Of a DNA stretch of 64,000 bases, positions 1 to 64,000 are shown one piece after another; position 1 is the stretch's first letter; each line of letters starts with the position of its first letter. The notes beneath the pieces were generated by a model. The model made no database searches and was not told the origin of the DNA. It worked only from the letters and a program-made list of their open reading frames with translations. Source of the stretch: Curtobacterium sp. GC_Cur_3 (GTDB lineage: Bacteria; Actinomycetota; Actinomycetes; Actinomycetales; Microbacteriaceae); the NCBI RefSeq assembly GCF_026544205.1, contig NZ_JALNUI010000023.1:1-64000 (forward strand), read 5' to 3'. Made by a program: the position numbers and the translations under genes.

Positions 1-354
1 CCGGCGCACGAATCCGTCGGAGAGTCCTACGCGGCGATCCGGATGGTCGAAGTGGGTCTGCCGGAAGCCGTGCCGCAACAGGAGTTCCGGCTGCCGGACG
101 GCTCACTCGTCCGCGTGGACTTCTGGATCCCCGAGCTCGGCGTCGTGATCGAGTTCGACGGCAAGCAGAAGTACGTCGACACCTCGATGTTGCACGGACA
201 GGACCCGGCCGAAGCGCTCTGGCAGGAGAAACGACGAGAGGACCAACTCCGGACGTTCCCAGAAGTCCGATCGGTCATCCGCGTCATCTGGTGGGACCTC
301 GTGGAACTCGACCGTTTCCGAGCTGCTCTCCGTCTGCACGGGCTCCGTCTGTGA
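1..354 (+). CDS. 3' end of a protein with a PD-(D/E)XK-like nuclease domain (partial)
   Basis: The gene starts before the window; 117 codons and the TGA stop are visible and the frame is open from base 1. The visible part contains RVDFWIPELGVVIEFDGKQK, an acidic strand followed by E-x-D-G-K, which is the pattern of the PD-(D/E)XK nuclease fold in DUF559/Vsr-like proteins. In actinobacteria this domain is commonly the C-terminal half of proteins that begin with an AbiEi-like winged helix; that half cannot be checked here. It converges on rplL across a palindromic repeat. The function is inferred from the fold pattern only. Confidence 0.6.
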   Translation, partial: PAHESVGESYAAIRMVEVGLPEAVPQQEFRLPDGSLVRVDFWIPELGVVIEFDGKQKYVDTSMLHGQDPAEALWQEKRREDQLRTFPEVRSVIRVIWWDLVELDRFRAALRLHGLRL

Positions 355-365
355 TGACCGACGCA

Positions 366-480
366 CCCGAGTCTCGCGCCGGCGGACTCTCTCCGCGACG
401 AACAGCGCACCCGAGTCTCGCGCTGGCGGACACTGTGCGCGGCGCAGAGCGCGCAGGATGTCCGCCCGGCCGAGACTCGG
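366..480. repeat. Palindromic intergenic repeat, family B (GAGACTCGG type)
   Basis: CCGAGTCTCG at 411-420 pairs with CGAGACTCGG at 471-480, and inner GCGGAC (426-431) pairs with GTCCGC (460-465). An extra copy of the left arm lies at 366-386. A related element lies at 11012-11079. It fills the gap between two convergent genes. Confidence 0.75.
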
Positions 481-521
481 CGCCACGGCGGCCCCCGCCC
501 GCACCACCCGCCCCGCACACG

Positions 522-557
522 ACGAAGGCCGCCGCCCCGAGGGGCAGCGGCCTTCGT
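522..557 (-). terminator. Hairpin terminator after rplJ-rplL
   Basis: Perfect 11-bp arms, ACGAAGGCCGC at 522-532 and GCGGCCTTCGT at 547-557, with extra C4/G4 pairing inside the loop. It lies 16 bases past the rplL stop and is symmetrical enough to work in both directions. Confidence 0.75.
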
Positions 558-573
558 GACCAGAAGGTCAGAC

Positions 574-957
574 TCAGACGAGCTCGACGGTGGCGCCGGC
601 GGCCTCGAGGGAAGCCTTTGCCTTGTCGGCGGTCTCCTTGTTCGCGCCCTCGATCACCTTGGCGTCGGGGGTCTCGACGAGGGCCTTGGCCTCGCCCAGG
701 CCGAGCGACGTGAGGCTGCGGACCTCCTTGATGACCTGGATCTTCTTGTCACCGGCCGACTTGAGCACGACGTCGAACTCGGTCTTCTCCTCGACCTCCT
801 CGGCGGGGGCAGCAGCGCCACCGACCGCGGCAGCGGCGACGGGGGCAGCAGCGGTGACCTCGAAGACCTCTTCGAACTTCTTCACGAAGTCCGAGAGCTC
901 GATGAGCGTGAGCTCCTTGAAGGCCTCGATGAGCTCGTCCTGCGAAAGCTTCGCCAT
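574..957 (-). CDS. rplL: 50S ribosomal protein bL12 (L7/L12)
   Basis: 127 residues, normal for the family. The N-terminal dimerisation domain (residues 1-32) is followed by an Ala/Val/Pro-rich hinge at about 35-55 and the globular C-terminal domain with [13 protein letters not shown] and [12 protein letters not shown]. This is the multi-copy stalk protein that recruits translation factors to the ribosome. It follows rplJ on the same strand with a short gap and shares its mRNA and leader. Unlike many actinobacteria, rpoBC does not follow directly. Confidence 0.98.
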
Positions 958-1008
958 GATTTTCTCCTACTACTAGCTAGTGCGTGTGGTTGATGAACGC
1001 GTGCCTGG

Positions 1009-1524
1009 TCAGGCCGCGGACTCCTGCTTCTCGCGGAGGGCGTCCACCGTGCGGACGGCCTGCGAGAGGGGTGCCTGGAACAGGTACGCAGCACCGAACA
1101 GCGAGGCCTTGAGTGCGCCGGCGAGCTTGCCGAGCAGCACATCACGGGACTCGAGGTCGGCGAGCTTGTCCACCTCGGTCGCGGTGAGCGGGTTACCGTC
1201 GAAGTAACCGCCCTTCACCACGAGCTCGGGGTTCGCCTTGGCGAATGCACGCAGCGACTTCGCGACGGCGACGGTGTCACCGTGGACGAAGGCGAGAGCG
1301 GACGGACCGGCGAGCTCGTCGTCGAACGACGAGATGCCGGCGTTGTTCGCCGCGATCTTGGTCAGCGTGTTCTTCACCACGGCGTACGTGGCGTGCTCAC
1401 GGATCGAGTTGCGGAGCTCCTTGAGCTGCGCGACCGTGAGACCGCGGTACTCGGTGAGCAGAACGGCGTTCGAGCTACGGAAGGACTCCGTGAGCTCGGC
1501 GACCGCAGCTTCCTTGTTCGCCAT
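1009..1524 (-). CDS. rplJ: 50S ribosomal protein uL10
   Basis: 171 residues beginning [13 protein letters not shown], with AAGGAG just upstream of the ATG at 1524. The frame stays open upstream but that part is the leader, so the ATG is the start. uL10 anchors the bL12 stalk dimers to 23S rRNA; the C-terminal helical tail ([23 protein letters not shown]) is the bL12-binding spine. It is cotranscribed with rplL and is expected to be autoregulated through its leader. In this genome it is separated from rplKA by about 17.6 kb. Confidence 0.98.
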
Positions 1525-1735
1525 GGTTCTCCTTGGGGGTCTTGCCGGCAGCCCCAGGTCCCACTGCAACGAACACAGCACATGAAAAAAGCTCCGGCGC
1601 AGAGGCTCGGAGCTGCTCCCCCGCAAGCGGATGGAGTGGTTCGGAACACCTGCGCGGGCTGCCTCATGATGAGGACCTTCGACTGCTGTGCGAGCACAGC
1701 AGCAAACCGGCGGTCTTTGGCTTCGAGAACTGTAG
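1525..1735 (-). promoter_or_regulatory. L10 (rplJL) leader mRNA with attenuator-like hairpin
   Basis: About 200 nt of untranslated leader precede rplJ. Reading the minus strand it contains AAGACCGCCGGTTTGC and GAAGGTCCTCATC, conserved blocks of the L10 leader family that binds the L10-L12 complex. These are followed by AGCTCCG (1607-1613) and CGGAGCT (1590-1596) arms and a U6 run at 1585-1590, an intrinsic terminator. Family assignment is from memory of the consensus; a covariance search against Rfam L10_leader would settle it. Confidence 0.8.
1585..1613 (-). terminator. Attenuator hairpin inside the rplJ leader
   Basis: A 7-bp stem AGCTCCG/CGGAGCT with an 11-nt loop is followed on the minus strand by six U residues. 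It lies about 60 nt before rplJ, so it can stop transcription before the ribosomal genes when L10-L12 is in excess. Confidence 0.7.
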
Positions 1736-1760
1736 CAGATGTGGTGGACGCCACCAAGCA

Positions 1761-1808
1761 CCGGACGGGAGGCTCGGGACCGGCCCGTCACGAGCCTCCC
1801 GTCCGGTG
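1761..1808. repeat. Palindromic repeat, family A (GGGAGGCTCG type)
   Basis: Perfect 17-bp arms: 1761-1777 and 1792-1808, sharing the core GACGGGAGGCTCG. It sits between the histidine kinase gene and the rplJ leader. Further copies lie near 9928, 12969, 26017, 28736, 37551, 45587 and 57759. Confidence 0.85.
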
Positions 1809-1844
1809 GGTGCGGACCTTCCCATCACGCGCGACCTGCCAAGC

Positions 1845-1895
1845 GGGATCGCGCGGAGCGGGTCGGATCTTCCGGCCCGCTACGCGCGATTCGAC
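1845..1895. repeat. Palindromic repeat, family F (GGGATCGCGCG ... CGCGCGATTCGAC)
   Basis: GGGATCGCGCG is followed after about 25 nt by ACGCGCGATTCGAC, giving imperfect inverted arms. The same two blocks in the same order occur at 28642-28693. This copy abuts the stop codon of the histidine kinase gene. Confidence 0.55.
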
Positions 1896-1898
1896 CAC

Positions 1899-3395
1899 CT
1901 ACGCGCGATCGGGCACGCCGGACCACGCGTCCGCGGCCGCGGCGGCAGGACCAGCAGTACCCGCAGCACCCGCCGCACCAGCACCCGCCCGCGCCGGCAG
2001 GTGCACCGTGAAGACCGTGTCGCCCGGGCGGCTCTCGACCCCGACCCTGCCCCCGTGCGCCTGCACGACCGCGTCGACGATGGCCAGCCCGAGGCCCGTC
2101 GACCCCGCCGTGCGGGACCGCGAGCTGTCGGCGCGGGCGAACCGCTCGAACAGCTTCGGCAGGAACGCCGGGTCGATCCCCTGCCCGGTGTCCCGCACGG
2201 TCAGGTCGACGCCGTCCGGGACGGTCTCGATGCCCACGGTGATGCGGGTGCCGTCAGGCGTGTGGGTCCTGGCGTTCGTGACGAGGTTGACGATGACCTG
2301 GTGCAGCCGGGCGGCGTCGCCGAGCACGACGACCGGGGTGGGTGGGACCTCGACCTCGATGACGTGCTCGGGCGATGCGGCGTGGGCGTCGTTGACGGCG
2401 TCGAGCACCAGCCCGGTCAGGTCGACGTCGTCGAGCTGGACCTCGCGGCCCTCGTCGAGCCGTGCCAGGAGCAGCAGGTCCTCGACCATGGAGGTCATCC
2501 GCAGCGACTCCGACTCGATGCGGCTCATCGCGTACACGACGTCCGGCGGCAGGTCACCGCCCATGCGGCGGGTGAGCTCGGCGTACCCGCGGACCGATGC
2601 CAGCGGCGTGCGGAGCTCGTGCGAGGCGTCGGCGACGAACTGCCGGACCTTCTGCTCGGAGCGTTCCCGGGCCTGCATCGCGTTCCCGATGTGGCCGAGC
2701 ATCCGGTTGAAGGCGGTGCCCACGCGACCGACCTCGGTGCGGGGGTCGGTGTCCGGCACGCGGATGCCGTCGAGGGCGTCACTGCGGTCCAGCGGCATGC
2801 CGGCGACGGTCGTGGCGGTCTCGGCGACGCGCTCGAGCGGTCGGAGGGATCGTCGGACGGCGAGCGCCGCGGCGGCGGACGCGACGACGAGCGCGAGCAG
2901 CATCACGACGAGCACGACGCCGAAGAGCTTCCAGACGCTCTCGTACACGGGCACCATGGGCAGGCCGACGACGAGCACGGCGGGGCCGACGGGCGCTGCG
3001 GTCACCCGGTAGCGACCGAGGTCGTCGCCGAGGTCCACGGTCCGGGGCTGCCCGTCGACGCGCACGCCGCCGAGCGGCTCGACGGCAGAGGCAGCGAGGC
3101 TGTCGAGGTGGCCGTCGTCCTCGAGCACGCTGCCGATGACCGCGTTGCCGTTGAGGAAGTAGGCGGTGAGGGTGCCGGCGGCCTGCCCGGACGGACGACC
3201 GATGTCGAGCCCTGGCCCGCCGGACCCCTGCCCCTCGATCGACTTCTGGGCGCGGCTCGTGGCGTACTGCAGCTGTTGGTCGATCGCCGAGCGCTGGATC
3301 GAGAACAACGCGACGATGCTGCCCGCGCCGATCACCGCGCTGACGGCGACGACGAGGGCGACGATGCTCAGGACGAGCCGGCGGCGCAGGGTCAC
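1899..3395 (-). CDS. Two-component sensor histidine kinase
   Basis: About 498 residues. Order of parts: first membrane helix near residues 5-30, an extracytoplasmic sensor of about 120 residues, second helix (VVLVVMLLALVVASAAAALAV), HAMP linker, HisKA box with FVADASHELRTPLASVRGYAEL split around the phosphorylated His, and an ATPase domain with VTNARTH, DTGQGIDP and STGLGLAIV. The GTG at 3395 lies 4 nt past the response-regulator stop and suits translational coupling; a GTG at 3431 would add 12 residues. Neither has a clear ribosome site. It is expected to phosphorylate the upstream-encoded regulator; the signal is unknown. The architecture matches the MprB/TcrY group. Confidence 0.93.
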   Translation of the reverse strand: MTLRRRLVLSIVALVVAVSAVIGAGSIVALFSIQRSAIDQQLQYATSRAQKSIEGQGSGGPGLDIGRPSGQAAGTLTAYFLNGNAVIGSVLEDDGHLDSLAASAVEPLGGVRVDGQPRTVDLGDDLGRYRVTAAPVGPAVLVVGLPMVPVYESVWKLFGVVLVVMLLALVVASAAAALAVRRSLRPLERVAETATTVAGMPLDRSDALDGIRVPDTDPRTEVGRVGTAFNRMLGHIGNAMQARERSEQKVRQFVADASHELRTPLASVRGYAELTRRMGGDLPPDVVYAMSRIESESLRMTSMVEDLLLLARLDEGREVQLDDVDLTGLVLDAVNDAHAASPEHVIEVEVPPTPVVVLGDAARLHQVIVNLVTNARTHTPDGTRITVGIETVPDGVDLTVRDTGQGIDPAFLPKLFERFARADSSRSRTAGSTGLGLAIVDAVVQAHGGRVGVESRPGDTVFTVHLPARAGAGAAGAAGTAGPAAAAADAWSGVPDRA

Positions 3396-3399
3396 GGGA

Positions 3400-4140
3400 T
3401 CAGACGACGGGCTTGATGACGTACCCGACACCGCGCACGGTGTGGATCATCGGCTGCTCGCCGGCGTCGATCTTCTTGCGGAGGTAGGAGATGTAGATCT
3501 CGACGACGCTGGACTTGCCGCCGAAGTCGTACGACCACACGCGGTCGAGGATCTGCGCCTTCGACAGCACACGACGCGGGTTGCGCATCAGGAAGCGCAG
3601 GAGCTCGAACTCGGTGGCGGTGAGCTCGATGGGCCGGCCGGCGCGGGACACCTCGTACGACTCCTCGTCGAGCACCAGGTCGCCGACGACGATGCGGGAG
3701 TCGCCGGCCTCGGAGATCGAGATCTGCGAGCGGCGGATGAGCCCGCGGAGGCGCGCGACCACCTCCTCGAGGGAGAACGGCTTCGTCACGTAGTCGTCGC
3801 CGCCTGCGGTGAGGCCGGTGACGCGGTCCTCGACGCTGTCCTTCGCGGTGAGGAACAGGACCGGGGTGTCGTCGTTGTTCTGGCGGAGCCGACTGAGGAC
3901 CTGCAGTCCGTCGAGGTCGGGCATCATCACGTCGAGCACCATGGCGTCCGGCTTGAACTCCCGCGCCTTCGCCAGGGCGTCCTGTCCGCCGTTCGCGCTC
4001 GTGACGTCCCAGCCCTCGTACCGCAGCGCCATGGACAGCAGGTCGGTGAGGCTGGCTTCGTCGTCGACGACGAGGATGCGCAACGGCGAACCGTCGGCAC
4101 GCGTGAGGCGTGGGGCTGCGGAGGGCTGGGAGATGGTCAC
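3400..4140 (-). CDS. OmpR-family response regulator
   Basis: 246 residues. The receiver domain has the acidic pair DD at 26-27, phosphoacceptor D70 in MVLDVMMPDLDG, and LTAKD and TKPFS further on. The C-terminal winged helix carries ELTATEFELLRFLMRNP and VVEIYISYLRKKI. It is first gene of a two-gene unit with the kinase. The GTG start is 7 nt after a GATACT -10 element, so the mRNA is probably leaderless. It resembles PhoP/TcrX-type regulators; targets are unknown. Confidence 0.95.
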   Translation of the reverse strand: MTISQPSAAPRLTRADGSPLRILVVDDEASLTDLLSMALRYEGWDVTSANGGQDALAKAREFKPDAMVLDVMMPDLDGLQVLSRLRQNNDDTPVLFLTAKDSVEDRVTGLTAGGDDYVTKPFSLEEVVARLRGLIRRSQISISEAGDSRIVVGDLVLDEESYEVSRAGRPIELTATEFELLRFLMRNPRRVLSKAQILDRVWSYDFGGKSSVVEIYISYLRKKIDAGEQPMIHTVRGVGYVIKPVV

Positions 4141-4147
4141 GTCTTCG

Positions 4148-4153
4148 AGTATC
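4148..4153 (-). promoter_or_regulatory. -10 element of leaderless promoter for the response regulator
   Basis: GATACT on the minus strand, 7 nt before the GTG at 4140. The same hexamer and spacing recur at 61014. Confidence 0.6.
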
Positions 4154-4232
4154 GAGAAGATCCTATGAGGCGTCTGTGGAGCAGCACGCAGCGGTCTGTG
4201 GATGACCTGTCACTGACCATGTCCGCGATACG

Positions 4233-4238
4233 TAGGTT
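4233..4238 (+). promoter_or_regulatory. -10 element of leaderless promoter for the acyl-CoA dehydrogenase trio
   Basis: TAGGTT ends 6 nt before the ATG at 4245. There is no ribosome-binding site in the gap. Confidence 0.6.
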
Positions 4239-4244
4239 GGGCCC

Positions 4245-5312
4245 ATGATCCGTTCTGCCGCCTGGCCAGCCGACGCAGCCGCCGTCGACGTCGCCACGCT
4301 GACGGCCACCGCGCGCACGGCCGCCGGACGTCCGGCCACCGCGCTGACGGACACCGCCGGGAGGCCCGGCTCGGCCCCGGCAGACCGACTCGCGGTCGCA
4401 CGGGCGGTCGCCGCCACCACGCCACCGCTCACCGCGGGCACGGCCGCCCGCTCCTTCGTCACGCTCGCAGCGATCGCCGCCGTGGACGTCGCCCTGGCCC
4501 GGACGGTCGAGCCGCACCTGGACGCGCTCTCGATCCTCGCGCAGGCGGACGCCGAGGTCCCGGCCGGGTCGACCTGGGGCGTCTTCGCCGCGGAGGGTCC
4601 GGGGCTCCGGCTCGAGGCCTCCGGCGACGGTGTCGGCGGCGTCGTGCTCGACGGCACGAAGCCGTGGTGCTCGCTCGCGTCGGAGCTCTCGCACGCCCTC
4701 GTGACGGCGCACCGCGGAGACGACCGGCAACTGTTCGCCGTCGACCTGCGGCAGGACCGCGTCACCACGCACGACGACGCCTGGGTCGCGCGCGGCATGC
4801 CGGACGTGCCGAGCGGCCCGGTGGACTTCGACGGGGTCGTGGCCGTCCCGGTCGGCGACCCCGGTTGGTACCTGACCCGTCCCGGGTTCGCGTGGGGCGG
4901 CATCGGCGTCGCCGCGTGCTGGTGGGGCGGGGCCGTCGGGCTCGCCCGCGTGCTCCGCGACCACGCCGCCGCGCGTCCGGACGCCGAACTGCTCCGCGTC
5001 GCGCTCGGTGCCGTGGTCGCCGACCTGGCCGACGCCGAGGACGCCCTCGCCGACGCGGCCGCGCGCATCGACGCCGACGAAGACGTCGACTGGCCCCTCG
5101 TCGCCCAGACCGTCCGCTCGCGGGTCCGCCGGGCGGTGGACGCCGTCCGCACCCGGGTGGTCTCCACGATCGGCCCGGGCCCGCTGACGTCCGACCCAGC
5201 CGTCGCCGCGCGGGTCGCCGACCTCGAGCTCTACGTGCTGCAGGACCACGGCGACCGGGACCTCGCCCGCATCGGCCGGATGGTCCTCCAGAACGGTGGT
5301 GTCGCGTGGTGA
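4245..5312 (+). CDS. Acyl-CoA dehydrogenase-like flavoprotein (divergent)
   Basis: 355 residues, slightly shorter than typical acyl-CoA dehydrogenases (about 380). The middle region GDGVGGVVLDGTKPWCS resembles the beta-domain segment G-x-K-x-x-x-S that contacts FAD. The C-terminal helical bundle is present but I could not place a catalytic Glu with confidence, so enzyme activity is uncertain. It is the first gene of a tightly coupled trio: its stop overlaps the next start (GTGA). Context with a deacetylase-methyltransferase and a glycosyltransferase suggests tailoring of a small molecule or glycolipid rather than fatty-acid breakdown. Confidence 0.75.
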   Translation: MIRSAAWPADAAAVDVATLTATARTAAGRPATALTDTAGRPGSAPADRLAVARAVAATTPPLTAGTAARSFVTLAAIAAVDVALARTVEPHLDALSILAQADAEVPAGSTWGVFAAEGPGLRLEASGDGVGGVVLDGTKPWCSLASELSHALVTAHRGDDRQLFAVDLRQDRVTTHDDAWVARGMPDVPSGPVDFDGVVAVPVGDPGWYLTRPGFAWGGIGVAACWWGGAVGLARVLRDHAAARPDAELLRVALGAVVADLADAEDALADAAARIDADEDVDWPLVAQTVRSRVRRAVDAVRTRVVSTIGPGPLTSDPAVAARVADLELYVLQDHGDRDLARIGRMVLQNGGVAW

Positions 5313-6658
5313 GCTTCGACCACCGGGAGCCGGGCACCGATCCGGAGGCCTGGACGACGTTCCTCGACACGCTCTCCCCCGACGCGGTCGACCTCGACGG
5401 GTACCAGGCGGTCGTCGTCGTCGCGCCGCACCCGGACGACGAGACCCTCGGGGCGGGTGGCCTCATCGCCGCGGCGGCCGACGCGGACATCCCCGTCCAC
5501 GTCGTGCTCGTCACGCTCGGCGAGGGATCGCACCCCGACTCCCCCACGACCACCCCCGACGAGCTCGCGGCGGTCCGTGCCACCGAGTTCCGGGACGCCC
5601 TCGAACTGCTCCACCCGGAGGTGACGGCGGGGTCGCTCGGCGTGCCGGACGTCGGCCTCCGCGAGCAGCCGGACACGTTGCGCGACGCGCTGGTCGCCCG
5701 GCTCGACGCCACGCCCGGCCGCTCGCTCCTCGTCGCGCCCTGGCGTGGGGACGGTCACCGCGACCACCGTGTCGCTGGCGAGGTCGCCGAGGCCCTCAGC
5801 GCCGAACGGCCCGACGTCGACCTGCTGTCCTACCCGATCTGGGCCTGGCACTGGGACGACGCTGCCGAGCCCGTCGCGCCGTGGCCCACGGCCCATGCAC
5901 TCGCGCTGACCGACGACGTCCTCGACCGGAAGCGCGCCGCGCTCGCGGCCTACCGGTCGCAGGTGCTGCCGCTCTCCCCCGCGCCCGGCGACGAGCCGAT
6001 CGTCGACGACCGGCACGCGGCCCACCACCTCCGCCGCACCGAGTGGTTCTTCGGTGGGCAGCGCTCGCGTTCCCGCGAGTCCTTCGACGCGCACTACGCC
6101 AGGAAGCCCGAGGGGTGGGACTTCGACGGCTCCTGGTACGAGCGTCGAAAGCGTGCCGTGACCCTGGCGGCGCTGCCCCGTGAGCGCTACCGATCGGCGC
6201 TCGAGATCGGCTGCGCGACCGGTGTGCTGACCGCCGCCCTGTCCGACCGTGCCGACGACGTCCTCGGCACCGACATCGCCGCCGCACCGCTCGAACGCGC
6301 CCGCTCCCGCGCGCCGCACGCCCGGTTCCTGCAGGCCGCGCTGCCGGACGACTGGCCAGAGGGCACCTGGGACCTCGTCGTGATGTCCGAGGTCGGCTAC
6401 TACCTCTCCCCCGACGACCTCGACCGGACGATCGACCACGTGATCGCGTCGCTCGCCGACGACGGCGTGCTCGTCGCCTGCCACTGGCGCCACCCCGACG
6501 ACGAGGCGGTCTCCAGCGGGGACGTGGTCGACGCCCGGCTCACCGAGCGCTGGCCCCGGCCCGCGATCGTCCGGCACGTCGAGGACGACTTCGTGCTGAG
6601 CGTCCTGCCCGGCGCCGGTGTGGTCTCCGTCGCGCGGGGCGAAGGACTCGTCCGGTGA
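5309..6658 (+). CDS. Bifunctional PIG-L deacetylase / NodS-like SAM methyltransferase
   Basis: 449 residues; GTG at 5309 overlaps the previous stop as GTGA (a second GTG lies at 5306). The N-terminal half is a PIG-L/LmbE zinc deacetylase: APHPDDE at about 39-45 and GHRDHR at about 149-154 supply the metal ligands and catalytic Asp. The C-terminal half is a class I methyltransferase with LEIGCATG at about 296-303 and the acidic strand GTDIAAAP. The methyltransferase resembles NodS, which N-methylates a glucosamine after its deacetylation. The fusion therefore suggests sequential N-deacetylation and N-methylation of one aminosugar substrate; this is inference. Both motif sets are complete. Confidence 0.88.
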   Translation: MSFDHREPGTDPEAWTTFLDTLSPDAVDLDGYQAVVVVAPHPDDETLGAGGLIAAAADADIPVHVVLVTLGEGSHPDSPTTTPDELAAVRATEFRDALELLHPEVTAGSLGVPDVGLREQPDTLRDALVARLDATPGRSLLVAPWRGDGHRDHRVAGEVAEALSAERPDVDLLSYPIWAWHWDDAAEPVAPWPTAHALALTDDVLDRKRAALAAYRSQVLPLSPAPGDEPIVDDRHAAHHLRRTEWFFGGQRSRSRESFDAHYARKPEGWDFDGSWYERRKRAVTLAALPRERYRSALEIGCATGVLTAALSDRADDVLGTDIAAAPLERARSRAPHARFLQAALPDDWPEGTWDLVVMSEVGYYLSPDDLDRTIDHVIASLADDGVLVACHWRHPDDEAVSSGDVVDARLTERWPRPAIVRHVEDDFVLSVLPGAGVVSVARGEGLVR

Positions 6659-7461
6659 CGGACGCCGGAACGGCAGCAGGAACGGGAACGACGAAGGCAA
6701 CGGCAACGGCAACGGCAACGGACACGGACACGGACACGGACACGACGACCGTGACCACGACGCCCGAGGTCGTGCACCGCATCGACGTCGTCGTGCCCGC
6801 CCACGACGAGGAGGACCGGATCGGCGCCAGCCTCGACGCCCTCGACGCCGCCGTGGTCCGCCTCGCGCTGGAACGCCCGGCGATCCGGGTCGGCATCACC
6901 CTCGTGCTCGACGGCTGTACCGACGACTCCGCGGCGATCGTCCGCGACCACGGGACCGACCACATCGAGACCGCGCACGTCGGGGTCGGACGCGCCCGCT
7001 CACTCGGGGTAGCACACGCCGTCCGCGCCGCCGGCACTCCCGACCCGGTGCGGCAGTGGCTCGCCCACACCGACGCGGACTCGCGGGTCGACGAGTGGTG
7101 GCTCGTCCAGCAGGCCGACGCGCTCCTCGCGGGGTGGCACGTGCTGATCGGTGCCGTGGTGCCCGATCCGCGCGACCTCGACCCGGACGTGCTCGAACGA
7201 TGGACGATCGCGCACCCGCCGGGCGCCGCACTCGGTCACGTGCACGGCGCGAACCTCGGGGTGCTCGCCGCGGCGTACACGGCCCTCGGCGGGTTCGACC
7301 CCGTCCCCGAGCACGAGGACGTCCGCCTCGTCGAGCGCGCGCACGCGCTGGGCCTCCGGGTCGAGGCGACGACCGACCTCCCCGTCGTCACGAGCGGTCG
7401 CTTCGCGGGGCGCACCCCGGGCGGCTACGCGGAGCACCTCCGCCAGACCTACGCTCCTTAG
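6655..7461 (+). CDS. Family 2 glycosyltransferase with hexanucleotide-repeat N-terminus
   Basis: 268 residues from a GTG at 6655 that overlaps the preceding stop (GTGA). The GT-A fold is shown by RIDVVVPAHDEEDRIG, LVLDGCTDD and the metal-binding HTDADSR, then GANLGV and FDPVPEHEDVRL. There are no membrane helices, so it is probably soluble or peripheral. The first 32 residues are mostly Thr, Ala and Asp encoded by eight hexamers; an in-frame GTG at 6751 just past them is an alternative start. It most likely transfers a sugar to or from the product of the two upstream enzymes. Confidence 0.85.
   Translation: MTDAGTAAGTGTTKATATATATDTDTDTDTTTVTTTPEVVHRIDVVVPAHDEEDRIGASLDALDAAVVRLALERPAIRVGITLVLDGCTDDSAAIVRDHGTDHIETAHVGVGRARSLGVAHAVRAAGTPDPVRQWLAHTDADSRVDEWWLVQQADALLAGWHVLIGAVVPDPRDLDPDVLERWTIAHPPGAALGHVHGANLGVLAAAYTALGGFDPVPEHEDVRLVERAHALGLRVEATTDLPVVTSGRFAGRTPGGYAEHLRQTYAP
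6696..6743 (+). repeat. Hexanucleotide tandem repeat in a glycosyltransferase gene
   Basis: Four GGCAAC units (6696-6719) are followed by four GGACAC units (6720-6743). In frame they encode (Ala-Thr)4 then (Asp-Thr)4. Unit gain or loss would change length by two residues without shifting frame. Confidence 0.9.
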
Positions 7462-7582
7462 GCGGTTCATCGGAAGGGCATGGGGCAGCCACTGGACGGC
7501 TGCCTAGCGTCTCCTCGGTCGGCCCCGCCGCGCATCCGGTGCGCGGACGGTGACTGTCTGCCGGCCCCCACCGAGGAGAACC

Positions 7583-9109
7583 ATGTTCCTGACCTACCTC
7601 AGGCGCGAACTCACGAACCGCAGGAAGCAGACGGTCATCATCGCGATCGGCATGGCGCTCGCCATCGCCCTCGTCGTGATCGTCTCCTCGATCTCCAGCG
7701 GCGTGAAGACCGCGCAGTCGAGCGTCCTGCAGTCCGTGTACGGCGTCGGCACGGACATCACCGTGACCAAGACCGAGACCCCGTCGTCGACGAGCGGCGG
7801 ACGTCCGTCCTTCGACTTCGGCGACCAGGGCTCGTCGGGCTCCTCCGGCAGCACCGACCTGTCCCAGTCCCGTCTCGCCGTCACCCGCGGCACCTCCACC
7901 CTGTCCGCGGCGAACCTCTCGGCCGTCGCGGCGACCGACGGCGTCAAGGCCGCCACCGGTGTCCTGACCCTCGAGAACAGCACGTTCTCCGGCTCGGTGA
8001 AGCAGGGCAGCGACAGCAGCAGCAGCAGCAGCGACAGTGCCGCCACCCGGCAGGCCCCGAGCGGCGACGCCGGGACGGGCGGCGGCGGCTTCGGCGGCGG
8101 CTCGTTCAGCGTCGACTCCTTCACCGTGACCGGCATCCCGGTGTCCGGCGACACCGTCGGACCGCTCACGAGCACCGAGGTCACGAAGGGCCGCGCCTTC
8201 CGCGCCTCGGACACCGGCAAGGACGTCGTCGTGCTCGACGCCGCCTACGCGAAGAGCGAGTCGAAGGCCGTCGGGGACACGCTCGAGATCGGTGGCACGA
8301 AGTTCACCGTCATCGGGATCGTCGCCTCGACCGGGTCGGCGAGCACCACCGGCTCGAACACCTACGTGCCCCTCAACACGGCCCAGGCGCTCGCCGACCT
8401 CGACGGCAAGGTGACGTCCGTGTACGTCTCGGCGACGTCGTCGTCGGAGGTCGCCGCGGTGAAGACCGCCCTGCAGGCGAAGCTCTCGGGTGCCACCGTC
8501 TCCACGGAGGCCGACCTCGCCTCGAGCGTGTCCGGGTCCCTCGCCACGGCCTCGAGCCTCGTCGCGAACCTCGGCCGGTGGCTGTCGATCCTCGTCCTCG
8601 CCGCGGCGTTCCTCATCGCGATCCTCTTCACGATCTCCGGCGTCACCCGGCGCACGCGGGAGTTCGGCACCCTGAAGGCCATCGGCTGGTCGAACGGCCG
8701 CATCACCCGGCAGGTCGCCGGCGAGTCCCTCGTGCAGGGCCTCATCGGCGGTGTGATCGGCGCCGCGGCCGGGCTCATCGGCATCCTCGTCGTCAACGTC
8801 ATCGCCCCGACGGTCTCGGCGAGCGCCGCGACCACGACCACCCGCGGCCCCGGATCCGGCGGGATGCCCGGTGCGGCCGCGACGGCCGCTGCCGGGAGCG
8901 GCACGACCGGCGGGGCTCCCGCCGGCGGGTTCGGCGGCGGCGCGAGCGCCGCGTCCACCACCGACGTCGTCCTGCACGCCCCCGTCACCGTCGAGGTGTT
9001 CCTCCTCGCGATCGGCCTGGCGGTCCTCGGCGGACTGGTGGCCGGCGCGCTCGGCGGCTGGCGAGCCTCCCGACTGCGCCCCGCCGAGGCGCTGCGGAGC
9101 GTCGCCTGA
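7583..9109 (+). CDS. MacB/FtsX-type ABC transporter permease
   Basis: 508 residues; ATG at 7583 follows GAGGAG. An N-terminal membrane helix (QTVIIAIGMALAIALVVIVSS) is followed by a large extracytoplasmic MacB-like domain of about 290 residues, then three helices near residues 330-360, 390-420 and 470-495. The cytoplasmic loop RRTREFGTLKAIGW is the FtsX-family signature. A Ser run (from an AGC repeat near 8014-8034) and a Gly-rich segment interrupt the outer domain, and a second Gly/Ala/Thr-rich stretch lies before the last helix. It pairs with the ATPase encoded next, overlapping by one base (TGATG). Such transporters export peptides, antibiotics or lipoproteins; the substrate is unknown. 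Confidence 0.92.
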   Translation: MFLTYLRRELTNRRKQTVIIAIGMALAIALVVIVSSISSGVKTAQSSVLQSVYGVGTDITVTKTETPSSTSGGRPSFDFGDQGSSGSSGSTDLSQSRLAVTRGTSTLSAANLSAVAATDGVKAATGVLTLENSTFSGSVKQGSDSSSSSSDSAATRQAPSGDAGTGGGGFGGGSFSVDSFTVTGIPVSGDTVGPLTSTEVTKGRAFRASDTGKDVVVLDAAYAKSESKAVGDTLEIGGTKFTVIGIVASTGSASTTGSNTYVPLNTAQALADLDGKVTSVYVSATSSSEVAAVKTALQAKLSGATVSTEADLASSVSGSLATASSLVANLGRWLSILVLAAAFLIAILFTISGVTRRTREFGTLKAIGWSNGRITRQVAGESLVQGLIGGVIGAAAGLIGILVVNVIAPTVSASAATTTTRGPGSGGMPGAAATAAAGSGTTGGAPAGGFGGGASAASTTDVVLHAPVTVEVFLLAIGLAVLGGLVAGALGGWRASRLRPAEALRSVA

Positions 9110-9162
9110 TGCGCGCGACGTCCCCGACCACCGAACCGACCGACCCGACCCGAGGAGCCACC

Positions 9163-9906
9163 GTGACCACCACCGCCCCTGCAGCCGACACGGACGACCG
9201 GAGCGCGGCCTCCCGGCCCGTCTACCGCCTGACCGACGTGAGCAAGACGTACCAGCAGGGGAAACGGACCGTCTCGGCCCTGACGAACGTCGACCTGGTG
9301 ATCCCCGCGGGCCAGCTCGTGGCGATCCAGGGGCCGACCGGCGGCGGGAAGTCGACGCTGCTCCAGATGCTCGGCGCGCTCGACCGACCGAGCGCGGGAT
9401 CGGTGGAGCTCGCCGGTCGTGACGTGGCGACGCTCGGGGACCGGGCGCTGACCGACCTGCGGGCCACCGAGATCGGCTTCGTCTTCCAGAGCTTCAACCT
9501 GATCCCGACGCTCACCGCGCTCGAGAACGTCGAGACGGCGTTCGCGGGATCGCTTGCGAAGCAGTCCCGGCAGGAGGTGCGTCGCCGTGCGAGCGAGGCC
9601 CTGCAGGAGGTGGGCCTCGGCGAACGGCTGGACCACCTGCCCGCCGAGCTCTCGGGCGGGCAGCAGCAGCGCGTCGCGATCGCCCGGGCTCTCGTGAAGG
9701 ACCCGCGGGTGCTCCTGGCGGACGAGCCGACCGGCGCCCTCGACGAGGGCACCCGCGACGAGATCATGGCGATCATCGAGCGGCAGTGGCGCGAGCGCGG
9801 CCTGACCGTGGTGGTCGTCACGCACGACTCGTGGGTCGCGAAGCGCGCGGAGCGGCGGCTGCTCCTGCAGCAGGGGCAGGTGCGCGAGCTGACGTCGCGT
9901 CCCTGA
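9163..9906 (+). CDS. ABC transporter ATP-binding protein (MacB/LolD type)
   Basis: 247 residues. Walker A is GPTGGGKST, the Q-loop lies in FVFQSFNLIP, the signature is LSGGQQQRVAIARAL, Walker B is VLLADEPTGALD, and the H-loop His is in VVVTHD. I chose the GTG at 9163 because GAGGAG lies 6 nt upstream; an ATG at 9109 overlapping the permease stop would add 18 residues. It energises the adjacent permease. The gene ends before a long hairpin at 9928. Confidence 0.94.
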   Translation: MTTTAPAADTDDRSAASRPVYRLTDVSKTYQQGKRTVSALTNVDLVIPAGQLVAIQGPTGGGKSTLLQMLGALDRPSAGSVELAGRDVATLGDRALTDLRATEIGFVFQSFNLIPTLTALENVETAFAGSLAKQSRQEVRRRASEALQEVGLGERLDHLPAELSGGQQQRVAIARALVKDPRVLLADEPTGALDEGTRDEIMAIIERQWRERGLTVVVVTHDSWVAKRAERRLLLQQGQVRELTSRP

Positions 9907-9927
9907 CGCGCGGGCGGCGCGCGTCTC

Positions 9928-9978
9928 CGCCTGGAGGCCCGGTGCCGGTCTCGTGGACCGGCACCGGGCCTCCAGGCG
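9928..9978. repeat. Palindromic repeat, family A; likely bidirectional terminator
   Basis: Perfect 23-bp arms (9928-9950 and 9956-9978) around the loop TCGTG, with the family core GGAGGCCCGGTGCC. It lies between the convergent ABC ATPase and beta-propeller genes and has no U-run. Confidence 0.85.
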
Positions 9979-10043
9979 GTCGCGTCGTGTGCGGGGCGGT
10001 TGTCGTGTGCGGCGCGGTCGTCGTGTGCGGCGCGGCGCTGCGG

Positions 10044-10982
10044 TCAGCCGGCGACGGGGTAGTCGCAGTAGGCGAACCACGTCGAGTCCGGGGCCCACGG
10101 TGGCACGTTGACCGTCCCCTGCCCGCCGTCGAGTGCGACGAGGGTCTCTGGCAGGACCGCGATCCGGGCACCGCGGACCAGGCTCCCGGGCAGCAGCCGG
10201 AGCTCCACGCGGTGGTCGGCCGGATGACCCTGCACGCCGGGCTCGTAGGACAGGTACAGCAGGTGCGCGCCGTCCGGCGAGACGTGCGGGAACCAGTTCA
10301 CTCGGTCGTCGGCCGTGATCTGCACGGGGTCGCTCGCACCCGAGCGCAGGGACACCAGCTGCGCGGTCCCCGGGGTGAAGCGCTCCGAGTTGTAGACGAG
10401 CACGTCGTCGGCGAAGGAGCAGCCGTCCGTCGGGTGCTCGTCCCGTGTCACGAAGGTCGTCGCCCCGGAGGTCGGGTCGACGAGCGCGACGTCGGTCGTC
10501 CAGACGCCGTCCTCGGACAGGTCGCCGACGATGGCCGCGAGCGAGGACCCGTCCGGCGCGATGCCGTGCAGGTAGTACTTGCGGGTCACGGGCAGCGCCG
10601 CGGCGACGTCGGTGATCCGGTCGGTGGGACCGCCGTCGGGCAGCGGCACGCGGTACAGCTCGCCGTTCCGGGCGCTCACCACGACCGAGGTGCCGGACGG
10701 GTCGAGCACGTGGTCGTTGTTGATCTCGTCGACGCCGTCCATCGGCACGGGCACGAGCGCGGTCTCGTCGAGCACGGTGTCGTCCCCGGGCGCCGGCAGG
10801 GGCAGCAGCCACAGGTCGCCGTTGCCGTTCAGCACGAGGGTGCGGTCGTCGAGCACGTTCGGGGCCTCGACGAGCACCGTGTCGGACGCGAACACGAGCC
10901 GCGCGGTCCTCGTGGCGACGTCGTACACGTGCACGCGGCTGGTCTGTCCGGGCAGCAGCTGCCGCCCCCTGGTGAAGCTCAT
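10044..10982 (-). CDS. TolB-like beta-propeller protein
   Basis: 312 residues, ATG at 10982 after AGGAGG. It is made of repeated blades such as NVLDDRTLVLNGNGDLWLLP, HVLDPSGTSVVVSARNGELY and HVSPDGAHLLYLSYEP, typical of TolB/WD40-like PD40 propellers. There is no signal peptide, so it is probably cytoplasmic. It lies 115 bp downstream of the sugar transport operon on the same strand, across a family B palindrome. Related proteins sit with sugar operons and are sometimes oligogalacturonide-lyase-like, but no catalytic residues were identified here. Confidence 0.8.
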   Translation of the reverse strand: MSFTRGRQLLPGQTSRVHVYDVATRTARLVFASDTVLVEAPNVLDDRTLVLNGNGDLWLLPLPAPGDDTVLDETALVPVPMDGVDEINNDHVLDPSGTSVVVSARNGELYRVPLPDGGPTDRITDVAAALPVTRKYYLHGIAPDGSSLAAIVGDLSEDGVWTTDVALVDPTSGATTFVTRDEHPTDGCSFADDVLVYNSERFTPGTAQLVSLRSGASDPVQITADDRVNWFPHVSPDGAHLLYLSYEPGVQGHPADHRVELRLLPGSLVRGARIAVLPETLVALDGGQGTVNVPPWAPDSTWFAYCDYPVAG

Positions 10983-11011
10983 GGGTCCATCCTCCTGGGT
11001 CGAGCGGAGAC

Positions 11012-11079
11012 GAGACTCGGCCCGGCGGACGTCCTGCGGGGTCTGCACCCCGCACGATGTCCGCCGAGCCGAGACTCGG
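11012..11079. repeat. Palindromic repeat, family B
   Basis: CGGCGGAC (11023-11030) pairs with GTCCGCCG (11059-11066), TGCGGGG pairs with CCCCGCA, and GAGACTCGG flanks both sides. It is the second copy of the 366-480 element and separates MalG-like and propeller genes. Confidence 0.75.
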
Positions 11080-11096
11080 TCAGGCGTGCGTCCGCC

Positions 11097-11936
11097 CTAC
11101 TTCACGGCACCGGCGGTCAGGCCGGCGACGAACTGGCGCTGGACCACGAGGAAGGCGATGACGACGGGGATGCTCACCACGAGGCTCGCCGCCATGATCT
11201 GGTTCCAGTACACGTTCGTCTGCGTCGAGTACTGCTGCAGACCGACCGCGAGCGTCTGCCCGTTGCCGTTCGTCATGACGGAGGCGAAGAGGACCTCGCC
11301 CCATGCCGTCATGAACGAGTAGATGCCAACCGCCACCAGACCCGGACGGGCCGACGGCAGGATGATCCGGAACAGCGCACCCATCGGGCCCGAGCCGTCG
11401 ACCATCGCGGCCTCGTCGAGCTCCCGCGGGATCGTCTCGAAGTAGCCCGCGAGCATCCAGATCGAGAACGGCAGCGTGAAGGTCAGGTACGTGATGATCA
11501 GGCCGAGCCAGCTGCCGACGAGCTGGATGCCGAGCGTCTGCCCGAGGTTCGTGAAGATCAGGAACAGCGGGAGCAGGAACAGCACGCCGGGGAACATCTG
11601 CGTCGAGAGCACCGTCGTGGTGAAGGCGCTCTTGCCCTTGAAGTTCCAGCGGGACACCGCGTAGGCGGCGAACGTGGCGATGATCAGCGAGAACACCGTC
11701 GCGACCGTGCAGACCACGAGCGAGTTGATGAAGTACTGCCCCAGCGGGACGGTCGACCACATGTCGATGAACGGCTGGAACGTGATCCGCGTGGGGATCC
11801 ACGTGAAGTCGTTCTGCACGTCACCGAGCGGCTTGATGGCCGTGGTGATCATCACGTAGAGCGGGACGACCGTGAAGATCGTCAGGAGCGTCAGGACGAC
11901 GACCTTGAAGGACTTGGCGCCGACTGTTTCACGCAC
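11097..11936 (-). CDS. Carbohydrate ABC transporter permease (MalG type)
   Basis: 279 residues with six predicted membrane helices and the cytoplasmic EAA loop ELDEAAMVDGSGPMGALF, where the ATPase docks. The GTG start overlaps the end of the upstream permease by 8 bp. It forms the inner-membrane channel with that permease. No sugar ATPase is encoded nearby, so a shared MsiK-type ATPase elsewhere is likely (inference). Confidence 0.95.
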   Translation of the reverse strand: MRETVGAKSFKVVVLTLLTIFTVVPLYVMITTAIKPLGDVQNDFTWIPTRITFQPFIDMWSTVPLGQYFINSLVVCTVATVFSLIIATFAAYAVSRWNFKGKSAFTTTVLSTQMFPGVLFLLPLFLIFTNLGQTLGIQLVGSWLGLIITYLTFTLPFSIWMLAGYFETIPRELDEAAMVDGSGPMGALFRIILPSARPGLVAVGIYSFMTAWGEVLFASVMTNGNGQTLAVGLQQYSTQTNVYWNQIMAASLVVSIPVVIAFLVVQRQFVAGLTAGAVK

Positions 11937-12921
11937 GGACGGACCTCCGGTTGGTCACGGCGAGGTAGATGCCGGTCACGATGAGCAGGAAGATGAGGAG
12001 CAGCACGCTCATCGCGGCACCGGAGCCGAAGTTCCAGGTGATGAACGACGCGTTGTAGATGTGGAAGCTGAGCAGGTCGGCTGCCGGCGGCTGCGCGGTC
12101 GAGCCGAAGAGCACGAACGGCGTGTTGAAGTCGTTGAACGTCCAGAGGAACATCACGAGCACGAGCGTCACGTTCACCGGGCGGACCATCGGCAGCGTGA
12201 TCGAGCGCCACTGGCGGAACGGCTTCGCGCCGTCGACCGATGCGGCCTCGTACACGTCGGCCGGCACGGACTGCAGGCCCGCCATCAGCATGAGGAACGC
12301 GAAGGGCCAGGTCTTCCAGATCGCCACGACGACCACGGCCACGAAGGCGTTGTTGCCGATGAGCCAGAACGGCGCCTGGTTGAACAGGTGCAGCTGGTCG
12401 ACGAGCAGGTGGTTCAACGCACCGGAGTCACGCTGGAACATGAACTTCCAGGTGATGACGCCGGCGTACATCGGCAGTGCGTACGGCACCAGGAACAACG
12501 TGCGGAACAGGCCGCGACCACGGAACTCCTTCTGCAGGGCGACCGCGGCCGCCATGCCGAAGCCCCACGAGAGCCCGACGACGAGCACGGTGAACGCGCA
12601 CGTGATCAGGAACGAGTTGAGGAGCCCACGGCCGATCGCCTGGTTGAAGTCGATCGCGACGGAGTAGTTGTGCAGCCCGGCGAAGGGCGCGGCACCCCAG
12701 TTCGCGATGAAGTACTTGGTGAGCTGCACGAAGCTGATCCAGATGCCGACGAGCATCGGCACGATGTGGATGAGCAGCTCGAAGAGGATGGCAGGACCGA
12801 CGAGGGCGTACGGCAGCCACTGCAGGCGGCGCTTCCCCCTGGGCGGAGGACCCGACAGGGTCGGGGCCTTCGTGTGCGTCAGGTCGATGGCCTCGGAGTC
12901 AGGCAGGACCGTCGTGGACAT
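11929..12921 (-). CDS. Carbohydrate ABC transporter permease (MalF type)
   Basis: 330 residues with a cytoplasmic N-terminus of about 35 residues, six membrane helices and the EAA motif DVYEAASVDGAKPFRQW. It lies between the binding-protein gene and the MalG-type gene. About 100 bp holding a family A hairpin separates it from the binding-protein gene, which probably lowers its expression relative to that gene. Confidence 0.95.
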   Translation of the reverse strand: MSTTVLPDSEAIDLTHTKAPTLSGPPPRGKRRLQWLPYALVGPAILFELLIHIVPMLVGIWISFVQLTKYFIANWGAAPFAGLHNYSVAIDFNQAIGRGLLNSFLITCAFTVLVVGLSWGFGMAAAVALQKEFRGRGLFRTLFLVPYALPMYAGVITWKFMFQRDSGALNHLLVDQLHLFNQAPFWLIGNNAFVAVVVVAIWKTWPFAFLMLMAGLQSVPADVYEAASVDGAKPFRQWRSITLPMVRPVNVTLVLVMFLWTFNDFNTPFVLFGSTAQPPAADLLSFHIYNASFITWNFGSGAAMSVLLLIFLLIVTGIYLAVTNRRSVRA

Positions 12922-12968
12922 GGGCAGGGCCTTTCGGCTTCAGGAGTTCGAGTCTGGTGATGCGGGGT

Positions 12969-13008
12969 GGAGGCCCGGGGCGGTCCAGCGGACGCGCCCC
13001 GAGCCTCC
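12969..13008. repeat. Palindromic repeat, family A, between binding-protein and permease genes
   Basis: GGAGGCCCGGGGCG (12969-12982) pairs with CGCCCCGAGCCTCC (12995-13008) with one mismatch. It is inside an operon, at the position where E. coli has REP elements between malE and malF. Confidence 0.8.
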
Positions 13009-13022
13009 GGGCTGGGTGTGGA

Positions 13023-14324
13023 TCAGCCGTTCGCCTGGGACACCTGGTCCTGGGCGGTCTGCAGTGCGGACTTGATGTCGCTGGCGGAGACGGTGCCACC
13101 GGTCGCGATCTTGGCGAACATGTCGTTCATCGCCTTGCCGACCGTGGACTCGAACTGGTCCTCGGCGGGCACCAGCGGGAGCGGCTTCGCCTTGTTGTTG
13201 TAGATGTCGAGGAACGTCTTCGTCTGCTCGTCGGTGACCGAGTCAGCCGCGGCGGCGAGCACCGGGAGGGCCGAGTACGGCTTGTCGAGCGTGGTCTGCG
13301 TGTTCGCGCTCGTCATGTACTTGACGAACTTGAGCGCGCCGTCCGCGTTCTTCGTGTTCTTGAAGATGGACAGGTTGATGCCGGCCGGGAAGCTGGCGAT
13401 CTCCTTGCCGTCCGCCGGGGCGGGCAGCGCGACGACGCCGTACTCGTCCGACTTCATCCCGAGGGACTCGATCGTGTTGTTCGCGTTGTTCTGGTTGAGG
13501 ATGAACGCGGCCTTCTTGTTCGCGAAGTCCGTGACCGACTGGGTCGCGTTGTCGTACTGGGCGTTCGACGGGTTCGCGACCTTGGCGTCCTGCATCAGGT
13601 CGAGGTAGCGCTTGATGCCGTCGACGTTGGCCTTCGAGGTGAAGGTCGGCTTGCCGCTCTTGTCGAACCACTCGCCGCCGTTCTGCGCCGAGTTGATGAA
13701 CGCGAAGTGCGCGTTCTCGGTGTACGAACCACCCGCGAGGCTGAAGCCGTACTTGCCGCCGGTGGTGAGCTTCTTCGCGTCGGTGACCAGGTCCTCCCAC
13801 GTGGTGGGCGGGGTGATCCCGGCGTCCTGCAGCATCTGCTTGTTGTAGTACAGGCCGTAGGCGAGGCCGTACAGCGGGACGCTGGTGACGGTCTTGCCGG
13901 GTGCGCCACCGGTGGAGAGCGCGACCTTGCCGAACTTGTCGGACCCGCCGATCGACTTCATCTCCGAGGTGCCGAACTCCTTGAAGGCGCCGGTGGCCTG
14001 GAGTGAAGTCGCCCACGTGTTGCCGATGTTGACGACGTCCGGGCCCTGGCCCGAGGTGACGGCGGTCTGGATCTTCGTCTGGAGGTCGTTCCAGCCGATG
14101 ACCTGGAGGTTGACCTTGATCCCGGTCTCCTTTGTGAACTTCTTGAGGACGGGGGTCAGCACCTCCTTGTCGTTCTGCAGGGACGTGCCCTGGTTCGACG
14201 CCCAGTAGGTGAGCGTCTTGGAGTCGCCCGAGGAACCGGACCCTCCGGCGGAGCAGGCTGCGAGGCCGGTCACGGTGAGTGCCGCGGCCGCGGTGATGGC
14301 CAGTGCGCGGATGGCAGTGCGCAT
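13023..14324 (-). CDS. Sugar ABC transporter substrate-binding lipoprotein
   Basis: 433 residues. The signal peptide ends in the lipobox LAAC with Cys24 as lipid attachment site, followed by a Gly/Ser linker. The mature part matches family 1 solute-binding proteins: LTYWASNQG, a GPDVVNIGNTW segment, VPLYGLAYGLYYNKQ, and NQNNANN. It captures the sugar outside the membrane and delivers it to the two permeases. Ligand specificity cannot be read from sequence, but neighbours suggest a sugar or sugar acid later oxidised by the dehydrogenase upstream. Confidence 0.95.
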   Translation of the reverse strand: MRTAIRALAITAAAALTVTGLAACSAGGSGSSGDSKTLTYWASNQGTSLQNDKEVLTPVLKKFTKETGIKVNLQVIGWNDLQTKIQTAVTSGQGPDVVNIGNTWATSLQATGAFKEFGTSEMKSIGGSDKFGKVALSTGGAPGKTVTSVPLYGLAYGLYYNKQMLQDAGITPPTTWEDLVTDAKKLTTGGKYGFSLAGGSYTENAHFAFINSAQNGGEWFDKSGKPTFTSKANVDGIKRYLDLMQDAKVANPSNAQYDNATQSVTDFANKKAAFILNQNNANNTIESLGMKSDEYGVVALPAPADGKEIASFPAGINLSIFKNTKNADGALKFVKYMTSANTQTTLDKPYSALPVLAAAADSVTDEQTKTFLDIYNNKAKPLPLVPAEDQFESTVGKAMNDMFAKIATGGTVSASDIKSALQTAQDQVSQANG

Positions 14325-14402
14325 GACTCTCTACTTTCTCGTCGTTGAGATGGTGCAAGGGGGTGGTGCTGTGCTCCGGGAGGAGCGGTTCGGGTGCTGC
14401 TG

Positions 14403-14447
14403 TGTTCGGTGGTGCGGTGTTCGGTGGTGCGGTGTTCGGTGCTGCGG
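14403..14447. repeat. 15-bp tandem repeat, three copies, before the binding-protein gene
   Basis: Three copies of TGTTCGGTGGTGCGG (third with one change) run from 14403 to 14447 and a partial fourth follows. They fill the 134-bp gap between the dehydrogenase gene and the binding-protein gene. Confidence 0.85.
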
Positions 14448-14458
14448 TGTTCTGCGGG

Positions 14459-15616
14459 TCAGACCAGGGTCTGTTCCGCGGGGTCCCAGCCTTCGGTGAG
14501 GGTCTGGGACGGCGACACGGTGCTCCTCACGAGCACCGCCTCGCCACGTTCGGCGGCCTCGGCGATGGAGACCATCACGTCGAGGACGTGGAAGGCGAGG
14601 GCCCCGGGGACCCGGTTCTCCTCGCCGGCACGGAGGGAGCGGGCCAGGTCGACCACACCGGTCCCCCGCGAGTACGTGGACCCGACGGCCGGGATCGTCT
14701 CCGGCTCCTCGGAACCGAGCGCGTACAGCTCGGTGTCGCCGTCGAAGTTGTTCGGGTCGGGGAAGACGACCGTGCCGGTCTCGCCCGCGATCTCGACGAA
14801 GCCGGTCCGGCCACGGTCGGACTCGAACGAGAAGACGCTCTGCGCGCTCCCGCCGTCCTCGAACTCGATGAGCGCGGAGTGGTTCGTCGGGACGTCAACC
14901 GGGAACTCGGTGCCCGCCTTCGGGCCGGAGCCGATCGTGCGCGTGGCACGGGACTTCGACGCGGTGGCCGTGACCTTCTTGACCGGGCCGAAGGCCTGGA
15001 CGAGCGTGGTGATGTAGTACGGGCCGATGTCGAACAGCGGGCCCGCGCCGTAGGCAAAGAGGAACTCGGGGCTCGGGTGCCACGACTCCGGGCCGGGGCT
15101 CTGGAAGAGCGTCAGGCCGTTCAGCGGCGTGCCGATCCGGCCGTCGCGGATCGTGCGGAGCGCGGTCTGCAGGCCGGCGCCGAGGAAGGTGTCCGGGGCG
15201 ACGGAGACGGTCAGGCCGGCGGCGGCCGCGGCGTCACGGAGCTGCGTGGCGCTCTCACGGTCGAGGGCGTAGGGCTTCTCGCCCCAGACGTGCTTGCCGG
15301 CGGCGATGGCCTGCATGGCGACCTCGACGTGCGCGGCCGGGATGGTCAGGTTGACGACGATCTCGATGTCGTCGTCCGCCAGGAGCTCCTCGACGGTGCC
15401 GGAGGCGGGGACGCCCCACTTCTCGGCCTGGGCCGCGGCGCGGGGCAGGTCGATGTCGGCGATGAAGCGGACCTGCACGTCCGGGAAGACGGTGAGGTTG
15501 CCGAGGTACTGGTCGGAGATGACCCCGGCGCCGATGACGCCGACCCCGACGGGGCCGGTCTTCCGGGTCGTCGCGGAGGTGGGGGCCGACGTCGTGTCGG
15601 TCGTGGTGTCGGTCAT
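14459..15616 (-). CDS. Gfo/Idh/MocA family oxidoreductase
   Basis: 385 residues. The NAD-binding Rossmann motif is VGVIGAGVISDQYL, and the family EKP motif is VWGEKPYAL; the C-terminal beta-sheet domain has LFDIGPYYITTLVQAFGP, with the catalytic-type D-x-G-x-Y. The first 20 residues are Thr/Ser-rich. It probably oxidises a sugar or inositol-type substrate. ATG overlaps the previous gene's stop (ATGA). Paired Gfo/Idh and TIM-barrel isomerase proteins are known in inositol and 3-keto-glycoside catabolism; which applies here is not determined. Confidence 0.93.
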   Translation of the reverse strand: MTDTTTDTTSAPTSATTRKTGPVGVGVIGAGVISDQYLGNLTVFPDVQVRFIADIDLPRAAAQAEKWGVPASGTVEELLADDDIEIVVNLTIPAAHVEVAMQAIAAGKHVWGEKPYALDRESATQLRDAAAAAGLTVSVAPDTFLGAGLQTALRTIRDGRIGTPLNGLTLFQSPGPESWHPSPEFLFAYGAGPLFDIGPYYITTLVQAFGPVKKVTATASKSRATRTIGSGPKAGTEFPVDVPTNHSALIEFEDGGSAQSVFSFESDRGRTGFVEIAGETGTVVFPDPNNFDGDTELYALGSEEPETIPAVGSTYSRGTGVVDLARSLRAGEENRVPGALAFHVLDVMVSIAEAAERGEAVLVRSTVSPSQTLTEGWDPAEQTLV

Positions 15617-16359
15617 GCGTGTGCTCCCTGGAGGAATGCGTACGAGTCGGTGACGGCCTGGAACACGTCGCCCTCGTGGTCGTCGAGCTCGATCACGTGC
15701 TGGGCGTCGGGCGCCGCGGCGATGATCGCCGCGATCGGCATGATGCCGTTGCCCACGGCGACCTGCTTCTTGTCGTCGTGCGAGCCGTCGCCGTCCTTGA
15801 CGTGCAGGAACTGGACCTTGTTGCCGTACTTGCCGATGATCGCCACCGGGTCGTCACCGCCGACCGTGACCCAGTAGGTGTCGAGCTCGAGCACGACGTC
15901 GTCGGACAGCGCGTCGGCGAAGACCTCGTAGGCGCTGACGCCGTCGATGCGGTTCGAGAACTCGAACGCGTGGTTGTGGTAGCCGAGCGTCAGGCCGTGG
16001 TCGGCGGCGCGGGGCGCGAGGGCGCTCAGTTCGCGGGCGATCGCCTCGACGTCCTCGCGGGTGGTCCAGCGGGCCTCGTCGATGTGCGGGTCGATGAGCG
16101 TCCCCGTGCCGACCGTCGAGGTGGCGTGGAAGATCTGCTCGAGGTCCTGCTCGCCGGCGTCCAGCAGACGGGCGTGGCCGCTCGGTGCGACGAGGCCGGC
16201 GTCCCGCAGTGCGGACGCGTACTCGTCAGCGCGGTCGACGTAGCCGAAGAGCTCCACGTTCGTGAAGCCGATGTCGGCGATGCGCTGCAGCGTGCCGGGC
16301 AGATCGGCCGAGAGCGCGTCACGGACCGTGTAGAGCTGGACCGAAAGCGGTTGAGTCAC
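15613..16359 (-). CDS. Sugar phosphate isomerase/epimerase family TIM-barrel protein
   Basis: 248 residues from a GTG at 16359 preceded by GAGGAGA; an ATG 12 codons upstream lacks such a site. Family AP endonuclease 2-like: LSVQLYTVRDAL, ADIGFTNVELFGY, LGYHNHAFEF, VVLELDTYWV and HVKDGDG give the metal-binding Glu, His and Asp set. First gene of the operon with the dehydrogenase and transporter, divergent from the ROK regulator. Likely acts on the same oxidised or isomerised sugar as the dehydrogenase. Confidence 0.92.
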   Translation of the reverse strand: MTQPLSVQLYTVRDALSADLPGTLQRIADIGFTNVELFGYVDRADEYASALRDAGLVAPSGHARLLDAGEQDLEQIFHATSTVGTGTLIDPHIDEARWTTREDVEAIARELSALAPRAADHGLTLGYHNHAFEFSNRIDGVSAYEVFADALSDDVVLELDTYWVTVGGDDPVAIIGKYGNKVQFLHVKDGDGSHDDKKQVAVGNGIMPIAAIIAAAPDAQHVIELDDHEGDVFQAVTDSYAFLQGAHA

Positions 16360-16503
16360 CGGTGTTCTCCTCGTCGAGTTGGTGCGGGTCGTCACTGACC
16401 GATCGTCACACTACGAGTACTTCTGTCGGTCGTCAAGCAGAAGTCCGCAGACGTTCGACGCACTTCGTTGCGTGGCGCATTCGAAGTGTGTTTCACTCGC
16501 ATC
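16360..16503. promoter_or_regulatory. Divergent control region with two inverted repeats (candidate ROK operators)
   Basis: ACTTCTG (16419-16425) pairs with CAGAAGT (16438-16444), and CACTTCG (16461-16467) pairs with CGAAGTG (16482-16488). Both lie between the sugar operon and the ROK gene, in a locally lower-GC stretch. They are the likely binding sites of the ROK protein and probably overlap both promoters. Confidence 0.6.
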
Positions 16504-17715
16504 ATGGTCGACTTGGCACGGACGGCAGCGTCGCCTCCGGTCGGGACGAGCGAGCTCTTCCAGATCCTCCGCGACGGTGTGCCGCGGACCCGGTCGGAAC
16601 TCGCCGCCCTGACGGGAGCAGCACGCTCGACCATCGGCGTGCGCCTCGACGCCCTCATCGACGTCGGCCTGGTCGGTGCGGTCGAGACGGCCGCGTCCAC
16701 CGGCGGACGCCCGCCCGCGCAGGTCGCACTGCGGCCCACCTCCCGCCTGGTGATCGCCGCCGACCTCGGTGCCTCCCACGGCCGCGTCGCCGTGACCGAC
16801 CTCGTCGCGCGACCGCTCGCCACCCGCGAGGCCCAGATCGACATCGCCGCGGGTCCCGTCCCCACGCTCACCTGGCTCGTGCAGGCCATCGATGACCTCC
16901 TCGACGAGGTCGGTCGGACCCGCGACGACGTCATCGCGATCGGCATCGGCGTGCCCGGCCCCGTCGAGTTCTCCACCGGACGCCCCGCGAACCCGCCGAT
17001 CATGCCCGGCTGGGACGGCTTCGACGTCCCCGCCTGGCTCCGGCAGCACATCCAGGCCCACGTCCTGCTCGACAACGACGTCAACATCGCCGCACTCGGC
17101 GAGCGCGAGCACGGCTGGTCGGGCGTCGACCACCTGCTCTTCGTCAAGGTCGCGACGGGCATCGGATCCGGCATCGTGTCCGAGGGTCGGCTCCAGCGCG
17201 GCGCCCAGGGCACCGCTGGTGACATCGGTCACGTCCGGGTCTCCAGTGCCGGCAGCGTCCCCTGCCACTGCGGCAACACCGGCTGCCTCGAGGCCGTCGC
17301 GTCGGGTCCCGCGATCGCCCGCGCGCTCCGGGCCAAGGGACACGACGTCCACACGAGCGCGGACGTCATCGACCTGGTCACCCGGTCGGACCTCGACGCG
17401 ATCGGCGCGGTCCGCCAGGCCGGCCGCGACATCGGCGAGGTCCTCGCCACGTGCGTGTCGCTGATGAACCCGTCGGTGATCGTCCTCGGCGGCTCGATCA
17501 CGCAGGCCGGGGAGCACCTGCTCGCCGGCGTCCGGGAGGTCGTCTACTCCCGCTCGATGCCCCTCGCCACCGAGCACCTCGTCATCGCCCAGTCCCGCGC
17601 CGGGGGCATCGCCGCACTCCAGGGAGCCGCCGCCCTCGCCATCGGTTACGCCCTCTCCCCCGCCGGTGTCGACGAGCTCGTCACATACGCCGAGGGCCGG
17701 GAGCTCGTGTCCTGA
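16504..17715 (+). CDS. ROK family transcriptional regulator
   Basis: 403 residues from the ATG at 16504. A winged-helix domain (about residues 15-75, TRSELAALTGAARSTIGVRLD) precedes an ROK sugar-kinase fold: AADLGASHGRVAVTD, GIGVPGPVEFSTG, LDNDVNIAALGE, and the zinc motif CHCGNTGCLEAVASG. Such proteins repress sugar operons and release DNA on binding the sugar. Divergent from the transport operon, so it is the likely local regulator. The kinase-type DxGxT loop is DLGAS, so kinase activity is doubtful. Confidence 0.93.
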   Translation: MVDLARTAASPPVGTSELFQILRDGVPRTRSELAALTGAARSTIGVRLDALIDVGLVGAVETAASTGGRPPAQVALRPTSRLVIAADLGASHGRVAVTDLVARPLATREAQIDIAAGPVPTLTWLVQAIDDLLDEVGRTRDDVIAIGIGVPGPVEFSTGRPANPPIMPGWDGFDVPAWLRQHIQAHVLLDNDVNIAALGEREHGWSGVDHLLFVKVATGIGSGIVSEGRLQRGAQGTAGDIGHVRVSSAGSVPCHCGNTGCLEAVASGPAIARALRAKGHDVHTSADVIDLVTRSDLDAIGAVRQAGRDIGEVLATCVSLMNPSVIVLGGSITQAGEHLLAGVREVVYSRSMPLATEHLVIAQSRAGGIAALQGAAALAIGYALSPAGVDELVTYAEGRELVS

Positions 17716-17762
17716 CCGCGCGCCGGTTCCGGCACGTCGGTGCGTGGGTGGAGAATCGTCTG

Positions 17763-18449
17763 GTGACGATCGTGCAGCCCACCCTGTGGGACAGCCTGGA
17801 GGCCCTGACCGGCCCCGGCGAGTCCGCTGCGGTCGCGCACTCCCCGGCTGCCCGACGGGACAGCTTCACGGCGCTGCGCGGCCACACCGAGCGGATCGTC
17901 GCACACTCCTCGGACCGCGTCGCCTGGCTCCGTGCCCGCGCGATGGGCATCACCGCGACGGACGTCGCACGGCTGGCGTCGCTCCGCGCTGTGGAGGCCG
18001 TCGTCACCGACAAGCGGTACGGCTCCCGGTTCTCGGGCAACGTCTACACCGAGCACGGCAAGGACCGCGAGCCCGTCCTGGCCGCCTGGGTCGCCGCGAC
18101 CCACGGGATCCTGCCGTCGGCGCACCTGTTCCACGCCGCCGCCAACCGCGCGCACCTGGCCACCCCGGACGGCGTCGGCCACGACCGCGACGGCCGGCTC
18201 CTGCTCGCCGAGATCAAGACCACGTCGAACGGCTGGAAGCGCATCCCCCGCCACTACCTCCGTCAGGTGTGGTGGCAGCAGTACGTCCTCGGCGCCGAGC
18301 GGACCCTGTTCGTCTGGGAGAAGCACGACGACTTCGTGCCCGTCGCCGACGAACCCGAGTGCCGGTGGATCGACCGCGACGACGACCAGATCCGCGGGCT
18401 CATCGGCCTCGCGGACATGGTGCTCGACCGGCTCCGAGACGCCCGCTAG
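17763..18449 (+). CDS. YqaJ-type PD-(D/E)XK nuclease domain protein
   Basis: 228 residues from a GTG at 17763 with GGTGGAGA upstream. It has the YqaJ/lambda-exonuclease-like pattern: ITATDVARL near the N-terminus, TEHGKDREPVLAAWV, and LLLAEIKTTSNGWK, where E-x-K is the catalytic core, followed by YLRQVWWQQYVLGAE. In phages these degrade DNA for recombination with an annealing protein; no phage genes lie nearby, so this is a chromosomal orphan of unknown role. It ends overlapping the convergent gene by 4 bp. Confidence 0.8.
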   Translation: MTIVQPTLWDSLEALTGPGESAAVAHSPAARRDSFTALRGHTERIVAHSSDRVAWLRARAMGITATDVARLASLRAVEAVVTDKRYGSRFSGNVYTEHGKDREPVLAAWVAATHGILPSAHLFHAAANRAHLATPDGVGHDRDGRLLLAEIKTTSNGWKRIPRHYLRQVWWQQYVLGAERTLFVWEKHDDFVPVADEPECRWIDRDDDQIRGLIGLADMVLDRLRDAR

Positions 18450-19060
18450 ACCTTGACGAGGCGGAGTCGACTCATGCCGACCACCAGGATCCCCATCAAG
18501 CCGATGAACACCGCGACGCCGAGGCTGTACAGCGCGACGACGCCGTAGCCCTGGGCCGGGTCGAGGAACGGGTACGGCACCCAGCCGTCGGTCGCACCGC
18601 GGACCAGCACCACCACGAGCCAGACGGCCGGGTAGATCAGGAACAGCCAGACGTGCCGCAGCAGCAGGCGCGCCCGGTCCGAGAACAGCAGCCAGTCGAG
18701 GACTGCGTACACGGGGAGCACCCGGTGCAGGACGTCGTTCGACCACTGCACCGTGAAGGACTGGTCGAGCGACGCGTGCACGAGCAGCGTGTTGTAGACG
18801 ATGCCCGTCGTCGCGATGTACACGGTCGACGCACCGCGGAACACCGACGCCCCGAGCCCCTCGCGCTGCCGCTTCGCCGCGGACACCAGCGTGAGGGCCA
18901 GCGCCACGGCGATGAACACGTTCGACTGGATCGTGAAGTACCCGAAGAAGTTGAACGGGTTGAACGTCGGACTCGCGATGCTCCGCAGGAACTGCGCGAC
19001 GATCGCGGCGACGACCAGGACCACGGCGACGAGCCGGAGGGTGTTGACGAACGTGCGCAC
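18446..19060 (-). CDS. Pr6Pr family membrane protein
   Basis: 204 residues with about six membrane helices. Recognisable features are GYFTIQSNVF, HRVLPVYAVLDWLLF and the VPYPFLDP segment, which occur in the Pr6Pr (FAR-17a/AIG1-like) family of actinobacteria. No enzymatic role is established for bacterial members. GTG start is 6 nt after TAGCGT, so the mRNA is probably leaderless. Convergent with the YqaJ-type gene. Confidence 0.85.
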   Translation of the reverse strand: MRTFVNTLRLVAVVLVVAAIVAQFLRSIASPTFNPFNFFGYFTIQSNVFIAVALALTLVSAAKRQREGLGASVFRGASTVYIATTGIVYNTLLVHASLDQSFTVQWSNDVLHRVLPVYAVLDWLLFSDRARLLLRHVWLFLIYPAVWLVVVLVRGATDGWVPYPFLDPAQGYGVVALYSLGVAVFIGLMGILVVGMSRLRLVKV

Positions 19061-19066
19061 GGTGCC

Positions 19067-19072
19067 ACGCTA
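19067..19072 (-). promoter_or_regulatory. -10 element of leaderless promoter for the Pr6Pr gene
   Basis: TAGCGT on the minus strand, 6 nt before the GTG at 19060. Confidence 0.55.
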
Positions 19073-19086
19073 GTGGGCAGGACGCA

Positions 19087-19122
19087 CGAACGCCCCGAAC
19101 CGATGTCGGTACGGGGCGTTCG
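19087..19122 (-). terminator. Hairpin terminator after rplK-rplA
   Basis: Perfect 11-bp arms CGAACGCCCCG (19087-19097) and CGGGGCGTTCG (19112-19122), 20 bp past the rplA stop. Confidence 0.7.
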
Positions 19123-19142
19123 AGGCGATCAGATCAGGACGA

Positions 19143-19832
19143 TCAGATGCTGTTGACGTCGAGCGGGATGCCCGGTCCGAAGGTCGTCGAGACGGCGCCC
19201 TTCATGACGTAGCGGCCCTTCGAGGCGCTCGGCTTGAGGCGGTTGATCTCCTCGAGCGCGGTCGAGATGTTCTCGTCGAGCTGCTCCGGGGTGAACGAGG
19301 CCTTGCCGACGACGAAGTGCACGTTGGAGTGCTTGTCGACGCGGAACTCGATCTTGCCGCCCTTGATGTCGTTCACGGCCTGCGCGACGTTGGGGGTCAC
19401 GGTGCCGGTCTTCGGGTTCGGCATCAGACCACGCGGGCCCAGCACCTTGCCCAGACGACCGACCTTGCCCATGAGCTCGGGGGTCGACACGGCGGAGTCG
19501 AACGAGGTGTAGCCCTCGGCGACCTTCGCGATGAGCTCGTCGCCACCGACCTCGTCGGCGCCGGCGGCGATCGCGGCCTCGGCCGCAGCGCCCGTCGCGA
19601 AGACGATGACGCGGGCGGTCTTGCCGGTGCCGTGCGGCAGGATGACGGTGCCGCGAACCATCTGGTCCGCCTTGCGGGGGTCCACGCCGAGCTTCAGCGC
19701 GACCTCGACCGTGGAGTCGGTCTTCGCAGAGCCGGTCTCCTTGGCCAGGGCGACGGCCTCGGTCGGGGTGTAGAACTTGTCGGCCTGGATCTTCGCGGCC
19801 GCGGCCTGGTAGGCCTTTGACTTCTTCGCCAT
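19143..19832 (-). CDS. rplA: 50S ribosomal protein uL1
   Basis: 229 residues starting [12 protein letters not shown]; the ATG at 19832 has AAGGAG close upstream. Diagnostic segments are [21 protein letters not shown] and [21 protein letters not shown]. uL1 forms the mobile stalk next to the E site and can repress its own operon. It follows rplK by 89 bp and ends in a hairpin rather than running into rplJ. Confidence 0.98.
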
Positions 19833-19921
19833 GGTGGTCTCCTTGCGAGATACGTGGTTGGCGAGCCGGCGAGGCTCTCCCACGGAAGGGTGTCTGGGGT
19901 GTGTGCCTGAGGCGGTGAGGC

Positions 19922-20353
19922 CTAGGCCTCGACCGTGATGCCCATCGAGCGTGCGGTGCCGGCGATGATCTTCGCGGCCTGCTCGATGTCGTTGGCGTTC
20001 AGGTCGGCCTGCTTGGTCTCGGCGATCTGACGGACCTGGTCCATCGAGATCTTCGCGACCTTGACCGTGTGCGGGGTCGAGGACCCCTTCTGCACACCCG
20101 CAGCCTTCTTGATGAGCTCAGCGGCCGGCGGGGTCTTGAGGATGAACGTGAACGAACGGTCCTCGTAGACGGTGATCTCGACCGGGACGACGTTGCCGCG
20201 CTGCGACTCGGTCGCGGCGTTGTACGCCTTGCAGAACTCCATGATGTTCACGCCGTGCTGACCGAGCGCCGGACCGATCGGGGGTGCCGGGTTGGCGGCG
20301 CCCGCGTTGATCTGCAGCTTGATCAGGCCCGTGACCTTCTTCTTCGGTGCCAT
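19922..20353 (-). CDS. rplK: 50S ribosomal protein uL11
   Basis: 143 residues, ATG at 20353 with AGGAGG 8 nt upstream. Diagnostic segments: [30 protein letters not shown] and the C-terminal RNA-binding [11 protein letters not shown]. It binds the GTPase-centre rRNA and contacts elongation factors. Gene order secE-nusG-rplK-rplA is standard. Confidence 0.98.
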
Positions 20354-20492
20354 GTTCGCTTTCCTCCTGGGATCGAACGCACGGGGAATCCGTGCACTCT
20401 CCCGCGTGGCCGGCGGATCCGGCTCGCGGTGACGGGTCTGCGGCGCGAACGCAGCAGGCCCAAACTCGATGAGTCTAGTGGATGTGTGACCG

Positions 20493-21614
20493 CTAGAGCT
20501 TGGTGACCTGGTCGAAGCTGAGCTCGACCGGGGTCTCACGCTCGAAGAGCGAGACGAGGACGGTGAGCTTGCCGCTCTCGGGCTTGATCTCGGAGATCGA
20601 CCCGGGGAGACCCGCGAACGAGCCCTCCTTGATGGTGATCGTCTCGCCGACCTCGAAGTCGACCTCGGCGGCCGGCTGGGCCTGCAGGTTGCCGGAGCCC
20701 TTGCCGCCCTTCGACGGTGCGGTCTCGGCGACCTGCACCAGGGACTTCAGCATGCCGAAGGCCTCGTCGAAGCGGAGCGGGGTGGGGTTGTGCGCGTTGC
20801 CGACGAAGCCGGTGACGCCCGGGGTGTGCCGGACGACGGACCACGAGTCCTCGTTGAGGTCGAGGCGGACGAGCACGTAGCCGGGGATCCGGACGCGCGT
20901 GACGAGCTTGCGCTGACCGTTCTTGATCTCGACGACGTCCTCCATCGGGACCTCGACCTGGTAGATGTAGTCCTCCATCGACATCGAGACCATGCGGTTC
21001 TCGATGTTCGACTTCACGCGGCGCTCGAAGCCCGCGTAGGAGTGGATGACGTACCACTTGCCCGGCTTCATCCGCAGCTCGGCCTTGAAGGCCTCGTACG
21101 GGTCGACCTCGACGTCCTCGTCGTCCTCGGTGTCGGCGTCCTCGGCCACGATGGTGACCTCGGTGTCGGCGGCCAGGTCGACCTCGGACTCGGGAGCGAT
21201 CGCTCCGAGGGTGTCCGCGGACTCCTCGGCGGCGATGGTCTCGTTCGCCTCTGCGGGGGTCTCGTCCTCGAGCTCGGACTCTTCCTCGTCCTCGACGGCC
21301 TCGACGGCGGCCTCGGCCTCGTCGGGGGTGTCGATCTCGAGCGCGTCGTCGACGACGGCGTCGGCTTCGGGGTCGCGGGACTCCGCGAGGGCGGTCAGCG
21401 TCTCGTCGATGCCGTCGACGTCACCGTCGTCGGGCTCGGCGCTCAGGCCGAGGGACTCGTCGTCCTCGTCATCGATGCCGATCGCGCGCTCCTCGGCGGA
21501 CTCGGCCGAACGGCCTTCGCCCGTCTCGACGTTGCCTTCCTGGTTCTCCTCCACCTCGGAGGACTGCTCTGCAGCGGTCGCGAGGTCGATGTCGTCGCGG
21601 GAGTAGTCAGACAC
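20493..21614 (-). CDS. nusG: Transcription termination/antitermination factor NusG with long acidic N-terminus
   Basis: 373 residues, about twice the length of E. coli NusG. Residues 1-180 are strongly acidic (Glu, Asp, Ala rich, e.g. [12 protein letters not shown]) with no predicted fold. The NGN domain starts near [20 protein letters not shown] and the KOW domain contains [19 protein letters not shown]. NusG binds RNA polymerase and Rho or S10. Acidic extensions are known in actinobacterial NusG, but this one is long. It lies between secE and rplK. Confidence 0.97.
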
Positions 21615-21760
21615 TGTCGGTTCTTTCCGTTCGGTGGTTCGGATCGGGTTGCGGTCGGCCCGTTGTCCGTGCGGACGAGGTCCGTCGGCACGGTCTTCGA
21701 TCTGCGCCGACGACGACCGCTGGCGGCCTGCCGGTGGGTCGGGACGGGCGTCCGAGCGGG

Positions 21761-22039
21761 TCAGGCCGTGGGGCCGTTGCCGAAGACGTACCCGACGCCG
21801 AGGCCGAACACGAAGTCGAGGATCGACACGAGGACCATCATCACGACGACGAACACCAGCACGACGCCGGTGTAGCTGAAGAGCTCCTTGCGGGTCGGCG
21901 TCACGACCTTGCGGAGCTCGCCGATGACCTGGCGGATGAACAGCGCGATGGCAGCGAACGGCCCGCGGCGCGTGGCCCGGTCCTGCTTCGCCTGGGCGAC
22001 GACGTCGTCCGCCGTCGTCTCCATGTCTTTGCTGGCCAA
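21761..22039 (-). CDS. secE: Preprotein translocase subunit SecE
   Basis: 92 residues if the TTG at 22039 is used; AAAGGTG lies just upstream of it, while the ATG at 22024 (87 residues) has no such site. One C-terminal membrane helix ([19 protein letters not shown]) is preceded by the conserved amphipathic [20 protein letters not shown]. SecE clamps SecY in the translocon. It follows tRNA-Trp and precedes nusG, as in other actinobacteria. Confidence 0.95.
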
Positions 22040-22060
22040 CTCGTCACCTTTCCAGATGTG

Positions 22061-22133
22061 CAGGGCGGACAGGACTCGAACCTGCAACCTGCGGTTTTGG
22101 AGACCGCTGCTCTACCAATTGAGCCACCGCCCT
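22061..22133 (-). tRNA. trpT: tRNA-Trp (CCA)
   Basis: 73-nt cloverleaf. Acceptor AGGGCGG/CCGCCCT, D-arm GCTC-AATTGGTA-GAGC, anticodon loop CTCCAAA with anticodon CCA, T-loop TTCGAGT. 3' CCA is not encoded. Its place just before secE is the usual actinobacterial one. Confidence 0.97.
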
Positions 22134-22259
22134 TCAGGAGACCGTTCGTCTCCCGAGTGGACACGTCCGCCATCAGGCAGGCCGTGACCACCGCAGATGA
22201 GTGTACGGGAGTGCGTCACGCGGTGTCCACTTGAGCGGTGCTCCGGCGTGCCGCGCCGA

Positions 22260-22265
22260 TAGGCT
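22260..22265 (+). promoter_or_regulatory. -10 element of leaderless promoter for aspC
   Basis: TAGGCT ends 6 nt before the GTG at 22272. Confidence 0.6.
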
Positions 22266-22271
22266 GGGCGG

Positions 22272-23504
22272 GTGAGCACCGCAGCCCCCGGCCCCGAGTC
22301 CACCGCCCACCAGCGACCGCGCATCGCCTCGCGCATCGCCGCGATCGCCGAGTCCGCGACGCTGAAGGTCGACGCCAAGGCGAAGGCGCTGAAGGCCGCC
22401 GGGCGCCCGGTGATCTCCTTCGCCGCCGGCGAGCCGGACTTCGCGACGCCGGACCACGTCGTCGACGCCGCCGTCGCCGCAGCGAAGGACCCGAAGAACC
22501 ACCGGTACACCCCCGCCACCGGGCTCCCCGAGCTGAAGCAGGCTGTCGCCGACAAGACCGCACGGAGCTCCGGCATCACGGTCGACCCGTCGCAGGTGAT
22601 CATCACGAACGGCGGCAAGCAGGCCGTCTACCAGGCCTTCGCCACGATCGTCGACGACGGTGACGAGGTCCTGCTCCCCGCTCCGTACTGGACGACCTAC
22701 CCCGAGGCGATCCGGCTGGCCGGCGGCGAGCCCGTCGAGGTCTTCGCGGGCAGTGACCAGGGCTACCTCGTGACGGTCGAGCAGCTGGAGGCAGCGCGCA
22801 CCCCGAAGACGAAGGCGCTGCTGTTCTGCTCCCCCTCGAACCCGACCGGCGCGGTGTACTCCGCCGAGCAGACCCGTGCGATCGGCGAGTGGGCCCTCGA
22901 GCACGGCATCTGGGTGATCAGCGACGAGATCTACCAGGACCTCGTCTACGACGGCATCACCTTCACCGGCATCCTCGAGGCCGTGCCCGCACTCGCCGAC
23001 ACCACGATCCTGGTGAACGGCGTCGCCAAGACGTACGCCATGACCGGTTGGCGCGTCGGGTGGTTCATCGGCCCGGTGGACGCCGTCAAGGCCGCGTCCA
23101 ACCTGCAGTCGCACCTGTCGTCGAACGTGTCGAACGTGTCCCAGCGGGCGGCCATCGCGGCGCTCACCGGTCCGCAGGAGCCCGTCGTGGCGATGCGCGA
23201 GGCCTTCGACCGCCGCCGGAAGGCCATCGTCGACGGGCTCAACGCGATCCCCGGCTTCGTCACGCCCACGCCGGAGGGCGCCTTCTACGTCTACCCCGAC
23301 GTCACCGCGCTGCTCGGCCGCGAGTGGGCCGGCAGCACCCCGACCACCACCCTCGAGCTCGCGGACCTGGTCCTCGAGCACGCCGAGGTCGCGGTGGTCC
23401 CCGGCGAGGCCTTCGGCCCCTCCGGGTACCTGCGACTGTCCTACGCGCTCGGCGACGAGGACATCGCCGAGGGCGTCGCCCGCCTGGCCGCGTTCTTCAG
23501 CTGA
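22272..23504 (+). CDS. aspC: Pyridoxal-phosphate aspartate aminotransferase
   Basis: 410 residues, class I aminotransferase. Key parts: [58 protein letters not shown], and [14 protein letters not shown] with the PLP-binding Lys. It transfers the amino group between aspartate and 2-oxoglutarate. The GTG start is probably leaderless. Divergent from tRNA-Trp/secE. Confidence 0.93.
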
Positions 23505-23535
23505 CAGGACGAACAGCCGGGAGGCCCGGCGTGGC

Positions 23536-24564
23536 TCAGGCGAGCAGGTCGCCGACCACGACGGGCTCCGGCACGAGCGTCACGCCGAAGCGGTTCAGGA
23601 CGCTCACCTGGACGTACCGGGCGAGCTCCGCGACCTGCGCGGCAGACGCACCGCCGCGGTTCGTTAGGGCCAGCGTGTGCTTCGTCGAGATCCCCGCGCG
23701 GGACCCGGCGATGCCGTACCCCCGGTGGACCCCGGCGTGCTCGATGAGCCAGGCGGCGCTGAGCTTGACCTGGTCGCCGGCCGGCCACCGTGGCGCGTCG
23801 TCGGGCAGGGTCTCGGCGAAGCCCGCGGACACGATCGGGTTCGTGAAGAACGACCCGGCACTCCGGGTGTCAGGGTCGGCGGCGTCGAGGACCATGCCCT
23901 TCGATGCGCGCAGCCCCAGCACCGTCGAGCGCACCACGGCAGGGTCGACTCGAGCACCGAGCTCGACCCCGAGCGACCCGGCCAGCTGGGCGTAGCGCAC
24001 CGGGACACCGCCGTCGGTGTCCGTGCCGAGGGCGAACTCCACGGTGAGCACGACCCCGCGGCGCCCGTGCTTCAGGGTGCTCGTGCGGTACCCGAGCTCC
24101 AGCTCGGCGGCGTCGAGCCACGCGCGCTTCCCCGTGGCTGCATCGAGGAACTCGACGCGGGTGAGCACGTCGGAGAGCTCGACCCCGTACGCCCCGATGT
24201 TCTGCACGGGGGACGCACCGACGGTGCCCGGGATGCCGCTCAGGGCCTCCAGGCCGGTGAAGCCGAACTCGACGGTCGACGCGACGAACGCGTCCCACGG
24301 TTCGCCGGCGGCGACGCGGACGGTGACGCCGCCGGCAGTGCGCTCGTGCTCGATGCCGCGCGTGCGGACCAGCACGACGGTGCCGTCGAAGCCGCTGTCG
24401 GCGACCAGGAGGTTGCTGCCACCGCCGACGACGAGCCAGTCGTCGTCGTCCCAGGCGTCCTGCGCGTGCGCGACGAGCTCGTCGGTGGTGTGTGCGACCA
24501 GCAGACGGCCGGCGTCGCCACCGACTCCGAGGGTGGTGAGGTCGGCGAGCGTCGTCGCTGCCAC
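23536..24564 (-). CDS. murB: UDP-N-acetylenolpyruvoylglucosamine reductase
   Basis: 342 residues. FAD-binding segments LVVGGGSNLLVADSG and LSGIPGTVGASPVQNIGAYG, and RSAGSFFTNPIV with the catalytic Ser, identify MurB, which makes UDP-MurNAc for peptidoglycan. GTG start lies 2 nt after the stop of the MaoC-fold gene, so the three genes form one operon. Confidence 0.97.
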   Translation of the reverse strand: MAATTLADLTTLGVGGDAGRLLVAHTTDELVAHAQDAWDDDDWLVVGGGSNLLVADSGFDGTVVLVRTRGIEHERTAGGVTVRVAAGEPWDAFVASTVEFGFTGLEALSGIPGTVGASPVQNIGAYGVELSDVLTRVEFLDAATGKRAWLDAAELELGYRTSTLKHGRRGVVLTVEFALGTDTDGGVPVRYAQLAGSLGVELGARVDPAVVRSTVLGLRASKGMVLDAADPDTRSAGSFFTNPIVSAGFAETLPDDAPRWPAGDQVKLSAAWLIEHAGVHRGYGIAGSRAGISTKHTLALTNRGGASAAQVAELARYVQVSVLNRFGVTLVPEPVVVGDLLA

Positions 24565-24566
24565 GG

Positions 24567-24989
24567 TCAGTGGAAGGCCACCGTGACCTGCGCCTTGCCG
24601 AGCACGGTCTGCCCGGCGGCGGTCACGGTGAGGTCGATGCGTGCGGGACGGCCCTGGTCGTCGAGGGTGCCGACCTTCGCGACGACGCTGACCGTGGCGC
24701 CCTGTTCAGGGTCGACGACGACGGGACGGGTGAACCGGACGCCGTAGGACGCGATCCACCCCCGGTCACCGAGCCACTCGGACACCGGCTGGACGGCGAG
24801 GCCCATCGTGAGCATGCCGTGCGCGAGCACCCCGGGGAGCCCCACGGAGGCGGCGACGTCGTCGCGGTAGTGGATCGGGTTGAAGTCGCCGGAGGCTCCC
24901 GCGTAGCGGACCAGGGAGTCACGAGTGAGGTGGACGTCGCGCTCGGCGACGACGGTGCCGACCTCGGCGGTGGTGCTGTCGGTGGTCAT
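24567..24989 (-). CDS. MaoC-fold dehydratase (HadB-like)
   Basis: 140 residues, hot-dog fold. The hydratase motif is present as YAGASGDFNPIHYRDDVAASVG with the catalytic Asp and His, and LAHGMLTMGLA follows. It resembles the HadB half of (3R)-hydroxyacyl-ACP dehydratases of fatty-acid synthase II; its start overlaps the HadA-like gene stop (ATGA), suggesting a heterodimer. The secE-near position matches hadABC in mycobacteria. Confidence 0.88.
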   Translation of the reverse strand: MTTDSTTAEVGTVVAERDVHLTRDSLVRYAGASGDFNPIHYRDDVAASVGLPGVLAHGMLTMGLAVQPVSEWLGDRGWIASYGVRFTRPVVVDPEQGATVSVVAKVGTLDDQGRPARIDLTVTAAGQTVLGKAQVTVAFH

Positions 24990-25435
24990 GCGTCGTCTCC
25001 TCGGACGACGAGGGTCGACGTGGCCGTGACGACGTGCTCCCCCGTGGCGTCGGTCATGGTGCTCTCCGCCGTGACCATCGCGTTGCCGCCGAGGGTCTTG
25101 ACGCTGGTGACGGTGAGGGTGGCGGTGAGTTCGTCACCCGCGACGATCGGCCGGTCGTAGGCGAACTTCTGCTCGCCGTGGACCACGCGCGTGAAGTCGA
25201 TGCCGGCGTCCGGCTCGGCCAGGAGCTGCGCGAGGGTGGCTTCCTGCACGACCACCGCGAAGGTGGCCGGTGCGACGAGGTCGTCGTGGCCGGCAGCCCG
25301 GGCGGCGGCGGTCTCGTGGTGGATCGGGTTCGTGGCGAACGTGGCGCGGGCGAACTCGCGCACCTTCTCACGGCCGACCAGGTACGGCGGGGCCGGCGGG
25401 AACGTCCTGCCGACGAGCTCGGGGTTCACTGACAC
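24986..25435 (-). CDS. FAS1-like/MaoC dehydratase domain protein (HadA-like)
   Basis: 149 residues from a GTG at 25435. VNPELVGRTFPPAPPYLVGREKV and FATNPIHHETAAARAAGHDDL match the N-terminal MaoC-like dehydratase family (UPF0336). This subunit lacks the full catalytic motif and probably pairs with the HadB-like protein. GTG is 7 nt after TAGACT, so a leaderless start is likely and fixes the start choice over longer alternatives. Confidence 0.88.
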   Translation of the reverse strand: MSVNPELVGRTFPPAPPYLVGREKVREFARATFATNPIHHETAAARAAGHDDLVAPATFAVVVQEATLAQLLAEPDAGIDFTRVVHGEQKFAYDRPIVAGDELTATLTVTSVKTLGGNAMVTAESTMTDATGEHVVTATSTLVVRGDDA

Positions 25436-25442
25436 GACCGGA

Positions 25443-25448
25443 AGTCTA
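25443..25448 (-). promoter_or_regulatory. -10 element of leaderless promoter for the MaoC-murB operon
   Basis: TAGACT on the minus strand, 7 nt before the GTG at 25435. Confidence 0.6.
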
Positions 25449-25569
25449 CCGACGCACCCGGACACCGCTGGAGTCCATGAGCATGCATCGGTTACCCTGG
25501 GCGCGGTGACGTCGGGGGACGTCGCCAGGCCCGGCACCGTCCGGGTCGTCACGACTCTCGGGGGGAACC

Positions 25570-25956
25570 ATGGAGGACACGATCGAGTTCGCCGTCCACA
25601 CCGGCGATCGACGGACCGCGATGGAGGCCGCCGGCTCCGCGCTCCGCACCGCGGGGCACCGGGTCGAGGCCCTGCCCGGCTCCATCACCGCCACGTCCGG
25701 CAACCGGGTGCTGACGACGCTGCTCGGGGCGATGGTCCATCCGTCCCGTGAGTACCGCCGCTACGAGGTCGTCGTCTCCACGACCGGCTGTCGGTCACTC
25801 CTGACGCTCCGGCACGCGGCGCACTGCACCGCCGTCGCGGGCGGGTCGATCGGGGCGTCGCGGCGACGGGCGCGCTGGCAGCAGGTGACGTCCTCGGTCG
25901 AGGGTGCCCTGCGGTCCGCGGGCGTGCTCGTCGGGCGGGTGGACCGGGCGCGGTAG
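25570..25956 (+). CDS. Small hypothetical protein
   Basis: 128 residues; ATG at 25570 follows a G-rich GGGGGGAACC. I do not recognise the family. It has no signal peptide or membrane helix and is rich in Arg, Ala and Thr, with two Cys (TTGCRSLL, AAHCTAV). The sequence suggests an alpha/beta fold (TIEFAVHTGDRRTAM, RYEVVVSTTG). It stands alone, convergent with tRNA-Met. Confidence 0.6.
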   Translation: MEDTIEFAVHTGDRRTAMEAAGSALRTAGHRVEALPGSITATSGNRVLTTLLGAMVHPSREYRRYEVVVSTTGCRSLLTLRHAAHCTAVAGGSIGASRRRARWQQVTSSVEGALRSAGVLVGRVDRAR

Positions 25957-25980
25957 CGCGCGGGCGGCGAGCAACGCGGG

Positions 25981-26055
25981 CGGGGAGCCTCGTGTCGGTG
26001 AGGCGCCAGGGCGCAGACGGGAGGCTCGGTGGCGGACCGGTGGGGAGCCTCCCGT
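25981..26055. repeat. Composite palindromic repeat, family A
   Basis: ACGGGAGGCT (26017-26026) pairs with AGCCTCCCGT (26046-26055); an additional GGGGAGCCTCG half lies at 25982. It fills the gap between the hypothetical gene and the convergent tRNA-Met. Confidence 0.75.
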
Positions 26056-26121
26056 CCGGCTGGCCGCGCGGCATCGCGCCCCGGGAACGACGAAAGCCCG
26101 GCGCGGACGCCGGGCTTGCGG

Positions 26122-26195
26122 TAGCGAGGGCGGGACTTGAACCCGCGACCCCACGATTATGAGTCGTGTGCTCTAACCAACTGAGCTACCCCGCC
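26122..26195 (-). tRNA. tRNA-Met (CAT)
   Basis: 74 nt. Acceptor GGCGGGG/CCTCGCT with G-U pairs, anticodon stem-loop ACGAC-TCATAAT-CGT with anticodon CAT, T-loop TTCAAGT. Whether it is elongator Met or an Ile2 tRNA to be lysidinylated was not resolved. Confidence 0.93.
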
Positions 26196-26227
26196 AGAGA
26201 TCCGGCGCTGTGTTCACGCCGGGTCGG

Positions 26228-26299
<72 letters not shown>

Positions 26300-26389
26300 G
26301 TGTACCGCGAGCGGCACCACACGAGGATAGCAGAACCCGGACGGTGGTCTGGAACCGACCGCGACGCCCGGGCGTGCCGTCCGCGGAGG

Positions 26390-27664
26390 TCAGTTCGCGT
26401 TGGCCTTGAGCCACGCCAGCGGGTCCACCGGGACGCCGTCGACGTGCACCTCGAGGTGCAGGTGCGGGCCGGTGGAGTTGCCGGTGCTGCCGACGAGGCC
26501 GAGGACGTCCCCGACCTGCACCTGCTGGCCCTGCATGACCTGGAACGAGTTGTCCTGCATGTGGCCGTACACGCTCGTGAACTGCTTGCCGTCGACCTCG
26601 TGCTCGACCCAGACGTCGTTGCCGAAGCCGCCGTCGTGGGCCTGCACCTTGACGACCGTGCCGGCGGCGATCACGTGGATCGGGGTGCCGGCGCCCGGGG
26701 CGAAGTCGACGCCCTGGTGGTTCGTGGAGCAGAAGGAACAGCCGGCGACCTGGCGCCCGCCGAACCCGGAGGTGATCGGGACGCCGGTGAGGAACGGCCA
26801 CTGGATGGTGCCGGTGGGGTCGTTCGTGAAGGACGAGGAGTCCGTGACCTTGGGCTGCGCGGCGGCGGCCGTCACCGTGTAGGCGTCGCGGTCGATCGAC
26901 CCCGTGGTGGTGTCGCCGGCGCGGAAGGACTGCGCGTCACCGGCAGCGGCAGCGGCAGCGATCGGCGAACCGGGCTCTGCGGTGTAGAGCGCCTGCGCGG
27001 GCAGCGAGGTCGACACGACCAGACCGGCGGCGAAGAGCAGCGCGCCGACGGCCGTGACGCGCGAGGCGTTCCGGCGGAAGGCCGCTCCCCCGCGCGGGGT
27101 CGGCACCGCGGTCGGGCGCTGGACGGCTCCGAGGTGGCGGGTCGCACGGTCGACGCGGACGGCCGCGGGCTTCTTCGCGACGGGCGCGGGCTTCGGGGTG
27201 CGCCGACGGGTGCTGGCGCGCTTCGTGGCGGCCGACGGGGTGCGCCGACGGGTGCTGGCGCGCTTCGTGGTCGGTGCGACGACGGGCGAGCTCGGCGCCG
27301 GGGGCGTCACGGGGCCGAACGCCGAGGCCGGCAGGACCGGGGACGCGGGGGCCGGCGGCGTCACGGGCATCGCGGCGGAGTCAGCGGAGCCGGTGGTGAC
27401 GGGCGAGACCGGAGCGGTGCCCGTCGGAGCGGCGGCGACCGGAGCCGGCAGCACGGGGGTGTCCGACGCCGACATGCGCTGGACGCCCTGCTTCACGGCC
27501 GCGCGTTCCGCTTCGATGCGGGCGCGGCGGGTGAGGTGCACGACCGAGGTCGGTTGCGGGGACTGCGCCGTTGCGTCGGTGGTGGTTCGTCCGGAGACGA
27601 CGGGCGAGAGCGGAGTCTGGGGCATACGTGCGGTGATGATCCTGATCGGGGCAGATGCGCTCAT
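26390..27664 (-). CDS. M23 family peptidoglycan endopeptidase
   Basis: Up to 424 residues. The first ~190 are Pro/Ala/Thr-rich and Arg-rich, include the duplicated block KRASTRRRTP, and are followed by a hydrophobic segment (VTAVGALLFAAGLVVSTSL) that is a membrane anchor or long signal peptide ending near ALYTAEPG. The C-terminal LytM domain holds the zinc ligands in TNHQGVDFAPG and HLHLEVHV, with VYGHMQD. It cuts peptidoglycan cross-bridges outside the cell. The start is uncertain: an 11-bp-period direct repeat abuts the ATG at 27664, so the ATG at 27625 (13 codons later) may be the true one. Confidence 0.9.
   Translation of the reverse strand: MSASAPIRIITARMPQTPLSPVVSGRTTTDATAQSPQPTSVVHLTRRARIEAERAAVKQGVQRMSASDTPVLPAPVAAAPTGTAPVSPVTTGSADSAAMPVTPPAPASPVLPASAFGPVTPPAPSSPVVAPTTKRASTRRRTPSAATKRASTRRRTPKPAPVAKKPAAVRVDRATRHLGAVQRPTAVPTPRGGAAFRRNASRVTAVGALLFAAGLVVSTSLPAQALYTAEPGSPIAAAAAAGDAQSFRAGDTTTGSIDRDAYTVTAAAAQPKVTDSSSFTNDPTGTIQWPFLTGVPITSGFGGRQVAGCSFCSTNHQGVDFAPGAGTPIHVIAAGTVVKVQAHDGGFGNDVWVEHEVDGKQFTSVYGHMQDNSFQVMQGQQVQVGDVLGLVGSTGNSTGPHLHLEVHVDGVPVDPLAWLKANAN
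27195..27270. repeat. 42-bp internal duplication in the M23 gene
   Basis: A 42-bp unit starts at 27195 and repeats at 27237 almost exactly, encoding the 14-residue unit with KRASTRRRTP twice. Confidence 0.85.
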
Positions 27665-27665
27665 T

Positions 27666-27682
27666 GGTAACGAGCAGATAAC
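27666..27682. promoter_or_regulatory. 11-bp-period direct repeat, MtrA-box-like
   Basis: GGTAAC (27666-27671) and GATAAC (27677-27682) form a direct repeat with 11-bp period upstream of the M23 peptidase. MtrA in actinobacteria binds paired GTAAC-like half-sites and controls cell-wall hydrolases. A similar pair lies at 62259-62275. Confidence 0.5.
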
Positions 27683-27771
27683 GGGACTCGACGACGCTAC
27701 CAGGGGTCACGGCGTCACGCCAGTCGTGGGCATGCCCACAGATGCGCCCAGAGGGAGGGGCACTGCAGCCC

Positions 27772-28593
27772 TCAGCCGCCGAGGACGTCCCCTTCCGCCC
27801 GGCGGACCAGGACCTCGAGCTCCTCCGCGATCGAGGGTGCGGCGAACAGGAAGGACCGGGTGCCGCCCGCCTCCCACGTGCGGGAGACGGCGCCAGCGCA
27901 CACGGCGACGATCGACCCGGCGGCCATGTCCCACGGGTTGATGCCGCGCTCGTAGTAGGCGTCGACCGTGCCGGCACCGACGGCGCAGCAGTCGAGCGCG
28001 GCGGACCCGCCACGGCGGATGTCCCGCACGTCGCCGAGGAGCCCGGCGAGCACCGCGACCTGCTCCCGGCGGCGGTCGACGGTGTACCCGAACCCGGTGG
28101 CCACGAGGGTCTCGGCAAGGGACGCCGGCTCGGACACGCTCAGGCGCGTGCCGTTCAGCGTCGCGGGCTCCCCCGCGACGGCCCGGAAGACGTCCCCGGT
28201 CGCCGGTGCGATGACGACGCCGGCGACGGGCTCCCAGCGTGCGGGGTCGGGCTCGCCGCGGACGACGCCGATGCTGACGGCGTAGGCGGGGCTGCCGTAG
28301 AGGTAGTTGACGGTGCCGTCGATCGGGTCGACCACCCAGGTGAGGCCGGTGCTGCCGGTGCTCGCGCCGGTCTCCTCGCCGAAGAACGCGTCGTCGGGAC
28401 GGGCGGCGGCGATGCGGGCGCGGATGAGGTCCTCGACCTCCTGGTCCGCGGCGGTGACGACGTCGGCGATGCTCGACTTCCGGTCGGCGACCTCGACGCC
28501 TTCTGCTCGGTGTCGGGCGGCGAGGGCCGCGGCTTCGGTCGCGATGGACTCCGCGAGGTCGGCGAGTTCGGTCGGGGTCGGCGCAGCACTCAT
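27772..28593 (-). CDS. Inositol monophosphatase family protein
   Basis: 273 residues; ATG at 28593 with GGAGGA 8 nt upstream. Metal-site motifs: DAFFGEET, WVVDPIDGTVNYLYG and INPWDMAAGSIV. Members dephosphorylate inositol-1-phosphate or related sugar phosphates (histidinol phosphate, PAP) and the sequence alone does not decide which. Confidence 0.93.
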   Translation of the reverse strand: MSAAPTPTELADLAESIATEAAALAARHRAEGVEVADRKSSIADVVTAADQEVEDLIRARIAAARPDDAFFGEETGASTGSTGLTWVVDPIDGTVNYLYGSPAYAVSIGVVRGEPDPARWEPVAGVVIAPATGDVFRAVAGEPATLNGTRLSVSEPASLAETLVATGFGYTVDRRREQVAVLAGLLGDVRDIRRGGSAALDCCAVGAGTVDAYYERGINPWDMAAGSIVAVCAGAVSRTWEAGGTRSFLFAAPSIAEELEVLVRRAEGDVLGG

Positions 28594-28641
28594 GCGCTGA
28601 TCCTCCCAGCACGGGCGGGTGGTGGTCCCAGGCGCGGGCGG

Positions 28642-28693
28642 TGGGATCGCGCGTTGCGCGTCCGTTCTCCCGGTCTCCGACGCGCGATTCGAC
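28642..28693. repeat. Palindromic repeat, family F
   Basis: GGGATCGCGCG then ACGCGCGATTCGAC with about 28 nt between, as at 1845-1895. Confidence 0.55.
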
Positions 28694-28735
28694 TTCCCGT
28701 CGCGGGCGTGAGGGGAAGGAATGTGCGCGACTGAC

Positions 28736-28777
28736 GGACTGGAGGCGCAGTGCCAGCTGGCACCGAGCCTCCAGTCC
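28736..28777. repeat. Palindromic repeat, family A variant
   Basis: GGACTGGAGGC (28736-28746) pairs with GCCTCCAGTCC (28767-28777), with the inner palindrome TGCCAGCTGGCA at 28751-28762. Confidence 0.8.
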
Positions 28778-28811
28778 GGCACGACCGCGTCACGCGAGGG
28801 TGCAACGAGAA

Positions 28812-28836
28812 AGGGCCCCGTCAGAAACGGGGCCCT
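28812..28836 (-). terminator. Terminator of tRNA-Tyr
   Basis: 10-bp arms AGGGCCCCGT and ACGGGGCCCT with a 5-nt loop; on the minus strand it is followed by a T-rich CTTTCTCGTT. It lies 50 bp past tRNA-Tyr. Confidence 0.8.
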
Positions 28837-28885
28837 GCTCTGGTTCCTCGGCCACTCGCAGAGCGTTCTTCAGCGAATGAACACG

Positions 28886-28967
28886 TGGCGAGTGAGGGAT
28901 TCGAACCCCCGAAGGCTACGCCGGCTGATTTACAGTCAGATCCCTTTGGCCGCTTGGGTAACTCGCC
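28886..28967 (-). tRNA. tRNA-Tyr (GTA)
   Basis: 82-nt class II tRNA with a long variable arm. Acceptor GGCGAGT/ACTCGCC, anticodon loop CTGTAAA with anticodon GTA, T-loop TTCGAAT. Confidence 0.96.
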
Positions 28968-29067
28968 ATGTGCGCACCCAGCCCGTGTGATCACCAACCG
29001 GAGGCGCCAGAACAGCATACCGGATGGCTGAACGTGGTCGTGACCACCCGAGGTCGGCGTCGCCGGA

Positions 29068-29073
29068 TAGGGT
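29068..29073 (+). promoter_or_regulatory. -10 element of leaderless promoter for yajQ
   Basis: TAGGGT ends 7 nt before the ATG at 29081. Confidence 0.6.
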
Positions 29074-29080
29074 GGTCGGC

Positions 29081-29569
29081 ATGGCAGACAGCTCCTTCGA
29101 CGTGGTCAGCAAGGTCGACAAGATGGAGGCGGACAACGCCCTCAACCAGGCCGCCAAGGAGATCGAGCAGCGCTACGACTTCAAGGGTGTCGGCGCCTCG
29201 ATCGCGTTCAGCGGCGAGGACGTCCTCATCAAGGCGAACACCGCCGAGCGTGCGACGGCCGTCCTCGACGTGTTCGAGTCCAAGGCGATCAAGCGCGGCA
29301 TCAGCCTGAAGAGCCTCGACGCCGGCGAGCCGTACGCCTCGGGCAAGGAGTTCCGCATCGAGGTCAAGTTCAAGAACGGCATCGAGCAGGACGTCGCGAA
29401 GAAGATCGGCGCGTTCCTCCGGGCACAGGCCCCGAAGACGGTGAAGAGCCAGATCCAGGGCGACGAGCTCCGGGTCTCGTCGAAGAGCCGCGACGACCTG
29501 CAGAACACCATCCAGCTGCTCAAGGGCGAAGAGTTCGACGTCCCGCTCCAGTTCATCAACTTCCGCTGA
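29081..29569 (+). CDS. yajQ: YajQ family cyclic-di-GMP/nucleotide-binding protein
   Basis: 162 residues, the family length, starting MADSSFDVVSKVDKMEADNA. Further signatures: IEQRYDFKGV, KVKFKNGIEQDVAKK-like segment, and DDLQNTIQLLKGEEFDVPLQF at the C-terminus. YajQ proteins bind c-di-GMP in xanthomonads; the actinobacterial role is not known. Leaderless start at the ATG, which rules out the longer upstream frame. Confidence 0.93.
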   Translation: MADSSFDVVSKVDKMEADNALNQAAKEIEQRYDFKGVGASIAFSGEDVLIKANTAERATAVLDVFESKAIKRGISLKSLDAGEPYASGKEFRIEVKFKNGIEQDVAKKIGAFLRAQAPKTVKSQIQGDELRVSSKSRDDLQNTIQLLKGEEFDVPLQFINFR

Positions 29570-29610
29570 CGCGCCCGCCCGCGCCGACCCGCTGACGACA
29601 CGACACCCCT

Positions 29611-31071
29611 GTGGAGCACTGGCTCACCGTCGCCCTGACCGTCCTGCTGGTCCTGCTCGACTTCGCGATCCGCGTGTTCGCGATCATCTACGTCCCGATC
29701 AACCGCAAGCCGCAGACGGCGACCGGGTGGTTGTTGGCGATCTTCCTCATCCCCTACATCGGGTTCATCGTCTTCCTCATCATCGGGTCGACGAAGCTCC
29801 CGAAGGCCCGGCGTGAGAAGCAGACCGAGATCAACGCGTACATCCTCGAGCAGACCGAGGGCATCGAGCGGGTGCGCCGTGACCACCCGTGGCCGCCGTG
29901 GTTCGAGAGCATCACGGAGCTGAACCGGAAGCTCGGCGCGATGCCGCTGGTGGGTGGCAACTCCGCGGAGCTCTACCCCGACTCCGAGGACGCGATCCTC
30001 GAGATGGCCCGGGCGATCGACGGCTCGCGGCGCTTCGTGCACGTCGAGTTCTACATCGCGACGCTCGACGACACCACCCGACCGTTCTTCGACGCCCTCG
30101 CGCGGGCACAGGCGCGTGGCGTGCGGGTCCGTTTCCTCATGGACCACTGGGCGAGCCGCGGGTACCCGGCGTTCAAGGACACCCTCGCGTTCCTCGACGA
30201 CGCCGGCATCGAGTGGCACCTGATGCTCCCGCTGCAGCCGCTGCAGGGGAAGTTCCAGCGCCCGGACCTGCGGAACCACCGGAAGATCATGGTGATCGAC
30301 GGCTCGATCGCGTTCACCGGGTCGCAGAACCTCATCGACAAGTCGTACGACCTCAAGGGCAACATCGCGCGGGGTCTGGCCTACAAGGACCTGTTCGCCC
30401 GCTTCGAGGGGCCGGTCGTCGCGGGGATCAACGCCCTGTTCGTGACCGACTGGTACAGCGAGACCGACGAGCTCCTGCTCCGCGAGAGCGACCCCGTCCA
30501 CCGTGCCGACCGTGGCGACGCCCTCGACTGCCAGGTCGTCCCGTCGGGGCCGGGCTTCGACGGCGAGAACAACCTGCGCCTGTTCAACGCGCTGCTGTAC
30601 TCGGCGCAGAAGCGGGTGTCGATCACCTCGCCCTACTTCGTCCCCGACGACTCGATGCTCTACGCGATCACGACGACGGCGCAGCGCGGGGTCGAGGTCG
30701 AGCTCTTCGTGGGTGAGATCGGCGACCACGCGATGACGTGGCACGCGCAGCGGTCCTACTACGAGGGCCTCCTCCGCGCGGGCGTGAAGATCTGGCTGTA
30801 CAAGGCCCCGACGGTCCTGCACGCCAAGCACTTCACGATCGACGACGACGTCGCGGTGATCGGGTCGAGCAACATGGACATGCGCTCGTTCAGCCTGAAC
30901 CTCGAGATCTCGGTGCTCGTGCGCGGCGAGCGGTTCGTCAACGCCCTGCGCGGCGTGCAGGACGCCTACCGCTCGCAGAGCACGGAGCTCGACCTCGACG
31001 AGTGGCTCGGCCGGACGCGTCGGTCCCAGGTGCTCGACAACGTCGCGCGGCTCACCGCGGCCCTGCAGTAG
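29611..31071 (+). CDS. cls: Cardiolipin synthase (phospholipase D family)
   Basis: 486 residues. Two N-terminal membrane helices (VALTVLLVLLDFAIRVFAII and WLLAIFLIPYIGFIVFLIIG) precede two PLD domains with complete HKD motifs: HRKIMVIDGSIAFTGSQN near residue 224 and HAKHFTIDDDVAVIGSSN near 403. It makes cardiolipin in the cytoplasmic membrane. GTG start at 29611, 41 bp after yajQ. Confidence 0.94.
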   Translation: MEHWLTVALTVLLVLLDFAIRVFAIIYVPINRKPQTATGWLLAIFLIPYIGFIVFLIIGSTKLPKARREKQTEINAYILEQTEGIERVRRDHPWPPWFESITELNRKLGAMPLVGGNSAELYPDSEDAILEMARAIDGSRRFVHVEFYIATLDDTTRPFFDALARAQARGVRVRFLMDHWASRGYPAFKDTLAFLDDAGIEWHLMLPLQPLQGKFQRPDLRNHRKIMVIDGSIAFTGSQNLIDKSYDLKGNIARGLAYKDLFARFEGPVVAGINALFVTDWYSETDELLLRESDPVHRADRGDALDCQVVPSGPGFDGENNLRLFNALLYSAQKRVSITSPYFVPDDSMLYAITTTAQRGVEVELFVGEIGDHAMTWHAQRSYYEGLLRAGVKIWLYKAPTVLHAKHFTIDDDVAVIGSSNMDMRSFSLNLEISVLVRGERFVNALRGVQDAYRSQSTELDLDEWLGRTRRSQVLDNVARLTAALQ

Positions 31072-31401
31072 CGCCGGCCGGGAGGCTCCCCCGCGTCCGC
31101 CACGTCGGCTGCGGTGGCGTTGGCGGTTGCGGCTCGCACCGTGCGAGGCGCTCCGCCCCGTGCGAGGTCGTGCATGGCTCGCACCGTGCGAGGCGGTCCG
31201 CCCCGTGAGAGGTCGTGCACTCGGTGCGGGCCCATGTCCTCGCACGGGGTGGACAACCTCGCACCGGCGGTCGGCCGCGGCGCAGACGGGGGCGTCTCGC
31301 GCAGACAGGGGTGTTCGGTGCAGACAGGGGCGTTCCGCGCAGACAGGGGCGTTCCGCGCAGACAGGGGCGTTTCGTGCGGACGGGGGCGTCACGGGCGGG
31401 G
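31072..31401. repeat. Repeat-filled convergent gap (330 bp)
   Basis: No gene seen. It holds a half copy of family A (31081-31090), two 45-bp direct repeats at 31131-31175 and 31176-31220 built on GGCTCGCACCGTGCGAGGCG, and the 19-bp tandem array described separately. Confidence 0.8.
31282..31395. repeat. Six tandem copies of a 19-bp repeat
   Basis: Units start at 31282, 31301, 31320, 31339, 31358 and 31377; the consensus is GCAGACAGGGGCGTTCCGC. The two central units are identical and the outer ones differ at 2-5 positions. There are no spacers, so it is not a CRISPR array. Confidence 0.92.
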
Positions 31402-32499
31402 TCAGCGCGGGACGGTGCTCGCGATGTGGGCGATCAGGCGTTCGAGCGGCCCTCGCCCGAGGAACCGCTGCCACAGCATCGCGAACACCGCCGCACCGAC
31501 GGCGAACCACCACCACGTGGCGAGGCCTCGCGGCAGTCCGGGCACCGCGGCGATCACGACGAGGTGCAGCGCGTAGATCGACAGCGGCATCGAGCCGATC
31601 GCGACGAGCGGGAACGCGATGCGCTGGACGATCCTCGCGCGCCCGTCGACGAGGAGCGAGCACAGCCCGATGACCGCGAGCGCCACCCCGACGGTGCCCA
31701 CGACGTCGACGATCGAGGACGAGTGGTCGCGCGGCGAGAGGAACACCTGCACCACGGCCTGTCCCGCGGTCGAACCCCGGGGCACGTACGGCACCCCCGG
31801 GAAGGCGTTCCCCGCGTCGGCCGAGATCGGCGCGGACACCACGCCGACGACGTAGGCGGTGGTGGCGACCACGACGCCGGACGCGAGGAGCGCGACCTGG
31901 GTGCTGCGAGCCTCCAGGCCGCTCCGGGCGACGCCGAGACCGACCAGGACGTAGGTCAGGAAGGTGACCACGGGGTAGACCAGGCCGAGCTCCTGCTCGA
32001 AGGAGCTGGTGCCGGCGAACAGGGGCGCGATCGCGACCGCGAACGGCGCGGACAGCAGCGCGCACGCCCCCGCGGCGGAGAACACGGCCCACCGGGGCCA
32101 GCGGAGCGCGGGCAGGACGAGCAGGAAGAGCACGCCGTAGGTGGGGAGGATGACGTAGACCGGCGTGCCGAGCAGCATCAGCGCCACACCGATCATGACG
32201 ATCAGGACGGCGCGGATCCCGAGGCGTGCCCGGACGCGACCGATCTCCGGCGGCCCGGGCGGGCTCGTGCGGCCGCTGACCAGGCCGACCGAGACGCCCG
32301 CGAGGACGGCGAACAACGACGACGACCGGCCGTTCACGACGGCGGACCAGGACGACGGGTCCGACCAGTCGAGGTGGTCGGTGATGCCTCCGACGTGCGC
32401 GGCCATCATGCCGAGCAACGCGACCGCGCGGGCCACGTCGACCCCGGACAAGCGAGCGCCCCGCACCCGGGTGACCGGGGCGGGGCGCACGGCGGTCAT
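31402..32499 (-). CDS. Heparan-alpha-glucosaminide acetyltransferase-like (DUF1624/DUF418) membrane protein
   Basis: 365 residues with about ten membrane helices. The N-terminal LSGVDVARAVALLGMMAAH with its His is the hallmark of the DUF1624/HGSNAT acyltransferase group, and HSSSIVDVVGTVGVALAVIG with LSIYALHL matches the DUF418-type C-terminus. It may acylate a cell-envelope sugar; the substrate is unknown. ATG at 32499 is almost abutted to the stop of the upstream reductase gene (3-bp gap), suggesting cotranscription. Confidence 0.82.
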   Translation of the reverse strand: MTAVRPAPVTRVRGARLSGVDVARAVALLGMMAAHVGGITDHLDWSDPSSWSAVVNGRSSSLFAVLAGVSVGLVSGRTSPPGPPEIGRVRARLGIRAVLIVMIGVALMLLGTPVYVILPTYGVLFLLVLPALRWPRWAVFSAAGACALLSAPFAVAIAPLFAGTSSFEQELGLVYPVVTFLTYVLVGLGVARSGLEARSTQVALLASGVVVATTAYVVGVVSAPISADAGNAFPGVPYVPRGSTAGQAVVQVFLSPRDHSSSIVDVVGTVGVALAVIGLCSLLVDGRARIVQRIAFPLVAIGSMPLSIYALHLVVIAAVPGLPRGLATWWWFAVGAAVFAMLWQRFLGRGPLERLIAHIASTVPR

Positions 32500-32502
32500 T
32501 CG

Positions 32503-33930
32503 TCAGACCTGGTCGATGCTCGGTGCGTCGATGCTCGGTGCGTCGAGGTTCGGGGCAACGATGCTCGGCGCGTCGATGCGACCGAGCGAGGCGTCGACCA
32601 TCTCCTCGCGCGGGACGACCTTGACCCGGGCGCGGCCATGGGGCGCACCGAGGGCGATCTCGTGCTCGTCCAGGCGGTGCCAGCCGTCGAGGTCCGTGTA
32701 CTCGACCCCGCGCTCGCGGAGCAGTGCCGGCACGGCCTCGTCGGAGGGGTCCTCCGGCGTCCACCACTGGGCCTGGTCGTTGACGACGTGCTGGACGGTC
32801 TCCATCGCGTCGGACTTGGTGTGACCGATGAGGCCGACCGGTCCGCGCTTGATCCACCCCGTCGCGTAGACGCCCGGCATCTGCTGGTTGTCGTCGTCGA
32901 GGACCTGGCCCTCGTGGTTCGGGATGACGCCGCGACGCTCATCGAAGGGCAGCCCCGGCAGCGGCGACCCGAAGTAGCCGACGGCGCGGTAGGCGGCCTG
33001 GATGGGGATCTCGCGGATCTCGCCGGTACCCTCGACACCGCCCTGCCCGTTCGGACGCGTGCGCTCGTACCGGATCGCGGCGACGCGGCCCTGGTCGTCG
33101 CCGACGAACTCGAGCGGCTTCGCGTAGAAGTGCAGGTGCAGGCGGCGGCTGGCGGTGCCGACCTCGCGCTTGCGCCACTGCTGCAGCACGCGGTCGATGA
33201 CCATGACCTGCTTGTTCGTCTGGATCGCCGTGAGCGAGGCCTCGTCGTGGTCGAAGTCCTCGTCGTACACGACGACGTCGACGTCCGGGACCTCACCGAG
33301 CTCGCGGAGCTCGAGCGGGGTGAACTTCACCTGTGCCGGGCCGCGGCGGCCGAAGACGTGGACGTCGGTGACCGGGGAGGCCTTGAGCCCCTGGTAGACG
33401 TTGTCCGGCACCTCGGTCGGCAGCAGGTCGTCGGCGTGCTTGGCGAGGATGCGGGAGACGTCGAGCGCGACGTTGCCGTTGCCGATGACCGCGACGCTCT
33501 CGGCGGTGAGGGGCCAGGTGCGCGGCACGTCGGGGTGCCCGTCGAACCAGCTGACGAACTCCGCCGCGCCGTAGGAGCCCTCGAGCTCGACACCCGGGAC
33601 GTCGAGGTCGGCGTCCTTCACCGCACCCGTCGAGAAGACGACCGCGTTGTAGTGCTTCTTGAGGTCGTCGAGGGTGATGTCCTTGCCGTACTCGACGTTG
33701 CCGAAGATGCGGATGTGCCCGCTGTCGAGCACGTCGCGGAGCGCGTTGATGATGCCCTTGATGCGGGGGTGGTCCGGCGCGACGCCGTAGCGGACCAGAC
33801 CGTACGGCGCCGGGAGCTGCTCGAAGAGGTCGATCGACACGTCGTACGCGTGTGCTTCCCGCAGGAGGATGTCCGCGGCGTAGATGCCGGCGGGACCGGC
33901 GCCGACGATGGCGAGGCGGAGGGTGGGCAC
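32503..33930 (-). CDS. FAD-dependent ferredoxin-NADP reductase (FprA type)
   Basis: 475 residues from a GTG at 33930. FAD site VGAGPAGIYAADILL, the adrenodoxin-reductase-like LPAPYGLVRYGVAPDHPRIK, NADP site GNGNVALDVSRIL, and GWIKRGPVGLIGHTKSDA. It moves electrons between NADPH and ferredoxin, e.g. for P450 enzymes. The C-terminus ends in a DAPSI pentapeptide repeat (32513-32580) absent from typical FprA. Confidence 0.93.
   Translation of the reverse strand: MPTLRLAIVGAGPAGIYAADILLREAHAYDVSIDLFEQLPAPYGLVRYGVAPDHPRIKGIINALRDVLDSGHIRIFGNVEYGKDITLDDLKKHYNAVVFSTGAVKDADLDVPGVELEGSYGAAEFVSWFDGHPDVPRTWPLTAESVAVIGNGNVALDVSRILAKHADDLLPTEVPDNVYQGLKASPVTDVHVFGRRGPAQVKFTPLELRELGEVPDVDVVVYDEDFDHDEASLTAIQTNKQVMVIDRVLQQWRKREVGTASRRLHLHFYAKPLEFVGDDQGRVAAIRYERTRPNGQGGVEGTGEIREIPIQAAYRAVGYFGSPLPGLPFDERRGVIPNHEGQVLDDDNQQMPGVYATGWIKRGPVGLIGHTKSDAMETVQHVVNDQAQWWTPEDPSDEAVPALLRERGVEYTDLDGWHRLDEHEIALGAPHGRARVKVVPREEMVDASLGRIDAPSIVAPNLDAPSIDAPSIDQV
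32513..32580. repeat. 15-bp tandem repeat encoding DAPSI units at the FprA C-terminus
   Basis: About 4.5 copies of TCGATGCTCGGTGCG; on the coding strand they read as DAPSI / VAPNL / DAPSI / DAPSI just before the stop. Confidence 0.88.
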
Positions 33931-34010
33931 GTGGGTCTCCAGTTCGTTCGAGCGGTGTGCTCCGGGGACGGGCGGTGTCGCCGTCGTCCGTGTGGCGGTG
34001 GTGCCGACGG

Positions 34011-35087
34011 TCAGCGGCTGCGGTCCACGACGGACTCCGCGAAGCGGGTGAGGGCCCGCTTGACCACGCCGTCGGGCAGGGGTTCGAGGGCGACGACGGC
34101 CTCGCCGGCCCACTGCGCCGCGAGCGCACGGGTCGCGGCGGTGGCCTCGTGGTCGCGCAGGGCCGCGACGGCGGAGAGGTAGGCGTCGGTGGTGACGGCG
34201 TCGTCGGGAGCGCCGGTGACGTCCCGTTCGATGCGCTCCACCAGGGCTGCTGCGCCGGGTTCGGTCGCCGCACGACGACGGAGCTGGAGCAGCGGCAGGG
34301 TGTCGACACCGGCGCGCAGGTCGTTGCCGGCGATCTTCCCGGTCTTGTCCTTCGCCGGGGCGAGGTCGATGACGTCGTCGACGAGCTGGAAGGCGACGCC
34401 GACCTTCTCGCCGAAGGTGCCGACGGCCTCGAGGTAGGCGCGGTCCGCCCCGGAGAAGAGCACCCCGGCGCGCGCGGCGGTCGCGATGAGGGAGCCCGTC
34501 TTGTCGCTGAGCACCTGGATGTAGTGCTCGACCGGGTCGTCCTCGGGCTGCGGGCCCGTCGTCTCGTGCAGCTGCCCCATGCAGAGGCGCTGGAAGGTCT
34601 CGGCCTGCATCCGGATGCCCTCGGGCCCGAGGTCGGCGGTGATCAGGCTGGCGCGGGCGAAGAGCAGGTCCCCGGTGAGGATCGCGACGTTGTTGCCGTA
34701 CGTCACGTGCGCGGCCGGGACCCCTCGGCGCACGGGCGCTTCGTCCATGACGTCGTCGTGGTAGAGCGAGGCCAGGTGAGTCGTCTCGACGCTCACCGCG
34801 GCCTTGACGACGTGGTCGGTCACGCCGTTGCCGAGCTGCGCGATGAGCAGGGTCAGCGTCGGGCGGATCCGCTTGCCACCCGCGGAGAGCAGGTACCGGC
34901 TCGTCGTGTCGGCCAGGGTGTCAGCGGAGCGCATGGCGTCCTCGAGCCCCTGCTCGACGAGTTCGAGTCCGTCGTCCACGGCGCTGATGAACCGGCGCTC
35001 AGTGGGGCTGGCGAACAACCGCTCGCCGATGCCGAGCGACGCTCGGAGACTCGGTGCGCGGCGTGCGACCGGGACGCTCGGGTTCAA
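34011..35087 (-). CDS. Polyprenyl diphosphate synthase (menaquinone side chain)
   Basis: 358 residues; TTG start at 35087 with GGAG upstream. First Asp-rich motif LYHDDVMDEAPVRRG, second FQLVDDVIDL, and GGKRIRP. It elongates isopentenyl units. Position between FprA and menG, next to menA-F, points to making the C35-C60 tail for menaquinone (heptaprenyl/nonaprenyl synthase group). Confidence 0.94.
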   Translation of the reverse strand: MNPSVPVARRAPSLRASLGIGERLFASPTERRFISAVDDGLELVEQGLEDAMRSADTLADTTSRYLLSAGGKRIRPTLTLLIAQLGNGVTDHVVKAAVSVETTHLASLYHDDVMDEAPVRRGVPAAHVTYGNNVAILTGDLLFARASLITADLGPEGIRMQAETFQRLCMGQLHETTGPQPEDDPVEHYIQVLSDKTGSLIATAARAGVLFSGADRAYLEAVGTFGEKVGVAFQLVDDVIDLAPAKDKTGKIAGNDLRAGVDTLPLLQLRRRAATEPGAAALVERIERDVTGAPDDAVTTDAYLSAVAALRDHEATAATRALAAQWAGEAVVALEPLPDGVVKRALTRFAESVVDRSR

Positions 35088-35135
35088 GTGGTGCTCCGTG
35101 TTCGGGGGAAGTCCGTGTGCGGGGGGAGGGACCGG

Positions 35136-35954
35136 TCAGCTGTCGGCCGAGTCGGCACCGGGCCGATCGGCGGTCGGGTCGACCGTCGGCTGCTCGCCGG
35201 TGGCGTGGTGGTCGCGGCGCGCCTTGGCCCGGCGTGCCGCCGACTCGCGGACGGTACCGGCGACGGGCTTGCGGCCGCGGTGCAGCGCGACGATGCCGGC
35301 GGTCAGGTTGCGGTGGGCGACCACGGTGAAGCCGACGCCGCGCAGCCACTGGCTGAGCACCTGCTGCTCGGGCCAGGCCTCGATGGACTCGGCCAGGTAG
35401 CGGTAGGCGGCGGGGTTGCTGCTCGAGACGCGGGCGATCCCCGGGAGGACGCGCTTGAGGTACGAGAAGTACCCGAACCGCAGGGCGGCGAGCGGCGGCG
35501 TGGAGAACTCGCAGATGACGACGCGGCCGCCGGGCTTGAGCACCCGGAGCATCTCGCCGAGGGCCTGCATCGGGTCGTTCACGTTGCGGAGGCCGAACGA
35601 GATCGTGACGGCGTCGAAGGTGTCGTCCTCGAAGGGCAGGTGCTCCGCGTCGCCCTCGACGAACGTGATCTCGGGGTGGCGCTGCCGACCGACGGCGATC
35701 ATGCCCGCGGAGAGGTCGAGTGCGGTGACCTCGGCACCCTTCTTGGCGAGCACGGCGGCGCTCGTCCCGGTGCCCGCGGCGATGTCGAGGACGCGCTCGC
35801 CCGGCTGGGGGTCGACGGCGCGTACGGTCGCGACCCGCCACAGCGGGGCGTTGCCGGCGGAGAGGATGTCGTTCGTCAGGTCGTACTTCTCCGCGACGTC
35901 GTCGAACATGGCCGCCACTTCGTCCGGCCGCTTCTGCATGTCCGCTCTGCTCAC
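35136..35954 (-). CDS. menG: Demethylmenaquinone methyltransferase
   Basis: 272 residues. SAM site VLDIAAGTGTSAAVLA, MFDDVAEKYDLTND at the N-terminus and ISFGLRNV in the middle are UbiE/MenG signatures; the C-terminal 40 residues are a charged tail. It performs the last step of menaquinone synthesis. GTG start follows TAGGAT by 6 nt, so it is probably leaderless. Divergent from menF. Confidence 0.96.
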   Translation of the reverse strand: MSRADMQKRPDEVAAMFDDVAEKYDLTNDILSAGNAPLWRVATVRAVDPQPGERVLDIAAGTGTSAAVLAKKGAEVTALDLSAGMIAVGRQRHPEITFVEGDAEHLPFEDDTFDAVTISFGLRNVNDPMQALGEMLRVLKPGGRVVICEFSTPPLAALRFGYFSYLKRVLPGIARVSSSNPAAYRYLAESIEAWPEQQVLSQWLRGVGFTVVAHRNLTAGIVALHRGRKPVAGTVRESAARRAKARRDHHATGEQPTVDPTADRPGADSADS

Positions 35955-35960
35955 GGTCCA

Positions 35961-35966
35961 ATCCTA
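35961..35966 (-). promoter_or_regulatory. -10 element of leaderless promoter for menG
   Basis: TAGGAT on the minus strand, 6 nt before the GTG at 35954. Confidence 0.6.
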
Positions 35967-36117
35967 GAGGGCGGTGCCGTGCGTTCCCGGGACGTGCGGC
36001 GAGTCGGTGCGACCGACCTCGCCTGGCCGTCACCGACACCGGCCGGGCACCGACCACACTCCGAGGACGCGTCAGCCACGCACCGCCGCCGCGACGGTCC
36101 GGGGGCCGCCCGGCGCG

Positions 36118-36123
36118 TACGAT
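36118..36123 (+). promoter_or_regulatory. -10 element of leaderless promoter for menF
   Basis: TACGAT ends 6 nt before the GTG at 36130. Confidence 0.6.
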
Positions 36124-36129
36124 CAGAGC

Positions 36130-37389
36130 GTGTCCCGATCCGCCACGGCGGCCCCGCCGCTCACGGTCTCGACCCGGATCCTCGACGACCCGGGCGCCGT
36201 GCTCCGCCACACGCTCCCCGACCAGCCGCTCGCGTTCGTGCGCAACGGGGACGGCATCGTCGGCATCGGTGAGGCCGTCCGGTACGAGTTCTCCGGTCCC
36301 GAGCGGATGCGTGACGCCGCCCGTGTCTGGCGTTCGATCGTCGCGACCGCGCAGGTGGACGACCCGGTGCAGCTCCGCGGCTCCGGGCTCGTCGCGTTCG
36401 GCTCGTTCGCGTTCGCCGACGACTCCGCCGCCACGAGCGTGCTCATCGTCCCGCGGGTCGTCGTCGGACGTCGGCGCGGCAAGGCCTGGCTGACCGCGGT
36501 CGACACCACCGTCGACCCGGAGCCGCTCGCCTTCACCAGGACGTCCGTCCCGGTCCCCCAGGTGGGCGGGCACCTCTCCGTCGCCCTCGGCCCCGGCCGC
36601 ATCGACGAGGACGCCTACGCCGCGTCGGTCGCCGAGGCCGTCCGCCGCATCACCGCCGGCGACGCCCGCAAGGTCGTCCTGGCACGCGACCTCGTGGGGA
36701 CGCTGCCCGCCGGGGCCGATCGGCGTGCGCTCCTGCTCGACCTCGCCGCGACCTACCCCCAGTGCGTGACGTTCGCCGTCGACGGGCTCGTCGGGGCGAC
36801 ACCGGAGACGCTCGCCCGCACCGACGGCACCCGGCTCACGGCACGGGTGCTCGCCGGCAGCGCCGCGCGAGGCAGCGACCCGCTGTCCGACCGTGCGGCG
36901 GCCGAGGCCCTCGCCGGGAGCGCGAAGGACGTCCAGGAGCACACCTTCGCCATCGCGAGCCTGGTCGACGCCCTGCGGCCCCTCGCCACGGACCTCCGCG
37001 TGGACCCTGAGCCCTTCCGCCTGCAGCTGCCGAACCTCTGGCACCTCGCGAGCGACGTCCAGGCGACGCTCCCGGTCGGCACCACCTCGCTCGACGTCGC
37101 GGACGCCCTGCACCCGACCGCCGCCGTGGCCGGCACCCCGACGGACGTCGCCGTCCGCCTCGTCGCCGAGCTCGAAGGGGGCGACCGCGGCCGCTACGCC
37201 GGCCCGGTCGGCTGGTTCGGTGCGTCCGGTGACGGCGAGTGGATGCTCGCGCTCCGCAGCGCCCAAATCGACGAGGACGGCACCGTCACCGCGTGGGCGG
37301 GCGCGGGCATCGTCGCCGGGTCCGACCCGGCGCGCGAGGTCGCCGAGACCGCGCTGAAGTTCCGCCCGATCCGCGACGCGCTCGCGTAG
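36130..37389 (+). CDS. menF: Isochorismate synthase
   Basis: 419 residues, chorismate-binding fold. ARKVVLARDL, TFAVDGLVGATPETL, LTARVLAGSAARG, KDVQEHTFAIASLVD and RYAGPVGWFGASGDGEWMLALRSA are the active-site segments. It converts chorismate to isochorismate, the entry to menaquinone. The leaderless -10 fixes the GTG at 36130. Convergent with menD over a repeat cluster. Confidence 0.94.
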   Translation: MSRSATAAPPLTVSTRILDDPGAVLRHTLPDQPLAFVRNGDGIVGIGEAVRYEFSGPERMRDAARVWRSIVATAQVDDPVQLRGSGLVAFGSFAFADDSAATSVLIVPRVVVGRRRGKAWLTAVDTTVDPEPLAFTRTSVPVPQVGGHLSVALGPGRIDEDAYAASVAEAVRRITAGDARKVVLARDLVGTLPAGADRRALLLDLAATYPQCVTFAVDGLVGATPETLARTDGTRLTARVLAGSAARGSDPLSDRAAAEALAGSAKDVQEHTFAIASLVDALRPLATDLRVDPEPFRLQLPNLWHLASDVQATLPVGTTSLDVADALHPTAAVAGTPTDVAVRLVAELEGGDRGRYAGPVGWFGASGDGEWMLALRSAQIDEDGTVTAWAGAGIVAGSDPAREVAETALKFRPIRDALA

Positions 37390-37702
37390 CGGGCGGGGCG
37401 GGGCGGCGGCAGCAGCGGCAGCAGCCTCGCACCGTGCGCGGTCCCCCGGCTGGTGCGAGCGTGGTCACCCCGTGCGGGCCGACAGGCGCGCACCGGGTGG
37501 CCGACCTCGCACCACGCGCGCAGGCACGCGCTGACCTGCGCTCCACCGGCCGGGAGGCTCGGTGCCGGTCCGGCACCGAGCCTCCCGTCCGCAGCGGCAG
37601 CAGCCGCCTCGCACCGTGCGCGGTCCCCCGGCTGGTGCGAGATCGGTCACCCCGTGCGGGCCGACGGGCGCGCACCGGGTGGCCAACCTCGCACCGCGCG
37701 CG
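37390..37702. repeat. Repeat-filled convergent gap (313 bp): two ~95-bp repeats flanking a family A palindrome
   Basis: No gene seen. Two near-identical copies, 37425-37520 and 37607-37702, begin CCTCGCACCGTGCGCGGTCC; between them lies the perfect 17-bp-arm palindrome 37551-37587 (core CGGGAGGCTCGGTGCCG). The second copy abuts the menD stop codon. Confidence 0.88.
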
Positions 37703-39592
37703 TCAGTCGGCCAGCGGGACCTCGATGACGACGCGCTCGGCGGGGTCGGTCAGGACGCGCTCGAGGTCGCCCCACGTCGCGGCCCGGCGGTACTCCCACC
37801 CGAGCCCGGTCACGACACGCTCGACGTCGACGTGCTGCGGCGTGGTCATCATGCGTGCCATGTCCTCGGGCGGGGTCGTCTCGGCGACCTCGAGCCCGCG
37901 GAAGATCGCCCCGCCGTCGTCGTTCCCGACGATGACCTGGACGCGGTGGGTGGGCTCGTGGGTGCCGGTGACGAAGGCACCGACGTCGTGCAGCAGGGTC
38001 AGGTCACCGAGCAGGACGCGTGTCGTGCCGACCGCCGCCGAGGTGCGCTCGAGTGCTGCGGCGATCCCGAGCGCGGTCGAGACGGTGCCGTCGATGCCGG
38101 CGAGCCCGCGGTTGGCGTGCACGCGGATCTTCTTGCCCAGCACGCGGCCGTCGGCGACCCGGATGATCTGCGACGCGCCGAGCACGAGCCGGTCGTGCGG
38201 CCACGTGACGCCCCAGACAGCCTCGGCGAGCATGGCGCGGTCGACGGGGCGGCGGCGCAGCGCGACCTCGTCCTTGAGGAACCGGTTGCGCTCGACGCGG
38301 TCCTCGGACCGCTTGGCGCCGAGGTCAGGACCGGCGTCGCCGTCCCCGAGCGCGGTCCGGCTGGCGGCGACCCAGCGCCCGACCCAGGCGCGGTGCGTCG
38401 GTGCGGTCCGGCCCGTCACGCGGACGTCGGCGACCAGCCGGGAGGCTCGGCTCGGGTCGAACGGGTCGGCTCCCGCCCCGCGGACGGTCACCACCTCGAC
38501 GTCGGCGCGCTGCAGGAGCGCGGGGACCTCCCGGGAGAGGGTGGGGTGGCCGAGCACGACGGCACGGTGGACGCGCCCGCCGAAGTCCGGGTCGCGGAGG
38601 AGCTCGCGGTAGGCGACGACGAGGTTCCGCCCGAAGCGCGCCCCGCTCGACACCTCGGCCAGCAGCGGCGCACCGAGCTCCCACGCGATCCGTTCGGCGT
38701 CCTCGCCGGCCTCGTGCCCGGCGATCACCACGGTGCCGGGGTCGTCGTCGGGCGTGAGCTCGGCGACGGGCAGCCCGGTGTGGACCCGGCGACGGGCGAA
38801 GTCGAGGTCGATCGCGTCGTCCGGCACGCCCTCGACGTCGGTCAGCGTCGCCGAGAGGGGCTCACGAAAGGCGACGTCGACCTGCGCCGGACCCGGCTGT
38901 CCGGTGTGTCCCGCAGCGGCCGCGACGGTCTGGCGGACGAGTTCGCGCAGCGTCTGGCGGGTGGAGGCGTCGACGCCGTGGGCGGTGGGGGCCTCGACCT
39001 CACGGACGAAGGACACCGCGGACGCGAATATCCCCGGCTGCACGGTGGTCTGGTTGCTCCCGATGCCGCGGAGCTCCCCCGGTCGGTCGGCGGACAGGAC
39101 GATCATCGGCACGCCGGAGTGGTGGGCCTCGAGGACGGCGGGGTGCAGGTTCGCGACCGCGGTGCCCGAGGTCGTCACGATCGCTGCGGGCCGCCCGCTC
39201 TCGACGGCGAGCCCGAGTGCGAAGAACCCGGCCGTCCGCTCGTCGAGCCGCACGTGCACGGTGATGCCGCCAGCGCGCTCGAGGGCGACCGCGGCGAGGG
39301 CGAGCGCCTGCGACCGGGATCCGGGGCTGACGACCACGTCGGTGACCCCGGCGGATGCGAACTCCTGCAGCATCGCGAGGGCGAAGTCCGACGCCGGGCT
39401 GCCGGACGCCGTGCGCCCGTCGGACGCCGTGCCCGCCGCGGGGTCGCCGTCAGCGATCGGCGCGGCCGTCGTCGTCGGTGTCGTGGAACTGGTCTTCGAG
39501 ATCTCGGAGGGTGACGTCGTCCTGGTCCTTGTCCGTGCGGGGCCGCTCGGGAGCCTGCTCGCCGAGGAAGTCCGGGTCGTCTTCGGGACCAC
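37703..39592 (-). CDS. menD: 2-succinyl-5-enolpyruvyl-6-hydroxy-3-cyclohexene-1-carboxylate synthase
   Basis: ThDP enzyme that adds 2-oxoglutarate to isochorismate. VVVSPGSRSQALALAAV, HVRLDERTAGFFALGLA, TTSGTAVANLHPAVLEA, LSADRPGELRGIGSNQT and GNDDGGAIF are all MenD signatures. The start is unclear: homology begins at SPASDFALAMLQEF, but the nearest upstream ATG/GTG/TTG is the GTG at 39592, which overlaps the next gene by 143 bp and adds about 75 non-homologous residues. The ATG at 39373 (556 residues) would cut into the first helix. Confidence 0.9.
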   Translation of the reverse strand: MVPKTTRTSSASRLPSGPARTRTRTTSPSEISKTSSTTPTTTAAPIADGDPAAGTASDGRTASGSPASDFALAMLQEFASAGVTDVVVSPGSRSQALALAAVALERAGGITVHVRLDERTAGFFALGLAVESGRPAAIVTTSGTAVANLHPAVLEAHHSGVPMIVLSADRPGELRGIGSNQTTVQPGIFASAVSFVREVEAPTAHGVDASTRQTLRELVRQTVAAAAGHTGQPGPAQVDVAFREPLSATLTDVEGVPDDAIDLDFARRRVHTGLPVAELTPDDDPGTVVIAGHEAGEDAERIAWELGAPLLAEVSSGARFGRNLVVAYRELLRDPDFGGRVHRAVVLGHPTLSREVPALLQRADVEVVTVRGAGADPFDPSRASRLVADVRVTGRTAPTHRAWVGRWVAASRTALGDGDAGPDLGAKRSEDRVERNRFLKDEVALRRRPVDRAMLAEAVWGVTWPHDRLVLGASQIIRVADGRVLGKKIRVHANRGLAGIDGTVSTALGIAAALERTSAAVGTTRVLLGDLTLLHDVGAFVTGTHEPTHRVQVIVGNDDGGAIFRGLEVAETTPPEDMARMMTTPQHVDVERVVTGLGWEYRRAATWGDLERVLTDPAERVVIEVPLAD

Positions 39593-39803
39593 GGTACCGG
39601 GCCACGCGCTCCGGAGCGGCGGGCGCACGACCGAGCAGGAACCAGAGGACCGCGCCGAGCACCGGCAGGATGATGATCAGCAGGATCCAGAGTCCGCGTC
39701 GCAGCGACCGGATCCGCGGCCGCGGCATCGTCGCGCAGTCGATGACCGCGTAGACCGTGAACGCCACGGCGGCGACGACGACGACGAGCCAGAGACGGAC
39801 CAT
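39450..39803 (-). CDS. PLDc N-terminal domain membrane protein
   Basis: 117 residues with two membrane helices (LWLVVVVAAVAFTVYAVID and GLWILLIIILPVLGAVLWFLLG) and a charged tail. The domain is the cardiolipin-synthase N-terminal (PLDc_N) type without a catalytic domain; function unknown. Commonly found inside actinobacterial men clusters. Leaderless ATG 6 nt after TAGACT. Confidence 0.88.
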   Translation of the reverse strand: MVRLWLVVVVAAVAFTVYAVIDCATMPRPRIRSLRRGLWILLIIILPVLGAVLWFLLGRAPAAPERVARYRGPEDDPDFLGEQAPERPRTDKDQDDVTLRDLEDQFHDTDDDGRADR

Positions 39804-39809
39804 GCGGGG

Positions 39810-39815
39810 AGTCTA
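39810..39815 (-). promoter_or_regulatory. -10 element of leaderless promoter for the PLDc_N gene (and menD)
   Basis: TAGACT on the minus strand, 6 nt before the ATG at 39803. Confidence 0.6.
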
Positions 39816-39854
39816 GGTCGGGATTCTGTGACCCGACTCATGGTCACGCGTCCG

Positions 39855-39860
39855 TAGACT
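39855..39860 (+). promoter_or_regulatory. -10 element of leaderless promoter for the DUF4229 gene
   Basis: TAGACT ends 6 nt before the GTG at 39867. Confidence 0.6.
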
Positions 39861-39866
39861 TGCCGG

Positions 39867-40193
39867 GTGAAAGCGTGGCTCGTGTACACCCTCGCCCGGC
39901 TCGGCATCTTCGCGGCGGCGCTCGTCGTCCTGTTCGTGGTGGGGCTGCCCTGGTACTGGGCGACCATCGGGGCGGCCCTCATCGGACTGCTCGTGTCCTA
40001 CATCGCCCTGCCTCGGCTCCGCGACCGCGTGACCACGAGCCTGGCCACTCGACGGGTGCGTCCGGACCACGACGCCGACTCGGACTTCGAGGACGACTTC
40101 GTCGACGCCGAGGACACCGACGCCCCCGCGGCGCGGCCCGTGTCGGACGCGGAACGCCACGCGGAGCGTCGGGAGCACCCGACGGCCGACTGA
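39867..40193 (+). CDS. DUF4229 membrane protein
   Basis: 108 residues. Two membrane helices (WLVYTLARLGIFAAALVVLF and WYWATIGAALIGLLVSYIAL) followed by an acidic cytoplasmic tail. DUF4229 proteins sit beside menA in actinobacteria; no function is known. Leaderless GTG start. Confidence 0.85.
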   Translation: MKAWLVYTLARLGIFAAALVVLFVVGLPWYWATIGAALIGLLVSYIALPRLRDRVTTSLATRRVRPDHDADSDFEDDFVDAEDTDAPAARPVSDAERHAERREHPTAD

Positions 40194-40246
40194 GCGCCGG
40201 CCCGGCTGCTCCGTCGCTGCGCTGACTGCGCTGGTTGGCTGGCTCG

Positions 40247-41242
40247 CTACGGCTGGACGGCCAGGGTGATCGCGAGCACCACGCCGTACGCCAGCGCCGA
40301 GAACGACGACAGCTGCAGCGCGGTGATGAGCTCGCGCGGCTTCCTGGACGTGACGCCGATCACCAGCGCCGGCAGGGCGAGCAGCAGCGTGAAGTACGTG
40401 AAGCCGGACCGGAAGTACAGCAGCACGAACCAGAGCAGCGCGACGTAGGGCAGCATCAGGAAGACGCCGTACAGCGCGCGGGCCACGGGGCGGCCGAGCA
40501 GGACCGCGAGGGTCCGCTTGCCGGCGAGCCGGTCCTCGTCGATGTCGCGGATGTTGTTCACCATGAGCACCGCGCAGGCGAAGAACCCCGCCGCGACGGC
40601 AGCCACCCACCCGCTGGCCGTGACCTCGCGGATCTGCACGTACTGCGTGCCGAGCACCGCGACCAGGCCGAAGAAGACGAACACGAAGACCTCGCCGAGG
40701 GCGTTGTACCCGTACGGCTTCTTGCCACCGGTGTAGAACCACGCGGCGACGATCGCGGCCGCGCCCACGAGCAGCAGCCACCACAGCTGTGTGAGCACCA
40801 CGATGACGATCCCGGCGACCGCGGCGAGCCCGAAGAACGTCAGCGCGACGGTGAGCACCGTGCGCGGAGCGGCCAGACCGGCCCCGGTGAGACGTGCGGG
40901 GCCGACCCGGAACTCGTCGGTGCCGCGGACGCCGTCCGAGTAGTCGTTGCTGTAGTTGACGCCGATCTGCAGGAAGAGTGCGACGAGCAGCGCCAGGATC
41001 GCCAGCGCGAGGTGGCCGTCCTGCCGCAGGTAGGTCCCGAAGTCGCCGGTCGTGCCGCTGTCCACGAAGCCGACGGCGGTGCCGAGGACGACCGGGACGA
41101 CACCGAGCGTCAGGGTGCGGAGGCGGGCGCCGCCGATCCAGTCGCTCGCGGTCGCGCGTCGCTTCGTCCGTGCCGGTGCCGCGGCCTTCGCCGGGTTGCC
41201 GGAGCGGCCCTTCTTCTGGGTCGTGTTCTTCGCTCGTGCCAC
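40247..41242 (-). CDS. menA: 1,4-dihydroxy-2-naphthoate polyprenyltransferase
   Basis: 331 residues with about nine membrane helices. UbiA-family Asp motifs NYSNDYSDGVRGTD and NNIRDIDEDRLAGKRTL bind Mg-prenyl diphosphate. It joins the prenyl tail to dihydroxynaphthoate in the membrane. I place the start at the GTG at 41242 because TACGCT ends 8 nt before it; a TTG three codons upstream is inside that spacing. Confidence 0.95.
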   Translation of the reverse strand: MARAKNTTQKKGRSGNPAKAAAPARTKRRATASDWIGGARLRTLTLGVVPVVLGTAVGFVDSGTTGDFGTYLRQDGHLALAILALLVALFLQIGVNYSNDYSDGVRGTDEFRVGPARLTGAGLAAPRTVLTVALTFFGLAAVAGIVIVVLTQLWWLLLVGAAAIVAAWFYTGGKKPYGYNALGEVFVFVFFGLVAVLGTQYVQIREVTASGWVAAVAAGFFACAVLMVNNIRDIDEDRLAGKRTLAVLLGRPVARALYGVFLMLPYVALLWFVLLYFRSGFTYFTLLLALPALVIGVTSRKPRELITALQLSSFSALAYGVVLAITLAVQP

Positions 41243-41250
41243 GACCGCCA

Positions 41251-41256
41251 AGCGTA
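41251..41256 (-). promoter_or_regulatory. -10 element of leaderless promoter for menA
   Basis: TACGCT on the minus strand, 8 nt before the GTG at 41242. Confidence 0.55.
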
Positions 41257-41262
41257 CCGGCG

Positions 41263-42399
41263 TCAGGCGTCCGGATCGGCGACGGCGCGGACTGCCCGAC
41301 GGTCGGGTTTGCCGGACGCGAGCATCGGCACCGCGTCCACGAGGACCACGGCCGCCGGGCGCGCAGCCCGACCGAGGGTGGTCCCGACGTGGTCACGGAC
41401 CCGCTCGAGGTCGAGGGGAACGGCCGTCACGACGACGGGGACCTCACCCCACTCCCCCGACGAGCGTCGTGTCACGACGGCGCCGTCCTGGCCCGGGAGC
41501 TCCCGGACGAGCCGTTCGACGGCCCCGAGCGGGACCTTCTCACCGCCGGAGATCACGACGTCGTCGAGCCGACCGAGCACCCGGACGCGGCCGTCCTCGA
41601 CCTCGGCGGCGTCGCTCGTGCGGTACCACCGCAGGCCGTCCCGCACGACGAAGGTCGACGCGGTCCGGTCGTCGTCACCGAGGTAGCCCTCGGCGAGCAT
41701 CGGGCCGGCGAGCTGCAGTTCGCCGTCGACCAGCTCCGTGCGGACGGTCCCGAACGGCACGCCGTCGTAGACGCAGCCGCCGCTCGTCTCACTGGCGCCG
41801 TACGTCGTGACCACCCGGACGCCCGCTTCGACGGCCCGTGCCCGGAGCGGCGCCGGGGTGGACTGCCCGCCGACGAGGACCGCGTCGAAGCCGGCGAGTG
41901 CCCTCGCGGCACGCTCGTCGTCGAGCACCCGGGCGAGCTGCACCGGGACGAGCGCGGTGTACCGCCGCGGTGCCGCCGGCCCGGTGACGAGCCGCTCGGC
42001 CGCCTCCGCGAACGCCGTCGCCGTGAAGTGCCCGGGTGCGACGACGCTGGGTGCCGTGCCCGCGGTGATCGACCGCGTCAGCACGTTGAGGCCGGCGATG
42101 TAGTGCGTCGGCAGCGCGAGCACCCAGCCGCCCGGTCCGCCGAGCGCCGCGTCGGCGGCGGCGGCTCCGGCCAGGAGCGCCTCCGAGGACAGCGCCACCC
42201 GCTTGCCGGTGCCGGTGGACCCGCTCGTGGTCACGACGAGGGCGACCCGCTGCTGCACGTCTGCCGGTGGCGGTGTCGGCAGCGCCGGGGCGTCCTGGTC
42301 GAGGGGCAGCAGTGCGGGGCCGCCGGCGAGTGCCGCCTCCAGGCCGCGCAGCACGGCCAGCGGGTCGGACGCGTCCAGCGCGACCAGTGGCCGGGGCAT
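41263..42399 (-). CDS. menE: o-Succinylbenzoate-CoA ligase
   Basis: 378 residues, short member of the adenylate-forming family. P-loop VVTTSGSTGTGKRVALS, TTYGASETSGGCVYDG, YRTSDAAEVEDGRVRVLGRLDD and the C-terminal Lys in LASGKPDRR. It activates o-succinylbenzoate with CoA. Start overlaps the menB stop (ATGA). Confidence 0.94.
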   Translation of the reverse strand: MPRPLVALDASDPLAVLRGLEAALAGGPALLPLDQDAPALPTPPPADVQQRVALVVTTSGSTGTGKRVALSSEALLAGAAAADAALGGPGGWVLALPTHYIAGLNVLTRSITAGTAPSVVAPGHFTATAFAEAAERLVTGPAAPRRYTALVPVQLARVLDDERAARALAGFDAVLVGGQSTPAPLRARAVEAGVRVVTTYGASETSGGCVYDGVPFGTVRTELVDGELQLAGPMLAEGYLGDDDRTASTFVVRDGLRWYRTSDAAEVEDGRVRVLGRLDDVVISGGEKVPLGAVERLVRELPGQDGAVVTRRSSGEWGEVPVVVTAVPLDLERVRDHVGTTLGRAARPAAVVLVDAVPMLASGKPDRRAVRAVADPDA

Positions 42400-43328
42400 C
42401 AGTAGTGCCAGGGGAAGGACGTCCACTCGGGGGCGCGCTTCTCGAGGAAGGAGTCGCGGCCCTCGACGGCTTCGTCCGTGCCGTACGCCAGGCGGGTGGC
42501 CTCACCGGCGAAGACCTGCTGGCCGACCAGCCCGTCGTCGACGGCGTTGAAGGCGTACTTGAGCATCCGGATCGCGGTCGGCGACTTGCCGAGGATGGTC
42601 TCGCCCCAGCGGATCGCCTCGCGCTCGAGGTCCGCGTGCGGCACCACCTTGTTGACGGCGCCCATCTCGTACGCGCGCTGGGCGGAGTACTCCTCGGCGA
42701 GGAAGAAGACCTCCCGCGCGAGCTTCTGGCCGATCTGCTTGGCGTAGTAGGCGCTGCCGTACCCGCCGTCGAACGAGCCCACGTCCGCGTCGGTCTGCTT
42801 GAACTTCCCGTGCTCGGCGCTGGCGATCGTGAGGTCGCAGATCGCGTGCAGGGAGTGCCCGCCGCCTGCCGCCCAGCCCGGCACCACGGCGACGACGACC
42901 TTCGGCATCATCCGGATGAGGCGCTGGACCTCGAGGATGTGCAGGCGGCCCATCGAGGCCTGCGCGGCCGCGGGGTCGACGCCCTCCGGCGGTGCGCCCT
43001 CGTCGCCGACGTACTGGTAGCCGCTCCGGCCACGGATGCGCTGGTCGCCGCCCGAGCAGAACGCCCAGCCGCCGTCCTTCGGGCTCGGCCCGTTGCCGGT
43101 GAGCAGGACGACGCCGACGCGGGGGTCCTGGCGGGCGTCGTCGAGGGCTCGGTACAGCTCGTCGACCGTGCGCGGACGGAACGCGTTGCGGACTTCGGGC
43201 CGGTCGAAGGCCACCCGGACGATGCCGTGGTCGACGTGCTTGTGGTAGGTGATGTCCGTGAAGGAGGCGGCCACGGGGGCCTCGGTCCAGACGTCGGGGT
43301 CGAACAGGTCGGAGACGGGAGCGGGCAT
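42399..43328 (-). CDS. menB: 1,4-Dihydroxy-2-naphthoyl-CoA synthase
   Basis: 309 residues, crotonase fold. FCSGGDQRIRGRSGYQY, VVPGWAAGGGHSLHAICDLTIA, TDADVGSFDGGYGSAYYAKQIG and EWTSFPWHY at the C-terminus are MenB signatures. It closes the second ring of the naphthoquinone. ATG is 6 nt after TACCGT. Confidence 0.97.
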   Translation of the reverse strand: MPAPVSDLFDPDVWTEAPVAASFTDITYHKHVDHGIVRVAFDRPEVRNAFRPRTVDELYRALDDARQDPRVGVVLLTGNGPSPKDGGWAFCSGGDQRIRGRSGYQYVGDEGAPPEGVDPAAAQASMGRLHILEVQRLIRMMPKVVVAVVPGWAAGGGHSLHAICDLTIASAEHGKFKQTDADVGSFDGGYGSAYYAKQIGQKLAREVFFLAEEYSAQRAYEMGAVNKVVPHADLEREAIRWGETILGKSPTAIRMLKYAFNAVDDGLVGQQVFAGEATRLAYGTDEAVEGRDSFLEKRAPEWTSFPWHY

Positions 43329-43334
43329 GCCCCC

Positions 43335-43340
43335 ACGGTA
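43335..43340 (-). promoter_or_regulatory. -10 element of leaderless promoter for menB-menE
   Basis: TACCGT on the minus strand, 6 nt before the ATG at 43328. Confidence 0.55.
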
Positions 43341-43367
43341 CTGCCGCTCGCCGGAGGGTCCTGCGGT

Positions 43368-43883
43368 CTACGAGCTCATGTCGGTCAGGAGCTCCGGGGC
43401 CACCATGACGACGAGCACGATGAGGATCACCGGGTTGGCGAAGAACGCCAGGACGACGCCGATCGCGCCGTACCAGCGACCGAGCCCACCGACGGCGGCG
43501 ATGAACCCGAGGATCGCGGCGATCAGGGTCAGGAACACGACGACGAAGCAGATGCCGAACGCGAAGGTGGTGTCGCCGCCCATGTAGACCGCGAAGGCAC
43601 TGGCGTCGACCGCGGCGGACACGACCGCGAGGCCGAGGGCGAGCTTGCCGGCCAGGGGGCTCTTGCGCTGACGCCGGGCCGATGCCTGCTGCTGGCGGAC
43701 GTCGACGGTGTTGTTCCGCATCAGCCGGGCGAACTCGTCGGTCCCCGACGAGGGCGCGGTCCGCGCCGCCGAGGCTCGTGCTGCAGCCCGTGCCTTCGTG
43801 GCGGGCGTCCTGGCTGCCGGAGCCTTCGCTGCTCGGGATGACGACGGGCTTCGTGACGACCGCTGATGCGGATCTGGCGTCAC
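43368..43883 (-). CDS. Small membrane protein of unknown function
   Basis: 171 residues from a GTG at 43883 with AAGGAGG just upstream. A basic Ala/Ser/Arg-rich N-terminus of ~70 residues precedes three hydrophobic helices (KLALGLAVVSAAVDASAFAV, FGICFVVVFLTLIAAILGFI, WYGAIGVVLAFFANPVILIV). It resembles DUF4190-like small membrane proteins in general layout only. It lies 40 bp upstream of menB on the same strand, divergent from menC. Confidence 0.7.
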   Translation of the reverse strand: MTPDPHQRSSRSPSSSRAAKAPAARTPATKARAAARASAARTAPSSGTDEFARLMRNNTVDVRQQQASARRQRKSPLAGKLALGLAVVSAAVDASAFAVYMGGDTTFAFGICFVVVFLTLIAAILGFIAAVGGLGRWYGAIGVVLAFFANPVILIVLVVMVAPELLTDMSS

Positions 43884-44056
43884 GGAGCCTCCTTCTGTCG
43901 TCATGGCTGCGGTCGACCGGGGCCGACCGATGCATGCTAATGCCCCGCGCTGGCGGTCCCCTCCGAGGAACCGTGAGGTCCGCTGGGCAGCAGTCGAGCG
44001 CCGATCGAGGCCCTCCGGACGGCACCGGGAGGCGGCGACGCTGGGAGGATGGGGAC

Positions 44057-45046
44057 GTGGTCCCGTCACTTCCTGCTCTCACCGACCTGCTCGCCGACGC
44101 GCACGTGGTCGCCCTCCCGATGCGCGTCCGGTTCCGCGGGATCACCGTCCGCGAGGCCCTCGTCCTCCGCGGCCCGGCCGGCTGGACCGAGTTCTCGCCC
44201 TTCGTCGAGTACGACGACCAGGAGTCCACCGCCTGGCTGCGCGCTGCGATCGACTTCGGCTGGACGGAGCACGAGGCCGCCGCTGACTCCGTTCCGGTCA
44301 ACGCCACGGTGCCGGCGATCACACCCTCGGCCGTCGCGGACCTGCTCGCGCGGTACCCCGGCTGCACGACGGCGAAGGTCAAGGTCGCCGAACCCGGCAC
44401 CACGGTCGAGGACGACGTCGCCCGGGTCGCCGAGGTCCGGCGCGTGATGGGCCCGGACGCCGCGGTGCGCATCGACGCGAACGGGCTGTGGAGCGTGGAC
44501 GAGGCCGTCGTCGCGCTGGAACGGCTGGCGCCCTTCGACCTGCAGTACGCCGAACAACCGTGCCGCACGGTCCCCGAACTCGCAGCGCTGCGACGCCGGA
44601 TCGACGGACTCGGCGTGCAGATCGCTGCGGACGAGAGCGTGCGCAGGGCCTCGGACCCGCTCGCCGTCGCCCGGGCCGGAGCCGCCGACGTCCTCGTCGT
44701 CAAGGCGCAGCCACTCGGCGGCATCACCGCGGCGCAGGCCGTCATCGCCGAGGCCGGCCTGCCCTGCGTGGTGTCCAGCGCGCTCGACACGTCGGTCGGG
44801 CTCGGGATGGGGGCGTTCCTCGCCGCGTCGGCGATGTCCCCGGGCTACGCCGCGGGGCTCGGGACCGGTGTGATGTTCGAGGGCGACGTCACCGCTGCGC
44901 CGCTCCTGCCCGCAGCCGGGAGGATCGCCGTCCGTCGCGTCGACGTCTCACCCGAGCTCGTGGCCCGGTTCGGAGCCGCGCCCGAGCGGGCGGCGTGGTG
45001 GCGGGGCCGGTTGGAGCGCGTGCACGCGCTGCTCGCCGGCGCGTAG
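44057..45046 (+). CDS. menC: o-Succinylbenzoate synthase
   Basis: 329 residues from a GTG at 44057 following GGGAGGA. Enolase superfamily residues are complete: catalytic KVK in TTAKVKVAEP, metal ligands in RIDANGLWS, QYAEQPC and QIAADESV, and the second Lys in VVKAQPLGG. It dehydrates SHCHC to o-succinylbenzoate. Its stop codon lies in the first unit of a 19-bp tandem repeat. Confidence 0.95.
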   Translation: MVPSLPALTDLLADAHVVALPMRVRFRGITVREALVLRGPAGWTEFSPFVEYDDQESTAWLRAAIDFGWTEHEAAADSVPVNATVPAITPSAVADLLARYPGCTTAKVKVAEPGTTVEDDVARVAEVRRVMGPDAAVRIDANGLWSVDEAVVALERLAPFDLQYAEQPCRTVPELAALRRRIDGLGVQIAADESVRRASDPLAVARAGAADVLVVKAQPLGGITAAQAVIAEAGLPCVVSSALDTSVGLGMGAFLAASAMSPGYAAGLGTGVMFEGDVTAAPLLPAAGRIAVRRVDVSPELVARFGAAPERAAWWRGRLERVHALLAGA

Positions 45047-45091
45047 CGCGGGCGCCGGCGCGTAGCGCGGGCGGCGGCGCGTAGCGCGCCC
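45035..45091. repeat. 19-bp tandem repeat (three copies) containing the menC stop codon
   Basis: Units 45035-45053, 45054-45072 and 45073-45091 read GCCGGCGCGTAGCGCGGGC with changes in the third. The menC TAG is in unit one and the same TAG recurs in each unit. Confidence 0.9.
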
Positions 45092-45646
45092 GGCGCATGC
45101 ACCCGCCCCATCCCCGGTGAGATCGCACTTCGTGTCGCCTCCGGCGACGCTGAGGTGACACGAAGTGCGATCTCACGGGACGGGACGGGACGGGACGGGA
45201 CAGCGTGTGCGGTGCGCGCTGCGCGCGCTCCGGCTCCCGACCGTCGAACTCGCGAGCGGTCACGACACCCCGCTCAGGTCCGTCGAGCGGTCTCCGACCG
45301 TCGGTCCAGCGCCAGCGGACCGACGATCGGCGGCCGGTCGGCCTCCGACTGACGGGGTGTCGCGACCGTTGGGCGCGGGCCGGGGCGTCCGGGCCGCCGG
45401 CCAACGCGCATCGCGCGGTGCACCGGGCGCAGCGCCCGCAGCGCCCGCAGCGCCCGCAGCGCGCAGCGCCCGGTGAGATCGCACTTCGTGTCGCCTCCGG
45501 CGACCGGGAGCCGACACGGAGTGCGATCTCAGCACGCGCCAACGCCGGACGCCGACACGGAGACCGAACCAGACCCCGGACGCGCCGGAGGCCCGGTGCG
45601 AGGCGGACCTGCACCGGGCCTCCTGGGAGGACGCGTCAGCGGCGAC
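45092..45646. repeat. Composite palindrome island between menC and ccsB (about 555 bp)
   Basis: No gene seen. In order: family D palindrome with perfect 20-bp arms (45117-45136 and 45157-45176); five GGGAC units (about 45177-45202); a 114-bp imperfect palindrome with 17-bp outer arms (45256-45272, 45353-45369) and inner GTCGGTCC/GGACCGAC; four 9-bp GCAGCGCCC units (about 45428-45465); a second family D palindrome (45474-45493, 45512-45531, one mismatch); and a family A palindrome (45587-45599, 45611-45623). Confidence 0.88.
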
Positions 45647-46669
45647 TCACAGACCGGAGTAGCTGTGCAGCCCCTTGAAGAACACGTTGACGACCGAGAA
45701 GTTGAACATCACGGCACCGAAGCCGATGAGCGCCAGCCACGACGACCGCGCACCCCGCCAGCCGCGGGTCGCACGGGCGTGGATGTAGCCCGCGTAGATG
45801 ACCCAGATGATGAACGTCCAGACTTCCTTCGTGTCCCAGCCCCAGTAGCGACCCCAGGCACGCTCGGCCCAGATGGCACCGGCGATGAGCGTGAAGGTCC
45901 ACAGCACGAAGCCGACGAGCAGGACGCGGTAGGTCAGGACCTCGAGCCGGTCGGCGTCGGGCAGCGTCTCCATGAAGCGGAGCTTCTTCGCCGCTCCGCT
46001 GTGGCCGAGCCGGTAGGTCTGGACGAGCTGCGAGACCGCGAGCCCCGCACCGAGCGCGAAGAACCCGGTGCCGGAGATCGCGACGAACACGTGCAGGACG
46101 AGCCAGTACGACTGCAGGGCGGGCTGCAGCGGGACGACGGGGACGTAGTAGTTCACCGTCGCGATGCCGAGCAGGATGATCGTCAGGCCGGTGATGAAGA
46201 CGCCGAGGAACTTCAGGTTCTGCCAGAGCTGCACGAGCAGGAAGATCGCGATGATCAGCGCCGTGCCCGTGAGGGAGAACTCGAACATGTTGCCCCACGG
46301 CACACGGTCGGCCGCGATGCCCCGGAGGACGTCCGCCCCGACGTGCAGCACGAGCGCGAGGATCGTCATCGCCATGCCGACCCGCTCGAACCGCGAGCCG
46401 CCGCCACGACCGGAGCCGGACTTCACGGGGGCTTCGACGCGCTCGAGCACGACGGTGCCGCCCTGCACGGTGGCGACGGTCTTGGCCTGCCGCTTCGACG
46501 CGGTCGCAGCGACGTCCGCGCCGCGGTCGGCGCCCTCGGCGACGCGGACGTCACCGGAGCGTTTGGCCATGTCCAGCGCGAACGAGATGAACGCGATCAC
46601 GTAGACGGCCATCGCCGAGTACGTGAGGACGACCGAGTAGGTCGCGAGGTTCGCAGTCATGTCATTCAC
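45647..46669 (-). CDS. ccsB: Cytochrome c biogenesis protein CcsB
   Basis: 340 residues with about eight membrane helices. The haem-handling motif is WAERAWGRYWGWDTKEVWTF, and conserved His residues occur in LVLHVGADV, LVLHVFVAISG and GYIHARATRG. With ResB it exports and attaches haem to apocytochrome c outside the membrane. GTG at 46669 overlaps the resB stop (GTGA); an ATG at 46660 is an alternative. Confidence 0.95.
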   Translation of the reverse strand: MNDMTANLATYSVVLTYSAMAVYVIAFISFALDMAKRSGDVRVAEGADRGADVAATASKRQAKTVATVQGGTVVLERVEAPVKSGSGRGGGSRFERVGMAMTILALVLHVGADVLRGIAADRVPWGNMFEFSLTGTALIIAIFLLVQLWQNLKFLGVFITGLTIILLGIATVNYYVPVVPLQPALQSYWLVLHVFVAISGTGFFALGAGLAVSQLVQTYRLGHSGAAKKLRFMETLPDADRLEVLTYRVLLVGFVLWTFTLIAGAIWAERAWGRYWGWDTKEVWTFIIWVIYAGYIHARATRGWRGARSSWLALIGFGAVMFNFSVVNVFFKGLHSYSGL

Positions 46670-48393
46670 GAGGGCATCCTAACTCCGAGGTCCGACAAGT
46701 GCCGGTTGGCGATCTCGGCGACGGCGCGCTCGAGGTTGGGGTCCTCGCCGCGGGCCAGGCCCGCGTACTCGAGGTCGTACTCGCCCTGGTCGGAACCGTT
46801 CCGGGGCACCGCCTTGACCCACACGCGACGGCGCGGGACGAACAGCGAGGTCAGCAGCCCGAGGACGCTGAGGATCGCGAACCCGCCGACCCACAGCTGC
46901 GAGGGGTCGTGGTGGACGTCGAGCGACACGTAGCGCTTGACGCCGTCGAACGTGATCGAGCCGGCACCGTCGGGCAGGGTCTTGGACTGCCCGGGCTTGA
47001 GCTGGACGCTGGCTGCGTCGGCCTTCGTCCCGGCGATCTGCTTCAGGCCCTTGGTGTCGAGCTGGTAGACACTGCGCGGCACGCCGTCGTCCAGGCCGAG
47101 GTCACCCGTGTAGACCTGCAGGCTCAGCACCGGGTTCTCCGTGTCCGGGTAGGACGACGAGAACGCTCCGGAGGCCTGCTTGACGGCCGTCGGGTAGAAG
47201 AACCCGACCATGCCGAGCTGCGTCGGGGCGGCGTCCGGCACCTTGATGACGCCGGTCGAGGTGTAGTTGGCGTCAGCCGGCAGGAACGGCACGACGTCCT
47301 TGAGTGCGACGTTGCCGTCGCCGTCGCGCACGGTGACCTGCATCGCGTAGCCGTTGCCGAGGAGGTAGACGTTGGTGCCGCCGATCGACAGCGGGTCGTT
47401 CACGCCGAGGCGGGTCGTCTTCGGGGTGCCGCCCTTCTCCCGGCTCGTCACGGTCGCCGAGTAGTCCAGCGCCTGCCCGAGGGCGTTGAGGTTGTGCTCC
47501 TCGTACTTGGTCACGAACTTGTCGAGCGTCAGGTTGTAGCCCTTGAGGTCGGTCTGCTGGAACCAGCGACCGGGGTTGAACGAGTCGTAGGACCCGAGGA
47601 CGTTCGAGAACGTCTGGCCCTCCACCAGCAGGCGCTGTCCGGTGTACCCGAACCCGCCGCCGATGCCGACGGCCACCAGGACCCCGACCAGCGCCGCGTG
47701 GAACACCAGGTTGCCGGTCTCGCGGAGGTAGCCGCGCTCCGCGCTCACCGAGTCGCCGAAGCGCTCGACCCGGTACCCGGAGCGCTTCAGGATCGCGGTG
47801 GCGCGCGAGATCGCGTGGTCGACCGACGGGAGGCTCGTGGCCGCGTCCGGCTCGCTGCCACCGTCCGTCAGGGTGTCGCGCTGCACGGCCGCGCTGCGGA
47901 AGCCGGCGAGTCGCGTCAGACGCGCCGGGGTCCTCGGGGGACGCGTCCGGAGGGCCTGCCAGTGGTGCCGCGTGCGGGGGATGATGCAGCCGATGAGGGA
48001 GACGAAGAGCAGCAGGTAGATCGCCGAGAACCACACGGAGGTGTAGGTGTCGAAGACCTGGAGCTTGTCGAGGATCGGGTACAGCGTGGTGTGGTCGGCC
48101 TTGTACTGCACGACACCGTTCGGGTCCGCGGTGCGCTGCGGCACGAGCGAGCCCGGGATCGCCGCGAGGGCGAGCATCATCAGCAGGAACAGCGCCGTGC
48201 GCATGCTCGTGAGCTGGCGCCAGAAGTACCGGACGTAGCCGAGCACGCCGAGCTTCGGCTGGTTCACGCCGTCGGACGCCGCCTGTGCGGTGCCGTCGAC
48301 GTGGTCAGACGGCCGCTGCGGGTCGGAGGCGACGTCTGCGCCGGACTCGTCGGTGCCCGTGACGTCGTTCGTGGGGTCAGACCGCGGGGACAA
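46666..48393 (-). CDS. resB: Cytochrome c biogenesis protein ResB
   Basis: 575 residues. After an acidic ~45-residue N-terminus come helices around LTSMRTALFLLMMLALAAIPGS, SAIYLLLFVSLIGCIIPR and LVFHAALVGVLVAVGIGGGFGY, a large extracytoplasmic domain, and a last helix near WVGGFAILSVLGLLTSLFVPR. It partners CcsB. TTG start overlaps the end of ccdA by 17 bp. Confidence 0.95.
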   Translation of the reverse strand: MSPRSDPTNDVTGTDESGADVASDPQRPSDHVDGTAQAASDGVNQPKLGVLGYVRYFWRQLTSMRTALFLLMMLALAAIPGSLVPQRTADPNGVVQYKADHTTLYPILDKLQVFDTYTSVWFSAIYLLLFVSLIGCIIPRTRHHWQALRTRPPRTPARLTRLAGFRSAAVQRDTLTDGGSEPDAATSLPSVDHAISRATAILKRSGYRVERFGDSVSAERGYLRETGNLVFHAALVGVLVAVGIGGGFGYTGQRLLVEGQTFSNVLGSYDSFNPGRWFQQTDLKGYNLTLDKFVTKYEEHNLNALGQALDYSATVTSREKGGTPKTTRLGVNDPLSIGGTNVYLLGNGYAMQVTVRDGDGNVALKDVVPFLPADANYTSTGVIKVPDAAPTQLGMVGFFYPTAVKQASGAFSSSYPDTENPVLSLQVYTGDLGLDDGVPRSVYQLDTKGLKQIAGTKADAASVQLKPGQSKTLPDGAGSITFDGVKRYVSLDVHHDPSQLWVGGFAILSVLGLLTSLFVPRRRVWVKAVPRNGSDQGEYDLEYAGLARGEDPNLERAVAEIANRHLSDLGVRMPS

Positions 48394-49120
48394 AGCTCTG
48401 GATCACCGCCCCGGCACTCGACATGACGGCCGACCAGATGCCGGTGACCATGAGCAGGCCGATGACGATCAGGATGGATCCTCCGATGATGTTGACGGTG
48501 CGCATGTGGCGCTTCACGGCGCGGATCGCTCCGGCTGCCCACCCGGCGCCGAGGGCGACGAGCAGGAACGGGATGCCGAGCCCGAGGCAGTAGGCGATGC
48601 CGAGCCACATGCCCTGCCAGGCGCTGCCCGACTGCACGCTGAGCAGGTTGATGGCGGCGAGCGTCGGGCCGAGGCAGGGGGTCCAGCCCAGGCCGAACAC
48701 GATGCCGAGCAGCGGAGCGCCGACGAGCCCGGTCGCCGGGGTCCACGAGGGCTTCAGCGAGCGCTGCAGGAAGGTGAACCGGCCGATGAACACCAGGCCC
48801 ATCAGGATCACCACGACGCCGAGGACCTGCGTGATCACGTCGCGCCAGCGCACCAGCCAGAAGCCGAGCGCGCCGAAGACGGTCGTGTAGGCCACGAACA
48901 CCGCGGTGAAGCCGAGCACGAAGAGCAGCACCCCGAGGACGACGCGTCCGCGGCCCCGACGACCGGCGTCCGCGATGCCGCTGACGTACCCGAGGTACCC
49001 GGGGACGAGCGGCAGGACGCACGGCGACAGGAACGACACGAGCCCCGCGAGCAGCGCCACCGGGAGGGCGACGAGCATCTGCCCGCTGAGGATCGCGTCG
49101 GAGAAGGGGTTGCCGCTCAT
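48377..49120 (-). CDS. ccdA: Cytochrome c biogenesis protein CcdA (thiol-disulfide transporter)
   Basis: 247 residues, six membrane helices. The redox cysteines are in LVSFLSPCVLPLVPGYLGY and LGWTPCLGPTLAAIN. It passes electrons across the membrane to the TlpA-like protein so that apocytochrome cysteines stay reduced. ATG at 49120 is 4 nt past the tlpA stop. Confidence 0.95.
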   Translation of the reverse strand: MSGNPFSDAILSGQMLVALPVALLAGLVSFLSPCVLPLVPGYLGYVSGIADAGRRGRGRVVLGVLLFVLGFTAVFVAYTTVFGALGFWLVRWRDVITQVLGVVVILMGLVFIGRFTFLQRSLKPSWTPATGLVGAPLLGIVFGLGWTPCLGPTLAAINLLSVQSGSAWQGMWLGIAYCLGLGIPFLLVALGAGWAAGAIRAVKRHMRTVNIIGGSILIVIGLLMVTGIWSAVMSSAGAVIQSFVPAV

Positions 49121-49124
49121 GGGG

Positions 49125-49739
49125 TCAGGACGCCTTGAGCTCGTCGCTGACCAGGGTGTCGAGGATGCTCGTGCCGTCGACGGCGCCGAGGACGCGTGCG
49201 GCGACCCGGCCCTTCGTGTCGAGGACGATCGTCGCGGGGACGGCGTTCGGCGCGATCTGCCCGGACAGCGCGAGCTGCATGGTGCCCTTGTCCGCGTCGA
49301 GCACCGTCGGGTAGTCGACCTTGAAGGTGCGCTCGAACGCGGCGGCGGTGGCGGCCTGGTCACGGACGTTGACGCCGATGAACTGGACGTCCTGGTCGGC
49401 GTACTTCGCCTGGACCGTGCTGAGGTACTTCGCCTCGGCACGGCAGGGCGGGCAGCTGGCGTACCAGAAGTTCAGCACCACGACCTTGCCGCGCAGGGCC
49501 TTCGACGAGACGCGCTTGCCGTCGGAGTCCTTCGTGGAGAAGTCCACCGTGTCCTTGCGGTCCTTCGCGGAGACCTCGGTCACCGCGCCGTCGCCTGAGA
49601 TGTAGTTCTGCGTGGTGCCGTTGCCGTACTGCTTCGCCAGGGTGTCGCCACCGCCGGAGCACCCGGTCAGGGCGAGGGCGGAGACGAGGGCCGTCGCACC
49701 GACCACGAGGAGACGCTTCCTGATGCTGCTGACGGTCAC
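49125..49739 (-). CDS. TlpA/ResA-like thioredoxin lipoprotein
   Basis: 204 residues. Signal peptide ends in the lipobox ALTGC with Cys27. The thioredoxin domain has FWYASCPPCRAEAKYL (CPPC active site) and the cis-Pro region NAVPATIVLD. It reduces apocytochrome c cysteines before haem attachment and is recycled by CcdA. Start overlaps the phosphatase gene stop (GTGA-type). Confidence 0.94.
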   Translation of the reverse strand: MTVSSIRKRLLVVGATALVSALALTGCSGGGDTLAKQYGNGTTQNYISGDGAVTEVSAKDRKDTVDFSTKDSDGKRVSSKALRGKVVVLNFWYASCPPCRAEAKYLSTVQAKYADQDVQFIGVNVRDQAATAAAFERTFKVDYPTVLDADKGTMQLALSGQIAPNAVPATIVLDTKGRVAARVLGAVDGTSILDTLVSDELKAS

Positions 49740-50392
49740 ACTGCTCCTTCGTCGATCGCGGACGCGCGCAGTTCCAGCGCGGGGTCCGCGTACCCGACCT
49801 CGGTGAACCGACCGCTCGAGGTGGCGGGCACACGCTCGAGGGTGGTGATGCTCGACAGGTCACAACGGCGCTTGCGCGGGTCGTGCCACAGGGGCTCCCC
49901 CGCGAGTCGGCGGTGCACCATCCAGATCGGGAGCTGGTGGCTGACGAGGACGACGTCGCCGTCGTCGACGCTCTCCCAGGCGGTGGTGATCGCGGCGACC
50001 ATGCGGTTCGCGATCGACTCGTAGGCCTCACCCCAGCTGGGACGCCAGGGGTTCGCGATCCAGGGCCACTCGGCCGGGCGACGGACCGAGCGCTTCGTGA
50101 ACCCGGGCGGCTGGCCTTCGTACCGGTTCGTCGGTTCGATGAGCCGCTCGTCGAGGGCGACGTCGAGCCCGTACAGCTCGGACCACGGCGCCGCGGACTC
50201 CTGCGTGCGCTGGAGCGGCGAGGCCACGATCCGGCGGACGTCGACGCCCGCGGTCTTCCACGCGGTCGCGGACGCGGCAGCCATGCGGGCGCCGAGGTCG
50301 CTCAGTCCGAAGCCCGGGAGCCGTCCGTAGAGCACACGGTCCGGGTTGTGTACCTCGCCGTGTCGCACGAGGTGGATTCGGGTCGCGGGCAT
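49736..50392 (-). CDS. Histidine phosphatase family protein
   Basis: 218 residues. Phosphoglycerate-mutase fold with catalytic HLVRHGEVHNPDRVLYGR and second His in VLVSHQLPIWMVHRR. It is a typical first gene before tlpA-ccdA-resB-ccsB in actinobacteria; substrate unknown. Leaderless ATG, 7 nt after TACACT. Confidence 0.92.
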   Translation of the reverse strand: MPATRIHLVRHGEVHNPDRVLYGRLPGFGLSDLGARMAAASATAWKTAGVDVRRIVASPLQRTQESAAPWSELYGLDVALDERLIEPTNRYEGQPPGFTKRSVRRPAEWPWIANPWRPSWGEAYESIANRMVAAITTAWESVDDGDVVLVSHQLPIWMVHRRLAGEPLWHDPRKRRCDLSSITTLERVPATSSGRFTEVGYADPALELRASAIDEGAV

Positions 50393-50399
50393 GGGTTCC

Positions 50400-50405
50400 A
50401 GTGTA
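50400..50405 (-). promoter_or_regulatory. -10 element of leaderless promoter for the phosphatase-cytochrome maturation operon
   Basis: TACACT on the minus strand, 7 nt before the ATG at 50392. Confidence 0.6.
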
Positions 50406-50459
50406 GGTCGATCCACCGACCCCACTGCCCGCCCAGCGGATCCACGGCTTCGGGACCGT

Positions 50460-51941
50460 TCAGTCGAGGTGCCCGGAGAGCCTGCCGTGCAGCGCGACCG
50501 AGCCCGTGTTCAGGTTGACCACCTCGACGCTGGAGCCGTGCTTGGCGAACCGCTGCTCGATGCCGTCGAGGGCGGCGACCGTGCTCGCGTCGAACACGTG
50601 GGCCTCGGACATGTCGATCACGACGTGCTCCGGGTCGTCGGCGTAGGAGAAGCGCGTCACGAGGTCGTTCGACGACGCGAAGAACAGCGCCCCGCGCACC
50701 CGGTACCGGACGGTCCGGTCGTCGACGGGCTCCCGCACGACCTCAACCACGTGCGCGACCCGCCGGGCGAACACCAGGGCGGCGAGGACCACGCCCACCA
50801 GCACCCCGGTCGCGAGGTTGTCCGTGGCGACGACCACCAGCACCGTGATCACCATGACCGCCGTCTCACCGAGGGGCATCCGACGGAGCGTGCGCGGGCG
50901 GATGCTGTGCCAGTCGAACGTCGCCACGCAGACCATGAGCATCACCGCGGTGAGCGCCGCCATCGGGATCCGTGCGACGACGTCGTGCAGCACGATCGTG
51001 AGCACCAGCACGGAGGCGCCGGCCGCGAAGGTGGAGATCCGCGTGCGGGCACCGGCCGTCTTCGCGTTGATGACGGTCTGCCCGATCATCGCGCAGCCGC
51101 CGGTCCCGCCGAAGAACGCGGAGGCGATGTTCGCGACGCCCTGCCCCCACGACTCCCGCCACTTGCTCGACCCCGTGTCGGTGATCGCGTCGACGAGCTG
51201 CGCGGTGAGGAGGGTCTCGATGAGGCCGACGATCGCCATGCCGAACGCGTACGGCGCGATGGTCGTCAGGGTGTCGAAGGAGAGGGGCACGGTGATGCCG
51301 TTGAACCCGGGCAGTGCCGTCGGCAGCGCGCCCTCGTCGCCGACGGTCGGCACGGCGATGCTGAACACGACCGTGATGAGCGTGATGACGACCACCGCGA
51401 TCAGCGGCGCGGGCACGGCCTTGGTCAGGAACGGGAAGGCGACGATGATGCCGACACCGAGGGCGGTGAGCGGCCACACGACGAGGGGGACGTCCGGTCC
51501 GAGCAGGTTCGGCAGCTGCGCGGTGAAGATCAGGATCGCCAGGGCGTTCACGAAGGCGACGTTGACGCTCCGCGGGATGAACCGCATCAGCCGTGCGACC
51601 CCGAGGAACCCGAGCAGGAGCTGCATCAGGCCGCCGAGCACGATCGTCGGGACGAGGTAGTCGATGCCGTGGTCACGGACGAGCGGGGCGATCACGAGCG
51701 CGACCGAGCCGGCGGCGGCCGAGACCATCGCCGGACGGCCGCCCACGATCGAGATCACCACGGCGATCACGACGCTGGAGAACAGCCCGACGGCCGGGTC
51801 GACGCCGGCGACGACGGAGAACGAGATGGCCTCGGGGATGAGGGCGAGCGCGGTGACGACCCCCGCGAGGACCTCGCGCGAGAGCAGCCGGGGCGAGCGG
51901 AGGGCCGAGAGGACGGTCGGGGCGTGCGCGGTGGTCGACAT
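50460..51941 (-). CDS. SulP family anion transporter
   Basis: 493 residues. Eleven to twelve membrane helices starting EVLAGVVTALALIPEAISFSVVAGV, the family signature GGTGGCAMIGQTVINAKTAGARTRIS, and a C-terminal STAS domain (VRGALFFASSNDLVTRF, VIDMSEAHVFDASTVAALD). It carries sulfate, bicarbonate or another anion; not decidable from sequence. ATG at 51941 is 8 nt after TAGAGT. Divergent from a MerR gene sharing its operator. Confidence 0.94.
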   Translation of the reverse strand: MSTTAHAPTVLSALRSPRLLSREVLAGVVTALALIPEAISFSVVAGVDPAVGLFSSVVIAVVISIVGGRPAMVSAAAGSVALVIAPLVRDHGIDYLVPTIVLGGLMQLLLGFLGVARLMRFIPRSVNVAFVNALAILIFTAQLPNLLGPDVPLVVWPLTALGVGIIVAFPFLTKAVPAPLIAVVVITLITVVFSIAVPTVGDEGALPTALPGFNGITVPLSFDTLTTIAPYAFGMAIVGLIETLLTAQLVDAITDTGSSKWRESWGQGVANIASAFFGGTGGCAMIGQTVINAKTAGARTRISTFAAGASVLVLTIVLHDVVARIPMAALTAVMLMVCVATFDWHSIRPRTLRRMPLGETAVMVITVLVVVATDNLATGVLVGVVLAALVFARRVAHVVEVVREPVDDRTVRYRVRGALFFASSNDLVTRFSYADDPEHVVIDMSEAHVFDASTVAALDGIEQRFAKHGSSVEVVNLNTGSVALHGRLSGHLD

Positions 51942-51948
51942 CACGGGC

Positions 51949-51976
51949 GACTCTACCGTCACGTGAGGGTAGAGTC
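51949..51976. promoter_or_regulatory. Palindromic operator with two divergent -10 elements (SulP/MerR)
   Basis: GACTCTACC (51949-51957) and GGTAGAGTC (51968-51976) form a perfect 9-bp inverted repeat with a 10-bp spacer. Each arm is also a TAGAGT -10 hexamer, one for the transporter (8 nt from its ATG) and one for merR. Confidence 0.75.
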
Positions 51977-52008
51977 AGACCCGCACGCGCCGGAGGAGGT
52001 CTGCCACC

Positions 52009-52404
52009 ATGTCCGACGTGACCCAGACCATGCACATCGGCGAACTCGCCGAGCGCGCCGAGATGTCGCTCCGCACGATCCGGCACTACGACGAGGTCGG
52101 CCTGCTCGTGCCGAGCGCCCGCACCACCGGCGGCTTCCGCGTCTACACCGACGGCGACCTGGAGCGGCTGCTGGTGATCCGTCGGATGAAGCCCCTCGGG
52201 TTCTCACTCGAGGAGATGGGCGACCTGCTCAGCATCGTCGACGGGTTGCCGGGCGCCGACGCGGACGACACGGCCGCACGGGCAGCGCGCCTCGACGCCT
52301 TCCTCGAGGACGCCCGAGCCCGGCACGCGAAGCTCGTCGAGCGGGCGGGCATGGCCGAGGAGTTCATCGGCACGCTCGGCACCCTGCGCGCCACCCTCCC
52401 CTGA
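52009..52404 (+). CDS. MerR family transcriptional regulator
   Basis: 131 residues; ATG at 52009 after GGAGGAGG. The winged helix has MHIGELAERAEMSLRTIRHYDEVGLLVPS and GFRVYTDGDLERLLVIRRMKPLGFSLEEM, then a coiled-coil. There is no Cys-rich metal loop. Probably controls itself and the SulP transporter through the palindrome between them. Confidence 0.93.
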   Translation: MSDVTQTMHIGELAERAEMSLRTIRHYDEVGLLVPSARTTGGFRVYTDGDLERLLVIRRMKPLGFSLEEMGDLLSIVDGLPGADADDTAARAARLDAFLEDARARHAKLVERAGMAEEFIGTLGTLRATLP

Positions 52405-52593
52405 CCAGCGCCGCCGGTCTCGCTGCACGATCGTGACGAACACCACGTCCTCATCGCGAGCGATCTGCATGTCGTACACCGCCTGGAACGCTCGGAGTCC
52501 GATCTCGTTCAGTGCCGCAGTCCCGATCGCCGCGACGACCGTCGCCACCGCCGCGGGCGGCCAGGCCGCGAGCACCTCGGTCCCCGCCGTCAT
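52204..52593 (-). CDS. Hypothetical small protein overlapping merR antisense
   Basis: 129 residues. The ATG at 52593 has a very strong GGGGAGGAGG 5 nt upstream and a TAGCGT -10 candidate about 40 bp before, both unlikely by chance. The first ~60 residues look like a genuine protein with an Ala/Val-rich helix (AWPPAAVATVVAAIGTAALNE) and FQAVYDMQIARDEDVVFVTIV; the rest is antisense to merR and low in structure. Family not recognised. A frameshift or an annotation end near 52404 is possible. Confidence 0.45.
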   Translation of the reverse strand: MTAGTEVLAAWPPAAVATVVAAIGTAALNEIGLRAFQAVYDMQIARDEDVVFVTIVQRDRRRWSGEGGAQGAERADELLGHARPLDELRVPGSGVLEEGVEARCPCGRVVRVGARQPVDDAEQVAHLLE

Positions 52594-52633
52594 GAGGACC
52601 TCCTCCCCTGCTCGCGACCCGGCCACGTCGAGA

Positions 52634-52639
52634 ACGCTA
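52634..52639 (-). promoter_or_regulatory. Candidate -10 for the small protein at 52204-52593
   Basis: TAGCGT on the minus strand, 40 nt before the ATG; a leader with ribosome site follows, unlike the leaderless set. A half family A repeat lies just upstream at about 52655-52672. Confidence 0.4.
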
Positions 52640-52753
52640 CGGAGCGCCCGGGTCGAGCCGAGCCTCCCGTCCGCATCGGTGGAGAACGACCGACGCGAGC
52701 CGACCTGTGGAGGGAAGCAATCCCGCGCACATGGACCGCCGCGCCCGTCCCGG

Positions 52754-52759
52754 TAGACT
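52754..52759 (+). promoter_or_regulatory. -10 element of leaderless promoter for aspS
   Basis: TAGACT ends 8 nt before the GTG at 52768. Confidence 0.6.
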
Positions 52760-52767
52760 CGACGACC

Positions 52768-54108
52768 GTGATCGAACGCACCCGCATCAGCGACCTCGCA
52801 GCACTCCCCGACGGTCCCGTCTCCGTGGCCGGATGGGTCGAGACCGTCCGCGACCAGAAGAAGGTGCAGTTCGTCGTGCTCCGCGACGAGACCGGCGCCG
52901 TCCAGCTCGTCAACCCCGCCACGCGCGAAGCCGTCGAGGGCGACGACGCCTCGGCGACCGCGCTCGCCACGACGGAGTCGATCTCCGGTCTGGCGCACGG
53001 CTCCTTCATCCACGTGACCGGCACGCTCAAGCACGACGAGCGCGTCAAGCTCGGTGGCCTCGAGGTCAAGGTCGGCGAACTGACCGTCGTCAGCGCCGCC
53101 ATCCCGGAGACGCCGATCGCGGACGACTCCTCGCTCGACAAGCGCCTCGACTGGCGCTTCCTCGACCTGCGCAACCGCAAGCAGAACCTGATCTTCCGCA
53201 TCCAGACGACGCTGGAGCATGCCTTCCGCACCTACTGGGTCGAGCGCGACTACATCGAGATCCACACCCCGAAGCTGATGGCGTCGGCGTCCGAGTCGCG
53301 CGCGGAGCTCTTCCAGCTCGAGTACTTCGAGACGACCGCCTACCTGGCGCAGTCGCCGCAGAACTTCAAGCAGATGGCGCAGCCCGCTGGCTTCGGTGCC
53401 GTTTTCGAGATCGCCGACGCCTTCCGCGCTGACCCGTCGTTCACCTCGCGCCACGCGACCGAGTTCACGAGCGTCGACGCCGAGTTCTCGTGGATCGAGT
53501 CGCACGAGGACGTCATGGCGATGCACGAGGAGGTCCTCGTCGCGGGCATCACGGCCGTCAAGGAGAAGTACGGCGACGCGATCCAGGAGGTCTTCGGCTT
53601 CGAGCTGCAGGTCCCGTCCACGCCGTTCCCGCGCGTGACCCTGGCCGAGGCCCGCACGATCGTCGCCGAGAGCGGTCACGACGTCGTCCGCGCCGACGGC
53701 GACCTGGACCCCGAGGGCGAGCGCCGCGTGTCCGCCTGGGCCAAGGAGCACCACGGCTCCGAGTTCGTCTTCGTCACCGACTACGACGCCTCGATCCGGC
53801 CGTACTACCACATGCGCCACGCCGACGACCCGACGCTCACGAACAGCTACGACCTGCTGTTCAACGGCGCCGAGATCTCCACGGGCGCCCAGCGCGAGCA
53901 CCGCGTCGACGTCCTCACCGCGCAGGCGGAGGAGAAGGGCCTCGACCCCGCCGAGCTCGGCTGGTACCTCGACTTCTTCCGGTACGGCGTGCCGCCGCAC
54001 GGCGGGTTCGGCATGGGCCTGGCGCGCGTGCTGATGCTCATGCTCGGCGAGCCGTCGATCCGCGAGGTCACCTACCTGTTCCGCGGCCCGACGCGCCTCA
54101 CCCCGTAG
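52768..54108 (+). CDS. aspS: Aspartate-tRNA ligase, archaeal/non-discriminating type
   Basis: 446 residues, far shorter than the usual bacterial AspRS (about 590) because the GAD insertion is absent. OB-fold VSVAGWVETVRDQKKVQFVVLRD; class II motif 2 in FEIADAFRADPSFTSRHATEF; motif 3 GMGLARVLMLMLG; and FETTAYLAQSPQNFKQMA is typical of archaeal AspRS. Such enzymes often charge both tRNA-Asp and tRNA-Asn, leaving GatCAB to convert Asp-tRNA-Asn. Whether another AspRS exists is not visible. Confidence 0.95.
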   Translation: MIERTRISDLAALPDGPVSVAGWVETVRDQKKVQFVVLRDETGAVQLVNPATREAVEGDDASATALATTESISGLAHGSFIHVTGTLKHDERVKLGGLEVKVGELTVVSAAIPETPIADDSSLDKRLDWRFLDLRNRKQNLIFRIQTTLEHAFRTYWVERDYIEIHTPKLMASASESRAELFQLEYFETTAYLAQSPQNFKQMAQPAGFGAVFEIADAFRADPSFTSRHATEFTSVDAEFSWIESHEDVMAMHEEVLVAGITAVKEKYGDAIQEVFGFELQVPSTPFPRVTLAEARTIVAESGHDVVRADGDLDPEGERRVSAWAKEHHGSEFVFVTDYDASIRPYYHMRHADDPTLTNSYDLLFNGAEISTGAQREHRVDVLTAQAEEKGLDPAELGWYLDFFRYGVPPHGGFGMGLARVLMLMLGEPSIREVTYLFRGPTRLTP

Positions 54109-54127
54109 GCACCACGTCCCAGTGCAC

Positions 54128-54166
54128 AGCGAACGCCGCCCCCGACACCGGGAGGCGGCGTTCGCT
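54128..54166. terminator. Bidirectional hairpin terminator between aspS and glutaredoxin gene
   Basis: Perfect 13-bp arms AGCGAACGCCGCC (54128-54140) and GGCGGCGTTCGCT (54154-54166) between convergent genes. Confidence 0.8.
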
Positions 54167-54176
54167 GTCTCGCGGA

Positions 54177-54431
54177 CTACGCGTGACTGCCGGCGCGCTC
54201 CAGCGCTGCCGTGAGTCGAGCGGCGTCCACGCGCCAGTTGCTGTGCACCCGGCCGTCGATGAGCACGACGGGGATGTCCTCCGCGTACTCGAGCCGGAGT
54301 GCCTCGTCGTCGAGGATCGACCGCTCGGTCAGCGTCACGCCGGGGTGGGCGGCGACGACGGACTCGACGATCGGTCTGGCGTCGTCGCAGAGGTGGCATC
54401 CGGGCTTGGTGAGGAGCGTCACGGCTGGCAT
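54177..54431 (-). CDS. Glutaredoxin family protein
   Basis: 84 residues. Redox pair in LLTKPGCHLCDDA (C12 and C15), cis-Pro in DIPVVLIDG. It resembles NrdH/DUF836-type thioltransferases; electron donor unknown. ATG is 6 nt after TACCCT, so probably leaderless. Confidence 0.9.
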   Translation of the reverse strand: MPAVTLLTKPGCHLCDDARPIVESVVAAHPGVTLTERSILDDEALRLEYAEDIPVVLIDGRVHSNWRVDAARLTAALERAGSHA

Positions 54432-54437
54432 GGGTCC

Positions 54438-54443
54438 AGGGTA
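54438..54443 (-). promoter_or_regulatory. -10 element of leaderless promoter for the glutaredoxin gene
   Basis: TACCCT on the minus strand, 6 nt before the ATG at 54431. Confidence 0.55.
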
Positions 54444-54461
54444 GACCGCCCGGGAAATGCG

Positions 54462-54485
54462 AAAGCCCCGGCGAACCGGGGCTTC
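54462..54485 (-). terminator. Terminator of the bS22 gene
   Basis: AGCCCCGG (54464-54471) and CCGGGGCT (54476-54483) with a 4-nt loop, followed on the minus strand by TTTCGCATTT. Confidence 0.75.
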
Positions 54486-54503
54486 TGCGGCAAGTCCTTC
54501 GAC

Positions 54504-54602
54504 TTACTTCTTGTTGCGACGCTGGTGGCGCGTCTTGCGAAGGAGCTTGCGGTGCTTCTTCTTCGCCATGCGCTTGCGACGCTTCTTGATGACAGAACCC
54601 AT
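54504..54602 (-). CDS. Ribosomal protein bS22 (AURKAIP1/COX24 domain)
   Basis: 32 residues, nearly all basic: [20 protein letters not shown] is the start and it ends RRNKK. This matches the very short small-subunit protein bS22 of actinobacteria, described in mycobacterial 30S structures. It lies upstream of the glutaredoxin gene and downstream of the excisionase-like regulator gene, with its own terminator. Too short for most gene finders. Confidence 0.92.
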
Positions 54603-54732
54603 GTGGACCTCGCTCGGACTGATGGTGATGTACGGACACCGGGCCGATGAAGCCGCGGAAAATCAACCTGCCCGATGCTACCGGAGCGCGACTGTGATGT
54701 CGAACGCGCCGACTCGCCGGGGCCGGGTGGCG

Positions 54733-54927
54733 CTAGCCGACGTCGGCGATCCCGCCGCGCAGGACCTCGGCGACGGCGGACTCCGGCACGCGGAAGGACC
54801 GGCCGAACCGGATCGCGGGGAGCTCCCCCGCGTGGACCATCCGGTACACGGTCATCTTCGAGACGCGCATCATCTCGGCGACCTCAGCGACGGTGAGGAA
54901 GCGGACGTCGTCGAAACTGCCGGCCAT
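54733..54927 (-). CDS. Excisionase-type (BldC-like) helix-turn-helix DNA-binding protein
   Basis: 64 residues. FLTVAEVAEMMRVSKMTVYR is a winged MerR/Xis-like helix-turn-helix and GELPAIRFGRSFRVPESAV the wing. It is a conserved single-domain regulator found next to bS22 in actinobacteria, of the same fold as BldC. No phage integration genes are nearby, so a chromosomal regulator is more likely than an excisionase. Confidence 0.88.
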   Translation of the reverse strand: MAGSFDDVRFLTVAEVAEMMRVSKMTVYRMVHAGELPAIRFGRSFRVPESAVAEVLRGGIADVG

Positions 54928-55036
54928 GGTCCGCCTTCGGTCGCTCGCGCTCTGATCTGGACGCGGGAGATTGGTGTGACCTGAGTGGTCACTGGCAACT
55001 GTAGGGGCGCGTGCGGTCCGTGTCCAGGCTGCCGGG

Positions 55037-55552
55037 TCAGTCCTGGTCGGGCCGTTTCGTGAAGCGCCGACGCGAGGTCTCCACGACCCGTTCCCAGCCC
55101 TGCTGCGCACCCGAGAACGCGGCGGTCGCGCGGTGCGAGGCCTCGGCCATGACCCGCCCGAGTTCGATGCCGACCTCCACCGTCGCCTTGCCCGCGACGC
55201 CGTTCCGCCGCACCGACACGGGCTGCCCGTCGGGCGTCCACGCGGTGGTGGCTGGGGTGCCGTCGGCGTCGACCGCGCCGGTGAACGGCATGACCCACTC
55301 CTCGATGTGCAGCAGCGGCTCCGGGTCGAGCCGGTAGAAGCGGTGCTGCCCCTCTTCTCGCGAGGTGACGAGGCCGATGTCCCGGAGCACGCGGAGGTGC
55401 TTGGAGACCGTCGGCTGGCTGACCCCGAGCTTCTCGACGAGCTGCCCGACGCTGAGCTCCCCCGCGGTGGCGTCGGAACCGTACGCGGCGAGCAGCGTCC
55501 CGAGGAGCTCCCGGCGCGTCGGGTCCGCGACCACGCTGAAGATGTCGGCCAT
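55037..55552 (-). CDS. ArsR family transcriptional regulator
   Basis: 171 residues. The winged helix spans MADIFSVVADPTRRELLGTLL to SQPTVSKHLRVLRDIGLVTSREEGQHRFYRL; the C-terminal ~80 residues have no recognised domain. No metal-binding cysteine pair, so it senses something other than arsenic-type metals. Leaderless ATG after TAGCCT. Divergent from ktrB. Confidence 0.92.
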   Translation of the reverse strand: MADIFSVVADPTRRELLGTLLAAYGSDATAGELSVGQLVEKLGVSQPTVSKHLRVLRDIGLVTSREEGQHRFYRLDPEPLLHIEEWVMPFTGAVDADGTPATTAWTPDGQPVSVRRNGVAGKATVEVGIELGRVMAEASHRATAAFSGAQQGWERVVETSRRRFTKRPDQD

Positions 55553-55558
55553 GGGGAG

Positions 55559-55564
55559 AGGCTA
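55559..55564 (-). promoter_or_regulatory. -10 element of leaderless promoter for the ArsR gene
   Basis: TAGCCT on the minus strand, 6 nt before the ATG at 55552. Confidence 0.55.
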
Positions 55565-55623
55565 ACCGGCCGACCGCGGATGTACCATGCGATGCGTCCC
55601 GCCCATGTCCTCGGAGGCATACG

Positions 55624-57057
55624 ATGCTCGATCGCACGGAGGCCCCGAAGGTCCCGCCGACCCCGAGTCGCAAGCGTCCGTCGCGCATCGGGACGGTCCT
55701 CCGCTCGTCGCCGTCACGCCTGGCGATCGTGGTCTTCGTCGCGTTGGTCTTCGTCTTCACGGCCCTGTTCATGACCCCGCTCGCGGCAGCCGACGGGCAG
55801 TCGACGCACTTCGCGGACGCGCTCTTCACCGCCGCGTCCGTCGTCTGCGTCACCGGGCTCGCCACCGTCGACATGGCGACGCACTGGTCGGTCTTCGGCA
55901 AGACGCTCGTCGTCATCGGCACGCAGATCGGCGCGGTCGGCGTGCTGACCTTCGCGTCGATCCTGGGCCTGTTCGTCACGCGGAAGCTCGGGCTGCGCGC
56001 CAAGCTCATGGCCGCCGGGGACTCGAACCCGCTCCGCACGCACCACGGCGCCGTGCCGGAGGGCCAGGCCGTGCGGCTCGGCGAGGTCGGCACGCTGCTC
56101 GCCACGGTCGCGGTGAGCACGCTGTCGATCGAGATCGTGCTCGGGCTGCTGCTCCTGCCGTCGGTGCTCCTCGCCGGGATGCCGTTCTGGACGGCGGTCG
56201 GCGACTCCTTCTACTACGCGGCGATGGCGTTCACGAACACCGGCTTCGCGCCGAACGCCAGCGGGCTCGACCCGTTCGCCCACGACTACTGGTTCCTGAC
56301 CCTGCTGATGATCGGCGTCGTCGCTGGTTCGATCGGCTTCCCGGTCATCCGTGCCCTGACGAAGCAGCTCCGCACCCCGCGTCGGTGGCCGATCCACGTC
56401 AAGCTCACGCTCGCCACGAGCGCCGTCCTGCTCGTCGGCGGTGCGGTCGTCTACATCGCGCTCGAGGCCTCGAACCCGGCGACCTTCGGCCGCGAGGGCG
56501 CCGGACGCACCGCCTTCCAGGCCCTGTTCCTGTCGACGATGACCCGTTCGGGCGGCTTCTCCCTCGTCGACTTCGACCAGCTGAACGGGTCGAGCCTGCT
56601 CGTCACGGACATGCTCATGTTCATCGGCGGCGGTTCCGCGTCGACCGCCGGCGGCATCAAGGTCACGACCCTCGCGGTGCTCTTCCTGGCTGCGGTGGCC
56701 GAGGCCCGTGGGCGCCAGAGCATGGAGGCCTTCGGTCGCCGGATCCCGAGCGACGTGCTCCGCGTCGCGGTCGCCGTCGTGCTGTGGGGAGCGACCATCG
56801 TCGCCATCGCCACGGTCGTCCTGCTGCAGATCACGCACGAGTCGCTCGACCGCGTGCTGTTCGAGGTCATCTCGGCCTTCGCCACGTGCGGCCTGTCCTC
56901 CGGCGTCTCCGCCGACCTGCCGGAATCCGGCAAGTACGTGCTCGCCGCCACGATGTTCCTCGGCCGTGTCGGTACAGTGACCATCGCCGCAGCGCTGGCC
57001 GCCAGCCAGAGCCGGCAACTGTTCCGCCGTCCCGAGGAGAGGCCGATCGTTGGCTGA
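55624..57057 (+). CDS. ktrB: Potassium uptake channel subunit KtrB/TrkH
   Basis: 477 residues. Four pore loops with the conserved Gly are visible: VCVTGLATVD, AFTNTGFAPN, TRSGGFSLVD and FATCGLSSGVS, each between two membrane helices. It forms the K+ (Na+-coupled) channel gated by the next gene product. Its stop overlaps that gene's start by 8 bp. Confidence 0.95.
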   Translation: MLDRTEAPKVPPTPSRKRPSRIGTVLRSSPSRLAIVVFVALVFVFTALFMTPLAAADGQSTHFADALFTAASVVCVTGLATVDMATHWSVFGKTLVVIGTQIGAVGVLTFASILGLFVTRKLGLRAKLMAAGDSNPLRTHHGAVPEGQAVRLGEVGTLLATVAVSTLSIEIVLGLLLLPSVLLAGMPFWTAVGDSFYYAAMAFTNTGFAPNASGLDPFAHDYWFLTLLMIGVVAGSIGFPVIRALTKQLRTPRRWPIHVKLTLATSAVLLVGGAVVYIALEASNPATFGREGAGRTAFQALFLSTMTRSGGFSLVDFDQLNGSSLLVTDMLMFIGGGSASTAGGIKVTTLAVLFLAAVAEARGRQSMEAFGRRIPSDVLRVAVAVVLWGATIVAIATVVLLQITHESLDRVLFEVISAFATCGLSSGVSADLPESGKYVLAATMFLGRVGTVTIAAALAASQSRQLFRRPEERPIVG

Positions 57058-57745
57058 CCGAACCCGCCCGCCGCACCCGCTCGGCGCCGTCAGCCACGAC
57101 GCGCCGGTGCTCGTGATCGGCCTCGGCCGCTTCGGCGCCGCCACCGCCGGCCAGCTCGAGCGGCAGGACCGCGAGGTCCTGGTCGTCGACACCGACGCCG
57201 GCCTGGTCCAGAAGTGGTCGGACCGCGTCACGCACGCCGTGCAGGCCGACGCCACCGACATCGACGCCCTGCGGCAGATCGGTGCTGGCGACTTCCCGAT
57301 CGCCGTCGTCGGCACCGGCAGCGACCTCGAGTCGAGCGTGCTCATCACCGCGAACCTCGTCGACCTCGGCATCCCGCAGATCTGGGCGAAGGCGATCAGC
57401 CGCTCGCACGGCACGATCCTGTCGCGCATCGGCGCCAACCACGTCGTCTACCCCGAGCGCGAGGCCGGCGAGCGCACCGCGCACCTGGTGTCCGGCCGGA
57501 TGCTCGACTTCATCGAGTTCGACGACGACTTCGCCGTGGTCAAGATGTTCCCGCCCCGCACGGTGCGCGGGAAGGACCTGGCCACGACCGTCATCCGCAC
57601 CCGGTTCGGCCTCACGGTCCTCGGCATCAAGCCGCCCGGCGAGCCGTTCGTGCCGGCGACGCCGGAGAGCGTGATCGGCGAGCACGACGTGATCATCGTG
57701 TCCGGCTCGACCTCGGCACTGGAGCGCTTCGCCGCCCTGGAGTGA
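57050..57745 (+). CDS. ktrA: Potassium uptake regulatory subunit KtrA/TrkA
   Basis: 231 residues from a TTG at 57050 with GAGGAGAGG upstream. RCK_N domain with nucleotide site VLVIGLGRFGAATAGQL and acidic VVDTDAGLV; C-terminal RCK_C domain with LGIKPPGEPFVPATP and HDVIIVSGS. It binds ATP/ADP or c-di-AMP and gates the channel. Confidence 0.95.
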   Translation: MADRTRPPHPLGAVSHDAPVLVIGLGRFGAATAGQLERQDREVLVVDTDAGLVQKWSDRVTHAVQADATDIDALRQIGAGDFPIAVVGTGSDLESSVLITANLVDLGIPQIWAKAISRSHGTILSRIGANHVVYPEREAGERTAHLVSGRMLDFIEFDDDFAVVKMFPPRTVRGKDLATTVIRTRFGLTVLGIKPPGEPFVPATPESVIGEHDVIIVSGSTSALERFAALE

Positions 57746-57758
57746 CCAGAGGGCGGAC

Positions 57759-57792
57759 GGGAGGCTCGTGGCGGCGCCGCCACGAGCCTCCC
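57759..57792. repeat. Palindromic repeat, family A (perfect 34-bp palindrome)
   Basis: A perfect palindrome with no loop, core GGGAGGCTCGTGGCGGC, between convergent ktrA and proC; probable bidirectional terminator. Confidence 0.88.
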
Positions 57793-57865
57793 CCCACCGG
57801 CACGGCCCGACCGCCGCTGGCGCGTCGGTCGGGAACCGGCGGCGTGGGCCCAGTCCGCCTCGCGT

Positions 57866-58696
57866 CTAGAGCTTCGACAGCTCCTCGGCACGCGCTATGG
57901 CCGCGTCCGCGGCGCGGCGGAGCGTCGCGGCGAGGTCGGCCTCCTGCAGGACGGCGACGGCGCGCTCGGTGGTGCCCTTCGGACTCGTGACCGCCCGGCG
58001 GAGGTCGGCCAGCGCACGACCGGAGCGCTCGAGGAGCTCGACCGCGCCGCGCATCGTGCCCTGCACCATCGTCTCGGCCTGCTCCGGCGTGAACCCGAGC
58101 GACTCGGCGGCCTGCTGCCACTGCTCGATGAGCAGGAACACGTAGGCGGGGCCGGAGCCGGACACCGCGGACAGGGCGTCGAGGCGGTCCTCGGGCACCT
58201 CGAGCACGGAGCCGGACACGTCGAACACGCTCGATGCCAGGGCGACGGCCGCGGCGTCGGCGGACGCGCCCCCGCTGACGCCGGTGACCCCGTGACCCAC
58301 GCCGATCGGCGTGTTCGGCAGTGCGCGGACGACACGGACGGAGTCGGGCACACGACCCTCCATCGCTGCCGTCGTGACACCGACGGCGACGGACACCACG
58401 ACGGCGCCGGGGTCGAGGTCCCCCGCGACCTCGTCGAGCAGGTCGCCGATCACGAACGGCTTCACGCCGAGCACCACCAGGCCTGCCCCGCGCACGGCGG
58501 CACGGTTCGCATCGGGGTCCGTGTCACTGGCACGGGCGTCGAGACCGCGCTCCCGGTGCGCCGCCGCGGACGCCTCGGACTTCGTCGTCAGGACCACCGT
58601 CTCCGGGGCGAGACCCGCGGCGAGGAGGCCGTCGAGGACCGCGCCGGACATGGAACCGACGCCGAGGAGGGCGGTGCGGGGCAGTTCGATCGTCAT
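57866..58696 (-). CDS. proC: Pyrroline-5-carboxylate reductase
   Basis: 276 residues. NAD(P) site LLGVGSMSGAVLDGLL, VVLGVKPFVIGDLL, RALPNTPIGVGHGVTGVSGG and the family signature ALSAVSGSGPAYVFLLIE with LRRAVTSPKGTTERAV. Last step of proline synthesis. Leaderless ATG. Confidence 0.96.
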   Translation of the reverse strand: MTIELPRTALLGVGSMSGAVLDGLLAAGLAPETVVLTTKSEASAAAHRERGLDARASDTDPDANRAAVRGAGLVVLGVKPFVIGDLLDEVAGDLDPGAVVVSVAVGVTTAAMEGRVPDSVRVVRALPNTPIGVGHGVTGVSGGASADAAAVALASSVFDVSGSVLEVPEDRLDALSAVSGSGPAYVFLLIEQWQQAAESLGFTPEQAETMVQGTMRGAVELLERSGRALADLRRAVTSPKGTTERAVAVLQEADLAATLRRAADAAIARAEELSKL

Positions 58697-58702
58697 GGCC
58701 CG

Positions 58703-58708
58703 ACCCTA
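58703..58708 (-). promoter_or_regulatory. -10 element of leaderless promoter for proC
   Basis: TAGGGT on the minus strand, 6 nt before the ATG at 58696. Confidence 0.6.
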
Positions 58709-58724
58709 CCGAGCGGGCTGCCCG

Positions 58725-58730
58725 TAGGAT
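58725..58730 (+). promoter_or_regulatory. Candidate -10 for the cation diffusion facilitator gene
   Basis: TAGGAT, about 30 nt before the GTG at 58760, so this transcript has a short leader. Confidence 0.45.
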
Positions 58731-58759
58731 CGAGCAGCAGGTTCGAGACAGGGGTCACA

Positions 58760-59716
58760 GTGAGCGCTTCCGGAGGCAACCGGGCCATCTTCGCCGCACT
58801 CGGTGCGAACGTCGGCATCGCGATCGTGAAGTTCATCGCCGCCGCGATCAGCGGGTCCGCGTCGATGCTCGCGGAGGGCGTGCACTCGCTCGCCGACTCC
58901 GCGAACCAGCTCCTGCTGCTGCTCGGCGGCCGACGCGCCCGACGGGCAGCGGACGAGGAACACCCCTTCGGCTACGGCCGCGAGCGGTACGTCTACGCCT
59001 TCGTCGTGTCGATCGTCCTGTTCTCGGTCGGTGGCGTGTTCTCGCTCTACGAGGGCATCGAGAAGTTCGCCGACCCGCACCCGCTCGACAACTGGTGGCT
59101 GCCGATGCTGGTGCTCCTCATCGCCATCGGGCTCGAGGGCTTCTCGCTCCGCACCGCGCTGAAGGAGGCGAAGCCGAACAAGGGCTCGCTCTCGTGGGTG
59201 CAGTACGTGCGCCGGGCCAAGGCGCCGGAGCTCCCCGTCGTGATGCTCGAGGACACCGCTGCCCTGGTCGGGCTCGTCTTCGCGTTCTTCGGCGTCGGCC
59301 TCACCGCCCTGACCGGCAACGGGGTGTTCGACGCGATCGGCACCGTGCTCATCGCCGTGCTGCTCATCGCCGTCGCGCTCGTGCTCGGCGTCGAGACGAA
59401 GAGCCTGCTCGTCGGCGAGGGTGCCAGCGCCGCGGACGTGACGGCGATCAAGGCGGCCGTGCTCGACGGCCCCGAGGTCGAGTCGATCATCCACATCAAG
59501 ACCCTGTACCTCGGCCCGGACGAGCTCATGGTGGGCGTGAAGGTCGCGGTCGACGGCGACCGGCGCCTCGGGGACGTCGCCGCGGGCATCGACACCGTCG
59601 AGCAGCGGGTGCGTGCGGCCGTCCCGGTCGCCCGGGTCATCTACGTCGAACCCGACGTGCTCCGCACCGGGCCACGTCCGCCCACCGAGGCGATCGTGAT
59701 CCGCGCGGCGGACTGA
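58760..59716 (+). CDS. Cation diffusion facilitator family transporter
   Basis: 318 residues from a GTG at 58760. Six membrane helices; the metal site is in SASMLAEGVHSLADSANQLLLL and LEDTAALVGLVFAFFGVG, and the cytoplasmic metal-binding domain starts near EVESIIHIKTLYLG. It exports Zn2+, Fe2+ or Mn2+ by proton exchange. Divergent from proC. Confidence 0.93.
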   Translation: MSASGGNRAIFAALGANVGIAIVKFIAAAISGSASMLAEGVHSLADSANQLLLLLGGRRARRAADEEHPFGYGRERYVYAFVVSIVLFSVGGVFSLYEGIEKFADPHPLDNWWLPMLVLLIAIGLEGFSLRTALKEAKPNKGSLSWVQYVRRAKAPELPVVMLEDTAALVGLVFAFFGVGLTALTGNGVFDAIGTVLIAVLLIAVALVLGVETKSLLVGEGASAADVTAIKAAVLDGPEVESIIHIKTLYLGPDELMVGVKVAVDGDRRLGDVAAGIDTVEQRVRAAVPVARVIYVEPDVLRTGPRPPTEAIVIRAAD

Positions 59717-59725
59717 GCGGTCGCG

Positions 59726-59794
59726 GCGTCAGCGGCGCTCGGCGTCAGCGGTTCTCGCGCCGTCAGCGGTGCTCGCGCCGTCAGCGGCGCTCGC
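59726..59794. repeat. Four tandem 16-18-bp repeats including the tadA stop codon
   Basis: Units 59726-59741, 59742-59758, 59759-59776 and 59777-59794 follow GCCGTCAGCGGCGCTCGC. On the minus strand each encodes RERR-stop in frame relation like the end of tadA, whose TGA (59781-59783) lies in the last unit. Confidence 0.88.
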
Positions 59795-60248
59795 GGAAGA
59801 AGTCGTCCAGGAGCGCCGCGCACTGCTCCTCCAGCACCCCGGCCACGACTTCGCTCCGGTGCGGCAGTCGACGGTCACGCGCGATGTCGTAGACGCTGCC
59901 CGACGCCCCGGCCTTCGGGTCCCACGCGCCGAAGACCACCCGGGGCACCCGGGCCGCGAGGACCGCACCAGCGCACATCGGGCAGGGCTCGAGCGTGACG
60001 ACGAGCGTGTGCCGGTCGAGGTGCCAGTCCCCCGTCGCGGCGGCTGCTGCTCGGAGCGCGAGGACCTCGGCGTGTGCGGTCGGGTCCTGCGTCGCCTCAC
60101 GTTCGTTGCGACCGGTCGCCACCACGGCGCCGTGTTCGTCGAGCACCACGGCGCCGACGGGGACGTCCCCGGTGGCGAGGCACGCCCGGGCCTCCTCGAG
60201 CGCCCGTTCCATCGCCGCCACGTACGGACGGCCGGCGGGGTGCTCCAC
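59781..60248 (-). CDS. tadA: tRNA adenosine(34) deaminase
   Basis: 155 residues from a GTG at 60248 with AGGAGG upstream. Zinc deaminase motifs HAEVLALR (His59, Glu61) and TLEPCPMCAGA. It makes inosine at position 34 of tRNA-Arg(ACG). It ends in the FFRERR sequence duplicated by the adjoining repeats. Divergent from upp. Confidence 0.95.
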   Translation of the reverse strand: MEHPAGRPYVAAMERALEEARACLATGDVPVGAVVLDEHGAVVATGRNEREATQDPTAHAEVLALRAAAAATGDWHLDRHTLVVTLEPCPMCAGAVLAARVPRVVFGAWDPKAGASGSVYDIARDRRLPHRSEVVAGVLEEQCAALLDDFFRERR

Positions 60249-60305
60249 GGGTCCTCCTGGGGTTCCTCGGTGACGCCCGCGACCGCTGGTCGGCACGGGG
60301 CACGC

Positions 60306-60311
60306 TACGCT
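60306..60311 (+). promoter_or_regulatory. -10 element of leaderless promoter for upp
   Basis: TACGCT ends 7 nt before the ATG at 60319. Confidence 0.6.
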
Positions 60312-60318
60312 CGACCCT

Positions 60319-60954
60319 ATGCGAGTCCACGTCGCCGACCACCCGCTCATCACGCACAAGCTCTCGGTGCTCCGCGACCGGACCACGCCTTCGCCCACGT
60401 TCCGGGCCCTGACCGAGGAGCTCGTCACGCTCCTCGCGTACGAGGCCACCCGGAACGTCCGCGTCACGGCCACGCCGATCTCGACCCCGGTCGCGCAGAC
60501 CATGGGCGTCGCCATCGCGAAGCCACGCCCGCTCGTGGTGCCGATCCTCCGTGCGGGCCTCGGCATGCTCGAGGGCATGGTCAAGCTCGTCCCGACGGCG
60601 GAGGTCGGCTTCCTCGGCATGGCGCGCAACGAGGAGACCCTCGAGCCGCAGACCTACGCCGAGCGCCTGCCCGACGACCTGTCGAACCGCCAGTGCTTCG
60701 TGCTCGACCCGATGCTGGCCACCGGCGGCACCCTCGCGGCGGCGATCGACTTCCTGTTCGCCCGCGGGGCAGAGGACGTCACGTGCGTGTGCATCCTCGG
60801 GGCACCCGAGGGACTCAAGGCCGTCGAGGAAGCCGTCGGCGACCGTGACGTCACGATCGTGCTCGGCGCGCTCGACGAGCGACTCGACGAGAACGGGTAC
60901 ATCGTCCCCGGCCTCGGCGACGCCGGCGACCGCCTGTACGGTCTGGCCGAGTAA
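60319..60954 (+). CDS. upp: Uracil phosphoribosyltransferase
   Basis: 211 residues. [29 protein letters not shown], the PRPP loop [16 protein letters not shown] and C-terminal [16 protein letters not shown]. Salvages uracil to UMP. Leaderless start. Usually paired with tadA in actinobacteria, as here. Confidence 0.97.
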
Positions 60955-60989
60955 CCGGACCGACCCGACCGCACCGTCCGGTCGGACGG

Positions 60990-61019
60990 TTGACATCGGG
61001 TTGGTATACCGCTGATACT
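60990..61019 (+). promoter_or_regulatory. Strong sigma-70-type promoter (TTGACA-18-GATACT)
   Basis: A perfect TTGACA (60990-60995), 18-bp spacer, and GATACT (61014-61019); it is the best -35 in the window. The ATG of the 39-codon frame starts 7 nt past the -10. Confidence 0.75.
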
Positions 61020-61026
61020 CGTCTCC

Positions 61027-61146
61027 ATGACTGCACTCGTGTCCACCCGCGTCCTCTCCGAGGCGTGCTCCTCCGCAGGGGCAGTGGGGACGACCGGCAT
61101 GATGATGCCGGCGACGGCCGTCATGCGTTGTCGAATGTGTGCCTGA
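61027..61146 (+). CDS. Small leaderless open reading frame ending in CRMCA (possible leader peptide)
   Basis: 39 codons from an ATG 7 nt after the strong -10; a TGA follows. The end reads GMMMPATAVMRCRMCA with two Cys in a C-x-x-C arrangement, and a Met-Met-Met run precedes. It lies 254 bp before the winged-helix gene. Short actinobacterial peptides ending in Cys residues act as leader peptides for cysteine-responsive control; whether this one does is inference. No terminator hairpin with U-run follows clearly. Confidence 0.5.
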   Translation: MTALVSTRVLSEACSSAGAVGTTGMMMPATAVMRCRMCA

Positions 61147-61400
61147 CCGGTACCCGTTCCAGCCGGATCCCCCGCGACACCACCCCCGTCGCGAGCGCGT
61201 GATCCTCGGGTGACGACCACCGACGACGCGACACGTCCCGTCTCGAGGTCGTTCCCCCGCATCCCCGGCCAGCCCCGGTCCGCAGCAGGACCGCTGGGCC
61301 CGTGCACGTCCCGCCGTCCGGCGGACGCCACCCGGGACGACGCATTCGACACCGGCCGTACTGCGGGAGCAGTCGCGGCCACACCGCACGGAGAACCGCC
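61147..61400 (+). other. Untranslated stretch before the winged-helix gene
   Basis: About 254 bp with no convincing gene. It is probably 5' leader of the transcript from the 60990 promoter; frames here have no ribosome site or recognisable protein. Confidence 0.4.
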
Positions 61401-62168
61401 ATGTCGCTCATCATCACCCAGCCCCGGACCACCCTCCGCGCCGCAGCACCGGCGCCGATCGACCTCGGCACGGTGACGCCGATCCGCCCCCGTCGCGCCG
61501 TGGTCCAGCCGGAGCGCACCACCATCCCGACGAGCCCCGTCGTCGCCCCGCAGCGGAACCGCGCCCTGCCCGAGGGCACCGAGGCACGCGGCTTCGCGCT
61601 GTACGTCGGGATCGACGAGGAGAAGGCCGCCGCGGCCGGCACCACGCTCGCTGCCGTCGTCGAGCAGCTCAAGGCCCTCACCGCACAGCTGGTCCCCACC
61701 GCGGAGACCTACGCCGCCGTGGCCGTGGCCGCCGAGCACTCGGGGGGCCGCGACGTCGACGTCGTCCGACTCGCCCTGCAGGACCGATCGGCCGTCGCCG
61801 CGCGGAAGCAGGCCGAGAAGCCCGAGCCCGAGGAGACCGGCGTCGTCATCGACATCTCCCGCAAGCGCGTCACCCTCGACGGCGAGGCCGCCCCGCTGAC
61901 GTTCAAGGAGTTCGAGCTGCTGCAGTTCCTCGTGCTCCGCGAGGGCCGCACCGTCGACCGCTCGGCCATCATCGAGGGGCTGTGGTCCGACGGTGAGGAC
62001 GAGACCCCGAACGAGCGCACCATCGACGTGCACGTCCGACGTCTCCGCTCGAAGCTCGGCGCGTTCGAGGAGATCGTCCGCACGGTCCGCGGCGTCGGCT
62101 ACCGCTTCGACCGCCACGCCGACGTCGCCGTCCGCTACGCCTCCACCCCGTCGCCCGACCTCTTCTGA
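61401..62168 (+). CDS. OmpR-type winged-helix regulator without a receiver domain
   Basis: 255 residues; ATG at 61401 after GGAGA. Residues 1-60 are Pro/Arg-rich; a middle block (RGFALYVGIDEEKAAAAGTTL) has no recognised family; residues about 150-245 form a Trans_reg_C winged helix (LTFKEFELLQFLVLREGRTVDR, NERTIDVHVRRLRSKLG, IRTVRGVGYRF). There is no phosphoacceptor domain, so it must be controlled otherwise. Conserved in Microbacteriaceae; targets unknown. Confidence 0.88.
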   Translation: MSLIITQPRTTLRAAAPAPIDLGTVTPIRPRRAVVQPERTTIPTSPVVAPQRNRALPEGTEARGFALYVGIDEEKAAAAGTTLAAVVEQLKALTAQLVPTAETYAAVAVAAEHSGGRDVDVVRLALQDRSAVAARKQAEKPEPEETGVVIDISRKRVTLDGEAAPLTFKEFELLQFLVLREGRTVDRSAIIEGLWSDGEDETPNERTIDVHVRRLRSKLGAFEEIVRTVRGVGYRFDRHADVAVRYASTPSPDLF

Positions 62169-62258
62169 GCACGGGGCGGTCCGTCGCGGCCGTCGGCCCT
62201 TTCCCCGCGCTGCTCCGAGGGAACTCGCAGGCAACGAACCGGATTGGCGCTGGCGCCC

Positions 62259-62275
62259 GTTACCGCTTCGTTATA
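62259..62275. promoter_or_regulatory. 11-bp-period direct repeat, MtrA-box-like
   Basis: GTTACC (62259-62264) and GTTATA (62270-62275), same period and half-site as upstream of the M23 gene. Confidence 0.45.
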
Positions 62276-62351
62276 CAGTCGGTTCTGCAGTCGTTGTTTG
62301 CTGTGGCAGCGGCTGTGGAATGTGATTGCAGGACACTCTTGGTGCAAGGGA

Positions 62352-62384
62352 GAGGGCCGGTCGTCCCCAGGACGACCGGCCCTC
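62352..62384. terminator. Strong hairpin before the MarR gene
   Basis: GGGCCGGTCGTCC pairs with GGACGACCGGCCC around a 2-4-nt loop. No U-run on either side; it may end the regulator transcript or a small RNA from the low-GC tract. Confidence 0.65.
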
Positions 62385-62453
62385 GTGCGTTCCCCCGCCC
62401 GCGCCGCCGACGGGCCGGCGGCGGCGTGGCCGGCCAGTGTCCGATGCCGTCGG

Positions 62454-62459
62454 TAGTGT
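62454..62459 (+). promoter_or_regulatory. Candidate -10 for marR-phr
   Basis: TAGTGT, 31 nt before the GTG at 62491; a short leader with GAGAGGA follows. Confidence 0.4.
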
Positions 62460-62490
62460 GGTGAGCCACCCGACCGAGAGGACCGCGACC

Positions 62491-63063
62491 GTGGACGACA
62501 AGTCGCTCGTGGACGAGCCGACACTCCTGGACTCCAGGACGCTCGGGCACGACAGGACCGTCGTCCCGGACCCCACCCGCAGCGAGAAGGCCGTCGCCGT
62601 CTCCGCGTGGGAAGCCCTCTTCCGGGCCCAGGTGTCGGTCATGCGGAACCTCAACAGCGAGTTCCCGGGGGACGAGATCTCCTTCAACGAGTACGACGTC
62701 TGCTTCAACCTCTCCACGCAGCCGGGCCGCCGCTGCCGGATGCGCGACCTCACCGGGCACCTCCTCCTGACACAGCCGAGCGTCAGCCGTCTGGTCGATC
62801 GCCTCGCCACCCGCGGCATCGTCGAGAAGCAGCCGGACCCGACCGATGCGCGCGGGGTCATCGTCGCCCTGACGCCACACGGGTTCGACGTCTACCGCGC
62901 CGTCGCCGTGCAGCACGCCACGAGCATCGCCGAGCAGCTGAGCGCCGGCCTCGACGACGCCGAGCTCCGGACGCTCACCGACCTCTGCACCAAGCTCCGC
63001 GTCGCCACCGGGGAGCTCCCGGCCGCACGACGCGGAGCCACGACCGACACCGCCTCCGCATGA
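62491..63063 (+). CDS. MarR family transcriptional regulator
   Basis: 190 residues from a GTG at 62491 with GAGAGGA 8 nt upstream. The winged helix is RMRDLTGHLLLTQPSVSRLVDRLATRGIVEKQPDPTDARGV. The first 30 residues are acidic and unusual for MarR. Its stop overlaps the photolyase start (ATGA), so the two are translationally coupled. Confidence 0.92.
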   Translation: MDDKSLVDEPTLLDSRTLGHDRTVVPDPTRSEKAVAVSAWEALFRAQVSVMRNLNSEFPGDEISFNEYDVCFNLSTQPGRRCRMRDLTGHLLLTQPSVSRLVDRLATRGIVEKQPDPTDARGVIVALTPHGFDVYRAVAVQHATSIAEQLSAGLDDAELRTLTDLCTKLRVATGELPAARRGATTDTASA

Positions 63064-64000
63064 CGGGCGCTCTGGTCTGGCTGCGGGACGACCTGCGGCT
63101 CGCCGACAACCCGGCCCTCCGCGCGGGGACGGAGCACGGCGGTGCCCTGACCGTCGTCTACGTGCTCGACGACGAGAGCGCCGGCATCCGCCCGCTCGGC
63201 GCCGCCGCACGGTGGTGGCTGCACCACTCGCTGGCCTCGCTCGACGCCGACCTGCGTGAGCACGGATCGCGGCTCGTCCTGCGCCGGGGTGCCGCGGCTG
63301 ACGTCATCGACCAGCTCGTCGCGGACACCGGCGCCGACGGGGTCTTCTGGAACCGTCGGTACGGTCCTGTCGAGCGCGACATCGACGCCGGCATCAAGGC
63401 CTCCCTGACCGACCGCGGCATCGAGGCCCACAGCTTCGCGGCCGCCCTGCTGTGGGAACCGTGGACGGTCCGCACCGGGCAGGGTGAGCCGTACAAGGTG
63501 TTCACCCCGTTCTGGCGGGCAGCCCAGGCACTGCCCGAACCGCGACACCCACTCCCCGAGCCGGACGAGCTGCCGTCCCCGTCGGACGCCGCCGGTGACG
63601 ACCTCGCCGACTGGGCCCTGCTGCCGACCGCGCCGGACTGGGCGGGCGGACTCCGCGACGCCTGGACCCCGGGCGAACGCGGCGCGGCGAAGCTCCTCGA
63701 GGACTTCGTCGACAACGCGCTCGAGGACTACGACCAGCGCGACGAACCCGCGATGGCCGCGACGAGCGACCTCTCCCCGCACCTGCGCTGGGGCGAGATC
63801 AGCCCGTACCAGGTGTGGCACCGCCTGCACGGACGACTCGAGCCGCACCAGCGGCAGCAGGCACCGGCGTTCCTCCGACAGCTCGCCTGGCGCGAGTTCA
63901 ACTGGAACGAGTACTTCCACTGCGAGCAGCTCGCCACCGTGAACGTCCGTCGGGAGTTCGACGCGTTCCCCTGGCGCGATGCCTCCGAGGACGAACTGCA
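63060..64000 (+). CDS. phr: Deoxyribodipyrimidine photolyase (partial, runs off the window)
   Basis: 313 codons visible, no stop. N-terminal photolyase domain GALVWLRDDLRLADNPAL, VYVLDDE, FWNRRYGPVERDID, and the start of the FAD domain with YKVFTPFWRAAQALPEP and AATSDLSPHLRWGEISPYQVW, then QLAWREFNWNEYF. It repairs UV cyclobutane dimers with blue light using FAD and an antenna chromophore. Coupled to the MarR gene, an unusual pairing. Confidence 0.95.
   Translation, partial: MTGALVWLRDDLRLADNPALRAGTEHGGALTVVYVLDDESAGIRPLGAAARWWLHHSLASLDADLREHGSRLVLRRGAAADVIDQLVADTGADGVFWNRRYGPVERDIDAGIKASLTDRGIEAHSFAAALLWEPWTVRTGQGEPYKVFTPFWRAAQALPEPRHPLPEPDELPSPSDAAGDDLADWALLPTAPDWAGGLRDAWTPGERGAAKLLEDFVDNALEDYDQRDEPAMAATSDLSPHLRWGEISPYQVWHRLHGRLEPHQRQQAPAFLRQLAWREFNWNEYFHCEQLATVNVRREFDAFPWRDASEDEL

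Follow-up and report, generated by a model that had tools for sequence, protein, structure and literature searches.

The window (the whole 64-kb stretch of Curtobacterium DNA that was analysed) carries a three-gene cassette that is gained or lost whole in this genus, recurs in several bacterial phyla, and is linked to stress genes in Pseudomonadota. Its first product has a predicted acyl-CoA dehydrogenase fold, its second fuses a PIG-L deacetylase with a NodS-like methyltransferase, and its third is a short GT2 glycosyltransferase. We give nearly even chances to the reading that this self-contained cassette makes a soluble, aminosugar-containing small molecule for stress survival. The features of the locus are as follows.

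4202..7498, no strand assigned: approximate extent of the present/absent module, from the flanks that adjoin in cassette-less Curtobacterium
4233..4238, + strand: TAGGTT, putative −10 box of a leaderless promoter (TAnnnT in aligned Curtobacterium upstream regions)
4245..5312, + strand: acyl-CoA-dehydrogenase-fold protein P0001, 355 aa (open reading frame, Acyl-CoA_dh_M match below the cut-off, predicted fold)
5309..6658 (start may be 5306), + strand: PIG-L/NodS-like methyltransferase fusion P0002, 449 aa (Pfam, structure)
6655..7461, + strand: short GT2 glycosyltransferase P0003, 268 aa, probably soluble (Pfam, hydropathy, no QxxRW)
6669..6744, + strand: hexamer tandem repeats (AACGGC/ACGGAC) that encode a Thr/Ala/Asp-rich N-terminal extension of the GT2

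The preliminary description of this DNA had the three genes coupled by GTGA junctions under one leaderless promoter. Both junctions are indeed GTGA (4245–5312, 5309 or 5306–6658, and 6655–7461). For the promoter part of the claim, a TAnnnT box lies 6–7 bases 5′ of the start codon in 14/14 aligned Curtobacterium upstream regions (scored by eye; the count omits one further Curtobacterium locus, whose match began late), but the box comes without a sigma-70 consensus match, and neither a promoter (sigma-70 consensus scan) nor a terminator was detected within 4100–7650. From the conserved box, a predicted leaderless start of cassette transcription is plausible.

Five Curtobacterium genomes without the cassette were examined, and in all of them the two flanks are neighbours; the aligned flanks end 66–117 bases apart, and the edges vary by some tens of bases. 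Because the flanks adjoin in every one of these genomes, the three genes have been gained or lost as one unit. Among the named loci, which are the best 80 of 440 candidates, 76 have both partner domains alongside the fusion, with all four domains within 6 kb; co-conservation of the three genes, the lack of which had been named beforehand as refuting, was thus seen in the neighbourhood comparison. The word "trio" suits the Curtobacterium window; elsewhere it is often a four-gene cassette: of 89 loci, 70 encode PIG-L and the methyltransferase in a single open frame and 19 in separate ones. A larger actinobacterial operon was ruled out: when the longest non-overlapping open reading frames around 90 loci were clustered, the flanking families outside the cassette recurred in at most six genera.

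With domain HMMs trained on Actinomycetes, all four domains were detected in 12 of 20 Pseudomonadota windows, PIG-L in 15, and GT2 in 13, one of these windows being largely masked and one holding the methyltransferase only. Two partners missed by the HMMs are present, namely the GT2 of L166 and, in Cupriavidus L144, a stand-alone PIG-L protein (34.5 bits) on the opposite strand. In L163, the frame adjoining the methyltransferase is an implausible gene, and some neighbouring open reading frames of four of the five windows without PIG-L yielded no replacement for it. The dehydrogenase-like protein had been called unusual; it is not unique to the Curtobacterium genome and stands alongside the methyltransferase in 19 of the 20 Pseudomonadota windows.

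The middle protein proved to be what had been proposed, a complete PIG-L deacetylase with its HPDDE and HRDH motifs joined to a NodS-like methyltransferase. PIG-L occupies residues ~36–162 of P0002 (PF02585, 85.7 bits; Pfam cut-off 28.2) and the methyltransferase residues ~254–437 (NodS, PF05401, 36.5 bits; cut-off 24). The PIG-L and SAM-binding motifs of the cassette are intact: in 31 aligned fusions, which we selected among the named loci, H41, D43, D44, D148, H150, D152, and H153 of PIG-L are invariant (31/31), and the ExGCxxG positions of the methyltransferase are retained in 29–31.

NodS is the nearest characterised relative of the methyltransferase, which agrees with the proposed relationship to an N-methyltransferase. 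Among NCBIfam families, it alone matched each of the 20 methyltransferases scanned (E up to 1e-5); it ranked second in a PDB profile search (6e-25) behind a close relative, and gave the top structural match (3ofk; Z 22.9, 181 aligned, rmsd 2.2); against the NodS equivalog NF041650, the window methyltransferase scored 48.4 bits and did not reach the cut-off of 300. The closest solved relative of the domain is 4ISC from Pseudomonas syringae (E 2.3e-42), entitled "putative methyltransferase", for which no paper was found by name in open-licence PubMed Central texts; the cassette itself occurs in three other Pseudomonas. For the PIG-L domain, the top structural match was diacetylchitobiose deacetylase (3wl4; Z 21.5, 204 aligned, rmsd 2.6), with other deacetylases, BshB included, within about 1 Z. 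Its top NCBIfam match was BshB2 at 50.4 bits (equivalog cut-off 195.25, not reached), and it scored 25.7 bits against the MshB equivalog (cut-off 224.35, not reached). P0002 shares its PIG-L fold and catalytic motifs with the bacillithiol and mycothiol deacetylases (BshB2, MshB) and with diacetylchitobiose deacetylase, but unlike these enzymes it has the domain fused or coupled to a methyltransferase.

In its AlphaFold2 model (mean pLDDT 89.6; low ahead of ~residue 45), P0001 has the predicted fold of an acyl-CoA dehydrogenase, matching isovaleryl-CoA dehydrogenase 8sgr_A with a VIA Z of 33.0 (335 aligned, rmsd 2.6). The Acyl-CoA_dh_M match of P0001 is under the Pfam cut-off (28.6 against 33.3 bits), and 28 of 32 family members match this domain at E up to 0.01. 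The Foldseek matches include the flavin monooxygenases DszC, KijD3, and DnmZ, which have the fold in common with P0001, and DszC also shares a Lys-x-aromatic-Cys-Ser segment; identity is, however, ~20%, and the N-terminal helices of P0001 are truncated. P0001 is probably a flavoprotein; acyl-CoA dehydrogenases match it about as strongly in sequence and rank first structurally, so its reaction may be of either type. We take positions 218 and 334 to be the usual catalytic-base sites, as mapped from alignments and the positions in known enzymes, and on this mapping none of the 32 family members has Glu at either: position 218 is Gly in 32/32, and position 334 is His in 18, Ser in 6, Asp in 5 (window protein included), and another residue in 3.

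P0003 matched Glycos_transf_2 (PF00535) at 29.4 bits, over the Pfam cut-off of 23.3. The QxxRW motif is absent from all 18 aligned GT2 sequences (one of them partial), and the window GT2 is without a membrane-like segment (top 19-residue hydropathy 1.31). On these two grounds the GT2 is not NodC-like, and its identification as NodC was ruled out.

The cassette had been likened to Nod-factor synthesis by NodC, NodB, and NodS. In outline the likeness holds, as GT2, deacetylation, and NodS-type methylation are common to both and the methyltransferase is homologous to NodS. It does not extend to homology of the whole set: the cassette GT2 is short and lacks QxxRW, whereas NodC is a processive membrane GT2 with that motif; the cassette deacetylase is PIG-L, whereas NodB is CE4, a different family; and the cassette, unlike the Nod-factor set, includes an extra dehydrogenase-fold protein. 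A NodB-type CE4 deacetylase adjoins the Rubrobacter cassette, where PIG-L was not found in the stretch examined, and long frames with NodS-like domains contain CE4 in four of four cases and GT2 in three of four. Two plasmid records bear the product name "trifunctional glycosyltransferase/class I SAM-dependent methyltransferase/polysaccharide deacetylase"; such proteins combine a NodS-like domain with a deacetylase as the cassette does, but, unlike the cassette, they are single long proteins with a CE4 deacetylase, and no acyl-CoA-dehydrogenase-like partner was found within 16–18 kb around four examples. The NodS match, the Rubrobacter enzyme, and the NodS-like/CE4 fusions lend support to a predicted deacetylation and then N-methylation of an aminosugar. 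They suggest that Nod-type deacetylate-then-N-methylate logic may extend past nodulation and that two unrelated deacetylase families may fill one role in it.

In Pseudomonadota, the cassette is linked to stress genes, and its neighbours include trehalose, catalase, and DNA-repair genes. Stress genes were present in 13 of 20 cassette windows (four of them <20 kb and one largely masked) and in 1 of 20 control windows (from 17 genomes, six on draft contigs known from the catalase or OtsB search), with a one-sided Fisher P of 7e-5. When the methyltransferase-only window and the windows of the two genomes without a control window were removed, the counts were 10/17 and 1/20 (P 5e-4). The test is not fully independent, because the genes of the stress reference set had been picked out near cassettes at other loci and the control windows were placed by coordinate. 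The linkage in Actinomycetes, the class to which the window belongs, was tested against their own controls and was not significant (6/20 against 2/20, P 0.12). A stress match was present in 15 of the best 80 named loci, among them L112 and L138, which supplied reference proteins, and the 64-kb window itself gave a single phospholipase-D-like match.

Distances were measured in 25 genomes, 21 from a draw (centre included) and four from the named loci, with expectations that use rounded genome sizes. Trehalose-phosphatase lay within 10 kb of the cassette in three genomes (0.08 pairs expected, P 7e-5), and catalase lay within 25 kb in five (0.72 expected, P 9e-4) and within 10 kb in three (P 0.003); more distant catalase-like proteins alone gave one genome within 25 kb (P 0.18). 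The catalase matches entered were 75 of 82, and the seven dropped were weak or partial, none within 25 kb of a cassette. Two Comamonas have an otsA-[cassette]-otsB arrangement, an operon read as treZ-malQ-treY-glgX lies directly 5′ of the cassette in Pseudomonas L138, and a glycosyltransferase/sucrose-phosphatase gene lies upstream of the cassette in L166. The Pseudomonadota neighbourhood points to stress or compatible-solute physiology rather than an envelope glycoconjugate.

In the pathway that we propose, the GT2 would transfer an N-acetylated hexosamine (or similar) onto a small acceptor, the PIG-L domain would then strip the acetyl group, and the NodS-like domain would methylate the freed amine within the same polypeptide; the acyl-CoA-dehydrogenase-fold protein would oxidise or reduce the sugar or its amine. 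The substrate and the step order are our inference, as are methylation on nitrogen instead of oxygen, the flavin step, and the protection that the cassette would confer. More tentatively, and less likely than not, the products may be N-methylated aminosugars that form a so far undescribed family of stress metabolites, perhaps with trehalose or sucrose as their scaffold or companion. This family would be made by Actinomycetota, Pseudomonadota, Deinococcota, Bacteroidota, and perhaps Cyanobacteriota, and would protect cells against drying, osmotic, or oxidative stress.

Between a soluble stress metabolite and an envelope glycan, we consider the former the likelier product. That N-methylated aminosugars instead decorate the envelope, on a glycan or glycolipid (lipopolysaccharide, exopolysaccharide, or wall polymer), is unlikely in our judgement, even with glf and glycosyltransferases beside the Deinococcus cassette, glycosyltransferases beside that of Sphingobium, and polysaccharide and ABC transporter genes near a trifunctional-type protein, a NodS-like/CE4 relative, in one plasmid record. 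The short GT2, without QxxRW or a membrane-like segment, argues against it, and the hydropathy peaks of the other two proteins (1.71 and 1.77), slightly above the customary threshold of 1.6, fall inside confidently predicted globular domains. The recurrent tested neighbours in Pseudomonadota are, moreover, stress genes, envelope genes not having been tallied likewise.

A low-molecular-weight thiol-like redox buffer or precursor, made along the lines of bacillithiol or mycothiol, by glycosyl transfer followed by PIG-L deacetylation, but with an additional N-methylation, would suit the top NCBIfam match to BshB2 and the catalase and Dps among the neighbours. We hold it improbable: PIG-L falls far under the BshB2 and MshB equivalog cut-offs, the block includes neither a cysteine ligase nor an acetyltransferase, and N-methylation is expected to impede use of the amine in cysteine ligation. 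There is also a slim chance that the Pseudomonadota signal reflects accessory islands that gather stress genes and cassette alike, with a function unrelated to stress; whole or partial cassettes are matched in 55 plasmid records (E up to 1e-15), and the Actinomycetes test was not significant, but in several lineages trehalose or sucrose-type genes stand in line with the cassette on one strand, and control windows from the same genomes held stress genes in 1 of 20 cases. Detoxification or degradation of a xenobiotic or acyl compound, with the dehydrogenase-like protein acting on acyl-CoA, draws on the fold and the DszC, KijD3, and DnmZ matches and is very improbable, given the lack of Glu at the presumed catalytic-base positions and the poor fit of a glycosyltransferase and a deacetylase to a catabolic route.

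No title or abstract describing the cassette was found in open-licence PubMed Central texts. Drying is reported to induce an acyl-CoA dehydrogenase and glycosyltransferases in a Curtobacterium (PMC12029717), in passages that give no loci tying them to the cassette. A four-activity cassette that is shared by several phyla, behaves as a unit in Curtobacterium, and has trehalose/catalase surroundings in many Proteobacteria points to an unknown metabolite, and its setting among trehalose, catalase, and DNA-repair genes in Pseudomonadota is new here.

The preliminary description singled out three window genes at 4245-7461 as a possible aminosugar-tailoring system. The gene arrangement itself is confirmed and is more than chance; all three genes, listed below, are coupled by GTGA overlaps.

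4245-5312, acyl-CoA-dehydrogenase-fold protein, 355 aa
5309-6658, PIG-L deacetylase/NodS-like methyltransferase fusion, 449 aa
6655-7461, GT2, 268 aa

On its left the cassette is flanked by a divergently oriented response regulator and histidine kinase, and on its right, on a by-eye reading, by a region with ABC-ATPase sequence. Upstream regions read by eye in 14 Curtobacterium loci, including the window, contain a TAnnnT box 6-7 bases upstream of the start, a position that would fit a putative leaderless transcript. At 6669-6744 of the window, hexamer tandem repeats encode a Thr/Ala/Asp-rich N-terminal extension of GT2; nine other Curtobacterium loci were compared and have a shorter or different extension. 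Neither QxxRW nor a membrane-like segment was seen in the short GT2.

The cassette is present or absent as a unit in Curtobacterium. A strong fusion match (E below 1e-190) was found in 29 of 36 genomes, and the named loci closest to the window fusion are from this genus (71-97% identity across the fusion). Adjacency was compared in five cassette-less genomes of 99-100% completeness (for the two others lacking a strong match, completeness is 65% and 76%); the flanking stretches adjoin in all five, with aligned parts ending 66-117 bases apart. In these genomes, window segments 1899-4140 (two-component system) and 7480-9906 (ABC transporter region) lie directly side by side.

Named genomes were then scanned with the fusion alignment, and the best 80 of 440 candidates, a set that leans to Micrococcales, were analysed. 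All four domains lie together within 6 kb in 76 of these 80 loci, bearing out the co-conservation previously supposed; of the four incomplete loci, L091 and L127 are cut off by the end of their contig, and the other two, from Caballeronia, have no GT2 match. Eight of 10 plasmid loci are complete, the others being one Deinococcus without GT2 and Rubrobacter without PIG-L. Hosts include Actinomycetota, Pseudomonadota, Deinococcota, and Bacteroidota (Mucilaginibacter, where the fusion is one open frame); one cyanobacterial plasmid matches the methyltransferase only. Of 249 evenly drawn Pseudomonadota genomes, 31 match the methyltransferase at E up to 1e-25 and 21 at E up to 1e-39. HMMs trained on Actinomycetes were applied to 20 windows from 19 of the latter 21 genomes (one window largely masked): 19 windows contain the dehydrogenase-like gene, 15 PIG-L, 13 GT2, and 12 the complete set. 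Trifunctional proteins are among the weaker matches, as is one full cassette (L194). A contig labelled Stenotrophomonas maltophilia P13 (L103) carries a fused cassette of the Actinomycete kind, 44% identical to the Curtobacterium one, which may reflect contamination or transfer.

The nearest solved relative of the methyltransferase is 4ISC, followed by NodS; NodS ranks first by structure (Z 22.9 vs 21.5 for the shorter 4ISC) and is the sole NCBIfam family matched by all 20 methyltransferases, and the best family for the window protein. The methyltransferase scores under the equivalog cut-off for NodS and is therefore a relative of NodS, not NodS itself. Among 60 of the 162 matching plasmid records, taken from all parts of the ranking, those below the cassette type that bear a specific name are mainly trifunctional proteins and NodS. 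All 31 aligned fusions keep the catalytic residues of PIG-L unchanged; by structure this domain comes closest to diacetylchitobiose deacetylase (Z 21.5), followed closely by other deacetylases. The dehydrogenase-like protein, whose predicted model is confident except for the first ~45 residues, has an acyl-CoA-dehydrogenase fold by structural comparison. On an inferred position mapping, none of 32 sequences has glutamate at either usual catalytic position; at one of the two, the window protein carries Asp.

In Rubrobacter indicoceani, a NodB-type polysaccharide deacetylase (CE4) adjoins the genes for the dehydrogenase-like protein, the methyltransferase, and GT2; PIG-L was not found in 14.7 kb around the cassette.

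L056 plasmid, 5110-9761, variant cassette with CE4, a pyridine nucleotide-disulphide oxidoreductase in addition, and PIG-L lacking nearby

All four long open frames scanned that contain NodS-like domains also encode a CE4 deacetylase, and three of the four a GT2; two plasmid records bear the product name trifunctional glycosyltransferase/class I SAM-dependent methyltransferase/polysaccharide deacetylase; judged from sequence, these long proteins are putative Nod-like fusions. Such NodS-like/NodB-type proteins, mostly with GT2, occur at L190, L191, L192, L193, and plasmid loci L247 and L248, in Pseudomonadota genomes, a Sulfitobacter, and a cyanobacterium. Since two unrelated deacetylase families stand beside one methyltransferase family, we infer that the methyl acceptor is a de-N-acetylated aminosugar. 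The aminosugar-tailoring reading is plausible and better supported than from sequence alone. Its likening to NodC, NodB, and NodS holds for the shared chemistry and one homologous enzyme, the NodS-like methyltransferase, but not for the pathway as a whole.

The main new result is the stress setting of the cassette in Pseudomonadota; for Curtobacterium such a setting is unproven. Annotations of 21 plasmid regions first raised the idea. Catalase lies near the cassette in Acinetobacter (with OtsAB), Sulfitobacter, Paracoccus (with treZ), and Cupriavidus (with a maltosyltransferase), and a catalase-family protein is close to a methyltransferase-GT2 pair in Paraburkholderia; two Comamonas have the order otsA-cassette-otsB. 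Other regions contain Mn-catalase and a universal stress protein (Roseivivax), Ku and LigD (Bradyrhizobium), otsB (Legionella lytica), Dps (one Deinococcus), CsbD (Pandoraea), or ferritin-like and spore photoproduct lyase genes (Kitasatospora). The annotations list no stress genes in the Sphingobium, Roseomonas, and Deinococcus wulumuqiensis regions and nothing clear in those of D. radiophilus and Rubrobacter.

Among 25 Pseudomonadota genomes, trehalose-phosphatase lies ≤10 kb from the cassette in three (0.08 pairs expected; Poisson P 7e-5) and catalase ≤25 kb away in five (0.72 expected; Poisson P 9e-4). A weaker cut for catalase (≤10 kb) gave three of 25 (P 0.003), and catalase-like proteins alone at 25 kb gave one of 25 (P 0.18). 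A reference set of 33 stress proteins taken from other cassette neighbourhoods matched 13 of 20 Pseudomonadota cassette windows vs one of 20 control windows (P 7e-5); once doubtful windows were dropped, the counts were 10 of 17 vs one of 20 (P 5e-4). The same set matched six of 20 Actinomycete windows vs two of 20 controls (P 0.12). In the named set of 80 loci (the best of 440 candidates), eight were matched by the Dps reference. A ferritin/Dps-like gene lies close upstream of the cassette at 8393-8887 in the Actinomycete locus L086, and in similar places in L079, L094, L099, and L100.

In Pseudomonas (L138), the cassette is preceded by four glucan-enzyme genes, read as treZ-malQ-treY-glgX; a P. 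aeruginosa operon with these genes is described as making trehalose (PMC8084333). In locus L166, a same-strand glycosyltransferase/sucrose-phosphatase gene, located two genes upstream of the methyltransferase, suggests sucrose synthesis. At 4250-10320 this gene is followed in a row by an unassigned, glycosyltransferase-looking protein, GT2, the methyltransferase, and the dehydrogenase-like gene, a row in which the PIG-L HMM had no match.
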